This document shows, one piece after another, positions 1 through 34,542 of a DNA stretch of 34,542 nucleotides. The number at the start of each line of letters is the position of its first letter. Within the stretch, counting starts at the first letter, position 1. The notes beneath the pieces were generated by a model. The model saw nothing but the letters and a program-made list of their open reading frames with translations, made no database searches and had not been told where the DNA came from. The position numbers and the translations under genes were made by a program. Source of the DNA: Planctomycetota bacterium (lineage in GTDB: Bacteria; Planctomycetota; UBA1135). The stretch spans positions 1 to 34,542 of the forward strand of contig RFGR01000109.1 of the NCBI GenBank assembly GCA_003696625.1, in the 5' to 3' direction.

Positions 1-172
1 ACTGGTCGAGGACGACACGGACCTGGAAGGGCTCGCCGGCCCGGGCCGGAACTTCGAGGGACTGGACGGACCAGGCGTAGAGTTCGCGTTCGAGGGATTT
101 CTGGGCCGGCTCGCCGCCGCCGCCGAGGAAGGCGGCCGTCGAGAGCAGGAGGGTCGGAAGGGTGAGGATCAT
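1..172 (-). CDS. Secreted protein of unknown function, N-terminal part only
   Basis: This is the first 57 codons of a minus-strand gene that runs off the left edge. It starts at ATG 172-170. The N-terminus is a short hydrophobic stretch (MILTLPTLLLSTAAFLGGGG) that looks like a signal peptide. It is followed by a segment reading SLEVPARAGEPFQVRVVLDQ, which has the alternating pattern of a beta-sandwich or Ig-like domain. Codons are strongly G/C-ending, as in a real gene here. No TANNNT box or clear Shine-Dalgarno was seen before the ATG. The family cannot be named from this fragment. The FG-GAP gene upstream on the same strand ends 221 nt earlier, after a hairpin, so this gene is probably transcribed separately. 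Confidence 0.6.
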   Translation of the reverse strand, partial: MILTLPTLLLSTAAFLGGGGEPAQKSLERELYAWSVQSLEVPARAGEPFQVRVVLDQ

Positions 173-343
173 GCTTGGGAAGCCAGTGGGAGCCTTTGGG
201 ATGGGGATGACGGAACGGCGAGAACCAGCCCTTCCGTAACGGGCGGTTCACACCCGCCAGAAAAGGGACGCGGCGACGCCGAGGGCGGTTCCGGCAATTC
301 CCGGCCGCCCGCGGACCACCCCAAGCCTACCCGGAAACCCCAG

Positions 344-368
344 CGGAAGGGCGGGAAATCCCCTTCCG
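344..368 (-). terminator. Hairpin after the FG-GAP gene
   Basis: An 8-bp perfect inverted repeat (CGGAAGGG at 344-351, CCCTTCCG at 361-368) with a 9-nt loop lies 26 nt past the stop codon of the FG-GAP gene. No T-tract follows it, so this is a candidate stem-only terminator or 3'-end stabiliser rather than a classic intrinsic terminator. Confidence 0.45.
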
Positions 369-393
369 TCCCGGTGCCGGCCGGGCCGCCGGC

Positions 394-2061
394 TCAGGGC
401 AGGATGGTCAGCGGCCGGGCGACGGAGACCAGCCGCGGGCCGGCGTTGTCGTAGCTGACCACGCAGCCGTGGAAGGTCTCGCCGATCCGGGGCGTCAGCC
501 AGAGGGCGTCGCCGATGTAGAGGGTCGAGCCGTCGCCGTTCGGATCCAGCACCCCGTGCGGAGCGGTGAAGATCCGCGGCCAGTCGCCGTTCACGGTGCG
601 GTCGAACATCGTGTCCCGCCCGAGCGGCAGGTCGATGCCGGCGTAGTTGGTCGGGCCGGTGCCGCTGTAGGAGACGACGACCGCGTAGAGCTTGCCGGCC
701 TCGCTGTCCGGGAAGTCGAACTGGCAGTCGACCTGGCCGCCGGCCGCGGCGCCCATTTCAACCACGTCGGTGAAGAGGATTGGGTTGAAGTCGAAGCGGC
801 GGACCTCGCCCGCGAAAGCGTCTCCGGCGGCGTTGCTGGCCCGGTGGGCACCGATCACGAACTCGTCGCAGCCGTCGCCGTCGGTGTCGCCGATGCCGGC
901 GCTGCTCCGGCCGAAGAAATCGTTCGGGGCGTTGCCGGTCAGCTCCTTGACCAGGGCGCCGGTGGCGGCGGTGTAGATCCGGGCGTAGCCGGTGTCGGTC
1001 GGGGTGGCGTTGGGCGCGCCGACGATCACCTCGACCTGGCCGTCGCCGTCGACATCGCCGGCTAGGGACAGGCCGTAGCCGAGCTGCCCGCCCGGGGCGC
1101 CGTCGAACTGCTGGAGGATGGTGCCGCTGAAGCCGGAGAAGATGTAGGCGGCCCCGACGCCGTTGTTGGCCGAGGGGGCGCCGACCAGCAGATCGGCGTA
1201 GCCGTCGCCGTCGACATCGCCGATCCCGGCCACGTCGGCGCCGAGGTTCTCGCCGCCGAGGCCCACCACCTGCAGGATCTGGGCGCCGGTGGCGCCGCTG
1301 TAAACGGCGGCGAAGCCGGCGTTGGCATTGGCCACGGCCGAGCCGACCAAAACGTCCGGGGTGCCGTCGCCGTCGACGTCGCCGGCCAGATCCACCGCGG
1401 CGCCGAAGTGGCTCCAGGCGCTGGGGCCGTCGATCCGCCAGAGCTGGGCGCCGCTCGCCCCGCTGTAGGCGAAGACCGCCCCGACCGGCAGGCCGTTGAC
1501 GACGAAGAAGCGGGAGCCGACCACGTAGTCGTTGACACCGTCGCCGTCCAGGTCCATGCCGCCGGCGACGTCGCTGCCGAAGTGCTCGCCCTGGGTGGTG
1601 CCTTCGTGCACGCGCAGGGGGCCGTTGGCGGCACTCGACCAGACGTAGGCCCGGCCGGTGAGGGTCGTGCCGGAGGTGAGGTTGGCGCCGAGAACGGCGC
1701 CGGCGAGGAAATCGTCCCGGCCGTCCCCGTCGATGTCGCCGATCCAGTCCACCGAGCCGCCGAGGCGGTCGTACTTGAGGCCGGCGATCGAGGCCAGGAC
1801 CGAGCCGTCGGCCCCCGAGATCACCTCGACCCGCCCGGCCTCGGGCCGGTTGCCGTTCATGGCTTTGAAGGATCCGACGAGCCAGTCGCCGACGCCGTCG
1901 CCGTCGTAGTCGCCGCCGCCTGCCAGGGCGATGCCGTGGTGCTCACCGGCGGCCAGGCCCTGGCTGAGCCCGGTTTCGCTCCAGACCCCGCCCACGAGCT
2001 GGGCGGAGGCTGGGGCAGCCAGAAGGAGGAGGACCGGCAGGAGATGGGGATGTCGGGTCAT
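394..2061 (-). CDS. Secreted FG-GAP repeat protein
   Basis: A 555-residue exported protein, probably on the cell surface or in the periplasm. Residues 1-20 are a signal peptide (LLPVLLLLAAPASAQ). At least seven FG-GAP (integrin alpha-like beta-propeller) repeats follow. Each carries a Ca-binding DxDGDG loop followed by a hydrophobic strand, for example GDYDGDGVGDWLVGS, GDIDGDGRDDFLAGA, GDVDGDGYADLLVGA and GDTDGDGCDEFVIGA. Seven blades fit one closed propeller. After about residue 430 comes a separate domain of about 125 residues (from FTDVVEMG to the end SVARPLTILP), a tail type I associate with large Planctomycetota secretomes. Such proteins usually bind Ca2+ and partner proteins or glycans; the ligand here is unknown. 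The ATG at 2061 is chosen because the signal peptide begins there. The -10 box TAGAAT lies 36 nt upstream, giving a leader of about 30 nt. It is divergent from plsC. Confidence 0.9.
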   Translation of the reverse strand: MTRHPHLLPVLLLLAAPASAQLVGGVWSETGLSQGLAAGEHHGIALAGGGDYDGDGVGDWLVGSFKAMNGNRPEAGRVEVISGADGSVLASIAGLKYDRLGGSVDWIGDIDGDGRDDFLAGAVLGANLTSGTTLTGRAYVWSSAANGPLRVHEGTTQGEHFGSDVAGGMDLDGDGVNDYVVGSRFFVVNGLPVGAVFAYSGASGAQLWRIDGPSAWSHFGAAVDLAGDVDGDGTPDVLVGSAVANANAGFAAVYSGATGAQILQVVGLGGENLGADVAGIGDVDGDGYADLLVGAPSANNGVGAAYIFSGFSGTILQQFDGAPGGQLGYGLSLAGDVDGDGQVEVIVGAPNATPTDTGYARIYTAATGALVKELTGNAPNDFFGRSSAGIGDTDGDGCDEFVIGAHRASNAAGDAFAGEVRRFDFNPILFTDVVEMGAAAGGQVDCQFDFPDSEAGKLYAVVVSYSGTGPTNYAGIDLPLGRDTMFDRTVNGDWPRIFTAPHGVLDPNGDGSTLYIGDALWLTPRIGETFHGCVVSYDNAGPRLVSVARPLTILP

Positions 2062-2096
2062 GGTGTCAGGCGAGGGAACAAGCCGGAGGGCAATCG

Positions 2097-2103
2097 TATT
2101 CTA
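2097..2103. promoter_or_regulatory. Overlapping divergent -10 boxes (TATTCTA)
   Basis: TATTCTA reads as TATTCT on the plus strand (2097-2102, towards plsC) and as TAGAAT on the minus strand (2103-2098, towards the FG-GAP gene). Both fit TANNNT. The two promoters would share the same melted base pairs, so only one could be opened at a time. The minus-strand use has the better spacing to a start codon. Confidence 0.5.
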
Positions 2104-2211
2104 GGCCGGACAGGCCGGCCCGGAACGCCTCTTCCGCCGGATCCTGGGACGGACCGGAACGCTTCGGGTTCCAGAATCCGGCTTGCCGCCCGCTTCGCCT
2201 GCCTCCTCGCC

Positions 2212-2961
2212 TTGATCCGCTCCCTGCTCGCGCTGCCGGCCGCGCTGGTCTTCGCCTTCGCCTACGCGAGCTGCGCCCTGGCCTGGGCTCTCCTGCTGCC
2301 GCGCACCTTCGAACCCCGCAAGGAGCGGGTGATCCGGGCCTGGGGAAGGTGGTTGATGAAGATTCTCGGCCTCCGTCTAGAGATCCAAGGTGAAACTCTC
2401 CCTGAGGGCGGCGCTCGGATCCTGATGGTGAACCACGTCAACCTGCTCGACCTGCTCGTCTTCACGGCGATCTGGCCCGACCGGGGCACCGTGGTCTACA
2501 AGAAGGAGTTCCACCGGATCCCGGTGATCGGCCGGGCGATGCGGGTTCTGGAGATGATCCCGATCGACCGTTCCGATCGCGCGGCCGGGATGGCCAGCCT
2601 GGCCGAGGCCGCGGCCCGCATCCGGGACCGCGGCCAGACCGTCCTGATCGCGCCGGAGGGCACCCGCTCGCGCGACGGCCGCCTGCTGCCCTTCAAGAAG
2701 GGCCCCTTCCACCTCGCTCTGGCCACCCGGGTACCGGTCCAGGTCGCGGTGATGCTCGACAACGCCGAGCGGATGCGGCCGGGAACCTGGCTGGTCCGTC
2801 CCGGCCCTCTTCGGCTCCGCTACCTGCCGCCGATCCCGACCGAGGAGTGGCGGGAGGAGACCCTGGCCCAGCACATCGCGGAAGTCCGGGCCAGGTTCCT
2901 GGCGGCCGGACTGGTGGAACGGCGGGAATCCGGCCAAGATGGATGGACCCTGCCGAGATGA
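2212..2961 (+). CDS. plsC: 1-acyl-sn-glycerol-3-phosphate acyltransferase family protein (PlsC-like)
   Basis: An inner-membrane acyltransferase that transfers a fatty acyl group to lysophosphatidate, the second acylation in phospholipid synthesis. About 249 residues. A hydrophobic N-terminal anchor (LLALPAALVFAFAYASCALAW) is followed by the catalytic HX4D motif in NHVNLLD, then a block around the conserved IPVIGRAM, and then the substrate-binding EGTRS motif (APEGTRSRDG) before FKKGPFHLA. The length is normal for the family. The start is uncertain. The frame is open far upstream but that part overlaps the divergent FG-GAP gene. I prefer TTG 2212, directly before the membrane anchor, although no Shine-Dalgarno is visible. 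ATG 2050 would add an unlikely basic, Pro/Gly-rich extension. The last codons overlap a degenerate copy of the dispersed hairpin element. It is convergent with the next gene. Confidence 0.85.
   Translation: MIRSLLALPAALVFAFAYASCALAWALLLPRTFEPRKERVIRAWGRWLMKILGLRLEIQGETLPEGGARILMVNHVNLLDLLVFTAIWPDRGTVVYKKEFHRIPVIGRAMRVLEMIPIDRSDRAAGMASLAEAAARIRDRGQTVLIAPEGTRSRDGRLLPFKKGPFHLALATRVPVQVAVMLDNAERMRPGTWLVRPGPLRLRYLPPIPTEEWREETLAQHIAEVRARFLAAGLVERRESGQDGWTLPR
2927..2952 (-). repeat. Dispersed hairpin element, degenerate copy D
   Basis: The plus strand reads AATCCGGCC, then 9 nt, then GGACCCTG. Both arms and the spacing are identical to copy A (21662-21687), while the loop differs. The GGTKACG box found in copies A, B and C is not visible at the expected distance. 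The copy overlaps the last codons of plsC and points along the minus strand. It is a remnant, or possibly a chance match. Confidence 0.4.
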
Positions 2962-3005
2962 GTGCTTGCCAGTGGGCTGGGGCCTGCCTTCCGGACCGGA
3001 TTCGG

Positions 3006-3884
3006 TCAATGGAACACACTGAGAACGGTGTGGACATCGGCCAAGAAGGCCGCCTCGAGGGCTTCCATCCGCGCCCTGGCCTGGGCCAGGTCCGGGCAGA
3101 TCCGGTCGAGCAGCTCAGCCGGCAAGGGTGACTCCTGCAGCCCTGCCCGCTCCGCCGCGGCAACGGCTGCGTCGTGGAGGCTGTGGATCTCCCAGGTCAG
3201 CATGGCGTGGTCCCGGAGACGGTGGACCCAGATTTCCCGGAGTTGCTGCCGGACTTCGGTGGTCGGCTCCTGCCCGGGCCCCAGGAATCGGCGGACGGTT
3301 GCCTCGAGGGGCAGGACGATGCGCATTCCGGGGGAACGGCCCTCGGACTGGAGGATCCCCTCCAGCACCTGGGGCATGGCCGAATCTGCTGGAGCCCCTG
3401 TCTCGACGTCCCACTGGTCGGTGTTGCGGGCGAGCAGAGCGATGGTGGTGGCCATGCCCCACATCTCCAGGGGATCACTCAGACCGGGGAAGTCTTCCGG
3501 TTGCAACGGGCCGTATTCCCCGACCTGCCTTGCCGGTCCCGCGAAGGCCTGGTCGAGGTAACCAGGGATCCAAGGTGCGGCGGTGTACCGCGCCCTGATC
3601 TCCTCGAGCTCCCTGGGAACCCCTTCCCTGGCCAGCAGGACCCGTTCCTCCCGAGTGGATTCACCTGGACTCCGATCGACCGGAGCAGGAGGTCGAGAGG
3701 CCTGGCGCTGGCCTTCCCCGTCCTGGGGCGAAGCAGGCTCTGCCGGCAGGGGCGGTCGGTCCTGGAGGAGAGAGGCGTCGGAGTCCCGGGCCCCCGCTCC
3801 CCCTTCCGGCAACAGGACCCAAACCAGAAGGGCGCTGGCCAGGACCAGGCCGAGTAGCGGCAGGATCCTCTCGCCGCCCTTCAT
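3006..3884 (-). CDS. Membrane-anchored protein of unknown function
   Basis: A 292-residue protein I do not recognise. Residues about 7-24 form one hydrophobic segment (ILPLLGLVLASALLVWVLLP), either a signal anchor or an uncleaved signal peptide. A Pro/Ser/Asp-rich, low-complexity linker of about 60 residues follows, and then a largely helical domain of about 190 residues rich in Glu, Arg and Leu, ending LADVHTVLSVFH. The start ATG 3884 overlaps the stop of the preceding gene as ATGA, which indicates translational coupling. The rest of the protein is expected to face the periplasm. More codons end in A or T here than in neighbouring genes (CTA, GTT, GGA, TTG), which suggests a recent arrival or a lineage-specific gene under weak selection. 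Confidence 0.75.
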   Translation of the reverse strand: MKGGERILPLLGLVLASALLVWVLLPEGGAGARDSDASLLQDRPPLPAEPASPQDGEGQRQASRPPAPVDRSPGESTREERVLLAREGVPRELEEIRARYTAAPWIPGYLDQAFAGPARQVGEYGPLQPEDFPGLSDPLEMWGMATTIALLARNTDQWDVETGAPADSAMPQVLEGILQSEGRSPGMRIVLPLEATVRRFLGPGQEPTTEVRQQLREIWVHRLRDHAMLTWEIHSLHDAAVAAAERAGLQESPLPAELLDRICPDLAQARARMEALEAAFLADVHTVLSVFH

Positions 3885-4303
3885 TCCTGCCCGGGCGAAG
3901 CACAGGCGCTGCAGTCGAAATCCAGGTAGATCTTGCCCAGCAGATCGCCGTCGGCATCGAAGAACCGGATCGCCGGCCGATCGGCCTTCTCGCAGGCGGG
4001 AGTGGCGTAGTGGGGCTGGAAGGTCGCCTTGGCGCTGGAATGGGAGACGTCGATCGTCTCGCCGAGGAAGCTGGCCGTCGCCACGGTGGTGTTGCAGAGC
4101 CTGACCCACGCTTGGTAGTAGAGGGTGCAGGGAACTCCGGCCGCGCAGTTGCCAGGAACCGCAGCCAGGAGGTCGGCGTCTGCTCCGCAGAGACCGGGAG
4201 TTCCCTTGGGCGGACCTTGACTCGGATCGCACAGATGTTCCGGCGGGATGCCCTGGGCGGCGAGGAGGGCCAAGAGGAGGATTCGCAGGAGAGGCGTGTA
4301 CAT
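3881..4303 (-). CDS. Secreted cysteine-rich small protein of unknown function
   Basis: A 140-residue exported protein. It has a signal peptide (MYTPLLRILLLALLAAQGIP) and a mature part with eight cysteines, an even number consistent with four disulfides in the periplasm. Near the end DADGDLLGKIYLDFD resembles a Ca-binding or beta-hairpin segment, and the C-terminus is CSACASPGQE. I do not recognise the family. The start is well supported by a strong Shine-Dalgarno, AAGGAG at 4315-4310, with 6-nt spacing, the clearest one in the window. A TAGGTT -10 box lies 38 nt upstream. The gene overlaps the anchored protein downstream by ATGA, so the two probably act together, perhaps as an exported factor and its membrane partner (inference). 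Confidence 0.8.
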   Translation of the reverse strand: MYTPLLRILLLALLAAQGIPPEHLCDPSQGPPKGTPGLCGADADLLAAVPGNCAAGVPCTLYYQAWVRLCNTTVATASFLGETIDVSHSSAKATFQPHYATPACEKADRPAIRFFDADGDLLGKIYLDFDCSACASPGQE

Positions 4304-4341
4304 GAGCTACTCCTTGGCAGGAGAGATTGGATTCGGTCTTC

Positions 4342-4347
4342 AACCTA
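4342..4347 (-). promoter_or_regulatory. -10 box TAGGTT for the cysteine-rich protein pair
   Basis: The minus strand reads TAGGTT, 38 nt before ATG 4303, predicting a leader of about 32 nt that contains the AAGGAG ribosome-binding site at 4315-4310. A run of eight C residues on the plus strand (G on the minus strand) lies just upstream. Confidence 0.45.
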
Positions 4348-4366
4348 CCCCCCCCTTTGCCTCCGG

Positions 4367-5224
4367 TCAAGGACTGCCTGGCCAGTCCTCCGGCCGGATC
4401 CGCAGCGGCTCCCCGCCCGGCACCAGGCTGTAGCCGCTGAGATCGGTGATCCCGGCCGCGGCCAGGGCATCCTCGTCGATCCAGGCCCGGCCGGTGACCT
4501 CCGCGCGGGGCCGGGCGAGCAGCGCCAGCAGGGCGTCGGAAACGACTTCGGCCTTGCGCCACTGGTCCGGGGTGCCGAGCTGGTGATTGATCGCGGCCTG
4601 GGACTCGACCACCGTGGCCGGCCAGAGTGCGAAGGCGGCGACGTCACGCTCGCGCAGTTCCGCGGCCAGACCGAGGGCGAGCAGCGTCATCCCGAGCTTC
4701 GAGATCGCGTAGCCGGTCTTGCCCGGCAGGAGATCGAGGTCGAGCGGCGGCGACAGGTTGACGATCCAGCCGCCGCGGCCGCCGGCGCCCAGGTGCGGAA
4801 TGGCGAAGTGGGCCGCCAGGTGGGTGGCGCGGACGTTCACCCCCATCACCAGATCGAAGCGCTTCGGCGGGGTCTCGGCCACCGGGCGCCACCACAAGGC
4901 CCCGGCGTTGTTCACGAGCAAGTCGAGTCCACCGAAGTGGTCCACTGTCCGGGCCACCATCGCCGCGACCTCCTCGGCCCTGCGAACGTCGCAGCGCACG
5001 GCCAGGGCGCGGCCGCCGGCGGCCTCGATCTCGGCCGCGGTCTGGTGAATCGAACCCGGCAGCCGCTCCCGCGGGCGTTCGGACTTGGCCGCCACCGCCA
5101 CCGCGGCGCCGCAGGCGGCCAGCGCACGGGCGATCACCTTGCCGATGCCGCGGCTGGCGCCGGTGACCAGCGCAACCCGGCCGCGGAGGTCCGGCCGCGG
5201 CGGTTCAGGCGCCGGCGTCGCCAC
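4367..5224 (-). CDS. Short-chain dehydrogenase/reductase, HSDL2-like
   Basis: A 285-residue NAD(P)-dependent SDR. The cofactor site is TGASRGIG (about residues 21-28), the NNAG motif is in LLVNNAGAL, and the catalytic Ser is in VNLSPPLDL, followed by YAISK (the Tyr-x-x-x-Lys pair). The insert GSIHQTAAEIEAAGG and the ISPPLNL-like segment match the hydroxysteroid dehydrogenase-like 2 / citronellol-citronellal dehydrogenase subgroup better than FabG. These proteins act on lipid-derived alcohols or aldehydes; the substrate here is unknown. The gene overlaps the end of fadD by 20 nt, so the two are co-transcribed. That supports a role in oxidation of long-chain or isoprenoid compounds that are first activated to acyl-CoA. 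The start ATG 5224 gives a short N-terminal Pro-rich tail before the Rossmann fold. Confidence 0.87.
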   Translation of the reverse strand: MATPAPEPPRPDLRGRVALVTGASRGIGKVIARALAACGAAVAVAAKSERPRERLPGSIHQTAAEIEAAGGRALAVRCDVRRAEEVAAMVARTVDHFGGLDLLVNNAGALWWRPVAETPPKRFDLVMGVNVRATHLAAHFAIPHLGAGGRGGWIVNLSPPLDLDLLPGKTGYAISKLGMTLLALGLAAELRERDVAAFALWPATVVESQAAINHQLGTPDQWRKAEVVSDALLALLARPRAEVTGRAWIDEDALAAAGITDLSGYSLVPGGEPLRIRPEDWPGSP

Positions 5225-6902
5225 GCTTGCGGATCTCCTCGTCCCGCAGCACCCGGCGCAGGAGCTTCATCATCGAACTCTTCGGCAGTTCTTCCCGGAA
5301 CTCCCAGAGTTTCGGCACCTTGTAGCGGGCCAGGCGCTCCCGGCAGTATTCGGTCAGCTCTGCCTCGGTGACGACGGCGCCGGGCCGGAGCTGGATGAAG
5401 GACTTGACCGTCTCGCCCCGCTTTTCGTCCGGCACCCCGATCGTACAGGCCTCGACCACGTCCGGGTGGCTCATCAGCACCCGGTCGATCTCGTCCGGGA
5501 AGATGTTGTAGCCGCCGGCCAGAATCATGTCCTTCTTGCGGCCGACGATTCGGAGGTAGCCATCCTCGTCCATCACCGCCAGGTCGCCGGTGTAGAGCCA
5601 GCCGTTGCGGATCATGTGCGCCGTTTCGTCCGGCATGTTCCAGTAGCCCTTCATGACCTGCGGTCCTTTGACGATCAGTTCGCCTTCCTGGCCGGTCGGC
5701 ATCTCCTCGAGGCCGTCCTCGGGATCCACTACCTTGACGTCGGTGTCCGGAATCGGGATGCCGATGTGGCCGATCTTGCGCCGACCGTCGAGCGGGTTGA
5801 CGGTCACCACCGGCGAGGTCTCGGTCAGTCCGAAGCCTTCGACGATCTTCGAGCCGGTCAGGGCCTCGAAGCGGGTCTGGACGTCCTCCGGCAGCGGCGC
5901 CGAGCCCGAGAAGCAATACTTGACCGAGCTGATGTCGATCTTGTCGATGCCCGGATACTGATTGACGGCGTTGAACAGCGCCGGCACCGAGGGCAGCAGC
6001 GTCACCCGGTGCTTGCTGATGTTCTTGACCATCAGCGGGATGTCGCGCGGGTTCGCCATCAGGACCATCGCCGCGCCGTTGGCGACCGGCCAGGTGGTGC
6101 ACACCGTGAGGCCGAAGATGTGGAAGGCCGGCAGCGAGGCCAGCAACACCTCCCGCCCCGGTTCGAGGCCGGTGAACCAGGCGGTGATCTGCTGGACGTT
6201 GCAGGAGATATTGCGCTGCGTCAGCATCGCCCCCTTGCTGACGCCGGTGGTACCGCCGGTGTACTGGAGCAGGGCCACGTCGTCCATGTCGATCGCCACC
6301 TCGGGGACGCGGGGCTCGCTGCCGGACACCAGCGGCCGGAAGAAGTGCAGGCCGGGCTCGGCCCGCACCTTGGCCCAGGCGGGTGGATCCATCTTCTTCA
6401 GCTTGAGCGGCGCGAGCTGACGCAGCGGGAAGCGCAGGTACTCCGGGATCGAGGCGATCACGTAGTGCTTGACCGGCAGTTTGGCGCGCATGCCGCGCAG
6501 CAGCCGGTCCCAGAGGAAGTCCATGGTGATCGCCACCTCGACCCCGGCGTCGTTCCACTGGTGCTCGATCTCCGGCTCGGCGTAGAGCGGGTTGGTCATC
6601 ACCGCGTGGGCACCGAGGTACTGGATGGCGAAGAAGGCGATGACCGTCTGCGGCACGTTCGGCGCGTGCACAGCCACCCGGCTGCCCTTGCCGACCCCGA
6701 GCGCGGCGAGAGCGGCCGCGCAGCGCCGAACCTGATCCTCGAGCTGGGCGTAGCTCAGCCGGCAGTTGAGGAAGATCACCGCCGGCCGCTCGGCGTAGCG
6801 CCTGGCCGAGCGGGCGAGGAGATCGCGGATGGTCAGATCCTCGTATTCGAGGCTTGGCGGGACGCCCGGATCGTAGAAGCGGTGCCAGATCCTTTCCTCC
6901 AT
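5205..6902 (-). CDS. fadD: Long-chain fatty-acid--CoA ligase
   Basis: A 565-residue ANL-superfamily adenylating enzyme that converts fatty acid, ATP and CoA to acyl-CoA, normally at the inner face of the cytoplasmic membrane. Visible motifs in order are the P-loop YTGGTTGVSKGAM (around residue 215), the acyl-AMP motif EGFGLTETSP, the YTGDLAVMDEDGYL segment with its ribose-binding Asp, the hinge GRKKDMILAGGYNIFP, and the C-terminal catalytic Lys in LPKSSMMKLLRR. That Lys lies where PxGKxLR is usual; MM in place of the common x-G before it is a small oddity. The length is normal. The start ATG 6902 lies 6 nt after a TATGCT -10 box, so the mRNA is probably leaderless. It is followed by the overlapping SDR gene and is divergent from the GGQ protein. 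Confidence 0.93.
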   Translation of the reverse strand: MEERIWHRFYDPGVPPSLEYEDLTIRDLLARSARRYAERPAVIFLNCRLSYAQLEDQVRRCAAALAALGVGKGSRVAVHAPNVPQTVIAFFAIQYLGAHAVMTNPLYAEPEIEHQWNDAGVEVAITMDFLWDRLLRGMRAKLPVKHYVIASIPEYLRFPLRQLAPLKLKKMDPPAWAKVRAEPGLHFFRPLVSGSEPRVPEVAIDMDDVALLQYTGGTTGVSKGAMLTQRNISCNVQQITAWFTGLEPGREVLLASLPAFHIFGLTVCTTWPVANGAAMVLMANPRDIPLMVKNISKHRVTLLPSVPALFNAVNQYPGIDKIDISSVKYCFSGSAPLPEDVQTRFEALTGSKIVEGFGLTETSPVVTVNPLDGRRKIGHIGIPIPDTDVKVVDPEDGLEEMPTGQEGELIVKGPQVMKGYWNMPDETAHMIRNGWLYTGDLAVMDEDGYLRIVGRKKDMILAGGYNIFPDEIDRVLMSHPDVVEACTIGVPDEKRGETVKSFIQLRPGAVVTEAELTEYCRERLARYKVPKLWEFREELPKSSMMKLLRRVLRDEEIRKRGDAGA

Positions 6903-6908
6903 GATCGG

Positions 6909-6914
6909 AGCATA
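6909..6914 (-). promoter_or_regulatory. -10 box TATGCT for fadD (leaderless)
   Basis: The minus strand reads TATGCT, then 6 nt, then the ATG of fadD. With the usual distance to the transcription start, the mRNA would begin at the A of the start codon. No Shine-Dalgarno is present, which fits leaderless initiation. Confidence 0.6.
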
Positions 6915-6959
6915 GCCGATCCAGCGGATCCGAGGCCGCGCCTGGCATCATGTCCGGCG

Positions 6960-7502
6960 ATGACCCGGGACCGGCCGCCCCACCCCGCCGCGCTGCCGCC
7001 GGCCGAGCTGCGCAAGGAGCTGCGCGAGGAGCGGACCCGCGGCTCCGGTCCGGGCGGCCAGCACCGCAACCGGGTCGAGACCGAGGTCCGCCTCACCCAT
7101 CTGCCGACCGGGATCCGCGCCTTCGCCGGCGAACGGCGCAGCCAGGAGCAGAACCGGCGGATGGCACTGTTCCGCCTGCGCCTGAACCTCGCCCTGCAGG
7201 TGCGGAGTCCGCTGCGGGACGAGGATTGCGTGCCGCCCGGTAGCCACCGCCCGAGCGATCTCTGGCTCGGCCGCGTCCGCAACGGCCGGCTGCGGGTCAA
7301 CCCGGAGCACGAGGACTTCCCGGCCCTGCTGGCCGAGGCCCTGGACGTACTCCACCTCTATGACGACGACCTGGCGGCGGCGGCGGCGGCGCTGCGGATC
7401 TCGCGCAGTCAGTTGGTCCGGTTCCTGGCCCAGGCGCCGGCGGCGCTGGCGGCGCTCAATGACCGCCGCGCCGCCCGCGGACAGCGACCGCTCCGAGCCT
7501 GA
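6960..7502 (+). CDS. GGQ-domain peptide chain release factor-like protein
   Basis: A 180-residue protein with the class-I release factor catalytic domain (PF00472) but no stop-codon recognition domain. The catalytic motif is in GSGPGGQHRNRVETEVRL, around residues 28-45, where the Gln positions water to hydrolyse peptidyl-tRNA. It continues with the family-typical THLPTGIRA and ERRSQEQNRRMAL. Unlike ArfB/YaeJ, it does not end in a long Lys/Arg tail. Instead there is a helical segment with a helix-turn-helix look (ALRISRSQLVRFLAQAP) and a short basic end. The role is most likely ribosome rescue or peptidyl-tRNA hydrolysis; this is inferred from the GGQ domain. The start ATG 6960 is set by family length. 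The divergent fadD start is 57 nt away, and no good TANNNT box was seen (only CATCAT, 7 nt upstream). Confidence 0.85.
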   Translation: MTRDRPPHPAALPPAELRKELREERTRGSGPGGQHRNRVETEVRLTHLPTGIRAFAGERRSQEQNRRMALFRLRLNLALQVRSPLRDEDCVPPGSHRPSDLWLGRVRNGRLRVNPEHEDFPALLAEALDVLHLYDDDLAAAAAALRISRSQLVRFLAQAPAALAALNDRRAARGQRPLRA

Positions 7503-7536
7503 GCCGGTGCGCCCGGCCGGTTCCGCGGCGGCCGGT

Positions 7537-7833
7537 TCAAGCGCCGGCGGCCGAGGACATCTCGCGGACCGCCCGGTAGAACCAGACGTGGTACTGCGAG
7601 CCCCGCCGCTCGGTCAGGTTCTGGAAGCCGCGGCCGCCGAGGACCGAATAGAGCGGCAGCGGGTCGAAGCCGACCGCGAGATGGAGGACCTCATCGGCGG
7701 CCAGCGAGTCGACCGCGGCCATGATCAGGGTGAACGGATCCTCGCCGCGGGCCACGATCGGCCGGACGTCCAGCGTCCGCTGGCGCCGGAAGCCGGCCTT
7801 GCGAAGGGCGGGCGGAAGTTGAGTCGGAGTCAA
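7537..7833 (-). CDS. DUF2249 domain-containing protein
   Basis: A 98-residue cytoplasmic protein with the DUF2249 pattern: TLDVRPIVARGEDPFTLIMAAVD, then a hydrophobic strand DEVLHLAVGFDPLPLYSVLGGRGF, and an end matching the YHVWFYR type. These TusA-fold-like small proteins are often found near redox, nitrogen-oxide or metal-handling genes, but their biochemistry is not settled. The start is probably TTG 7833. The frame stays open upstream for about 350 nt, but that part is Arg/Pro-rich and does not look coding. No clear -10 box was found. It is separated from the divergent decarboxylase by 455 nt, so the two may not be functionally linked. Confidence 0.75.
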   Translation of the reverse strand: MTPTQLPPALRKAGFRRQRTLDVRPIVARGEDPFTLIMAAVDSLAADEVLHLAVGFDPLPLYSVLGGRGFQNLTERRGSQYHVWFYRAVREMSSAAGA

Positions 7834-8288
7834 GGCGGGAAGGAATCGTTCCGTTTGTCTAAACCCTGACCACTCCCCCGGCAAGGCGCCGATCCGGCCG
7901 CGGCCCGTGCCGGGGAACGGCGGTCGCGATCCGGTTCGATCCCGAAAACCGGCGGCGCCGGGACCGCGCCGGTCCACCGCCATGGTCCAGATCGGCCCGG
8001 ACGGAAGGAACATCGGCGGCGGGCGGCTGCGGCGGGGGGCGCCGTCGGCTCTTGCAAGAACCGGGCCAAAGACCCAGACAGCAGCCGGCCGACTGCCGGC
8101 CGCCGGCGTGGAAGAGGAACGGTTCGGGCAGGCCGTCGATGGCGAGGTCGCCGGCCGTGCCGCCGCCAGAACCAGGCAAGGGAGGAGCACGGGACGATCG
8201 AGCGGAGAGACGGAGCCGACCCTTCCCAGGCCTCCCGAGGCCGCACCCCGACCGGGCCGGACCGACCGCGCTAAGCTATCCGGCTTCC
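7834..8288. other. 455-nt intergenic region with a possible gene remnant
   Basis: No intact gene is supported here. On the minus strand a GTG at 8190 opens a signal-peptide-like string (LLPCLVLAAARPA). In another frame a coding-looking string GDLAIDGLPEPFLFHAGG follows at about 8145-8090. This is what a frameshifted secreted-protein gene would leave, but it is weak evidence. The right end (8272-8277) is the promoter of the decarboxylase. No tRNA or hairpin of note was seen. Confidence 0.35.
8272..8277 (+). promoter_or_regulatory. -10 box TAAGCT for the decarboxylase
   Basis: TAAGCT lies 11 nt before ATG 8289, predicting a leader of only about 5 nt. There is no Shine-Dalgarno between the box and the start. 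Confidence 0.55.
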
Positions 8289-9722
8289 ATGGCCTCCGTC
8301 GCCTCCGAGATCGACGCCCTGCTCGAGCAGGCCGCCCGCCTCGCCGCCGAGCACCTCGAGGCCAGCGCCGACCGTTCCCGGCCGGTGGTCGACTGGCGCG
8401 ATCCGGCCGATCTCGAGCGCGAGCTGGCCCTCGAGTTGCCCGATCGCGGTCGGCCGCTCGAGGAGGTGATCGCCGACGCCCGCCGCTTCCTGGCCCGCTC
8501 GGTCCGCACCGGCCACCCCTTCTTCTTCAACCAGCTCTTCAACCGGATCGAACCGGCCGCGATCCTCGGCGAGTGGCTGGCCGCGGTCGCCAACACCTCG
8601 ATGTACACCTACGAGGCGGCCCCGGTCTTCACTCTGATCGAGGAGAAGCTGTCCGAGCGCCTTTGCGCCCTGGTCGGTTTCGAGCACGGCGAGGGTGTGC
8701 TCGGCCCCGGCGGCAGCACCTCGAATCTGATGGCGATGCTGGCCGCTCGCACCCGCACCTGGCCGCGGTCGCGGATCGCCGGTCTGCCGGCCGGCGAACG
8801 GCCGGCGGTCCTGGCCAGCGCCGAGGCGCACTACTCGATTCCGCGCGCGGCCTCGATTCTCGGCCTCGGTCTCGAAGCGGTGATCCCGGTCCCCTGTGAC
8901 GATCGCGGCGCGATGCGGCCGGAGGAGCTGGCGCGGGCGTTGGCCTCGGCCGCCGCCGCCGGCCGTAAGCCCTTCTTCGTCTGCGCCACCGCCGGCACGA
9001 CCATGGCCGGGGCCTACGATCCGGTGGCGGCGATCGCGCCGCTCTGCCGCGAACACGGCGCCTGGCTGCACGTCGACGCCGCCTACGGCGGCAGCGCCCT
9101 CTTCTCACCCCGCCACCGTCACCTACTCGCCGGGATCGACCAGGCCGACTCGGTCGCCTGGAACCCGCACAAGGCGATGGCGGTGCCGCTGCATTGCTCG
9201 GCGCTGCTCATGCGCCGGCGCGGCGATCTCGAGGAGACCTTCGCCACCAGCGCCGACTACCTCTTCCACGACACCGAGGAGGCCGGCCGCGACCGCGGCG
9301 ACATGACCCTGCAATGCGGTCGCCGGGTCGACGCCCTCAAGCTCTGGCTGGCCTGGCAGGCGATCGGCGACGACGGCTTCCGGGCCCGGGTCGACCACGC
9401 CTTCGCGCTGGTCGCGGCGGCCCGGGAGCGGGTGTCGGCGCGGCCGGACTTCGAACTGGTGCGGGAGCCGATGGGCTGCAACCTGCTATTCCGCTGGCTG
9501 CCGGCGGCGGACGCCCCGCCCGAGGCGGTGGACGCCCTGAACGTCGCCCTGCGCGAGCGCCTGAAGCGATCCGGCCGGATCATGCTCAACTACAGCCGCC
9601 TGGACGGCCGGGTCGCTCTGCGCCTGGTCTTGACCCACCCGGAACTCCGCCCCGCCGACCTGGACGAGGTGCTGGACGCCGTGGCCGAGGCCGGCCGTGC
9701 GGCCGAATTGGCTCAAGCTTGA
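8289..9722 (+). CDS. PLP-dependent decarboxylase, glutamate/cysteine-sulfinate (GAD/CSAD) type
   Basis: A 477-residue group II amino-acid decarboxylase, cytoplasmic. HPFFFNQLFNRIEP and the ANTSMYTYEAAPVF block (about residues 76-114) form the substrate-side region and are strikingly like animal GAD and CSAD. PLP is held by the motif HVDAAYGG (Asp263) and by the Schiff-base Lys295 in WNPHKAMAVPLHCSALL. The later block QCGRRVDALKLWLAWQAIG also matches CSAD. The substrate could be glutamate (to GABA), aspartate (to beta-alanine) or cysteine sulfinate (to hypotaurine); the sequence alone does not decide. The length is normal for the group. The ATG at 8289 directly follows a -10 box. A small anchored coiled-coil gene lies 34 nt downstream, probably in the same transcript. 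Confidence 0.9.
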   Translation: MASVASEIDALLEQAARLAAEHLEASADRSRPVVDWRDPADLERELALELPDRGRPLEEVIADARRFLARSVRTGHPFFFNQLFNRIEPAAILGEWLAAVANTSMYTYEAAPVFTLIEEKLSERLCALVGFEHGEGVLGPGGSTSNLMAMLAARTRTWPRSRIAGLPAGERPAVLASAEAHYSIPRAASILGLGLEAVIPVPCDDRGAMRPEELARALASAAAAGRKPFFVCATAGTTMAGAYDPVAAIAPLCREHGAWLHVDAAYGGSALFSPRHRHLLAGIDQADSVAWNPHKAMAVPLHCSALLMRRRGDLEETFATSADYLFHDTEEAGRDRGDMTLQCGRRVDALKLWLAWQAIGDDGFRARVDHAFALVAAARERVSARPDFELVREPMGCNLLFRWLPAADAPPEAVDALNVALRERLKRSGRIMLNYSRLDGRVALRLVLTHPELRPADLDEVLDAVAEAGRAAELAQA

Positions 9723-9756
9723 GGCTCGGGCGGCCGTTGAATCCAGGGAGAACGCC

Positions 9757-10074
9757 ATGGCGAGCAACCGCACCGGAAGCGCCGCCGTCCTGCTGCTGCT
9801 GGGCGCCGCCGCCTTCGCCGCCGGCTTCGGCGCCGGCCCGATCGGGGGCCAGGATCCGCAGCAGCCGGCGGTGGACCACCGCAATCCGAGCGCCCAGCGC
9901 AAGGAGATGATCCACCTGCTGGCCTCGATCGACCACCGCCTGGCCGAGCAGGCCAAGGCCGGCGTCGACGGGCAGCGCGAGACCGCCCAGCTCCTCCAGG
10001 GCATTCAAGCCCGGCTGGATCAGCTCGACCTCCGCCTGCGCCGGATCGAGGCGGCGCTGGCGAAGGGCGAGTAG
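9757..10074 (+). CDS. Small membrane-anchored coiled-coil protein
   Basis: A 105-residue protein of unknown function. Residues about 8-28 are a single hydrophobic segment (AAVLLLLGAAAFAAGFGAG). The rest is helical with heptad-like spacing (HLLASIDHRLAEQ, then QLLQGIQARLDQLDLRLRRIEAAL), typical of a short periplasmic coiled coil. An AGGGAG ribosome-binding site lies 7 nt before ATG 9757. It follows the decarboxylase by 34 nt without its own -10 box, so it is probably in the same operon. A strong hairpin follows the TAG stop. Confidence 0.75.
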   Translation: MASNRTGSAAVLLLLGAAAFAAGFGAGPIGGQDPQQPAVDHRNPSAQRKEMIHLLASIDHRLAEQAKAGVDGQRETAQLLQGIQARLDQLDLRLRRIEAALAKGE

Positions 10075-10097
10075 GCCGTCAAGGCACCACCGTCAGG

Positions 10098-10115
10098 GGC
10101 CGGGAGTCGTCCCGG
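10098..10115. terminator. Bidirectional hairpin between convergent genes
   Basis: GCCGGGA-GTCG-TCCCGGC is a perfect 7-bp stem with a 4-nt loop, 23 nt after the coiled-coil gene and 64 nt after the stop of queA on the other strand. There is no T-tract on either side. Its position between two converging genes supports a terminator role. Confidence 0.6.
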
Positions 10116-10179
10116 CTGCTCGTGCTCCTCGGACAAGCCGGGAAAGGGGGCTGCCAGGATCGAAGGTTGCGGATGCTCC

Positions 10180-11256
10180 TCAGCACCAGAACGACGCGTC
10201 GCCGTAGGAGTAGAAGCGGTACCTCCGCGCCACCGCGGCGGCGTAGGCCCGCTTGACCAGGGCCAGGCCGTCCGGGGCGCCGCGCTGCTCGGCGAAGGCG
10301 GCGACCAGCGCCAGCAGAGTGCTGCGCGGGGTGTGGAAGTTGGTCAGCAGCGCGTCGGTCAGGAGGAAGCGGCTGCCCGGGCGGAGGAAGAGTTCGGTCG
10401 CGCCGGCGGCGCGGCCGTCGCGGGCGAAGCTCTCGAGGGCCCGGCAGACCGTGGTGCCGGCGGCGACGATCCGACCGCCCGCGGCCCGGGTGCGTTCGAT
10501 GGACTCTCTCGCCGCCGCCGGGACCTCATAGCGCTCAGCGTGCATCGGATGGTCCTCCAGGCGTTCCGTGGTCACCGGCAGGAAGGTGCCCTCGCCGACG
10601 TGCAGGGTGAGGGTGGCGGTCGCAACCCCGGCGGCACGCAGGCCGACGAGCAGCTCCTGATCGAAGTGCAGGCCGGCGGTGGGCGCCGCCACGGCGCCGT
10701 CGCGGGCGGCGAAGACGGTCTGGTAGCGGGCGCGGTCCTCGGGCGAGTCGTCCGGCTCGCCGGCCCGCTCGCGCCGGCTGCGGATGTAGGGCGGCAGCGG
10801 CGTGGCGCCGGCCTCGGCGAGAAGGCGTAACCAGCCGCGACCGGATTCGTCTTCCAGAAGCCAGCGCCCGGGGGCGACCCGCTCGGTCAGGCGCAGCCGG
10901 TACCCACCGTTGGCCGTGTGGAGTTCCGTCCCCGGGCGCAGGCGACTGCCGGAGAGCAGGAACAGCCCGCGTCCGTCCGGCCGTTCGCCCAGCCACAGGC
11001 CCTCCACCCGGCCGCCGGTCGGCTTCCGGGCCACGATCCGGGCCGGCACCACCCGAGTGTCGTTCAAGACCAGCAGATCCCCCGGCCGCAGCAGCGCCGG
11101 CAAGTCCCGGAATCCGAGGTGACGCCACTCCCCCGCCGCGCAATCCACCGCCATGAGCCGCGAAGCCGTCCGCTCCGCCGGCGGGTGGAGCGCGATCAGC
11201 TCCTCCGGCAGCGGGAAATCGAGGTCCTCGGTCCGCAGCGGTCGCTCCCCGCCCAC
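10180..11256 (-). CDS. queA: S-adenosylmethionine:tRNA ribosyltransferase-isomerase
   Basis: QueA transfers and isomerises the ribosyl group of AdoMet onto 7-aminomethyl-7-deazaguanine in tRNA to make epoxyqueuosine, the penultimate step of queuosine synthesis. The protein has 358 residues. Family landmarks are DFPLPEELIALHP near the start, VLNDTRVVPAR, APTAGLHF, TLTLHVGEGTF, HAERYEVP, GTTVCRALES and the C-terminal LLTNFHTPRSTLL with YRFYSYGDA. All are intact. The start GTG 11256 is set by the conserved N-terminus, 13 nt after the stop of the inositol-phosphate synthase. It is the last gene of the four-gene minus operon. No other queuosine gene is in the window, so its place here looks like operon packing rather than pathway clustering. 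Confidence 0.95.
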   Translation of the reverse strand: MGGERPLRTEDLDFPLPEELIALHPPAERTASRLMAVDCAAGEWRHLGFRDLPALLRPGDLLVLNDTRVVPARIVARKPTGGRVEGLWLGERPDGRGLFLLSGSRLRPGTELHTANGGYRLRLTERVAPGRWLLEDESGRGWLRLLAEAGATPLPPYIRSRRERAGEPDDSPEDRARYQTVFAARDGAVAAPTAGLHFDQELLVGLRAAGVATATLTLHVGEGTFLPVTTERLEDHPMHAERYEVPAAARESIERTRAAGGRIVAAGTTVCRALESFARDGRAAGATELFLRPGSRFLLTDALLTNFHTPRSTLLALVAAFAEQRGAPDGLALVKRAYAAAVARRYRFYSYGDASFWC

Positions 11257-11269
11257 CGCCGCCGCCGCC

Positions 11270-12475
11270 CTAGGCCTCGGAGTCGTCCGCCGCCAGCCAG
11301 CGCCGGAACAGCTCCATCTGCCGGTGGAAGTCGTGCTCGTCGCAGCCGAGCGGCGCCTTGAAGAAAGGGGCCGCCGGCAGCAGCGGCCCGCCCTCGCCGC
11401 GGTCCTGGGCCAGCAGCGCGATCCGCGCCAGGTCGAGGACCAGCGGGGCCGCCAAGGCACTGTCGCTCCCCTGCCAGGTGAGCTGCAGGCTCATCCGGGC
11501 GCCGAGGAAGCCCTGGAAGTGGATGAAGTCCCAGGCGGTCTTCCAGTCGTGCAGGCTGGGCACGAAGTCGATCCGCACCTCGGTATGGAGGTTCGGATCC
11601 GGCAAGATCCTGCGGAGAACGGCGTCCTTGTTCGCCACCTTGCCGGCCCGCCGGTCCGGATCGGCCAGCGCGGCGCCGTCGCGGTTGCCCAGCATGTTGT
11701 AGCCCTCCCAGGCCATCACCTGCAGCGCCCGGTCGCGGAACATCGGCGCCAGCACGGACTTGAGGAGGGTCTCGCCGGTCTTGCCGTCGTTGCCGAGCAC
11801 CGGCACGCCCCGGCGATGGGCATAACCGGCCAGGGCCGGCGCCGCCGGCCCGATCGCCGGCGTGAAGTTCACGAACGGCAGGCCTTCGGCGACCGCCGCC
11901 AAGCCGTAGAGCAACGATCGCGACAGGTCGTCCGGAGCACCGGCGACGAGCTGGAAGGGGTCCGCCTCCGGGTCGTTCCAACCCGGCGGCAAGCTGCCCT
12001 TCCGTTCGGCGGTGGCCAGGTGGACGACGACGCCGCGGTGGAAGCCCTCGTCCCGCATCCAGCCGCGGATGTCCTCGCGCAACGCCTCCACCGCCTCCGG
12101 CAGCGGCAGACGCAGTCGCTCCCGCGCCGGCGGGTCCATCAGGTCCGCGTCGCGCGGGTCCCCCACCCCGGGGGCCAGACGGAGTTCGAACCGGTCGCGG
12201 GTCTCGCCGCAGAGATCGACCAGGTCGGCCGGCAGCACGCCGACCCGGGCCAGCTCGGCGGCTGAGCGGTGGCTGTCGCCGGTGATGTCCCAACCGCAGA
12301 CCCGCATCCCGGCGAGCGGCAGGAAGGGCACGGAAGCGAATTCCTCGCGGGCGGTCACCAGGCCGACCGGCGCCACCTCGGCGCGCAGGGCCTCGAGGCC
12401 GTGGAGGACGGTGGTGGCGATGGCGCCGCGCGCCCCCACCAGGAACAGGCCGGTCTTGCGGTGGTCCGGACTCAA
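11270..12475 (-). CDS. ino1: myo-Inositol-1-phosphate synthase (inositol-3-phosphate synthase family)
   Basis: A 401-residue NAD-dependent isomerase that converts glucose 6-phosphate to inositol phosphate, the entry step to inositol lipids and compatible solutes. Visible features are an N-terminal Rossmann motif (FLVGARGAIATTV), WDITGDSHR, the NFTPAIGPAAPAL region, the catalytic-domain signature GNDGKTGETLLKSVLAP, EGYNMLGNRDG, and near the C-terminus LQLTWQGSDSALAAPLVLDL. The family match is clear, although several motifs (for example GKTGET in place of FKSGQT-like) mark a divergent bacterial branch. The start is TTG 12475, whose TG is shared with the stop of the upstream gene (TTGA), so it is translationally coupled. 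With plsC, fadD and the SDR nearby, a role in phosphatidylinositol-type lipids is plausible but inferred. Confidence 0.88.
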   Translation of the reverse strand: MSPDHRKTGLFLVGARGAIATTVLHGLEALRAEVAPVGLVTAREEFASVPFLPLAGMRVCGWDITGDSHRSAAELARVGVLPADLVDLCGETRDRFELRLAPGVGDPRDADLMDPPARERLRLPLPEAVEALREDIRGWMRDEGFHRGVVVHLATAERKGSLPPGWNDPEADPFQLVAGAPDDLSRSLLYGLAAVAEGLPFVNFTPAIGPAAPALAGYAHRRGVPVLGNDGKTGETLLKSVLAPMFRDRALQVMAWEGYNMLGNRDGAALADPDRRAGKVANKDAVLRRILPDPNLHTEVRIDFVPSLHDWKTAWDFIHFQGFLGARMSLQLTWQGSDSALAAPLVLDLARIALLAQDRGEGGPLLPAAPFFKAPLGCDEHDFHRQMELFRRWLAADDSEA

Positions 12476-13182
12476 GGCTTCTTGTCGTTGCGGAGGCGCA
12501 GGTAGCGGTCGATCACGGCCTGGAAGGCGGCGTCGCCGCGCGGGGCGAGCACGGGCGGCGATTCGGCGCCCGGGGAGGTCGTGACGGCCATCCATTCTGC
12601 CGTCTCCGCCGCTGCCGCGGGGGCGGCCGCCGCCGGCGGCCGATCGCGGGGGGAATCCTCTCCGTCCTCCGGCCCGGCGGCGGGGAGGGCGCCGGCGCCG
12701 GCCGAAGCCGCCGCATCCGGCCGGCCGCCCGGCGCCGACCGGTCGGTTCCGCGGCCGGCTCCCGGCATCGGGATCGGCTCGGCCCGGAGCCAGACGGCCA
12801 GGAAGAGGGCCAGGGCCGCGGCCGCCGCCAGGGCGACCGGTTCGCCGTTCGGTCGGAAGCGCAGGCGGCGGCAAGCGGCGGCGGCGGCGAGGCGGTCGGC
12901 GAATGGATGGCCCTCCGGGACCGCCAGTGCCGCCCGCACCAGGCCGTCCGGATCCGAGGCCGGGTCGACCTCCAGGGCCGGATCGGCCAGCGGGGGACGG
13001 GCGACGAGATCGGCCGCGCCGGCCAGGGCGGCGCCGAGCAGGGAGGGCAGGACCGGCCGCACCCCGTCCGCCCAGGCCAGCAGTCCGACCAGGGCCCCTC
13101 CCCCGGCCGCGGACCCGGTCGCCGCCGCCAGCCGACCGGCCAGGAGCGCGCGGCGGGCGCGGCGACGCAGATGCCGGATCAC
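12472..13182 (-). CDS. Membrane protein of unknown function
   Basis: A 236-residue protein I do not recognise. It has a very basic N-terminus (RHLRRRARRALLAG), a hydrophobic region of about 45 residues (two likely membrane segments, GGGALVGLLAWADGV and LPSLLGAALAGAADLV), a soluble part of about 60 residues, and a third segment (ALAAAAALALFLAVWL). A Pro/Ala/Gly-rich linker and a short charged tail (VIDRYLRLRNDKKP) follow. The start GTG 13182 overlaps the stop of the YdjY-like gene as GTGA, and its own stop overlaps the TTG of ino1. This rigid coupling suggests it is made in fixed ratio with the inositol-phosphate synthase, perhaps as a membrane partner (inference). Confidence 0.7.
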   Translation of the reverse strand: MIRHLRRRARRALLAGRLAAATGSAAGGGALVGLLAWADGVRPVLPSLLGAALAGAADLVARPPLADPALEVDPASDPDGLVRAALAVPEGHPFADRLAAAAACRRLRFRPNGEPVALAAAAALALFLAVWLRAEPIPMPGAGRGTDRSAPGGRPDAAASAGAGALPAAGPEDGEDSPRDRPPAAAAPAAAAETAEWMAVTTSPGAESPPVLAPRGDAAFQAVIDRYLRLRNDKKP

Positions 13183-13973
13183 CGTTCCGCCGCCGGCACC
13201 TCGACCCGTGGCTCCGGCTGCTCGAGCGGCTCGCGGCTGAAGAGCAGCCGCACCGGATGGCCGATCGGGGGCAGGAGCCAGGAGTTCGGGTACCAGATGT
13301 ACTGGTTGTCCGCCTCCGGATCGGCGCCGGTCAGGAGGTGATTGGCGTAAGGGAAGTAGACCAGGCTGACCAGGTTCCCCTCCGCGTCGGCGGCGAACAT
13401 CTCCTCGGCGTCTTTGTGCGGCTTGATGAACCGCGAACCCAGATACACCCAGCGTCCCCGCTGATAGGTCCGTTCGGCGCGGACGTTCAGGACCAGGTCC
13501 TCCGCCCGGTGGAAATGGTGGTCCACCACCCCGTCCGGGCGCTCCACGTCCCAGGCGGCATAGAGGTAGAAGCCGTCGCCGCTCGCCGGCTCCACCGTGT
13601 AGTCCGGAACGCCGGCCTCGTACTCCTCCCGGGTCGGCGGCGGATCCTTGGGCACGAAACGACCATTCACGCCCTTTTCGACCCCGAGCAGGAGCATGGC
13701 CGCGTTCAGGGCGCTGGCGCTCAGGTCGCGGACCAGGAACAGGGACTCGTGGTCCTTGCCGCGGGGCTGGACGATCAGCAGGTATTCGAGCGGCTCGTAG
13801 ATCTGGCAGACCTCGGCGTCCAGTTCGATCAGGCCGCGGTCCAGGTCGAGTCGGATGCCCTGCTCGGCGAAGCGGCGGACGACATCCTCCTTCGCGTCGG
13901 CGGGCTCCCGCGGCGGGACGGACGGATCCTGGAGGGCGGAAGCGGCGAGCGTGAGCAGGGCGGCAGGGATCAT
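13179..13973 (-). CDS. Secreted YdjY-like domain protein
   Basis: A 264-residue exported protein. After a short signal peptide (MIPAALLTLAASALQDP) comes a YdjY-type region: a beta-rich segment GIRLDLDRGLIELDAEVCQIYEPLEYLL, then the characteristic GKDHESLFLV and a segment ending ALLLLGVEKG-like (AMLLLGVEKGVNGRF). A C-terminal half with many aromatic residues follows (YLYAAWDVERP, YIWYPNSWLLPP). The family's function is not established. ATG 13973 is preferred because it begins the signal peptide; an in-frame TTG at 13988 would add five residues. A TAGGAT -10 box lies 44 nt upstream. It heads the operon YdjY-like, membrane protein, ino1, queA. Confidence 0.8.
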   Translation of the reverse strand: MIPAALLTLAASALQDPSVPPREPADAKEDVVRRFAEQGIRLDLDRGLIELDAEVCQIYEPLEYLLIVQPRGKDHESLFLVRDLSASALNAAMLLLGVEKGVNGRFVPKDPPPTREEYEAGVPDYTVEPASGDGFYLYAAWDVERPDGVVDHHFHRAEDLVLNVRAERTYQRGRWVYLGSRFIKPHKDAEEMFAADAEGNLVSLVYFPYANHLLTGADPEADNQYIWYPNSWLLPPIGHPVRLLFSREPLEQPEPRVEVPAAER

Positions 13974-14017
13974 GGGTCGAGAGTCCAACGGGCCGGAGGA
14001 CGGCCCCGTTCAGGTTC

Positions 14018-14023
14018 ATCCTA
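14018..14023 (-). promoter_or_regulatory. -10 box TAGGAT for the YdjY-ino1-queA operon
   Basis: The minus strand reads TAGGAT, starting 3 nt after the stop of the HEAT-repeat gene. It is 44 nt before ATG 13973 (29 nt before the alternative TTG 13988). It marks the start of a new transcription unit. Confidence 0.5.
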
Positions 14024-14026
14024 GGT

Positions 14027-16366
14027 TCAACCGGAGCCGGGGGTGAGCCGGCGGACGGCGGCTTCGTGGCGGGCGGCCTGCTCGAGGTCGCCGGCGGCGC
14101 GGGCGGCCGCGGCGAGCAGTTGCCGCGGCCCGGGCTCGGTCGGGGCCAGGGCCGCCGCCCGCCGACCGAGTTCGGCCGCCAGGGCCGGATCGCCGCCGGC
14201 GAGCGCCAGCCGCCCGGCCTCGACCAGGTTGGGCGGCGCCGCCGCCCCCGGCAGCAGCGAGCGCAGCAGGTCCGCCCGTTCGGCCCCGCCGGCGGCGGCC
14301 GCCCGGGCCAGGATCCGCTCCTCGTGCAGGCGGTCGATCGGCAGCACCCACATCCGGGAATCCTCGGCGCCGAGACCGAAGGCGAGATCCCAGGGATGGG
14401 CGAGGACCACGTCGGGTCGGCGGAGCAGCGCCTCGAGCGCGGCCACGGCGCTGTCCGAGCCGCGCAGGATCGCCGCTCGGGCCGCGAGCGCCTGAGCGCG
14501 CAGGCGCAGGCTCGGATCGAGGTCGGACCGTTCGGCCACGTTCCGGCTCCAGAGCTGGATTCGGGCCGGGGCGGCCGGCGCGAGCACGGAGCAGGCGTGC
14601 AGCAGTGCCGCCGGAGTCGCCCCCTCCAGGTCCAGTTCGGGCAGGAGCCCGCCGGCCTCGAGGCAACGTCGGAGCGCACGGGCGGCGGCATGGACCGCCG
14701 GCAGGGCGGCCGCCGCCCGGCGCGGATCGGGGAGGCCGGTCGGGAAGAGGTCCGGGGCGCGGCGGAGTTCGCGGGCCAGCTCCTCGGCCAGCAGCGGCGC
14801 GTCCGCCGGCCGCGGCATGGCCTCGGTCGCGGCCAGGGCGGCCAGACGGAGGCCGAGCCGATAGTCGGGATCGGAGAACGAGGCGTCATCCAGCGCCCGG
14901 CGCAACGCGATCCGGCGCTGGTGGTGGTCGCCGTGCTCGATCAGGCCGCGGATCAGCGCCGCGCGGACCTCGTACTCAACCGGCGCGCCTTCGAGCAGCT
15001 CCAGCAGCCAGGGCCGGCCTTCGGGAAGGCGGGCGATCCCCTCGAGGGCGGCGGCGCGGGCGGGGGCCGGCCATCCCGGTTCGGAGGCGATCTCCTGGAG
15101 CAAGGCAAGGTCGTCGGGGTGGCCGGCTTCGGCCAGAGCCCGCACCGCCTGCTCCTGTTCGAGAGCGGTGGAGTCGGGCAGGGTCCGGCGCAGCCAGAGG
15201 CGTGCCTCCGGGGAGGCGGAGGCACGACCCAGGGCCAGCGGCCGGGCCACCTCGGGCGGCACGCGGGAATCGGCGAAGAGGCGGCCCAGGAAGGGATCCA
15301 CCTCGGGGGAAGTGCTCAGCGCCCGGGCGACGGCGGCGCCGAAGCGCGGCTCCGCCCAACCGCCGTCGGCCAACCAGGCCGCGGCCCGGCGGTGGGAGGC
15401 GGGTGCGTCCACCCGGGCCAGGGCGGCGATCGCCGGGGCCAGGGCATCCGGTCGGTCCGGGGGTGGCAACCGCTCGAGCAGCAGTGCGGCGAGGTCCGGC
15501 GCCGGCATGAAGGCCGGGAGGACCTGGGCGGCCAGATCGTGCAGTTCGCGGTCGGGACCATCGAGCAGGGCCGCCAGGCGGGCGGCCAGGTCCGGAGCCG
15601 GGCCGCCCGTAGCCAGCGCCCGGAGGGTCCTCAGCCGCAGTCCGCTCGGCCGCTCCAACGCCCGCTCGAAGCACTCCCGGCGCCGCTCGGGGTCGCGCTC
15701 GAGCCGCGCCCACATCGGCAACGCCGTGTCGGCGACCGAGGCCCGCGGGTCGGTACTGACCTGCCGCAGCCGGGCGGCGTCACAGGGCTCCAGCAGGGGC
15801 CGCCAGAGTCCGAGCAGGCGCCGGGCCAGGAACGGGGAAGGGTCGGAGAGGATCGGTTCCAGCGCCCGCTCCAGGGCGGGACGGCCTCCGGCCGGGATCC
15901 AGTGGGCGAGGAAGTCGGACCTGGCCTCCTCGGCCACCGACCGGTCGAGGGCGAGGGCCGCCCAGAGGTCGAGGGCGTCGGGCGCCGGGGCGGCCAGCAG
16001 CAGCCGGCGGGCGGGAGCGGACCCGGCTCGGGCCTCCTCCGCCAAGCGCTCCAGCTCCGGCCGGTCCAGCCACCCGCGCAGGCGCTCCCGAACCGGTTCG
16101 GGTTCGTCCACGGCGCCGGCCAGGAAACCGTCCAGGGCGAGTCTCAGGGCGCGGGCGCGTTCCTCACCGGCCAACGGCGGCAGGCCGCAGACCCGCTCGG
16201 GCGCCAGGGCCCCGGCCGCCAGCATGGTCCGCGCGGCGGGATCGGCCGGCGGTCCGGTCAGGAAGGCGGACCGCGCCTCGCGACTCGAGAAGCCGGTCTG
16301 GAGGATGGTGGCCGGCTCCGGGAGGTCTTGGGCCTGGGCCGCCAGGACAAGGGCCGCGATCAGCAT
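14027..16366 (-). CDS. Exported HEAT-repeat protein
   Basis: A 779-residue alpha-solenoid protein. The N-terminus MLIAALVLAAQAQDLP is a short signal peptide. The rest is a run of about 30-40-residue helical pairs typical of HEAT repeats, rich in Ala, Leu, Arg and Asp/Pro turns (for example RRRECFERALERPSGLRLRT, then PDDLALLQEIASEPGWPAPA). The last about 100 residues (LAELGRRAAALAPTEPGPRQ region) look TPR-like. No catalytic motif is visible, so it is most likely a protein-binding scaffold in the periplasm. The start ATG 16366 lies 7 nt inside the end of nnrD, so the two are co-transcribed and coupled. In-frame stops TGA and TAG both occur at the end. Confidence 0.82.
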   Translation of the reverse strand: MLIAALVLAAQAQDLPEPATILQTGFSSREARSAFLTGPPADPAARTMLAAGALAPERVCGLPPLAGEERARALRLALDGFLAGAVDEPEPVRERLRGWLDRPELERLAEEARAGSAPARRLLLAAPAPDALDLWAALALDRSVAEEARSDFLAHWIPAGGRPALERALEPILSDPSPFLARRLLGLWRPLLEPCDAARLRQVSTDPRASVADTALPMWARLERDPERRRECFERALERPSGLRLRTLRALATGGPAPDLAARLAALLDGPDRELHDLAAQVLPAFMPAPDLAALLLERLPPPDRPDALAPAIAALARVDAPASHRRAAAWLADGGWAEPRFGAAVARALSTSPEVDPFLGRLFADSRVPPEVARPLALGRASASPEARLWLRRTLPDSTALEQEQAVRALAEAGHPDDLALLQEIASEPGWPAPARAAALEGIARLPEGRPWLLELLEGAPVEYEVRAALIRGLIEHGDHHQRRIALRRALDDASFSDPDYRLGLRLAALAATEAMPRPADAPLLAEELARELRRAPDLFPTGLPDPRRAAAALPAVHAAARALRRCLEAGGLLPELDLEGATPAALLHACSVLAPAAPARIQLWSRNVAERSDLDPSLRLRAQALAARAAILRGSDSAVAALEALLRRPDVVLAHPWDLAFGLGAEDSRMWVLPIDRLHEERILARAAAAGGAERADLLRSLLPGAAAPPNLVEAGRLALAGGDPALAAELGRRAAALAPTEPGPRQLLAAAARAAGDLEQAARHEAAVRRLTPGSG

Positions 16367-17238
16367 TCGACCGGGTGGCGACGCAGCGCCTCGGGCAGGA
16401 AGGTGAGCAAGTCGGTCGCCACCAGTGACTCCTGGCCGAGTTCGGCCGCGGCCAGATCGCCAGCTCGGCCGTGGAGGAAGGCGCCCAGCCGGGCGGCCTC
16501 GCGGGGCGCCAGACCGCGGGCGACGAGGGCGGCGATCAGGCCGGTGAGGACATCGCCGCTGCCGGCGGTGGCCATGCCGGGGTTGCCGGTGAGATTGGTC
16601 CAGGGCGGGTGGCCGGGAGCCCCGACCAGGGTCCCGGCGCCCTTGAGCAGGACGACGCAACCGTAGCGTTCGATCAGGGCCGCCAGCGCCGCCGGCCGAT
16701 CCCGCTGGATCTCGCCGGCGCCGGACCAGCCGAGCAGCCGCGCCGCCTCCCCCGGATGGGGCGTCAGGATCGAACTCGGGTGGAGCGGTGGTACCTCGCC
16801 GACGGCGGCGGCAGCGGCGAGGAGGTTGAGGGCGTCCGCGTCCAGGATCCAGGGACGGTCGCCGGCGGCCAGCAGTCGCTGAAGCAGGAGGCCGGTGTCG
16901 GGATCGGCGCCCAGGCCGGGGCCGGCCGCCAGCGCCTGGGAGGAGGCCGCTCGTTCGAGAATCGGCCCGGCGTCCTCGCCGCGAAGCCGCTCGCGCTCGG
17001 GGCCGCCGCAGAGGCAGAGCACCGCGCTCGGCACGGCGGCGGTCAGCTCGGCCGAGATCCCGCCCGGCGCGGCCAGGACAGCGTAGCCGGCGCCGCCGCG
17101 GAGCGCCGCCTTGGCGGCCAGGACCGCCGCGCCGGCCATGCCCCGGGAGCCGCAGACGAGGAGCGCCCGGCCCATCGAGCCCTTGTGGGCCTGGGCGGGT
17201 CGGGGCGGCAGCGGCGGGAGATCGGCACCGGACACCAC
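16360..17238 (-). CDS. nnrD: ADP-dependent NAD(P)H-hydrate dehydratase (stand-alone)
   Basis: A repair enzyme of the ribokinase-like fold that uses ADP to restore damaged NADHX and NADPHX. The protein has about 292 residues. Motifs are HKGSMGRALLVCGSRGMAGA (the nucleotide-binding start), WILDADALNLLA, ILTPHPGEAARLLG, CVVLLKGAGTLV, and the anion-hole/catalytic GNPGMATAGSGDVLTG. In many bacteria this domain is fused behind an NnrE epimerase domain. Here the epimerase half is absent and no separate nnrE is in the window. Two adjacent GTG codons (17238 and 17235) can start it; the second lies 8 nt after the TATTCT -10 box and is the better leaderless start. A longer reading from ATG 17346 would overlap the promoter and looks non-coding. 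Confidence 0.9.
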   Translation of the reverse strand: MVSGADLPPLPPRPAQAHKGSMGRALLVCGSRGMAGAAVLAAKAALRGGAGYAVLAAPGGISAELTAAVPSAVLCLCGGPERERLRGEDAGPILERAASSQALAAGPGLGADPDTGLLLQRLLAAGDRPWILDADALNLLAAAAAVGEVPPLHPSSILTPHPGEAARLLGWSGAGEIQRDRPAALAALIERYGCVVLLKGAGTLVGAPGHPPWTNLTGNPGMATAGSGDVLTGLIAALVARGLAPREAARLGAFLHGRAGDLAAAELGQESLVATDLLTFLPEALRRHPVEC

Positions 17239-17243
17239 CGCAG

Positions 17244-17249
17244 AGAATA
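17244..17249 (-). promoter_or_regulatory. -10 box TATTCT for nnrD (leaderless)
   Basis: The minus strand reads TATTCT, then 5 nt to the first GTG or 8 nt to the second GTG of nnrD. The 8-nt spacing would put the transcription start within 1-2 nt of the start codon. Confidence 0.55.
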
Positions 17250-17353
17250 CGAGGAAACCGGCCCGGTCGGCTGGATCCCCGAGGCCCGGACTCGACCGCC
17301 GACCGCCTGGGTTCGAGGACGGGGCGGTCGAGGCGACGGAATGCACCGGAAGC

Positions 17354-17399
17354 GGTTACGCTGCCCGCGGAAATCGGGTCCAGGGAATCGGACCGGATT
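17354..17399 (+). repeat. Dispersed hairpin element, copy B (upstream of the methyltransferase)
   Basis: A 46-nt element: the GGTTACG box at 17354-17360, a 15-nt spacer, then the hairpin AATCGGGTCC (17372-17381), an 8-nt loop AGGGAATC, and GGACCGGATT (17390-17399). The stem has 9 of 10 pairs. The hairpin ends 8 nt before the GTG start of the methyltransferase. The box contains TACGCT (17357-17362), which fits a -10 hexamer. If used, the leader would be almost entirely this hairpin. The core differs from copy A at one of 24 positions. Confidence 0.75.
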
Positions 17400-17407
17400 C
17401 CCCGGCC

Positions 17408-18100
17408 GTGGAGACCGTCCGTCCGCCGAAACTCGAGTCCTACCTCGACGACGAAGTCGCCCGCGCTTACGACCGGCGCTGGCAGGGACCGGCCGGCCGC
17501 CGCCGCGATCGGCGCAAGGCCCGGGCCCTGGCCCGCGCCCTCGACTCCCTGGCCCGCCAAGCCGAACGGCCGCTCCGGACCGTGCTGGACGTCCCCTGCG
17601 GCACCGGCCGCTTCGCGGCCTTCCTCACCGGCCGGGGCCTCGCCTGGGCTGGCGCCGACCTCTCGCCGGCCATGCTGGACCAGGCCCGGGCCAAGGCGCC
17701 GGCCGGCTCGCCGCTGCTGCTCGCCGACGCCGCCCGGCTTCCCTTCGCCGATCGGACCTTCGACGTCGTCGTCTGCATCCGTTTTCTGCATCTGGTCCGC
17801 GATCCGGGCCTGCGCCTGGTCTTCTTGCGCGAGTTGCGACGAGTCTGCCGGCTGGGGGCGGTGATCGGCCAGCACCACTCGCGGACCCTGCGGGTCGCCG
17901 GCCGGCACCTGCGGCACCGACTCGGCCTGCGCGAGCGGCCGCCGGGCAACCCGTCGCCGGGCCGGATCCGGGCCGAGATCGCCGCCGCCGGTTTCGGCCC
18001 GGCCGAGTGGATCGCGGTGCATCGGGCGCCGTTCCTCTCGGACAAGGTGCTCCTGGCCGCCCGCCGGGACCCGGTCGGAGAGCCTCCCTCCGGGGCCTAG
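17408..18100 (+). CDS. Class I SAM-dependent methyltransferase
   Basis: A 230-residue cytoplasmic methyltransferase of the UbiE/COQ5-like methyltransf_11 type. Motif I, the AdoMet-binding loop, is VLDVPCGTGRFAAFL (about residues 59-73). The acidic end of strand 2 is in AGADLSPAMLDQARAK, motif II is in LPFADRTFDVVVCIRFLHL, and an ELRRVCRLGAVIGQ post-motif follows. The substrate cannot be told. The start is GTG 17408, which begins the conserved ESYLDDEVARAYDRRW segment. The in-frame open reading upstream runs through the hairpin element and is not counted. The next gene (ygfZ-like) begins 9 nt after its TAG stop, but that stop also forms part of a separate -10 box. Confidence 0.87.
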   Translation: METVRPPKLESYLDDEVARAYDRRWQGPAGRRRDRRKARALARALDSLARQAERPLRTVLDVPCGTGRFAAFLTGRGLAWAGADLSPAMLDQARAKAPAGSPLLLADAARLPFADRTFDVVVCIRFLHLVRDPGLRLVFLRELRRVCRLGAVIGQHHSRTLRVAGRHLRHRLGLRERPPGNPSPGRIRAEIAAAGFGPAEWIAVHRAPFLSDKVLLAARRDPVGEPPSGA

Positions 18101-18103
18101 AAT
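18098..18103 (+). promoter_or_regulatory. -10 box TAGAAT overlapping the methyltransferase stop codon
   Basis: The TAG stop of the methyltransferase is the first half of TAGAAT. The GTG start of the ygfZ-like gene follows after 6 nt, so this would give a leaderless mRNA starting at the start codon. Confidence 0.6.
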
Positions 18104-18109
18104 GCCGGC

Positions 18110-19138
18110 GTGGAGACTCCTCTGCACGAGCTGTTCACCTCCTGGGGAGCGGAATTCGGCCGCCTGGACGGGGTGGAGCTGCCGCTCCGGGTCGCCGGCG
18201 CCGGCCCGGAGTACGAGGCCGCCCGCGAAGGGACCGCCCTGTTCGACGGCGGCGACCGCGGCTGGCTCGAGATCGAGGGCGAAGACGCCGTCGACTTCCT
18301 CCAGCGCCTGCTCAGCAGCGACGTCCCGGCCCTGGGCGACGGCGGCTGGCAGTGGTCGGCCCTGCTCGACGGCCGCGGTCACTGGGTCGCGGACCTGATC
18401 CTGTTCCGCTTCGGCGACCGGATCGAGATCGACCTTCCGGCCAGCCGCGAGGACGCGGTCGAGCAGGCCCTCGACCGGCTGCATTTCGGCGAGCGGCTGG
18501 CCTGGCGGCGCCCGCGCCCGGCCCGGCTGCTGGTGGCCGGCCCCGGGGCGGAGGCCGCCGTCGCCGGCCTCGGCCTGCCGCCGGCCGGCGAGGGACCGAT
18601 CCAGGTGCTGCGCCGCCCCGACCGCGGCGTGGAGTGTCTCGAACTCCTCGGCCCGCCGGAGGAGGTCGCCGCCCACGGTGAGCGCCTTCGCGCCGCCGGC
18701 GCCGTGCCGGCCGGCCTGGTCGCCCTGGACATCCTCCGGGTTGAGGCCGCCGAACCGCGCTGGGGCACCGACTTCAACGAGACGGTCACCCTTCCCGAGA
18801 GCAACGAGTGGCGCCGGGTCAGCTTCACCAAGGGCTGCTACCCCGGGCAAGAGGTCGTGGCCCGGGTGAACGCCTACGGCGAAGCGCCGCGTCAGCTCTG
18901 CCGGCTACGCTTCGACGGCGGCACCACGCCGTTGGCGGGCTGTCCGCTCGTCGACGAAGAGGGCAAGCGCCTGGGCCGGGTCAGTTCCTGGGTCTGGTCG
19001 CCGCTGCGGGACGAACCGATCGGCCTCGGCACGGTCCGCCGGCGGGCGGCCCACAACGGCGCCCGGCTGCTGGCCGCCGCCGACGACGGGGCCCGGGTCG
19101 GGGTCACCGTGGAAGTGCCGGAGAAGGTCCACGGATGA
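18110..19138 (+). CDS. ygfZ: YgfZ/GcvT-like folate-binding protein
   Basis: A 342-residue protein of the GcvT fold that uses folate to assist assembly or repair of certain Fe-S clusters. The signature is KGCYPGQEVVARV (around residue 244), with the conserved Cys. Upstream it has the typical ALFDGGDRGWLEIEGEDAVDFLQRLLSSDV, and downstream the barrel domain with LGRVSSWVWSP. The length is normal. The gene starts at GTG 18110 directly after a -10 box and overlaps the next gene by ATGA. With the AGAAGG sequence before that next ATG, the downstream gene is translated from the same message. An aminomethyltransferase role is less likely because the YgfZ signature is intact. Confidence 0.88.
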   Translation: METPLHELFTSWGAEFGRLDGVELPLRVAGAGPEYEAAREGTALFDGGDRGWLEIEGEDAVDFLQRLLSSDVPALGDGGWQWSALLDGRGHWVADLILFRFGDRIEIDLPASREDAVEQALDRLHFGERLAWRRPRPARLLVAGPGAEAAVAGLGLPPAGEGPIQVLRRPDRGVECLELLGPPEEVAAHGERLRAAGAVPAGLVALDILRVEAAEPRWGTDFNETVTLPESNEWRRVSFTKGCYPGQEVVARVNAYGEAPRQLCRLRFDGGTTPLAGCPLVDEEGKRLGRVSSWVWSPLRDEPIGLGTVRRRAAHNGARLLAAADDGARVGVTVEVPEKVHG

Positions 19139-19935
19139 GCCGACGCGGCCTTCGCACTGTCCTCGGCTGCGGGATGGTGCTGGTCCTGCTCGCCCTGGTC
19201 GGCACCCTGGTCTGCCCCCCGGTCCACGAGCGGACGACTCCACCCGATCCAGCCGCCCGGAACGAGCTGGCCGATCCGGAGCCGGCGCCGGTGGATTTTC
19301 CCCTGCCCGCCGGCGAGCGCCGGGTGCCGCTGCCCACCGGCGGCGGGCAGGAGCTGCGGATCGAGGTCCGCGACCGCGACGCCGGGCTGCCGCTGGCCGA
19401 CGCCGAGGTCCTGCTCCTGCACGAGGACCACCACGGCACTCTGCTGCGCTCGCCGGTTCCGTTGGCCCCCGACGGCACCGCCCGTCTGGAGTCGTTGCCG
19501 TCCGGCGCCTACCAGGTGCTGGCCCGACGGCGGGGCTTCTTTCCGCCGCCGCCCGCGACCGTCCAGCTGCCGGCGAGCGAACCGGTTGCGCTCCTTTTCG
19601 AGCTGGAGCCGGCGGCCCTGATCTCCGGCGAACTCCGGACGGTGGACGGCAGTCCGGTGGCCAGCGGACTGGTCCGGCTAAGCCGGCCGGACCGACCGCA
19701 AGTCTTCCACCTCTGTCCGGTCGATCCGCGCGGCGATCGCTTCGAGTCGCCGCCGCTCGACGCCGGGGTCTGGACGGTCGAGTTCCTCGAGTCTCCGGCC
19801 GAACAGCCGGGGCCGGGGATGGTCGCCGAGGTGGCGGTGGTACCCCGGCAGGAGCTGCGCCTGCGGATCACGGTCCGCCGGCCGGGAATGGAGCCGGCCG
19901 CGGACCGGGCGCCCGGGATCGAGGTCCTCGACTGA
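19135..19935 (+). CDS. Exported protein with carboxypeptidase-regulatory-like domains
   Basis: A 266-residue protein of unknown function. A hydrophobic segment near residues 7-28 (VLGCGMVLVLLALVGTLVCPP) serves as signal or anchor. The rest is beta-rich with two likely carboxypeptidase-regulatory-like (Ig-like, CarboxypepD_reg) domains: one at about residues 73-150 (ELRIEVRDRDAGLPLADAEV, then LPSGAYQVLARRRGFFPPPP) and one at about 160-250 (LISGELRTVDGSPVASGLVR, then LDAGVWTVEFLE). Such domains are structural or binding modules on secreted proteins. The start ATG 19135 overlaps the ygfZ stop by ATGA and has a purine-rich AGAAGG site upstream. It converges with the hao-like gene. Confidence 0.78.
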   Translation: MSRRGLRTVLGCGMVLVLLALVGTLVCPPVHERTTPPDPAARNELADPEPAPVDFPLPAGERRVPLPTGGGQELRIEVRDRDAGLPLADAEVLLLHEDHHGTLLRSPVPLAPDGTARLESLPSGAYQVLARRRGFFPPPPATVQLPASEPVALLFELEPAALISGELRTVDGSPVASGLVRLSRPDRPQVFHLCPVDPRGDRFESPPLDAGVWTVEFLESPAEQPGPGMVAEVAVVPRQELRLRITVRRPGMEPAADRAPGIEVLD

Positions 19936-19936
19936 G

Positions 19937-19990
19937 GACCCGACCCGGGCCCGGCCCGCGGCCGCCGCGAGACCGCGGCCTCAGCGGGTC
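19937..19990. terminator. Nested stem-loop between convergent genes
   Basis: An outer pair GACCCG (19937-19942) / CGGGTC (19985-19990) encloses an inner pair GGCCGC (19960-19965) / GCGGCC (19975-19980). It lies between the stops of the regulatory-domain protein and the octaheme cytochrome and slightly overlaps the latter's stop. It has no T-tract. It is a candidate bidirectional terminator. Confidence 0.5.
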
Positions 19991-21545
19991 ACTTCGGTAG
20001 GACGCCGGTGGTGGCGTACTGGTGCTCCGGCGCCGCCAGGACCTCCGCCAGCACCGCCTCGACCCGGGCCGCCCCGTCGGCCTTGGCCGGATCGGCCTTG
20101 GCCTCCTCGATCAGGCGCCGGATCTCAGGGATGAACTCGTTGTACCAGCGGTCGGCGACCTCGTAGGTGCCGTGCCAGTGGGCGTAGTCCGGCGCCATCA
20201 TCGAGGCGCCGTGGCGGCCGCGCCGGCCCTCGTGGTGCCAGATGTAGAACCAGGTCCACTCGATCGTTTCGTCGAAGTTCGGCTTGCTGAGCAGACCGTT
20301 CTCCTTCAGCGCCGCCATCAGCTTCAGGCCCGGGTTGGCGTACTTGGCGTTGTACAGCTCGACGAAGTCGTCGTACTGCCGGAAGAAGCCCTCGACGTAG
20401 TTCTTCGAGTGGCAGTTGACGCAGACCGAGGTCATGGCCTGACGTCGCTCCTGCCAGGTCTTCTCGTCGTCGTCGATCCGGACCGAGGCCGGCGGCCGGT
20501 TGTTCCAAGAGATCCGCTCGCGCGGGTCGTGGGTGACCGGCAGGTCGCGGGTCGCCGACATGTGACAGGTGGCGCAGGTGGGCGCCGCCGAGTAGTCCTC
20601 GCCCAGGACCCAGCTCGAGGAGTCAAGATTCATCTCGTCCTTCAGGTCGCGGTAGGCGATGCCGTGCTTGGACTCTTCGTAGATCTCCTTCTGCGGGTGG
20701 TCCGGACCAAGGTGGCACTTGCCGCAGTTCTCCGGCTGGCGGGCGCGCCGGGCCGAGAAGTCGTGCCGCGAGTGGCAGGCGGTGCAGGAGCCGCGGCTGC
20801 CGTCGAGGTTCAGGCGGCCGATGCCGGTGTTCGGCCAGGTCTTGGTGTCCAGCACCGGGCGGCCCATCTTGTCGCGCTGGATGCCGGCCGGATCGACCAG
20901 CGACGCGTCGTAGCTGACCACCGCCTTGCCGCCGCCCTCGGGCAGCTCGAGCTTCCAAGGGGTGACCGTGCCGCCGTCGGCGGTTTGCAGCGCGACCTGA
21001 CTGCCGTGGCATTGGTGGCAGCCCGAGTTGGCGAAGGCGAGGCCGTTGACCTCGATCATCTGGCCGGGATCGTGCGGGTTCGGGACCATGACCGGACCGC
21101 GGTTCCCCTCGACCACCTCGGCCAGGAGGTTGTCGAGCGAATGCAGAATGTTGCCGGCCTTGGAGTGGTGGCTGGCCTGGAACTCCTCGGCCTCGGTCGC
21201 GTGGCACTCGCCGCAGTCGTTCGGCGTGACGATCGTGGCGATCCAGGCGCCGCCGTGCTTCCAGGCGTCCAGATCGCTCTCCGCGGCGCCGTGGCAGTCG
21301 AGGCACTCCACCCCGACCTCGGCGTGGGTCGAGCCCTGGTATTGGTGGATGATGCCGGGATTGGCCTTGCCGTGACACTTGATGCAGCCGGCCGAGCCGT
21401 CCTGGAGTTCGGCGGGGATGGTTTCCGGGACCGCCGCGGTCAGGGACTCGGCGGGCGCCTCGTCGGCGCGGGCGTCCTGACAAGCGGGGACGAGGAAGGC
21501 CGGCAACGCGGCGGAGGACAAGACACCTAGCTTGATCCAGTTCAT
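19989..21545 (-). CDS. hao: Octaheme cytochrome c, hydroxylamine oxidoreductase family
   Basis: A 518-residue exported multiheme protein. The signal segment (MNWIKLGVLSSAALPAFLVPAC) contains a Cys at 22 that might be lipidated, although Pro at -2 is not typical. Eight CXXCH motifs begin at residues 54, 81, 111, 176, 254, 274, 324 and 375. The C-terminal half matches the HAO family: SWNNRPP, FDETIEW, WHHEGRRGRHGA and MMAPDYAHWHG. In HAO the fourth heme becomes P460 through a cross-link to a Tyr located after the last heme motif. Tyr454 in PDYAHWHG is in the right zone, so an oxidative enzyme (hydroxylamine or hydrazine type) is possible, but a nitrite or hydroxylamine reductase cannot be ruled out. 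No haoB, cycA or cycB partner is nearby. The start ATG 21545 has a GGAG site 11 nt upstream. A long leader carries copy A of the hairpin element. Confidence 0.93.
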   Translation of the reverse strand: MNWIKLGVLSSAALPAFLVPACQDARADEAPAESLTAAVPETIPAELQDGSAGCIKCHGKANPGIIHQYQGSTHAEVGVECLDCHGAAESDLDAWKHGGAWIATIVTPNDCGECHATEAEEFQASHHSKAGNILHSLDNLLAEVVEGNRGPVMVPNPHDPGQMIEVNGLAFANSGCHQCHGSQVALQTADGGTVTPWKLELPEGGGKAVVSYDASLVDPAGIQRDKMGRPVLDTKTWPNTGIGRLNLDGSRGSCTACHSRHDFSARRARQPENCGKCHLGPDHPQKEIYEESKHGIAYRDLKDEMNLDSSSWVLGEDYSAAPTCATCHMSATRDLPVTHDPRERISWNNRPPASVRIDDDEKTWQERRQAMTSVCVNCHSKNYVEGFFRQYDDFVELYNAKYANPGLKLMAALKENGLLSKPNFDETIEWTWFYIWHHEGRRGRHGASMMAPDYAHWHGTYEVADRWYNEFIPEIRRLIEEAKADPAKADGAARVEAVLAEVLAAPEHQYATTGVLPK

Positions 21546-21627
21546 GGATGGTTCACTCCAGCGATGAGTCGGGGCGGAAGCGCTCCCAGAGCGTCCCAGG
21601 GTAATAACGCCATCGTTCCAGTGCGCA

Positions 21628-21633
21628 ATAGTA
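21628..21633 (-). promoter_or_regulatory. -10 box TACTAT for the hao-like cytochrome
   Basis: The minus strand reads TACTAT in an A/T-rich patch, 82 nt before ATG 21545, giving a leader of about 76 nt. A second candidate, TACGGT (21699-21704), lies inside element copy A and would give a leader of about 147 nt containing the hairpin. Two alternative promoters are possible. Confidence 0.45.
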
Positions 21634-21661
21634 GAGATCAAAAAAAACCGCCCACCCTGGA

Positions 21662-21707
21662 AATCCGGCCCGATTCCCTGGACCCTGATCGCGGAAAGAC
21701 CGTAACC
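21662..21707 (-). repeat. Dispersed hairpin element, copy A (upstream of the hao-like gene)
   Basis: Read on the minus strand: the GGTTACG box (21707-21701), 15 nt, then the hairpin ATCAGGGTCC, loop AGGGAATC, and GGGCCGGATT (21671-21662). Compared with copy B, the change GGACC to GGGCC turns a U-A into a U-G pair, so the inner stem is kept. The orientation is opposite to copy B, so the two copies face each other 4.3 kb apart. Confidence 0.75.
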
Positions 21708-22005
21708 ACGCCCCACCGAGTCCGTCTGGCCCGAGAGGCGGAAGGTGTGGGGTGCCGCCTGCCGCTTCCAGAAAGGCCCGACGAAGGCGACGGCTCGGCC
21801 GCCGCGGTCCGATCGAGTCGCGGATCCAGGCGGCGAACCGCCTGCGCCCGGGCAGCGAGCCGATCAGGGCGCTCGGTCAGAAGCCGACCGGCTCCGGGCC
21901 GGCCGGACCGGTGGCGGGAGCGGAATCCCCTCCTCCGTCCGCTTCCGCCCGATTCCGCCGGATTCCGAAGGAGAGAGGTACCGCTCCCCGCCGATCTCGA
22001 GGTCC

Positions 22006-22020
22006 ACCGCTCCGGGCGGT
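22006..22020 (-). terminator. Weak hairpin after the beta-helix gene
   Basis: ACCGC-TCCGG-GCGGT (5-bp stem, 5-nt loop) begins 14 nt beyond the stop of the CFI-box protein. It is short and has no T-tract, so only a tentative terminator. Confidence 0.3.
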
Positions 22021-22034
22021 TCCTTCAGGGGCGC

Positions 22035-23945
22035 TCAGCGCCGGCGCCGGAACAGCCAGAACAGCCCCCCCAGCACCAGCACCGCCGCCGCGAACCGGTC
22101 GGCCGGATGAGAGCGCAGCAGCCCCTCGGCCGCCAGCACCGGTGCCGCCAGCGCCGCCCGGGAGGCGCGCCGGGCCCACTCCCGGCCCTCGATCCAGGAA
22201 GCCGCCTTGGGACCGTACTCGTAGTAGGCGCGGACGAAGGATCGGCCAGGAGCGCCGGCCAGCAGGTAGTCGTCCCGGAAGCGCCGCAGCACTCGGACCT
22301 CGGGCGCGTCGTAATCGCCGTGGGCCGCGGTGGCGACGAAGCAGCCGGTGCTGTTGCCGCCACCGCCGCCGACGGTGGTGACCCGGAAGTTGGCACTGCC
22401 GGCCTGGCCGCCGGGCAGGGCCACGTCCACCGCCCAGGTGCCTTCGTCAGCCAGAGCCGGGATATCGAAGATGAAGCCGGTGCCGTCGGCGAACACCGCC
22501 GGGTCGACGGTGATGCTGGTCGCCCCCTTGCGGATGGCGACGATCATCTGCCCGATGGTCGCATCCGGGTCGTCGTTGTCGACGAAACCGGTGTTGGCGT
22601 CCTTGGCCCGCACGGTCAGGGTCGAGGGCGTGTTCTCGGCCACCTTCCCCGGCGAAACGGTCATCGACAGGAGATCGAACAGGATCGGATCGAGATCGAC
22701 CAGGGTCTGCGGGACCCCCTGGTAGTCGATCATGGACTGGGCCGTGCCGAGGTTGACCGTGCCCCAGAAGTTGCCTTCGGCCGGGAGGAGCTGGAGCAGG
22801 GTCAGGTAGTTGGCCATGTCCGGATCCAGGGCCAGATTGAAGCCGCCGGCGTTCTTGAAGGTGTTCCGGCCGGTGCCGTTGGCGGCGGTGCCCAGGTCCG
22901 GCAGGCAGTTGACGCCGCCGCTGGCCGGGGCGGTGACCACGAACGCGATCCCGTCGCCGGTCGAGCCGTTGATGGTGTTGCCGGTGAAGGGACAGGTCAG
23001 GTCGGCGGTCGAGAAGCCGTTGTTCTCGGTCTCGAGCGAGACGTTGGTCGTGTTGCCGCTGAACAGGTTGTACTTGACCTCCCCGTCGCAGACCGCGCTG
23101 CGGCCGCTGGTCGAGCTGGCCAGCACGCGCAGACCGACGCCGCCGGAGGTCACCTGGTTGCTCTGGACCAGAACGCCGTTGCTGGCGTCGCGGGCGGCGC
23201 TGGCGGTGGCGCTGACCTCGATGCCGGCGCTGCTCGAGACCGAGATGTCGTTCCTGCGCACCTCGCAGGTGTCGAGGACGATGCCGCCGTCGCTGGCCTC
23301 GATCGCGACTCCCACCTGGCAGTTGGTGATCGTGCAGTCGCTGACCACGCTCTGGGCCAGAACGGTGCCGGTGCCGCGCGCCTGCAGCCGCACCCCGTGC
23401 GGGGCCGAACTCGGGCTCAGGGCCGAGTTCCGGACCCAAATCACATGGCTGCCGGCGGCGTCGAGCAGGGCCCGCACCGCCGCGACCGAAAAGCTCTCGA
23501 ACAGACAGTCGTCGACGTCGAGCGGGTGGGTGAGGGCGCCGCCGCCGCTGGCCACCTCGACTCCGATCGTGCAGTTGCGGAGGCGCAGGCCCTGGAGCGT
23601 GCCGCCGTCGGCGAAGACGCTGTTGACCCGGAAGACGGAGGTGGTGCCGGCAGCGTCGAACACCGCCGCGTGGTCGCTGCCCGGGTAGACCAGATCGACC
23701 CCGTCGACGAGCACGATCGGAAAGCTCTCGCCGTTGGTGGCGGCGCTGAAGACGCCGTCCTTGAGTTCGACCCGGTCGCCGCTGGCGGCCACGGTCATGG
23801 CGTGGGTGACGGTCAGCCACGGGTCGCCGGCGAGGCCGGTGGCAGCGTCGTCGCCGTTGACCGGATCGACGTACCAGGTGGTCTGAGCCGCCGCCGGCGC
23901 GGCGAGCGGGAGGAGGACGCAGAGCAGGGCGGGGAAGCGGCGCAT
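22035..23945 (-). CDS. Secreted parallel-beta (NosD-like) protein with CFI-box C-terminus
   Basis: A 636-residue surface or exported protein. The signal peptide (LLCVLLPLAAPAAAQ) is followed by TTWYVDPVNGDDAATGLAGD, a DUF1565/pectate-lyase-like start. A right-handed beta-helix of about 350 residues then has many short repeats of the type N-x-F/I-x-x-N-x-x-G (KYNLFSGNTTN, GNTINGSTGDG). From about residue 430 an Ig-like region is present. The tail has CFVATAAHGDYDAPEVRVLR, the CFI-box motif with its invariant Cys, then a conserved Arg/Tyr-rich segment, and a final transmembrane stretch (AAVLVLGGLFWLF) followed by RRRR, a CTERM-like sorting architecture. No enzymatic residues were identified. 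The start ATG 23945 lies 31 nt after a TAGAAT box that overlaps the stop of gpmI. Confidence 0.85.
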   Translation of the reverse strand: MRRFPALLCVLLPLAAPAAAQTTWYVDPVNGDDAATGLAGDPWLTVTHAMTVAASGDRVELKDGVFSAATNGESFPIVLVDGVDLVYPGSDHAAVFDAAGTTSVFRVNSVFADGGTLQGLRLRNCTIGVEVASGGGALTHPLDVDDCLFESFSVAAVRALLDAAGSHVIWVRNSALSPSSAPHGVRLQARGTGTVLAQSVVSDCTITNCQVGVAIEASDGGIVLDTCEVRRNDISVSSSAGIEVSATASAARDASNGVLVQSNQVTSGGVGLRVLASSTSGRSAVCDGEVKYNLFSGNTTNVSLETENNGFSTADLTCPFTGNTINGSTGDGIAFVVTAPASGGVNCLPDLGTAANGTGRNTFKNAGGFNLALDPDMANYLTLLQLLPAEGNFWGTVNLGTAQSMIDYQGVPQTLVDLDPILFDLLSMTVSPGKVAENTPSTLTVRAKDANTGFVDNDDPDATIGQMIVAIRKGATSITVDPAVFADGTGFIFDIPALADEGTWAVDVALPGGQAGSANFRVTTVGGGGGNSTGCFVATAAHGDYDAPEVRVLRRFRDDYLLAGAPGRSFVRAYYEYGPKAASWIEGREWARRASRAALAAPVLAAEGLLRSHPADRFAAAVLVLGGLFWLFRRRR

Positions 23946-23976
23946 GGGACCTGCCGGCGGCTCGGCCGGAACCCGG

Positions 23977-23982
23977 ATTCTA
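23977..23982 (-). promoter_or_regulatory. -10 box TAGAAT overlapping the gpmI stop codon
   Basis: The minus strand TAG stop of gpmI (23982-23980) is the first half of TAGAAT. The ATG of the beta-helix gene follows after 31 nt, giving a leader of about 25 nt. That leader can form CCGGC-N6-GCCGG (23969-23954). Confidence 0.55.
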
Positions 23983-25515
23983 CCCCGCGAGCAGCGAGCG
24001 GCCGTCCATCTCGGTCGGCTGCGCCAGCCCCATCGTCTCGAGCAGGGTCGGGGCGACGTCGGCCAGGACCCCGTGCGGCCGCAGGCGGGCGCCGCGGAAA
24101 CGTTCGCCGAGGAGCAGGAAGGGCACCGGGTTGAGGGTGTGGGCGGTGTGCGGCTCGCCGGTCGTCGGGTCCCGCATCTGCTCGGAGTTGCCGTGGTCGG
24201 CGGTGATCGCGACCGTGCCGCCGCGGGCCAGCGCCGCCGCCACGATCCGGCCGAGACAGGCGTCGACCGCCCGCACCGCCGCCTCCGCCGCCGCCTGGAT
24301 CCCGGTGTGGCCGACCATGTCCGAGTTGGCGAAGTTGACCACGTAGAGATCGTGCTGGCCGCGCTCGAGCCGCCGGCAGACCTGGTCGCAGACTTCAGGC
24401 GCCGACATCTCCGGCTGCAGGTCGTAGGTCGCCACCTTCGGCGACGGCACCAGCAGCCGCTCCTCGCCCGGGTAGGGATCCTCGCGGCCGCCGTTGAAGA
24501 AGAAAGTGACGTGGGCGTACTTCTCGGTCTCGGCGCAGCGGAACTGGCGGCGGCCGGCGGCAGCCACCAGCTCGCCGAACATCGCCCGCAGCTCCTCGGG
24601 CGGGAAGGCGACCGGGCAAGCGAAGTCGTCCCGGTAGCGGGTCATCGTCACGTAGTGGACCCGGGGCCGGCGGACGCGGTCGAAGCCGGCGAAGTCCTCG
24701 GCCAGGAAGGCCTCGCTGAGCTGGCGGACGCGGTCGGCGCGGAAGTTAAAACAGAGGACCGCGTCGCCGTCGCGGACTGGCCGGCCGCCGGCGATCAGGG
24801 TCGGCTGGACGAACTCGTCGCTCTCGCCGCGCTCGCGGGCGGCGGCCAGGGCGGCGCCGGCGGCGGCGGCCTCGTGCTCGGCTCGGCCCAGGACCATCGC
24901 CCGCCAGAAGCGCTCGGTCCGATCCCAGCGTCGATCGCGGTCCATGCCGAAGTAGCGGCCGCAGATCGTGGCCAGTCGGCCGCCGCAGGCGGCGAGCATC
25001 TCCTCCAGGGCGGCGAGGTGCTGCGGGGCGGCGTTCGGCGGCGTGTCGCGGCCGTCGAGCAGGGCGTGGAAGGCGAGCCGCTCTCCGGGCAGACCCATCT
25101 CGCGGGCCAGCTCGAGGAGCGCCCGGTAGTGGCGGTCGGAAGCGTGGACGCCGCCGTCGCCGATCAGCCCCCACAGATGGAGGGTGGAGCCGTGGTCGAG
25201 AGCATGCTGCACCGCGCCGCGCAAGGCGCCGTTCAACCGGAACTCGCCCTCCTCGATCGCCCGGTCGATGCGGCTGATCGTCTGGAAGACGACCCGGCCG
25301 GCGCCGAGATTGGTGTGGCCGACCTCGGAGTTGCCCATCAGGCCGCGCGGCAGGCCGACCTCCCGCCCGGAAGCGCTGAGGAGCGCCGTCGGCCATTCGG
25401 CCGTCCAGCGCAGGAAGTTTTCGGCCGGCGCGCGGGTGATCGCGTTCCAGTCCGTGGCCGGGGCCTGGCCCCAGCCGTCCAGAACCAGCAGCAGGGTCGG
25501 TTCGACGGCGCCCAT
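23980..25515 (-). CDS. gpmI: 2,3-Bisphosphoglycerate-independent phosphoglycerate mutase
   Basis: The glycolytic enzyme that interconverts 3- and 2-phosphoglycerate without a bisphosphate cofactor, using two metal ions and a phosphoserine. The protein has 511 residues, the normal GpmI length. The first metal Asp is in LLLVLDGWG, and the catalytic Ser63 is in GLMGNSEVGHTNLGAGR. Other landmarks are ALLDGRDTPPNAA, ICGRYFGMDRDRRWDR, VNFANSDMVGHTG and TADHGNSEQM, all intact. The start ATG 25515 begins the conserved N-terminus; the frame remains open upstream only by chance. It is divergent from the M48 protease by 94 nt. No good TANNNT box was seen before it (only GAATGT). Confidence 0.95.
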   Translation of the reverse strand: MGAVEPTLLLVLDGWGQAPATDWNAITRAPAENFLRWTAEWPTALLSASGREVGLPRGLMGNSEVGHTNLGAGRVVFQTISRIDRAIEEGEFRLNGALRGAVQHALDHGSTLHLWGLIGDGGVHASDRHYRALLELAREMGLPGERLAFHALLDGRDTPPNAAPQHLAALEEMLAACGGRLATICGRYFGMDRDRRWDRTERFWRAMVLGRAEHEAAAAGAALAAARERGESDEFVQPTLIAGGRPVRDGDAVLCFNFRADRVRQLSEAFLAEDFAGFDRVRRPRVHYVTMTRYRDDFACPVAFPPEELRAMFGELVAAAGRRQFRCAETEKYAHVTFFFNGGREDPYPGEERLLVPSPKVATYDLQPEMSAPEVCDQVCRRLERGQHDLYVVNFANSDMVGHTGIQAAAEAAVRAVDACLGRIVAAALARGGTVAITADHGNSEQMRDPTTGEPHTAHTLNPVPFLLLGERFRGARLRPHGVLADVAPTLLETMGLAQPTEMDGRSLLAG

Positions 25516-25572
25516 CGTGACATTCCACGCGTCCGACCGGCCGTGCCGACCGCCGGCGGGCGGAAGGGGCAC

Positions 25573-25578
25573 TAGGAT
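25573..25578 (+). promoter_or_regulatory. -10 box TAGGAT for the M48 protease, with leader hairpin
   Basis: TAGGAT lies 31 nt before ATG 25610. The predicted leader of about 25 nt contains GGCGGC-TTC-GCCGCC (25587-25601), a tight hairpin with a CUUCG-like tip placed 8 nt before the start codon. Confidence 0.5.
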
Positions 25579-25609
25579 AGGCGCCCGGCGGCTTCGCCGC
25601 CGTTCCGCC

Positions 25610-26446
25610 ATGGCCCGTTCCCTCGTCCGCCGCCCGAGTCCCCGTGCCCTGTTCCTGGTCGCGGCCCTGGCCGCGGCCTGCGCCACCGTCCCCGGCACCG
25701 GCCGCCGGCAGCTCAAACTGATCCCGCTCGACCAGGAGATGGCCCTCGGCCGCGAGGCCTACGCCGAGGCGCTGTCCGAGGCGCCGCTGGTCACTTCCGG
25801 GCCCGACTACGAAATGGTCCAGCGGGTCGGCGAACGGGTCGCCCGCGCCGCACGGATCCTCTACCCCGATCCGGCCCGCCGCTTCGACTGGGAGATCAAC
25901 CTGATCGACGACCCGGAGGTGGTGAACGCCTGGGCCCTGCCCGGCGGCAAGGCGGCGGTCTACACCGGCCTGCTGCCGGTCACCCAGGATGAGGCCAGCC
26001 TGGCGGTGGTGGTCGGCCACGAGGTGGCGCACGCCATCGCCCACCACGGCGCCGAGCGCATGAGCCAGGAGATCGGCCTGAACAGCGGTCTGACCGTGGC
26101 CGGCCTGATCCTGCAGGCGAAGAAGGACGACCCCAAGGAGGCCCAGATGATCATGGCCGCCCTCGGTGCCGGCACCACGGTCGGCATCCTGCTGCCCTAC
26201 TCGCGCCTGCACGAGTCCGAGGCGGACGAGCTCGGCCTCTACCTGGCCGCCCGCGCCGGCTACGACCCGCACGCCGCGATCGGCCTGTGGCAGCGGATGG
26301 CCGCCACCGGCGGCGCCCGACCGCCGCAGTTCCTCTCCACCCACCCGAGCGAGGAGACCCGGATCAAACGGCTGCGCCGGGCGATGCCGAAGGCGATGCG
26401 CTACTACCGGCAGGCCCAGCGCGAGGCGGCGCAGCAGGGCGGTTGA
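25610..26446 (+). CDS. M48-family metalloprotease lipoprotein
   Basis: A 278-residue zinc protease of the Oma1/LoiP/BepA type, probably tethered to the periplasmic side of a membrane. The hydrophobic signal ends in AALAAACATVPGTG, with Cys24 as a likely lipidation site. The zinc site is HEVAH (His137, Glu138, His141) within VVVGHEVAHAIAHHGAERM; the third ligand Glu is in RLHESEADELGL. The ending STHPSEETRIKRL is characteristic of the family. These proteases degrade misfolded envelope proteins. No TPR domain is present, so it is not a full BepA. It is followed after 9 nt by the M28 peptidase in the same transcript. Confidence 0.9.
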   Translation: MARSLVRRPSPRALFLVAALAAACATVPGTGRRQLKLIPLDQEMALGREAYAEALSEAPLVTSGPDYEMVQRVGERVARAARILYPDPARRFDWEINLIDDPEVVNAWALPGGKAAVYTGLLPVTQDEASLAVVVGHEVAHAIAHHGAERMSQEIGLNSGLTVAGLILQAKKDDPKEAQMIMAALGAGTTVGILLPYSRLHESEADELGLYLAARAGYDPHAAIGLWQRMAATGGARPPQFLSTHPSEETRIKRLRRAMPKAMRYYRQAQREAAQQGG

Positions 26447-26455
26447 GGGCGCCGC

Positions 26456-28141
26456 ATGTTCGCGGCTCTCGCCCTTCTGGCCGCGGCGCCCCAGGCGCCG
26501 ACCACGCCGGCCGCCCTCTCCCCGGAACGGCTCCAGGCCGACGTCCGTTTCCTGGCCTGCGACGAGCTGGGCGGCCGCGCCGCCGGCGGCCCGGGCGCGG
26601 CGATCGCCGCCGCCTGGCTCGAGGCGCGCTTTCGCCGGCTCGGTCTCGAGCCCCTGGCCGGAGCCTGGCGCCACCCCTTTCCGGCGGCGCCGAGGCGGAT
26701 CGACCGTGCGGCCTGCCGCCTGGTCGTGACCGGGGTCGGCGACGAACCGCTGGTGGTCGAACCCGGTCCGGACCTCCTCCCTCACCCGACGGCGCCGACC
26801 GGGACCGCCGTCGGCGAGATCGTCTTCGCCGGTTACGGCATCCATGCCCCGGAGCTGGGCTACGACGACCTCGAGTCGGTCGACCTGCACGGTCGGGTGG
26901 CGCTGATCCTGCGCTGGGAGCCGGGTGCCGACGACGAGCACAGCCGCTTCGCCGGCCTGACCCTCACCCCGCACGCCGAGCTGGCGCGCAAGATCCGCGC
27001 CTGCCAAGAACGAGGCGCGGTGGCGGTCCTGATCGCGCCGCCGCCGGGACCGGCGAAGGAGGCCGACGCCTTCGGGGCGGCGTGCTGGCCGTCCTTCTCC
27101 CCCTACGCCCGGGCCTTGGAGCCGCTGGTCGAGCGCCGTCTCGGTGCCCGCGAGCGGGAGCAGGGAAACCTCACCCCGGCCGGGGTGGCGGCCGAGCTGG
27201 TCGCTTCGCTGCAGGCCTCGGCCCCGCTCGGCGCCCGCGTGCCGGTGGCGACGATTTCGCGCCGGCTGGCCGAGAAGCTGGTCCGGGCCGGCGGCGGCGA
27301 CCTGCGGCGCTGGGTGCGCGAGACCGACGAGGCCGGCCTCGGCGACGGCTTCCCGCTCGGTCTCCGCGCGGAGCTGAGCCTGGCGCTGGAGCCGCCGGCC
27401 CGCACCGGCTGGAACGTCGCCGCGGTGCTGCCGGGCGCCGACCCGGAGCTGCGCGGGGAGTTCGTCGTCGTCGGCGCCCACTACGACCACGTCGGCCGTG
27501 CCGGCGACGGCCGGATCTGGCACGGGGCCGACGACAACGCCTCCGGGGTGGCGGCGCTGTTGGCCATCGCCGAGGCCCTGGCCTGGGGGAGTCCGCCGCC
27601 GCGCCGTTCGATCCTGTTCCTGGCCTTCGACGGCGAGGAACTCGGCCTGCTCGGCTCGTCTTGGTTCCTGGCCTCCGGCCTCGTCCCGCCCGAGCGGATC
27701 GCCGCCATGCTCAACCTGGACATGATCGGCCGCGCGGTGGCCGGCCGCTTCCACGTCCTCGGCAGCCGGTCGAGCCCGGACCTCGCCGAGCGGGTCGAAC
27801 GGCTCGCCGCCGGCCTGCAGGTGCGGCCGGATTTCGAGGGCGAGCAGTTCTTCGATCGCAGCGATCAGGCGCCGTTCTATTTCCGGCGGGTGCCGGTGCT
27901 GTTCTTCAACACCGACGAACACGCCGACTACCATCGGCCGAGCGACACCTGGGAGAAGCTGGACTACCGGGCGGCGGCCGGGATCGCCACTCTCGGCTGG
28001 CGGCTGGCGGCGGAACTGGCCGCAACCGAAGAACGGCCGGCCTTCGTCGACGGCTACGGAAGGCTGGACCCCCGCTTCGGCGCCCCGCCGGAGATCCCGA
28101 CCCCGTTCCCGCTCGCCTTCGAGGACCGCCTCGACTACTGA
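26456..28141 (+). CDS. M28-family zinc aminopeptidase with PA domain
   Basis: A 561-residue exported peptidase (signal MFAALALLAAAPQAP). An N-terminal segment (LQADVRFLACDELGGRAAGG) and a PA-type insert (VGEIVFAGYGIHAPELGYDD, then ARKIRACQERGAVAVLI) precede the catalytic domain. Zinc ligands and catalytic residues are visible: GAHYDHVG (His), GADDNASGVAALL (bridging Asp), DGEELGLLGS (catalytic Glu and ligand Glu), NLDMIGR (Asp) and DYHRPSDT (His). The set is complete, so it should be active. The start ATG 26456 follows the M48 stop by 9 nt. The pair may act in sequence on envelope proteins, protease then aminopeptidase (inference). A nested hairpin follows the gene. Confidence 0.92.
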   Translation: MFAALALLAAAPQAPTTPAALSPERLQADVRFLACDELGGRAAGGPGAAIAAAWLEARFRRLGLEPLAGAWRHPFPAAPRRIDRAACRLVVTGVGDEPLVVEPGPDLLPHPTAPTGTAVGEIVFAGYGIHAPELGYDDLESVDLHGRVALILRWEPGADDEHSRFAGLTLTPHAELARKIRACQERGAVAVLIAPPPGPAKEADAFGAACWPSFSPYARALEPLVERRLGAREREQGNLTPAGVAAELVASLQASAPLGARVPVATISRRLAEKLVRAGGGDLRRWVRETDEAGLGDGFPLGLRAELSLALEPPARTGWNVAAVLPGADPELRGEFVVVGAHYDHVGRAGDGRIWHGADDNASGVAALLAIAEALAWGSPPPRRSILFLAFDGEELGLLGSSWFLASGLVPPERIAAMLNLDMIGRAVAGRFHVLGSRSSPDLAERVERLAAGLQVRPDFEGEQFFDRSDQAPFYFRRVPVLFFNTDEHADYHRPSDTWEKLDYRAAAGIATLGWRLAAELAATEERPAFVDGYGRLDPRFGAPPEIPTPFPLAFEDRLDY

Positions 28142-28143
28142 GC

Positions 28144-28181
28144 GGCCGGCGAAAGGCCCCGCCGGAGCGGGAGCGCCGGCC
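28144..28181 (+). terminator. Nested hairpin directly before the GH3 promoter
   Basis: An outer stem GGCCGGCG (28144-28151) / CGCCGGCC (28174-28181) encloses an inner stem CCCGC-CGGA-GCGGG (28158-28171). It comes 3 nt after the M28 stop and is immediately followed by the TAAATT -10 box. No T-tract of its own, but it separates two transcription units cleanly. Confidence 0.55.
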
Positions 28182-28187
28182 TAAATT
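28182..28187 (+). promoter_or_regulatory. -10 box TAAATT for the GH3 gene (leaderless)
   Basis: TAAATT, then 7 nt, then the GTG start of the GH3 gene; it follows the terminator hairpin directly. The predicted leader is about 1 nt. Confidence 0.6.
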
Positions 28188-28194
28188 GGCCGCC

Positions 28195-29571
28195 GTGACT
28201 CGAGGACCGACCGACTGGCTGGTCGCCCCCGCCCTGCGGCTCGACCGGGGCGAGGGACTCGCCGAGGCCCTGCGCTGTCTGCGCGAGTTCGATCCTCGCG
28301 TCTTCCTGATCTTCGGCGGCGACGCCGAGGACGTCGCCTGGCTGCACGAGACCCTCGAGGACCAGGCCGAGCATCCGATCCTGTTCGCGGCCGACCTCGA
28401 GCGCGGCGCCGGCCAGCAGTTCGAGGGCCTCACCCCGCTGCCGGACGCTTGGGCCCTCGGCCAGCTCGGCCCGGAGGCCTGCTACGACGCCGGTCACCGC
28501 ACCGCCGCCGAAGCGGCCACCGCCGGGGTGCGCTGGATCTTCGCGCCCTGCCTCGATCTGCACCGCACCGGGCCGGGGGCGGTGAACTCGCCGATCATCG
28601 CCAACCGAGCCTTCGGCGGCGATCCGCTGCGGGTGATCGAATGCGCCCGCGCCTTCGCCCGCGGCGTCCGCGAGGCCGGCGGCATCCCCTGCGCCAAGCA
28701 CTTTCCCGGCCACGGCGGCTGCCCGCAGGACAGCCACACCGAGCACGCGGTCTCGTTCGAGGATCCGGCCGAGCACCTCGAGCCCTTCCGCCGGCTCCTG
28801 GACGAGATCCCGACCGTGATGGTCGGGCACATCGAACTGCCGCTGCTCGACGAAGAGGCCCGCCCGGCCACCCGCTCGCCCCGGATCATGGCCCTGCTGC
28901 GCGACGAACTGGGTTTCGACGGCGTCGCTGTGGCCGACTCGCTGCAGATGAAGGGCTTCGGCGACGGGCCGGAGGAGGAGATGGCCTGCGAATGCCTGGC
29001 CGCCGGCGTCGATCTGCTCCTCGACCCGAGCGATCCGGTCGCCCTGGCCCTCAGCCTGCGCGACGCCCTTGCGCGCGGCGACCTGGCCGAGGAGGTCGTC
29101 CGGCGCGCCGCCGGCCGGATCGACAACCTGATCCGCGGCGCCCTCGACACCCCGGCGCAGCCGCCGCGGCCCCTGGTCCTCGGCGCCGGCACCCGCCGGC
29201 TGCTGCGGCCGCTGGCCGGCGGCCGGCCGGGCCGCTCGGCCCCGCCGCCGCAACTGGCGCTGGCCTTGGCCTCGGTCCCCGATGCCGACCGCTTCCTCGA
29301 GGAATGGGGGATCACTCTGGTCGGCCGCGAAGACCCGCCGCCGTCGCCGCTCCCAGAGAGCGTTCTGATCCTCTGCGGCGCCCGCGAGGGGCACGGCCTG
29401 CCGCAACTGCCCGGCGCCTGGATGGACGCCCTCGCCCACGAGAATCCGGTGGTCTATCTGGCCGGCGCCCCGGACGCCTTCGACCTGCCTCCGGCCAGCG
29501 TCAAGGGCTTCCACCTGCCCGGCCTGTCCCCGGCCCTGCTGGCCCTGCTCTTCGCCGCCGGCGAGGAGTAG
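28195..29571 (+). CDS. Glycoside hydrolase family 3, NagZ-like beta-N-acetylhexosaminidase
   Basis: A 458-residue single-domain GH3 enzyme with no signal peptide, so probably cytoplasmic. The GH3 beta-N-acetylhexosaminidase signature is KHFPGHGG (168-175) followed by QDSHTEH, with the Asp179-His181 dyad used as general acid/base in NagZ. The nucleophile is Asp248 in VAVADSLQMKG. A C-terminal part of about 110 residues after the barrel has no obvious catalytic motif. NagZ enzymes cleave GlcNAc-anhydroMurNAc from recycled cell-wall fragments. With two transporters following, salvage of imported amino sugars is likely. The GTG start follows a -10 box by 7 nt (leaderless). The gene ends in TAG, 35 nt before the transporter fusion. 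Confidence 0.88.
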   Translation: MTRGPTDWLVAPALRLDRGEGLAEALRCLREFDPRVFLIFGGDAEDVAWLHETLEDQAEHPILFAADLERGAGQQFEGLTPLPDAWALGQLGPEACYDAGHRTAAEAATAGVRWIFAPCLDLHRTGPGAVNSPIIANRAFGGDPLRVIECARAFARGVREAGGIPCAKHFPGHGGCPQDSHTEHAVSFEDPAEHLEPFRRLLDEIPTVMVGHIELPLLDEEARPATRSPRIMALLRDELGFDGVAVADSLQMKGFGDGPEEEMACECLAAGVDLLLDPSDPVALALSLRDALARGDLAEEVVRRAAGRIDNLIRGALDTPAQPPRPLVLGAGTRRLLRPLAGGRPGRSAPPPQLALALASVPDADRFLEEWGITLVGREDPPPSPLPESVLILCGAREGHGLPQLPGAWMDALAHENPVVYLAGAPDAFDLPPASVKGFHLPGLSPALLALLFAAGEE

Positions 29572-29606
29572 CCGCCGACCGCGGCGGACCCCGCCTGATC
29601 GCCGCC

Positions 29607-31961
29607 GTGCTTGCCGCCCTGGTCCTGCTTCTCTCGGCGTCGCCGCAGGGACTGATCTGGGAACCGGGTCCTGAGGCGCCGGCCGCCGCGGGCGCCTTGG
29701 CCGGCGTTCTCGCCGACGGTACCGCCGTCCTGGCCGGCGGCGGTCCGCCCTGGAGCGATCGAATCCTGGTTCTTCCCCCCGACGCGGAGGCCTGGCGCGA
29801 AGCCGGCCGCCTGCCGGCGCCGCGGGCCCGCGGGGCGGTGGTCGCGGCGGCAGGCGAACTCTGGTGGATCGGCGGGGAAGGTCCGGAGGGGCCGGCCGCG
29901 GACTGCTGGCGGTTCCGGGGGCGGCCCGGCGGCGGCTTCCGACTGGAACCCGGGCCGCCGCTGCCGCGGCCGGCGGCCCGGCCCGGCGGGGCCCGGGTCG
30001 GTGACCTCATCCTGGTCCAGTCGGCTGGATCCCTCTGGTCGCTCGACCTCACCGATCCCAACGCTGGCTGGCGGCCGGAACCGGCGCCGCCGGACCCGCC
30101 CCACCGCTGCGGCGGCGCCGCCGCCCAGCTGCTCGGGAACGGCCGACCGGCGCTGTTCGTCTTCGGCGGCGAGACCGCCTCCGGCCGGCCGCTGGCCGAG
30201 GCCCGCGCCTTCCTGCCCGGCCCCGACGGCGGCTGGCGGCGGCTGGCCGACCCGCCCCGGCCGCTCGGGGCCGGAACCGTGGCCGTCCCGATCGGTCCCT
30301 CGCACCTGCTCGTGTTGCCGGCCGCGCCAGCGGATGGGTCCAGTGTGCCGGCGGCCCTGGCCTATCACCCGATCACCGACACCTGGGCCGAAGAAGGCGC
30401 CCTCCCGGCTGGGTTGATCCCCGCCGCCGTCCTGCCTCGCAGCCCCGGGTTCCTGGTCCTGGACGCGGCCTCCCCCCGAACCGTCCGCCTCCGGCTGGCC
30501 AGGCCCGAACCGGCGCTCGGCCCCCTCGACTGGTTCGCCTTGGCTCTCTACCTAGCCGCCTTGGTCGTGATCGGCGCAGGTTTCGCCCGCCTCACCCGCG
30601 ACAGCGACGACTATTTCCTGGCCGGCCGCCGGGTGCCCGGCTGGGCGGCCGGGTTGTCGATCTATGGCACCCAACTCTCGGCGATCACCTTCCTGGCCAC
30701 CCCGGCCCTGGCCTACGCCACTGACCTGCGCTACGCCCCGACCTGGCTCTCGATCCTGTTCGTGGTGCCGCTGGTGACTCGGGTCTTCCTGCCCCGCTTC
30801 CGGCGTCTGGAGCTGGTCACGGCCTATGAGTACCTGGAGCGGCGCTTCTCGCCGCTGGTGCGCCGGGTCGGCAGCGGCTGCTTCATCGCCATGCAGACCG
30901 CCCGGATGGGCATCGTCGTCCACCTGCCGGCGCTGGCCCTGGCGACCGTGACCGGCCTCGACGTCCGGCTCTGCATCCTCGCCACCGGGCTGCTCGCCAC
31001 CCTCTACACCGCCCTCGGCGGCATGGCGGCGGTGATTTGGACCGACGTCCTCCAGGTCTTCGTGCTGATCGGCGGGGTCCTGATCGCTCTCGGTCTGGCC
31101 TGGAGCGGCGCCGGCGGTGCCGAAGCCTTCGCGGGCGCCGCCGGAGCGGCCAAGCTGCGCCTCTGGGACGGCGGCTTCTCCTGGACCGAGGCGGCGTCGT
31201 GGTCGCTGATGATCGGTTCGTTGGTGCTGATGATCCCGCCCTACACCACCGATCAGGCGGTGGTCCAACGCTATCTGTCAGCCCGCAGCGAACGCGACGC
31301 CGCCCGGGCCGCCTGGCTCAACGGCTGGCTTTCGATCCCGGCCGGAATCCTCTTCCCGCTCTTGGGCGCCTGCTTGTGGGCGTTCTACCGCCGGCGGCCC
31401 GAGGCCATCCAGCTCGGCCTGGCCAACGACGGGATCCTTCCGCTCTTCCTCGGCAACCACCTGCCGGCCGGCCTGGCCGGGCTGATCCTGGCCGGGCTGC
31501 TGGCGGCGACCATGTCCACCCTCGACTCCTCGATGCACGCGATCGCGACCGCGGTGGTGAACGACTTCCGCCGCCCGGGACGCGGCGCCGGCGACGACCG
31601 GCGGCTGCTGGGCCGGGCCCGGGCCTGGACGGTCGCGGCCGGCCTGACCGGCACCCTGAGCGCGGTCGCGCTGGCTTCCTTCGAGGTCTCCTCGCTCTTC
31701 CTCTTGTTCCTGAAGGCGCTCGGCCTCCTTTCCTCCGGGTTGGCGACCCTGTTCCTGCTCGGCGTGCTGGCCCCCGCCGTCGGCGCCGGCGCCGCCCTGG
31801 CCGGCGCGGCCGCCGGGACCGGCGTGCTGGCCTGGCTGGCCTGGACCACCCGCTTGCACGCCTTCTGGTACGGAGCCGTCGGCATCGGCATCGGCATCGC
31901 CGCCGGCCTGGTCGCGGCGCTGCCGGGCCGACGCCGTCGGAGGCGGCCGGTTCGGGGCTAA
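29607..31961 (+). CDS. Kelch-type mutarotase domain fused to SSS-family sodium/solute symporter
   Basis: A 784-residue fusion. The N-terminal about 295 residues start with a signal (MLAALVLLLSASPQ) and form a kelch-like beta-propeller (VLAGGGPPW, LWWIGGEGPEG, FVFGGETAS, LAYHPITDTW), which would lie in the periplasm. The rest, from GPLDWFALALYL, is a sodium:solute symporter with about 13 membrane segments (DSDDYFLAGRRVPGWAAG, YTALGGMAAVIWTDVLQ, TMSTLDSSMHAIATAVVND). Fusions of NanM-like kelch mutarotases to SSS transporters are known from sialic-acid and amino-sugar systems: the propeller sets the anomer, the transporter imports it. Here the substrate is inferred only. The start GTG 29607 is chosen for the signal peptide. 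No -10 box precedes it, so it is probably read through from the GH3 gene. Confidence 0.85.
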   Translation: MLAALVLLLSASPQGLIWEPGPEAPAAAGALAGVLADGTAVLAGGGPPWSDRILVLPPDAEAWREAGRLPAPRARGAVVAAAGELWWIGGEGPEGPAADCWRFRGRPGGGFRLEPGPPLPRPAARPGGARVGDLILVQSAGSLWSLDLTDPNAGWRPEPAPPDPPHRCGGAAAQLLGNGRPALFVFGGETASGRPLAEARAFLPGPDGGWRRLADPPRPLGAGTVAVPIGPSHLLVLPAAPADGSSVPAALAYHPITDTWAEEGALPAGLIPAAVLPRSPGFLVLDAASPRTVRLRLARPEPALGPLDWFALALYLAALVVIGAGFARLTRDSDDYFLAGRRVPGWAAGLSIYGTQLSAITFLATPALAYATDLRYAPTWLSILFVVPLVTRVFLPRFRRLELVTAYEYLERRFSPLVRRVGSGCFIAMQTARMGIVVHLPALALATVTGLDVRLCILATGLLATLYTALGGMAAVIWTDVLQVFVLIGGVLIALGLAWSGAGGAEAFAGAAGAAKLRLWDGGFSWTEAASWSLMIGSLVLMIPPYTTDQAVVQRYLSARSERDAARAAWLNGWLSIPAGILFPLLGACLWAFYRRRPEAIQLGLANDGILPLFLGNHLPAGLAGLILAGLLAATMSTLDSSMHAIATAVVNDFRRPGRGAGDDRRLLGRARAWTVAAGLTGTLSAVALASFEVSSLFLLFLKALGLLSSGLATLFLLGVLAPAVGAGAALAGAAAGTGVLAWLAWTTRLHAFWYGAVGIGIGIAAGLVAALPGRRRRRRPVRG

Positions 31962-31964
31962 GCT
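31959..31964 (+). promoter_or_regulatory. -10 box TAAGCT overlapping the kelch-SSS stop codon
   Basis: The TAA stop of the fusion transporter is the first half of TAAGCT. The TTG start of the next gene follows after 9 nt, giving a leader of about 3 nt. Confidence 0.6.
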
Positions 31965-31973
31965 GGCCGGACC

Positions 31974-33812
31974 TTGGCCGGCCTCCATCCGCTCGACTGG
32001 CTCGCGATCCTCCTCTACCTGGCGGTCGCGATCGCGGTCGGAACCCTGCTCTCGCGTCGGGCCGGCCGCTCGACCGAGGACTTCTACCTGGCCGGCCGCT
32101 CTCTGCCGTGGTGGATGGCCGGTACCAGCCTGGTCGCGACCACCTTCGCCGCCGACACCCCGCTGCTGGTCTCCGGCATCGCCCGCGGCCAGGGCGTGGC
32201 CGGCAACTGGCTCTGGTGGAGCTTCGCGGTCGGCGGCACCCTCTGGTTTGTCTTCCTCGCCGCCTGGTGGCGGCGGCTGGAGCTGACGACCAACGCCGAG
32301 TTCACCGAGGTCCGTTACGCCGGCCCGCAGGCGCGGGCGCTACGTGGCTTCTACGGTGCCTACCACGCGCTGGTGACGAACACGATCGTGCTCGTCTGGG
32401 TGCTGCTGGCGATGCTGAAGATCGTCCGGGCGGTACTCGAGATCCAACCAGGCGCCGCCCTGTTCGGGGTGGCGGCCGACGTCTGGATCGTCGCCGCGGC
32501 TGTGGCGCTGGCCCTGCTCTACTCGATCCTGGCCGGGTTGTGGGGTGTGGTCGTGACCGACCTCTTCCAGTTCGTCCTGGCGATGGCCGGGGCCCTGATC
32601 CTGGCCTGGCAGGCGGTGGCGGCCTGCGGCGGCCTGACGGAGATGACCGCCACCCTCCGGGCCGAGTTCCCCGACCGGCTGGCGCTGCTGCCGCGGCCGG
32701 GGCCGGGCGGACCGCTCGACGCATCCTTCTGGACGCAGGGCTTCACCGCCTTCCTGGTCACCCTCGCCCTGGTCGGCTGGCTGAACAAGAACGCCGACGG
32801 CTCCGGTCAAGCGGTGCAGCGCTTCCTGGCCGCCCGGAACGAGAATCACGCCCGCGGCGGCGCGCTCTGGTTCCAGCTCGCCCACTACGTGCTGCGAAGT
32901 TGGCCCTGGATCCTGGTCGGCCTGGCCTCGCTGATCCTGCTGCCCGATGCCGAACTGCCGCGAACGGCCGCCGGCGGGCCCGACCACGAGGCCGCCTATC
33001 CGATCCTGATGCGGCGGTTGCTCGGCCCAGGTTGGTTCGGACTGCTCTGCGCCAGCTTCCTGGCCGCCTTCATGAGCACCCTCGACACCCACTTCAACAC
33101 TGCCTCGGCCTATGCGGTGAACGACCTCTATCGCCGCTTCCTGCGCCCGCGGGCGACCCCGCGCCACTACGTCGCGGTCGGCCGGGCGGTCGAAGTGCTG
33201 GTCGGGGTGCTGGCGGCGGCCTTCGCCCTGGCCACCGATTCGATCCTCGACCTCTTCACCTTCTCGCTCCAGCTCGTCGCCGGCCTCGGTCCGGCCCTGT
33301 TCCTGCGCTGGGTTTGGTGGCGGGTGAACGCCTGGACCGAGATCGCCGGCCTGGCGACGAGCACCGTCCTGGCCATCGCCCTGGCGCTGGTCCCGGACGC
33401 CTGGTGGCCGGCGGCGCCCTTCAACGGCTGGACGGCCGGCGCGCCCTGGGACTTCTCCGGCAAGTTCCTGCTCATCGCCGGTCTCTCCACCGTCGGGATG
33501 CTGGCCGTGACCCTGACCACGCCGCCGGCGCCGCGCGCCGCCCTCCAGGCCTTCCACGACCGGGTGCAGCCCTTCGGCTTCTGGCGCCCCTTCCGCGACC
33601 CGCGCCGCCGGCGTCCGAGCCGTCTGCCGGCCCTGGCGGCCGGCTGGATCGGCGGCCTGGCTGTCACCTGGGGGCCGATGCTGGCCATCGGCCGCTGGCT
33701 GCTCGGCGGCGACCCCGGCCCGCCGCTCCTGGTCGGCGTCGCCGGCGGCCTGCTGCTCTGGTGGAGCTGGCCGCGGACCGTCTCGCCGCCCCGGCCGCCG
33801 GCGGCGGACTGA
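31974..33812 (+). CDS. SSS-family sodium/solute symporter
   Basis: A 612-residue inner-membrane transporter. It begins LHPLDWLAILLYLAVAIAVGT and has the family segment STEDFYLAGRSLPWWMAGTS, then TTFAADTPLLVSG, then SFLAAFMSTLDTHFNTASAY, the equivalent of the region carrying Na+-site residues in SSS proteins. About 13 or more hydrophobic segments are visible. The C-terminal region (VQPFGFWRPFRDPRRRRPSR) is basic and cytoplasmic before a last pair of helices. It is related to the symporter half of the preceding fusion but clearly diverged; the substrate may differ. The start TTG 31974 lies directly after a -10 box and gives the expected N-terminus. It ends 5 nt before the convergent nucleotidase gene. 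Confidence 0.9.
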   Translation: MAGLHPLDWLAILLYLAVAIAVGTLLSRRAGRSTEDFYLAGRSLPWWMAGTSLVATTFAADTPLLVSGIARGQGVAGNWLWWSFAVGGTLWFVFLAAWWRRLELTTNAEFTEVRYAGPQARALRGFYGAYHALVTNTIVLVWVLLAMLKIVRAVLEIQPGAALFGVAADVWIVAAAVALALLYSILAGLWGVVVTDLFQFVLAMAGALILAWQAVAACGGLTEMTATLRAEFPDRLALLPRPGPGGPLDASFWTQGFTAFLVTLALVGWLNKNADGSGQAVQRFLAARNENHARGGALWFQLAHYVLRSWPWILVGLASLILLPDAELPRTAAGGPDHEAAYPILMRRLLGPGWFGLLCASFLAAFMSTLDTHFNTASAYAVNDLYRRFLRPRATPRHYVAVGRAVEVLVGVLAAAFALATDSILDLFTFSLQLVAGLGPALFLRWVWWRVNAWTEIAGLATSTVLAIALALVPDAWWPAAPFNGWTAGAPWDFSGKFLLIAGLSTVGMLAVTLTTPPAPRAALQAFHDRVQPFGFWRPFRDPRRRRPSRLPALAAGWIGGLAVTWGPMLAIGRWLLGGDPGPPLLVGVAGGLLLWWSWPRTVSPPRPPAAD

Positions 33813-33817
33813 GCCGC

Positions 33818-34399
33818 TCAACCGTCGCGCGCGGCCAGGACCAGGTCGCCGATCTCCTCCCAGTCGCTGGTCCGCGGTCCGTCCAGGCCGAGGTTGGTCG
33901 AGTTGGCGTAGACGATCACCCGGCGACCGCGGGAGCGCAGGGCCTCGACGTTGCGCGGTGTGTCCTCGACATAGAGATCGGCGCCGACGTCCTCCTTGTC
34001 GCCGACAAAGCAGAGGCCGTAGTAGGGAATATCGTGCCGGTCGAGCCATTCCACCGTCTGCTCGACCGCAGCCTGGTGGGAGCGGGAGATGAACAGCCGA
34101 TGAGTGATGATGCGGATGTTCACCCCGGCCTCGGACAGTCGGCGAATCACCTGCGGTGCCCGCGGCATGGGCTCGAGGCGGCGGAACAGGTCGCGCTGGG
34201 TGACGGCGAACCGGTGTAGGGCGGGGTAGCCACCGGGGGCCTCGGCCACCCCCCACTCGGGCAGGCCGTAGCTGACGCGGTCGGGGAGGGACTCGAGCGG
34301 CACACCGAGCCACTCGGCGGCGATCGGGCGCAGGCCGCCGTAGAAGTCGGCGACGCAGCCGTCGAGGTCGAGGCCGAGGATGAAGTCGCGGTCCGCCAT
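33818..34399 (-). CDS. 5'-nucleotidase, NT5C (deoxyribonucleotidase-like) HAD family
   Basis: A 193-residue HAD-superfamily phosphatase, cytoplasmic. Motif I is LGLDLDGCVADFYG, with both catalytic Asp residues (DxD). Motif II is the Thr in IRIITHRLF. The HAD Lys is probably in FVGDKEDVGADLYVEDTPRN, which also carries the motif IV acidic residues. The N-terminal cap is short, as in NT5C proteins that dephosphorylate (deoxy)nucleoside monophosphates; the substrate is not certain. The start ATG 34399 follows a TACGAT -10 box by 9 nt. An in-frame earlier start would cover that promoter. Copy C of the hairpin element lies just upstream of the promoter. Confidence 0.85.
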   Translation of the reverse strand: MADRDFILGLDLDGCVADFYGGLRPIAAEWLGVPLESLPDRVSYGLPEWGVAEAPGGYPALHRFAVTQRDLFRRLEPMPRAPQVIRRLSEAGVNIRIITHRLFISRSHQAAVEQTVEWLDRHDIPYYGLCFVGDKEDVGADLYVEDTPRNVEALRSRGRRVIVYANSTNLGLDGPRTSDWEEIGDLVLAARDG

Positions 34400-34408
34400 C
34401 GAGCGGGG

Positions 34409-34414
34409 ATCGTA
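34409..34414 (-). promoter_or_regulatory. -10 box TACGAT for the nucleotidase (near-leaderless)
   Basis: The minus strand reads TACGAT, then 9 nt, then ATG 34399. The predicted leader is about 3 nt. Confidence 0.55.
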
Positions 34415-34427
34415 GCACCCCACCAGG

Positions 34428-34474
34428 AATCCGGCCCCGCTCGGTGGACCCGATCAAGACAAGATCGCGTCACC
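34428..34474 (-). repeat. Dispersed hairpin element, copy C (upstream of the nucleotidase)
   Basis: Read on the minus strand: the GGTGACG box (34474-34468), 16 nt, then the hairpin GATCGGGTCC, 8-nt loop ACCGAGCG, and GGGCCGGATT (34437-34428). Stem arms match copies A and B, while the loop sequence is different but has the same length. The element ends 13 nt before the TACGAT box of the nucleotidase. Confidence 0.65.
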
Positions 34475-34537
34475 TCCGCCGCCCCTGACCGTCTTCCCGG
34501 TGCGCGGCCGACCCGGCCGCGCCCTGGAGATCCCGTC

Positions 34538-34542
34538 ATGAG
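34538..34542 (+). CDS. Possible start of a plus-strand gene at the right edge
   Basis: Only the ATG and two more bases are present. A GGAG site at 34526-34529, 8 nt upstream, makes this a plausible start codon, but nothing can be said about the product. It would be divergent from the nucleotidase, with copy C of the hairpin element between them. Confidence 0.3.

Follow-up and report, generated by a model that had tools for sequence, protein, structure and literature searches.

Insertion sequences of the IS1 family leave target duplications of 8-10 bp (typically 9), and have their transposase encoded by insA and insB, joined by a programmed frameshift. In the parts of the respective papers used here, MITEAba12 (PMC6382973) and the Coxiella MITEs (PMC5896051) are described as short, non-coding, multicopy elements with a bias towards intergenic positions, whose terminal inverted repeats (TIRs) are common to transposase-coding insertion sequences (IS), and in all these respects the elements described below are like them. 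REP/BIME/REPIN sequences are likewise intergenic and multicopy, and form inverted doublets able to fold into hairpins, which is also true of the present elements.

The window, that is the whole stretch of DNA analysed, is a contig of 34,542 nt (C164) from the draft genome of an uncultured Planctomycetota bacterium (G000; 3.04 Mb, 186 contigs). An earlier note on this DNA described a motif, GGGTCC-N8-GGRCCGGATT preceded by a GGTKACG box, in four places. All four are present, three as exact matches and one with a single mismatch, and box and stem are separated by 15-16 nt as claimed. In its first column the stem has either A or G. A genome-wide pattern scan found 36 exact matches, and 89 with up to two mismatches compared to 2 for a reversed-pattern control. 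With up to three mismatches the window itself has 9 copies against 2.15 expected, a number reached in none of 100 shuffles. Across G000 the copies are paired facing outward, with the minus-strand copy on the left and the plus-strand copy on the right, about 350 bp apart. In the window, the earlier note had overlooked the inverted partners of copies A and D, a decayed inverted partner of B at about 22000-22023 (+), and the position of copy C within an IS, 115 bp from the contig end. It is close to certain that the motif is the TIR of a family of MITEs, and that the same TIR is carried by a multicopy IS coding for an IS1-like transposase. The features of the window are as follows.

2927-3002, 76 bp: element D, a minimal inverted pair (TIRs 2927-2950, minus strand, and 2979-3002, plus strand, 1 mismatch each)
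17255-17399, 145 bp: element A, MITE-like with inverted ends (TIRs 17255-17278, minus strand, 2 mismatches, and 17376-17399, plus strand, exact)
17354-17360, plus strand: GGTTACG subterminal box of element A
21662-22023, 362 bp: element B, member of the ~350-bp MITE family (left TIR 21662-21685, minus strand, exact)
21701-21707, minus strand: GGTTACG box of element B
34428-34542, plus strand: C, left (5') end of a transposase-coding IS, cut by the contig end
34428-34451, minus strand: left TIR of the IS (copy C, exact)
34468-34474, minus strand: GGTGACG subterminal box of the IS 5' end (copy C)
34490-34496, plus strand: CGTCTTC (GAAGACG outward), third conserved motif of the IS 5' ends, found by eye
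34538-34542, plus strand: start of the transposase frame (ATGAG), which runs on beyond the window (MSRFVPPFCPR in contig C67)

Element A lies between divergent genes, identified using Pfam as an NAD(P)H-hydrate dehydratase (16360-17175, minus strand) and a methyltransferase (17408-18100, plus strand). Pfam also identified the neighbours of element B (a multihaem cytochrome and a NosD-like protein) and of copy C (a 5'-nucleotidase), while element D runs over the 3' end of a called acyltransferase gene (Pfam and gene calls). The right TIR of element B (22000-22023) is decayed, with 6 mismatches; the family interior is recognisable, and the end model R1 matches 21982-22017, on the right side of the element, at E=0.06. 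Elements A and D are smaller derivatives of the MITE family, D being a probable one.

From the window's genome 22 MITEs were collected, with lengths of 324-364 bp, most of them 347-352 bp. When aligned, the stretches between paired ends form one family, with nearly invariant ends and a moderately conserved interior, and with a second GGTTACG at the opposite end. One MITE (L001:1501-1850) sits between two tandem genes that resemble, by eye, paralogous di-haem cytochrome c peroxidases. An exact-motif scan of public genomes led to the congeneric Planctomycetota bacterium isolate NIOZ-UU38 (G001), which has 41 motif matches, in pairs about 164 bp apart. About 30 elements were collected there, of 162-165 or 173-175 bp with none at 166-172 bp, whose interiors are close to unalignable (62% identity vs 59% when shuffled; length classes include L177-L186, L195, L201 and L206). 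A sequence-only model of 46 end positions finds 77 ends in G000 and 50 in G001, and only 0-5 weak ends in each of five other genomes of the family, implying that the MITE family is restricted to the genus as far as tested. The one further match of the exact-motif scan, in Bryobacterales F-183, was rejected as a family member, being a single copy without a partner and hence judged to be chance. The short elements have what appears to be the anatomy of MITEs, with inverted ends, no transposase gene and intergenic positions by gene calls. The family is new, and of a known kind, namely MITEs with a partner IS.

An odd feature of the MITEs is that their lengths are more uniform than their sequence divergence would suggest. 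The length itself may conceivably be under selection, given two classes in G001 that are one helical turn apart with near-random interiors, although we consider this unlikely. If it were so, it would fit a transposition complex that has to align the two TIRs on one face of the DNA, a phasing rule that would concern a poorly known IS1-like group.

Nine motif copies in G000 lie about 70-145 bp from contig ends, and fall into two groups. In the first, at the left-end contigs (C67, C73, C151, C164 and C184) and thus including copy C, the TIR is followed by 110 bp leading to ATGAGCCGCTTC..., coding for MSRFVPPFCPR. In the second, at the right-end contigs (C32, C126, C140 and C170), a reading frame ends in ...TPAMAQGVAGKVFGWSELLRWRYADWPQEGPA*, with its stop codon inside the TIR. 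The outside flanks of both groups vary between contigs, and the stretch at copy C recurs at the ends of C67, C73, C151 and C184 with different outside flanks. We take the two groups to be the two ends of one multicopy IS at which the assembly broke, which would explain where the contig of the window and other draft contigs stop. The interior of this IS between exact TIRs is absent from the G000 draft, and because no single contig has a complete copy, it was inferred from the two ends and from relatives; by comparison with related IS its length would be about 1.15 kb. Six contigs of G001 end in ...AMAVGVDDRKRTRTELLRWRLVD* plus the TIR, and judging from sequence the MITEs and the multicopy IS have the same terminal repeats in both genomes.

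By way of relatives of the C-terminus, complete transposases of about 335-355 aa were identified. One of these (L065) starts MSRFDPPLCPHSSC, and the N-terminus beginning at 34538 in the window has the same pattern. Transposases of this family occur in 24 of the 61 genomes searched, including one open frame on contig C116 of G000, and the intact related IS are mostly about 1130-1165 bp, with inverted ends GRAWMCTGGCNCC-N6-7-TGG. Compared with the curated IS1 model NF033558, the transposases reach a best E value of 2.6e-8, with scores of 17-34 bits against a cut-off of 100, and in L065, L067, L071 and L080 the protein is a single open frame of about 335-355 aa, with no insA/insB arrangement. The transposase thus appears to be IS1-like and of the DDE type, below the curated cut-off; the IS was not filed as IS1, because it has a single frame and not two. 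Literature searches found no named IS1 subgroup for these IS, and a PDB search with the transposase profile gave no relevant match. A second IS1-like transposase in G000 (L080, C116:36757-37758), with ends GAAACTGGCCCC..., is also cut by a contig end. In a further genome, G007, about ten IS1-like transposase copies have a single in-frame TAA (others have one TAG), which may point to a dead subfamily that has expanded or to a recoded arrangement of two frames as in IS1.

Read inward, the tip of the TIR is GAATCCGGYCC-N7-TGGACCC, and the two "stem arms" of the earlier note are two conserved blocks of the TIR. Most 5' (transposase-upstream) ends of related IS have a GTNACC/T box 41-44 bp from the tip, and, by eye, a CGTCTTC motif at about 62 bp; box and motif recur at these positions in MITE ends and in copy C. 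The GGTKACG box is a subterminal motif of the element ends, about 42 bp from the 5' tip. Past the TIR, most 350-bp MITEs have one end that can be aligned to the 5' end of the IS (z 4-13). No homology was found beyond the TIR between the opposite MITE end and the 3' end of the IS, and this implies that simple internal deletion of the present IS does not account for the MITEs. It is worth adding that G000 also has a 131-bp inverted pair (L041, L128; C183:23087-23217), the right end of which matches the final 53 bp at the 3' end of the IS with 83% identity, and that this pair is likely to be a recent internal-deletion derivative.

The earlier note took conserved arms around a free loop as the mark of selection on a hairpin, and proposed a leader RNA, a protein-binding cruciform or a small non-autonomous repeat. 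The last of these holds, and the argument from the hairpin fails. Among 60 distinct ends from G000 and G001 there are no compensatory (covarying) pair changes, and the stem pairs in 91.3% of cases compared to 92.4% with shuffled partners. Three of its five pairs are invariant, none shows a two-sided change, and the sole freely varying pair is broken in 20 of the 60 ends. Related IS have both blocks, often in forms unable to pair, such as GGCAC...TGGAG. With pairing not conserved, selection acts on the sequence and not on the pairing. A leader RNA that is structured, or forms a riboswitch-like hairpin, and acts on a downstream gene would account for arms that can pair in most single copies and for the many ends that lie 17-100 bp ahead of gene starts. 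However, beyond the absence of covariation, no Rfam family matched in the window (in which no tRNA was found either), and the expected sharing of strand with the next gene is not seen, since neighbouring genes are convergent, tandem and divergent, and copies between convergent genes have no gene downstream. The interiors fold in an unremarkable way (mean z -0.24 in G001 and -1.3 in G000), the stability of the whole-element fold coming mainly from pairing of TIR with TIR, and a leader RNA is therefore extremely improbable. A structured RNA over the whole element was rejected for the same reason. We give equally little credence to REP/REPIN-type palindromes moved by a tyrosine (RAYT/IS200-like) transposase that reads the hairpin. 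Such palindromes would fit multicopy inverted doublets that lie between genes and have a short, imperfect hairpin close to the tip, but the transposase with shared ends is IS1-like, a 9-bp duplication can occur, the elements are 160-350 bp in size with true inverted repeats, and the tips of related IS do not keep pairing.

Another explanation is that these are former transposable elements now retained at the ends of genes because they serve the host, as a terminator, insulator or nucleoid-protein site. It draws on the location of the elements, which are almost always intergenic, as the earlier note had thought worth checking: this holds for 22 of 22 elements in G000 and for 31 of 32 entries in G001, using a simple codon-usage gene caller and with a few of the 32 entries being alternative boundaries of one element. 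By the same gene calls, one element in G001 overlaps a gene. The stop codon facing an element is usually 0-14 bp away, gene starts being mostly 17-100 bp away, and the median identity of the TIRs is 0.81 compared to 0.68 for the interior. However, close pairs show about the same divergence at the ends and in the interior (0.90 vs 0.88, and 0.79 vs 0.82), which means that individual copies are under no visible constraint at the level of the site, and comparing G000 with G001 revealed no clearly shared site. The genome is about 91% coding by gene calls and has little other room, and selection against disruptive insertions would produce such an intergenic bias. A host function is therefore very unlikely, if less so than the two hairpin-based explanations.

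For the MITE family, mobility is supported by near-identical copies in unrelated surroundings, by occupied and empty sites and by 9-bp duplications. Two elements of 97% identity (L010 and L023) have unrelated flanks, 47% identical. A contig of G001 (C504) shows synteny with the stretch at about 12.5-21.5 kb of the window, and has a 173-bp element (1345-1517) at a point where the orthologues in the window are separated by 53 bp. The gene gap holding element A is 232 bp, compared to 66-93 bp for the same pair of genes in G003, G004, G005, G013, G014 and G015; in G001 no TIR was seen at this site, where the 294-bp gap contains Ns. Upstream of the cytochrome gene that adjoins element B in the window, G001 has no element. 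Target duplications were sought using the tips GAATCC...GGATTC, or GAAACTGG in G007, with at most 0.05 expected per set, and were found in a G001 MITE (L179, 9/9 bp), a G000 MITE (L010, 8/9) and a G007 IS copy (L116, 8/9). These 3 of 71 copies are well above expectation; the other 68 have none, which is to be expected if insertions are old or rearranged. We propose that the IS transposase would bind the blocks of the TIR, duplicate 9 bp of target DNA on insertion of the element, and mobilise the MITEs in trans; on the shared ends, it is probably the transposase-coding IS that moves them. Insertion into palindromic targets was considered and rejected, flank pairing being no better than in permuted flanks (p=0.56 for the G007 IS, p=0.84 for the G001 MITEs). 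In the G000 MITEs pairing of left and right flanks is weak (p=0.007, in fold energy only). Three of these (L006, L012 and L045) have flanks that are mutually inverted over about 20 bp (15/20 in L006), which is not a family-wide feature.

A presumed regulatory RNA or protein-binding site thus becomes ordinary mobile DNA, and the case cautions that what looks like conserved arms with an unconstrained loop between them can be a transposon end with its two blocks. The result is a MITE family with a probable partner IS in a little-studied genus of Planctomycetota, for which the tip and the subterminal boxes are defined and a 9-bp duplication is seen in a few copies. Compared with REP/BIME/REPIN, the elements are longer and have true TIRs, the transposase is IS1-like and not of the tyrosine type, and the pairing of the hairpin is not retained. 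The IS resembles the IS1 family (NF033558) in a zinc-finger-like and IS1-like N-terminal region of the transposase, in its length of about 1.1 kb and in the possible 9-bp duplication. It differs in having, in the copies examined, a single frame of about 340 aa in place of insA/insB, and ends of the form GAAWCTGG..TGG. Compared with MITEAba12 (PMC6382973) and the Coxiella MITEs (PMC5896051), as far as the parts of these papers used here describe them, the present MITEs have their own ends and host, a partner that is a Planctomycetota IS1-like IS, and unusually uniform lengths combined with divergent interiors.
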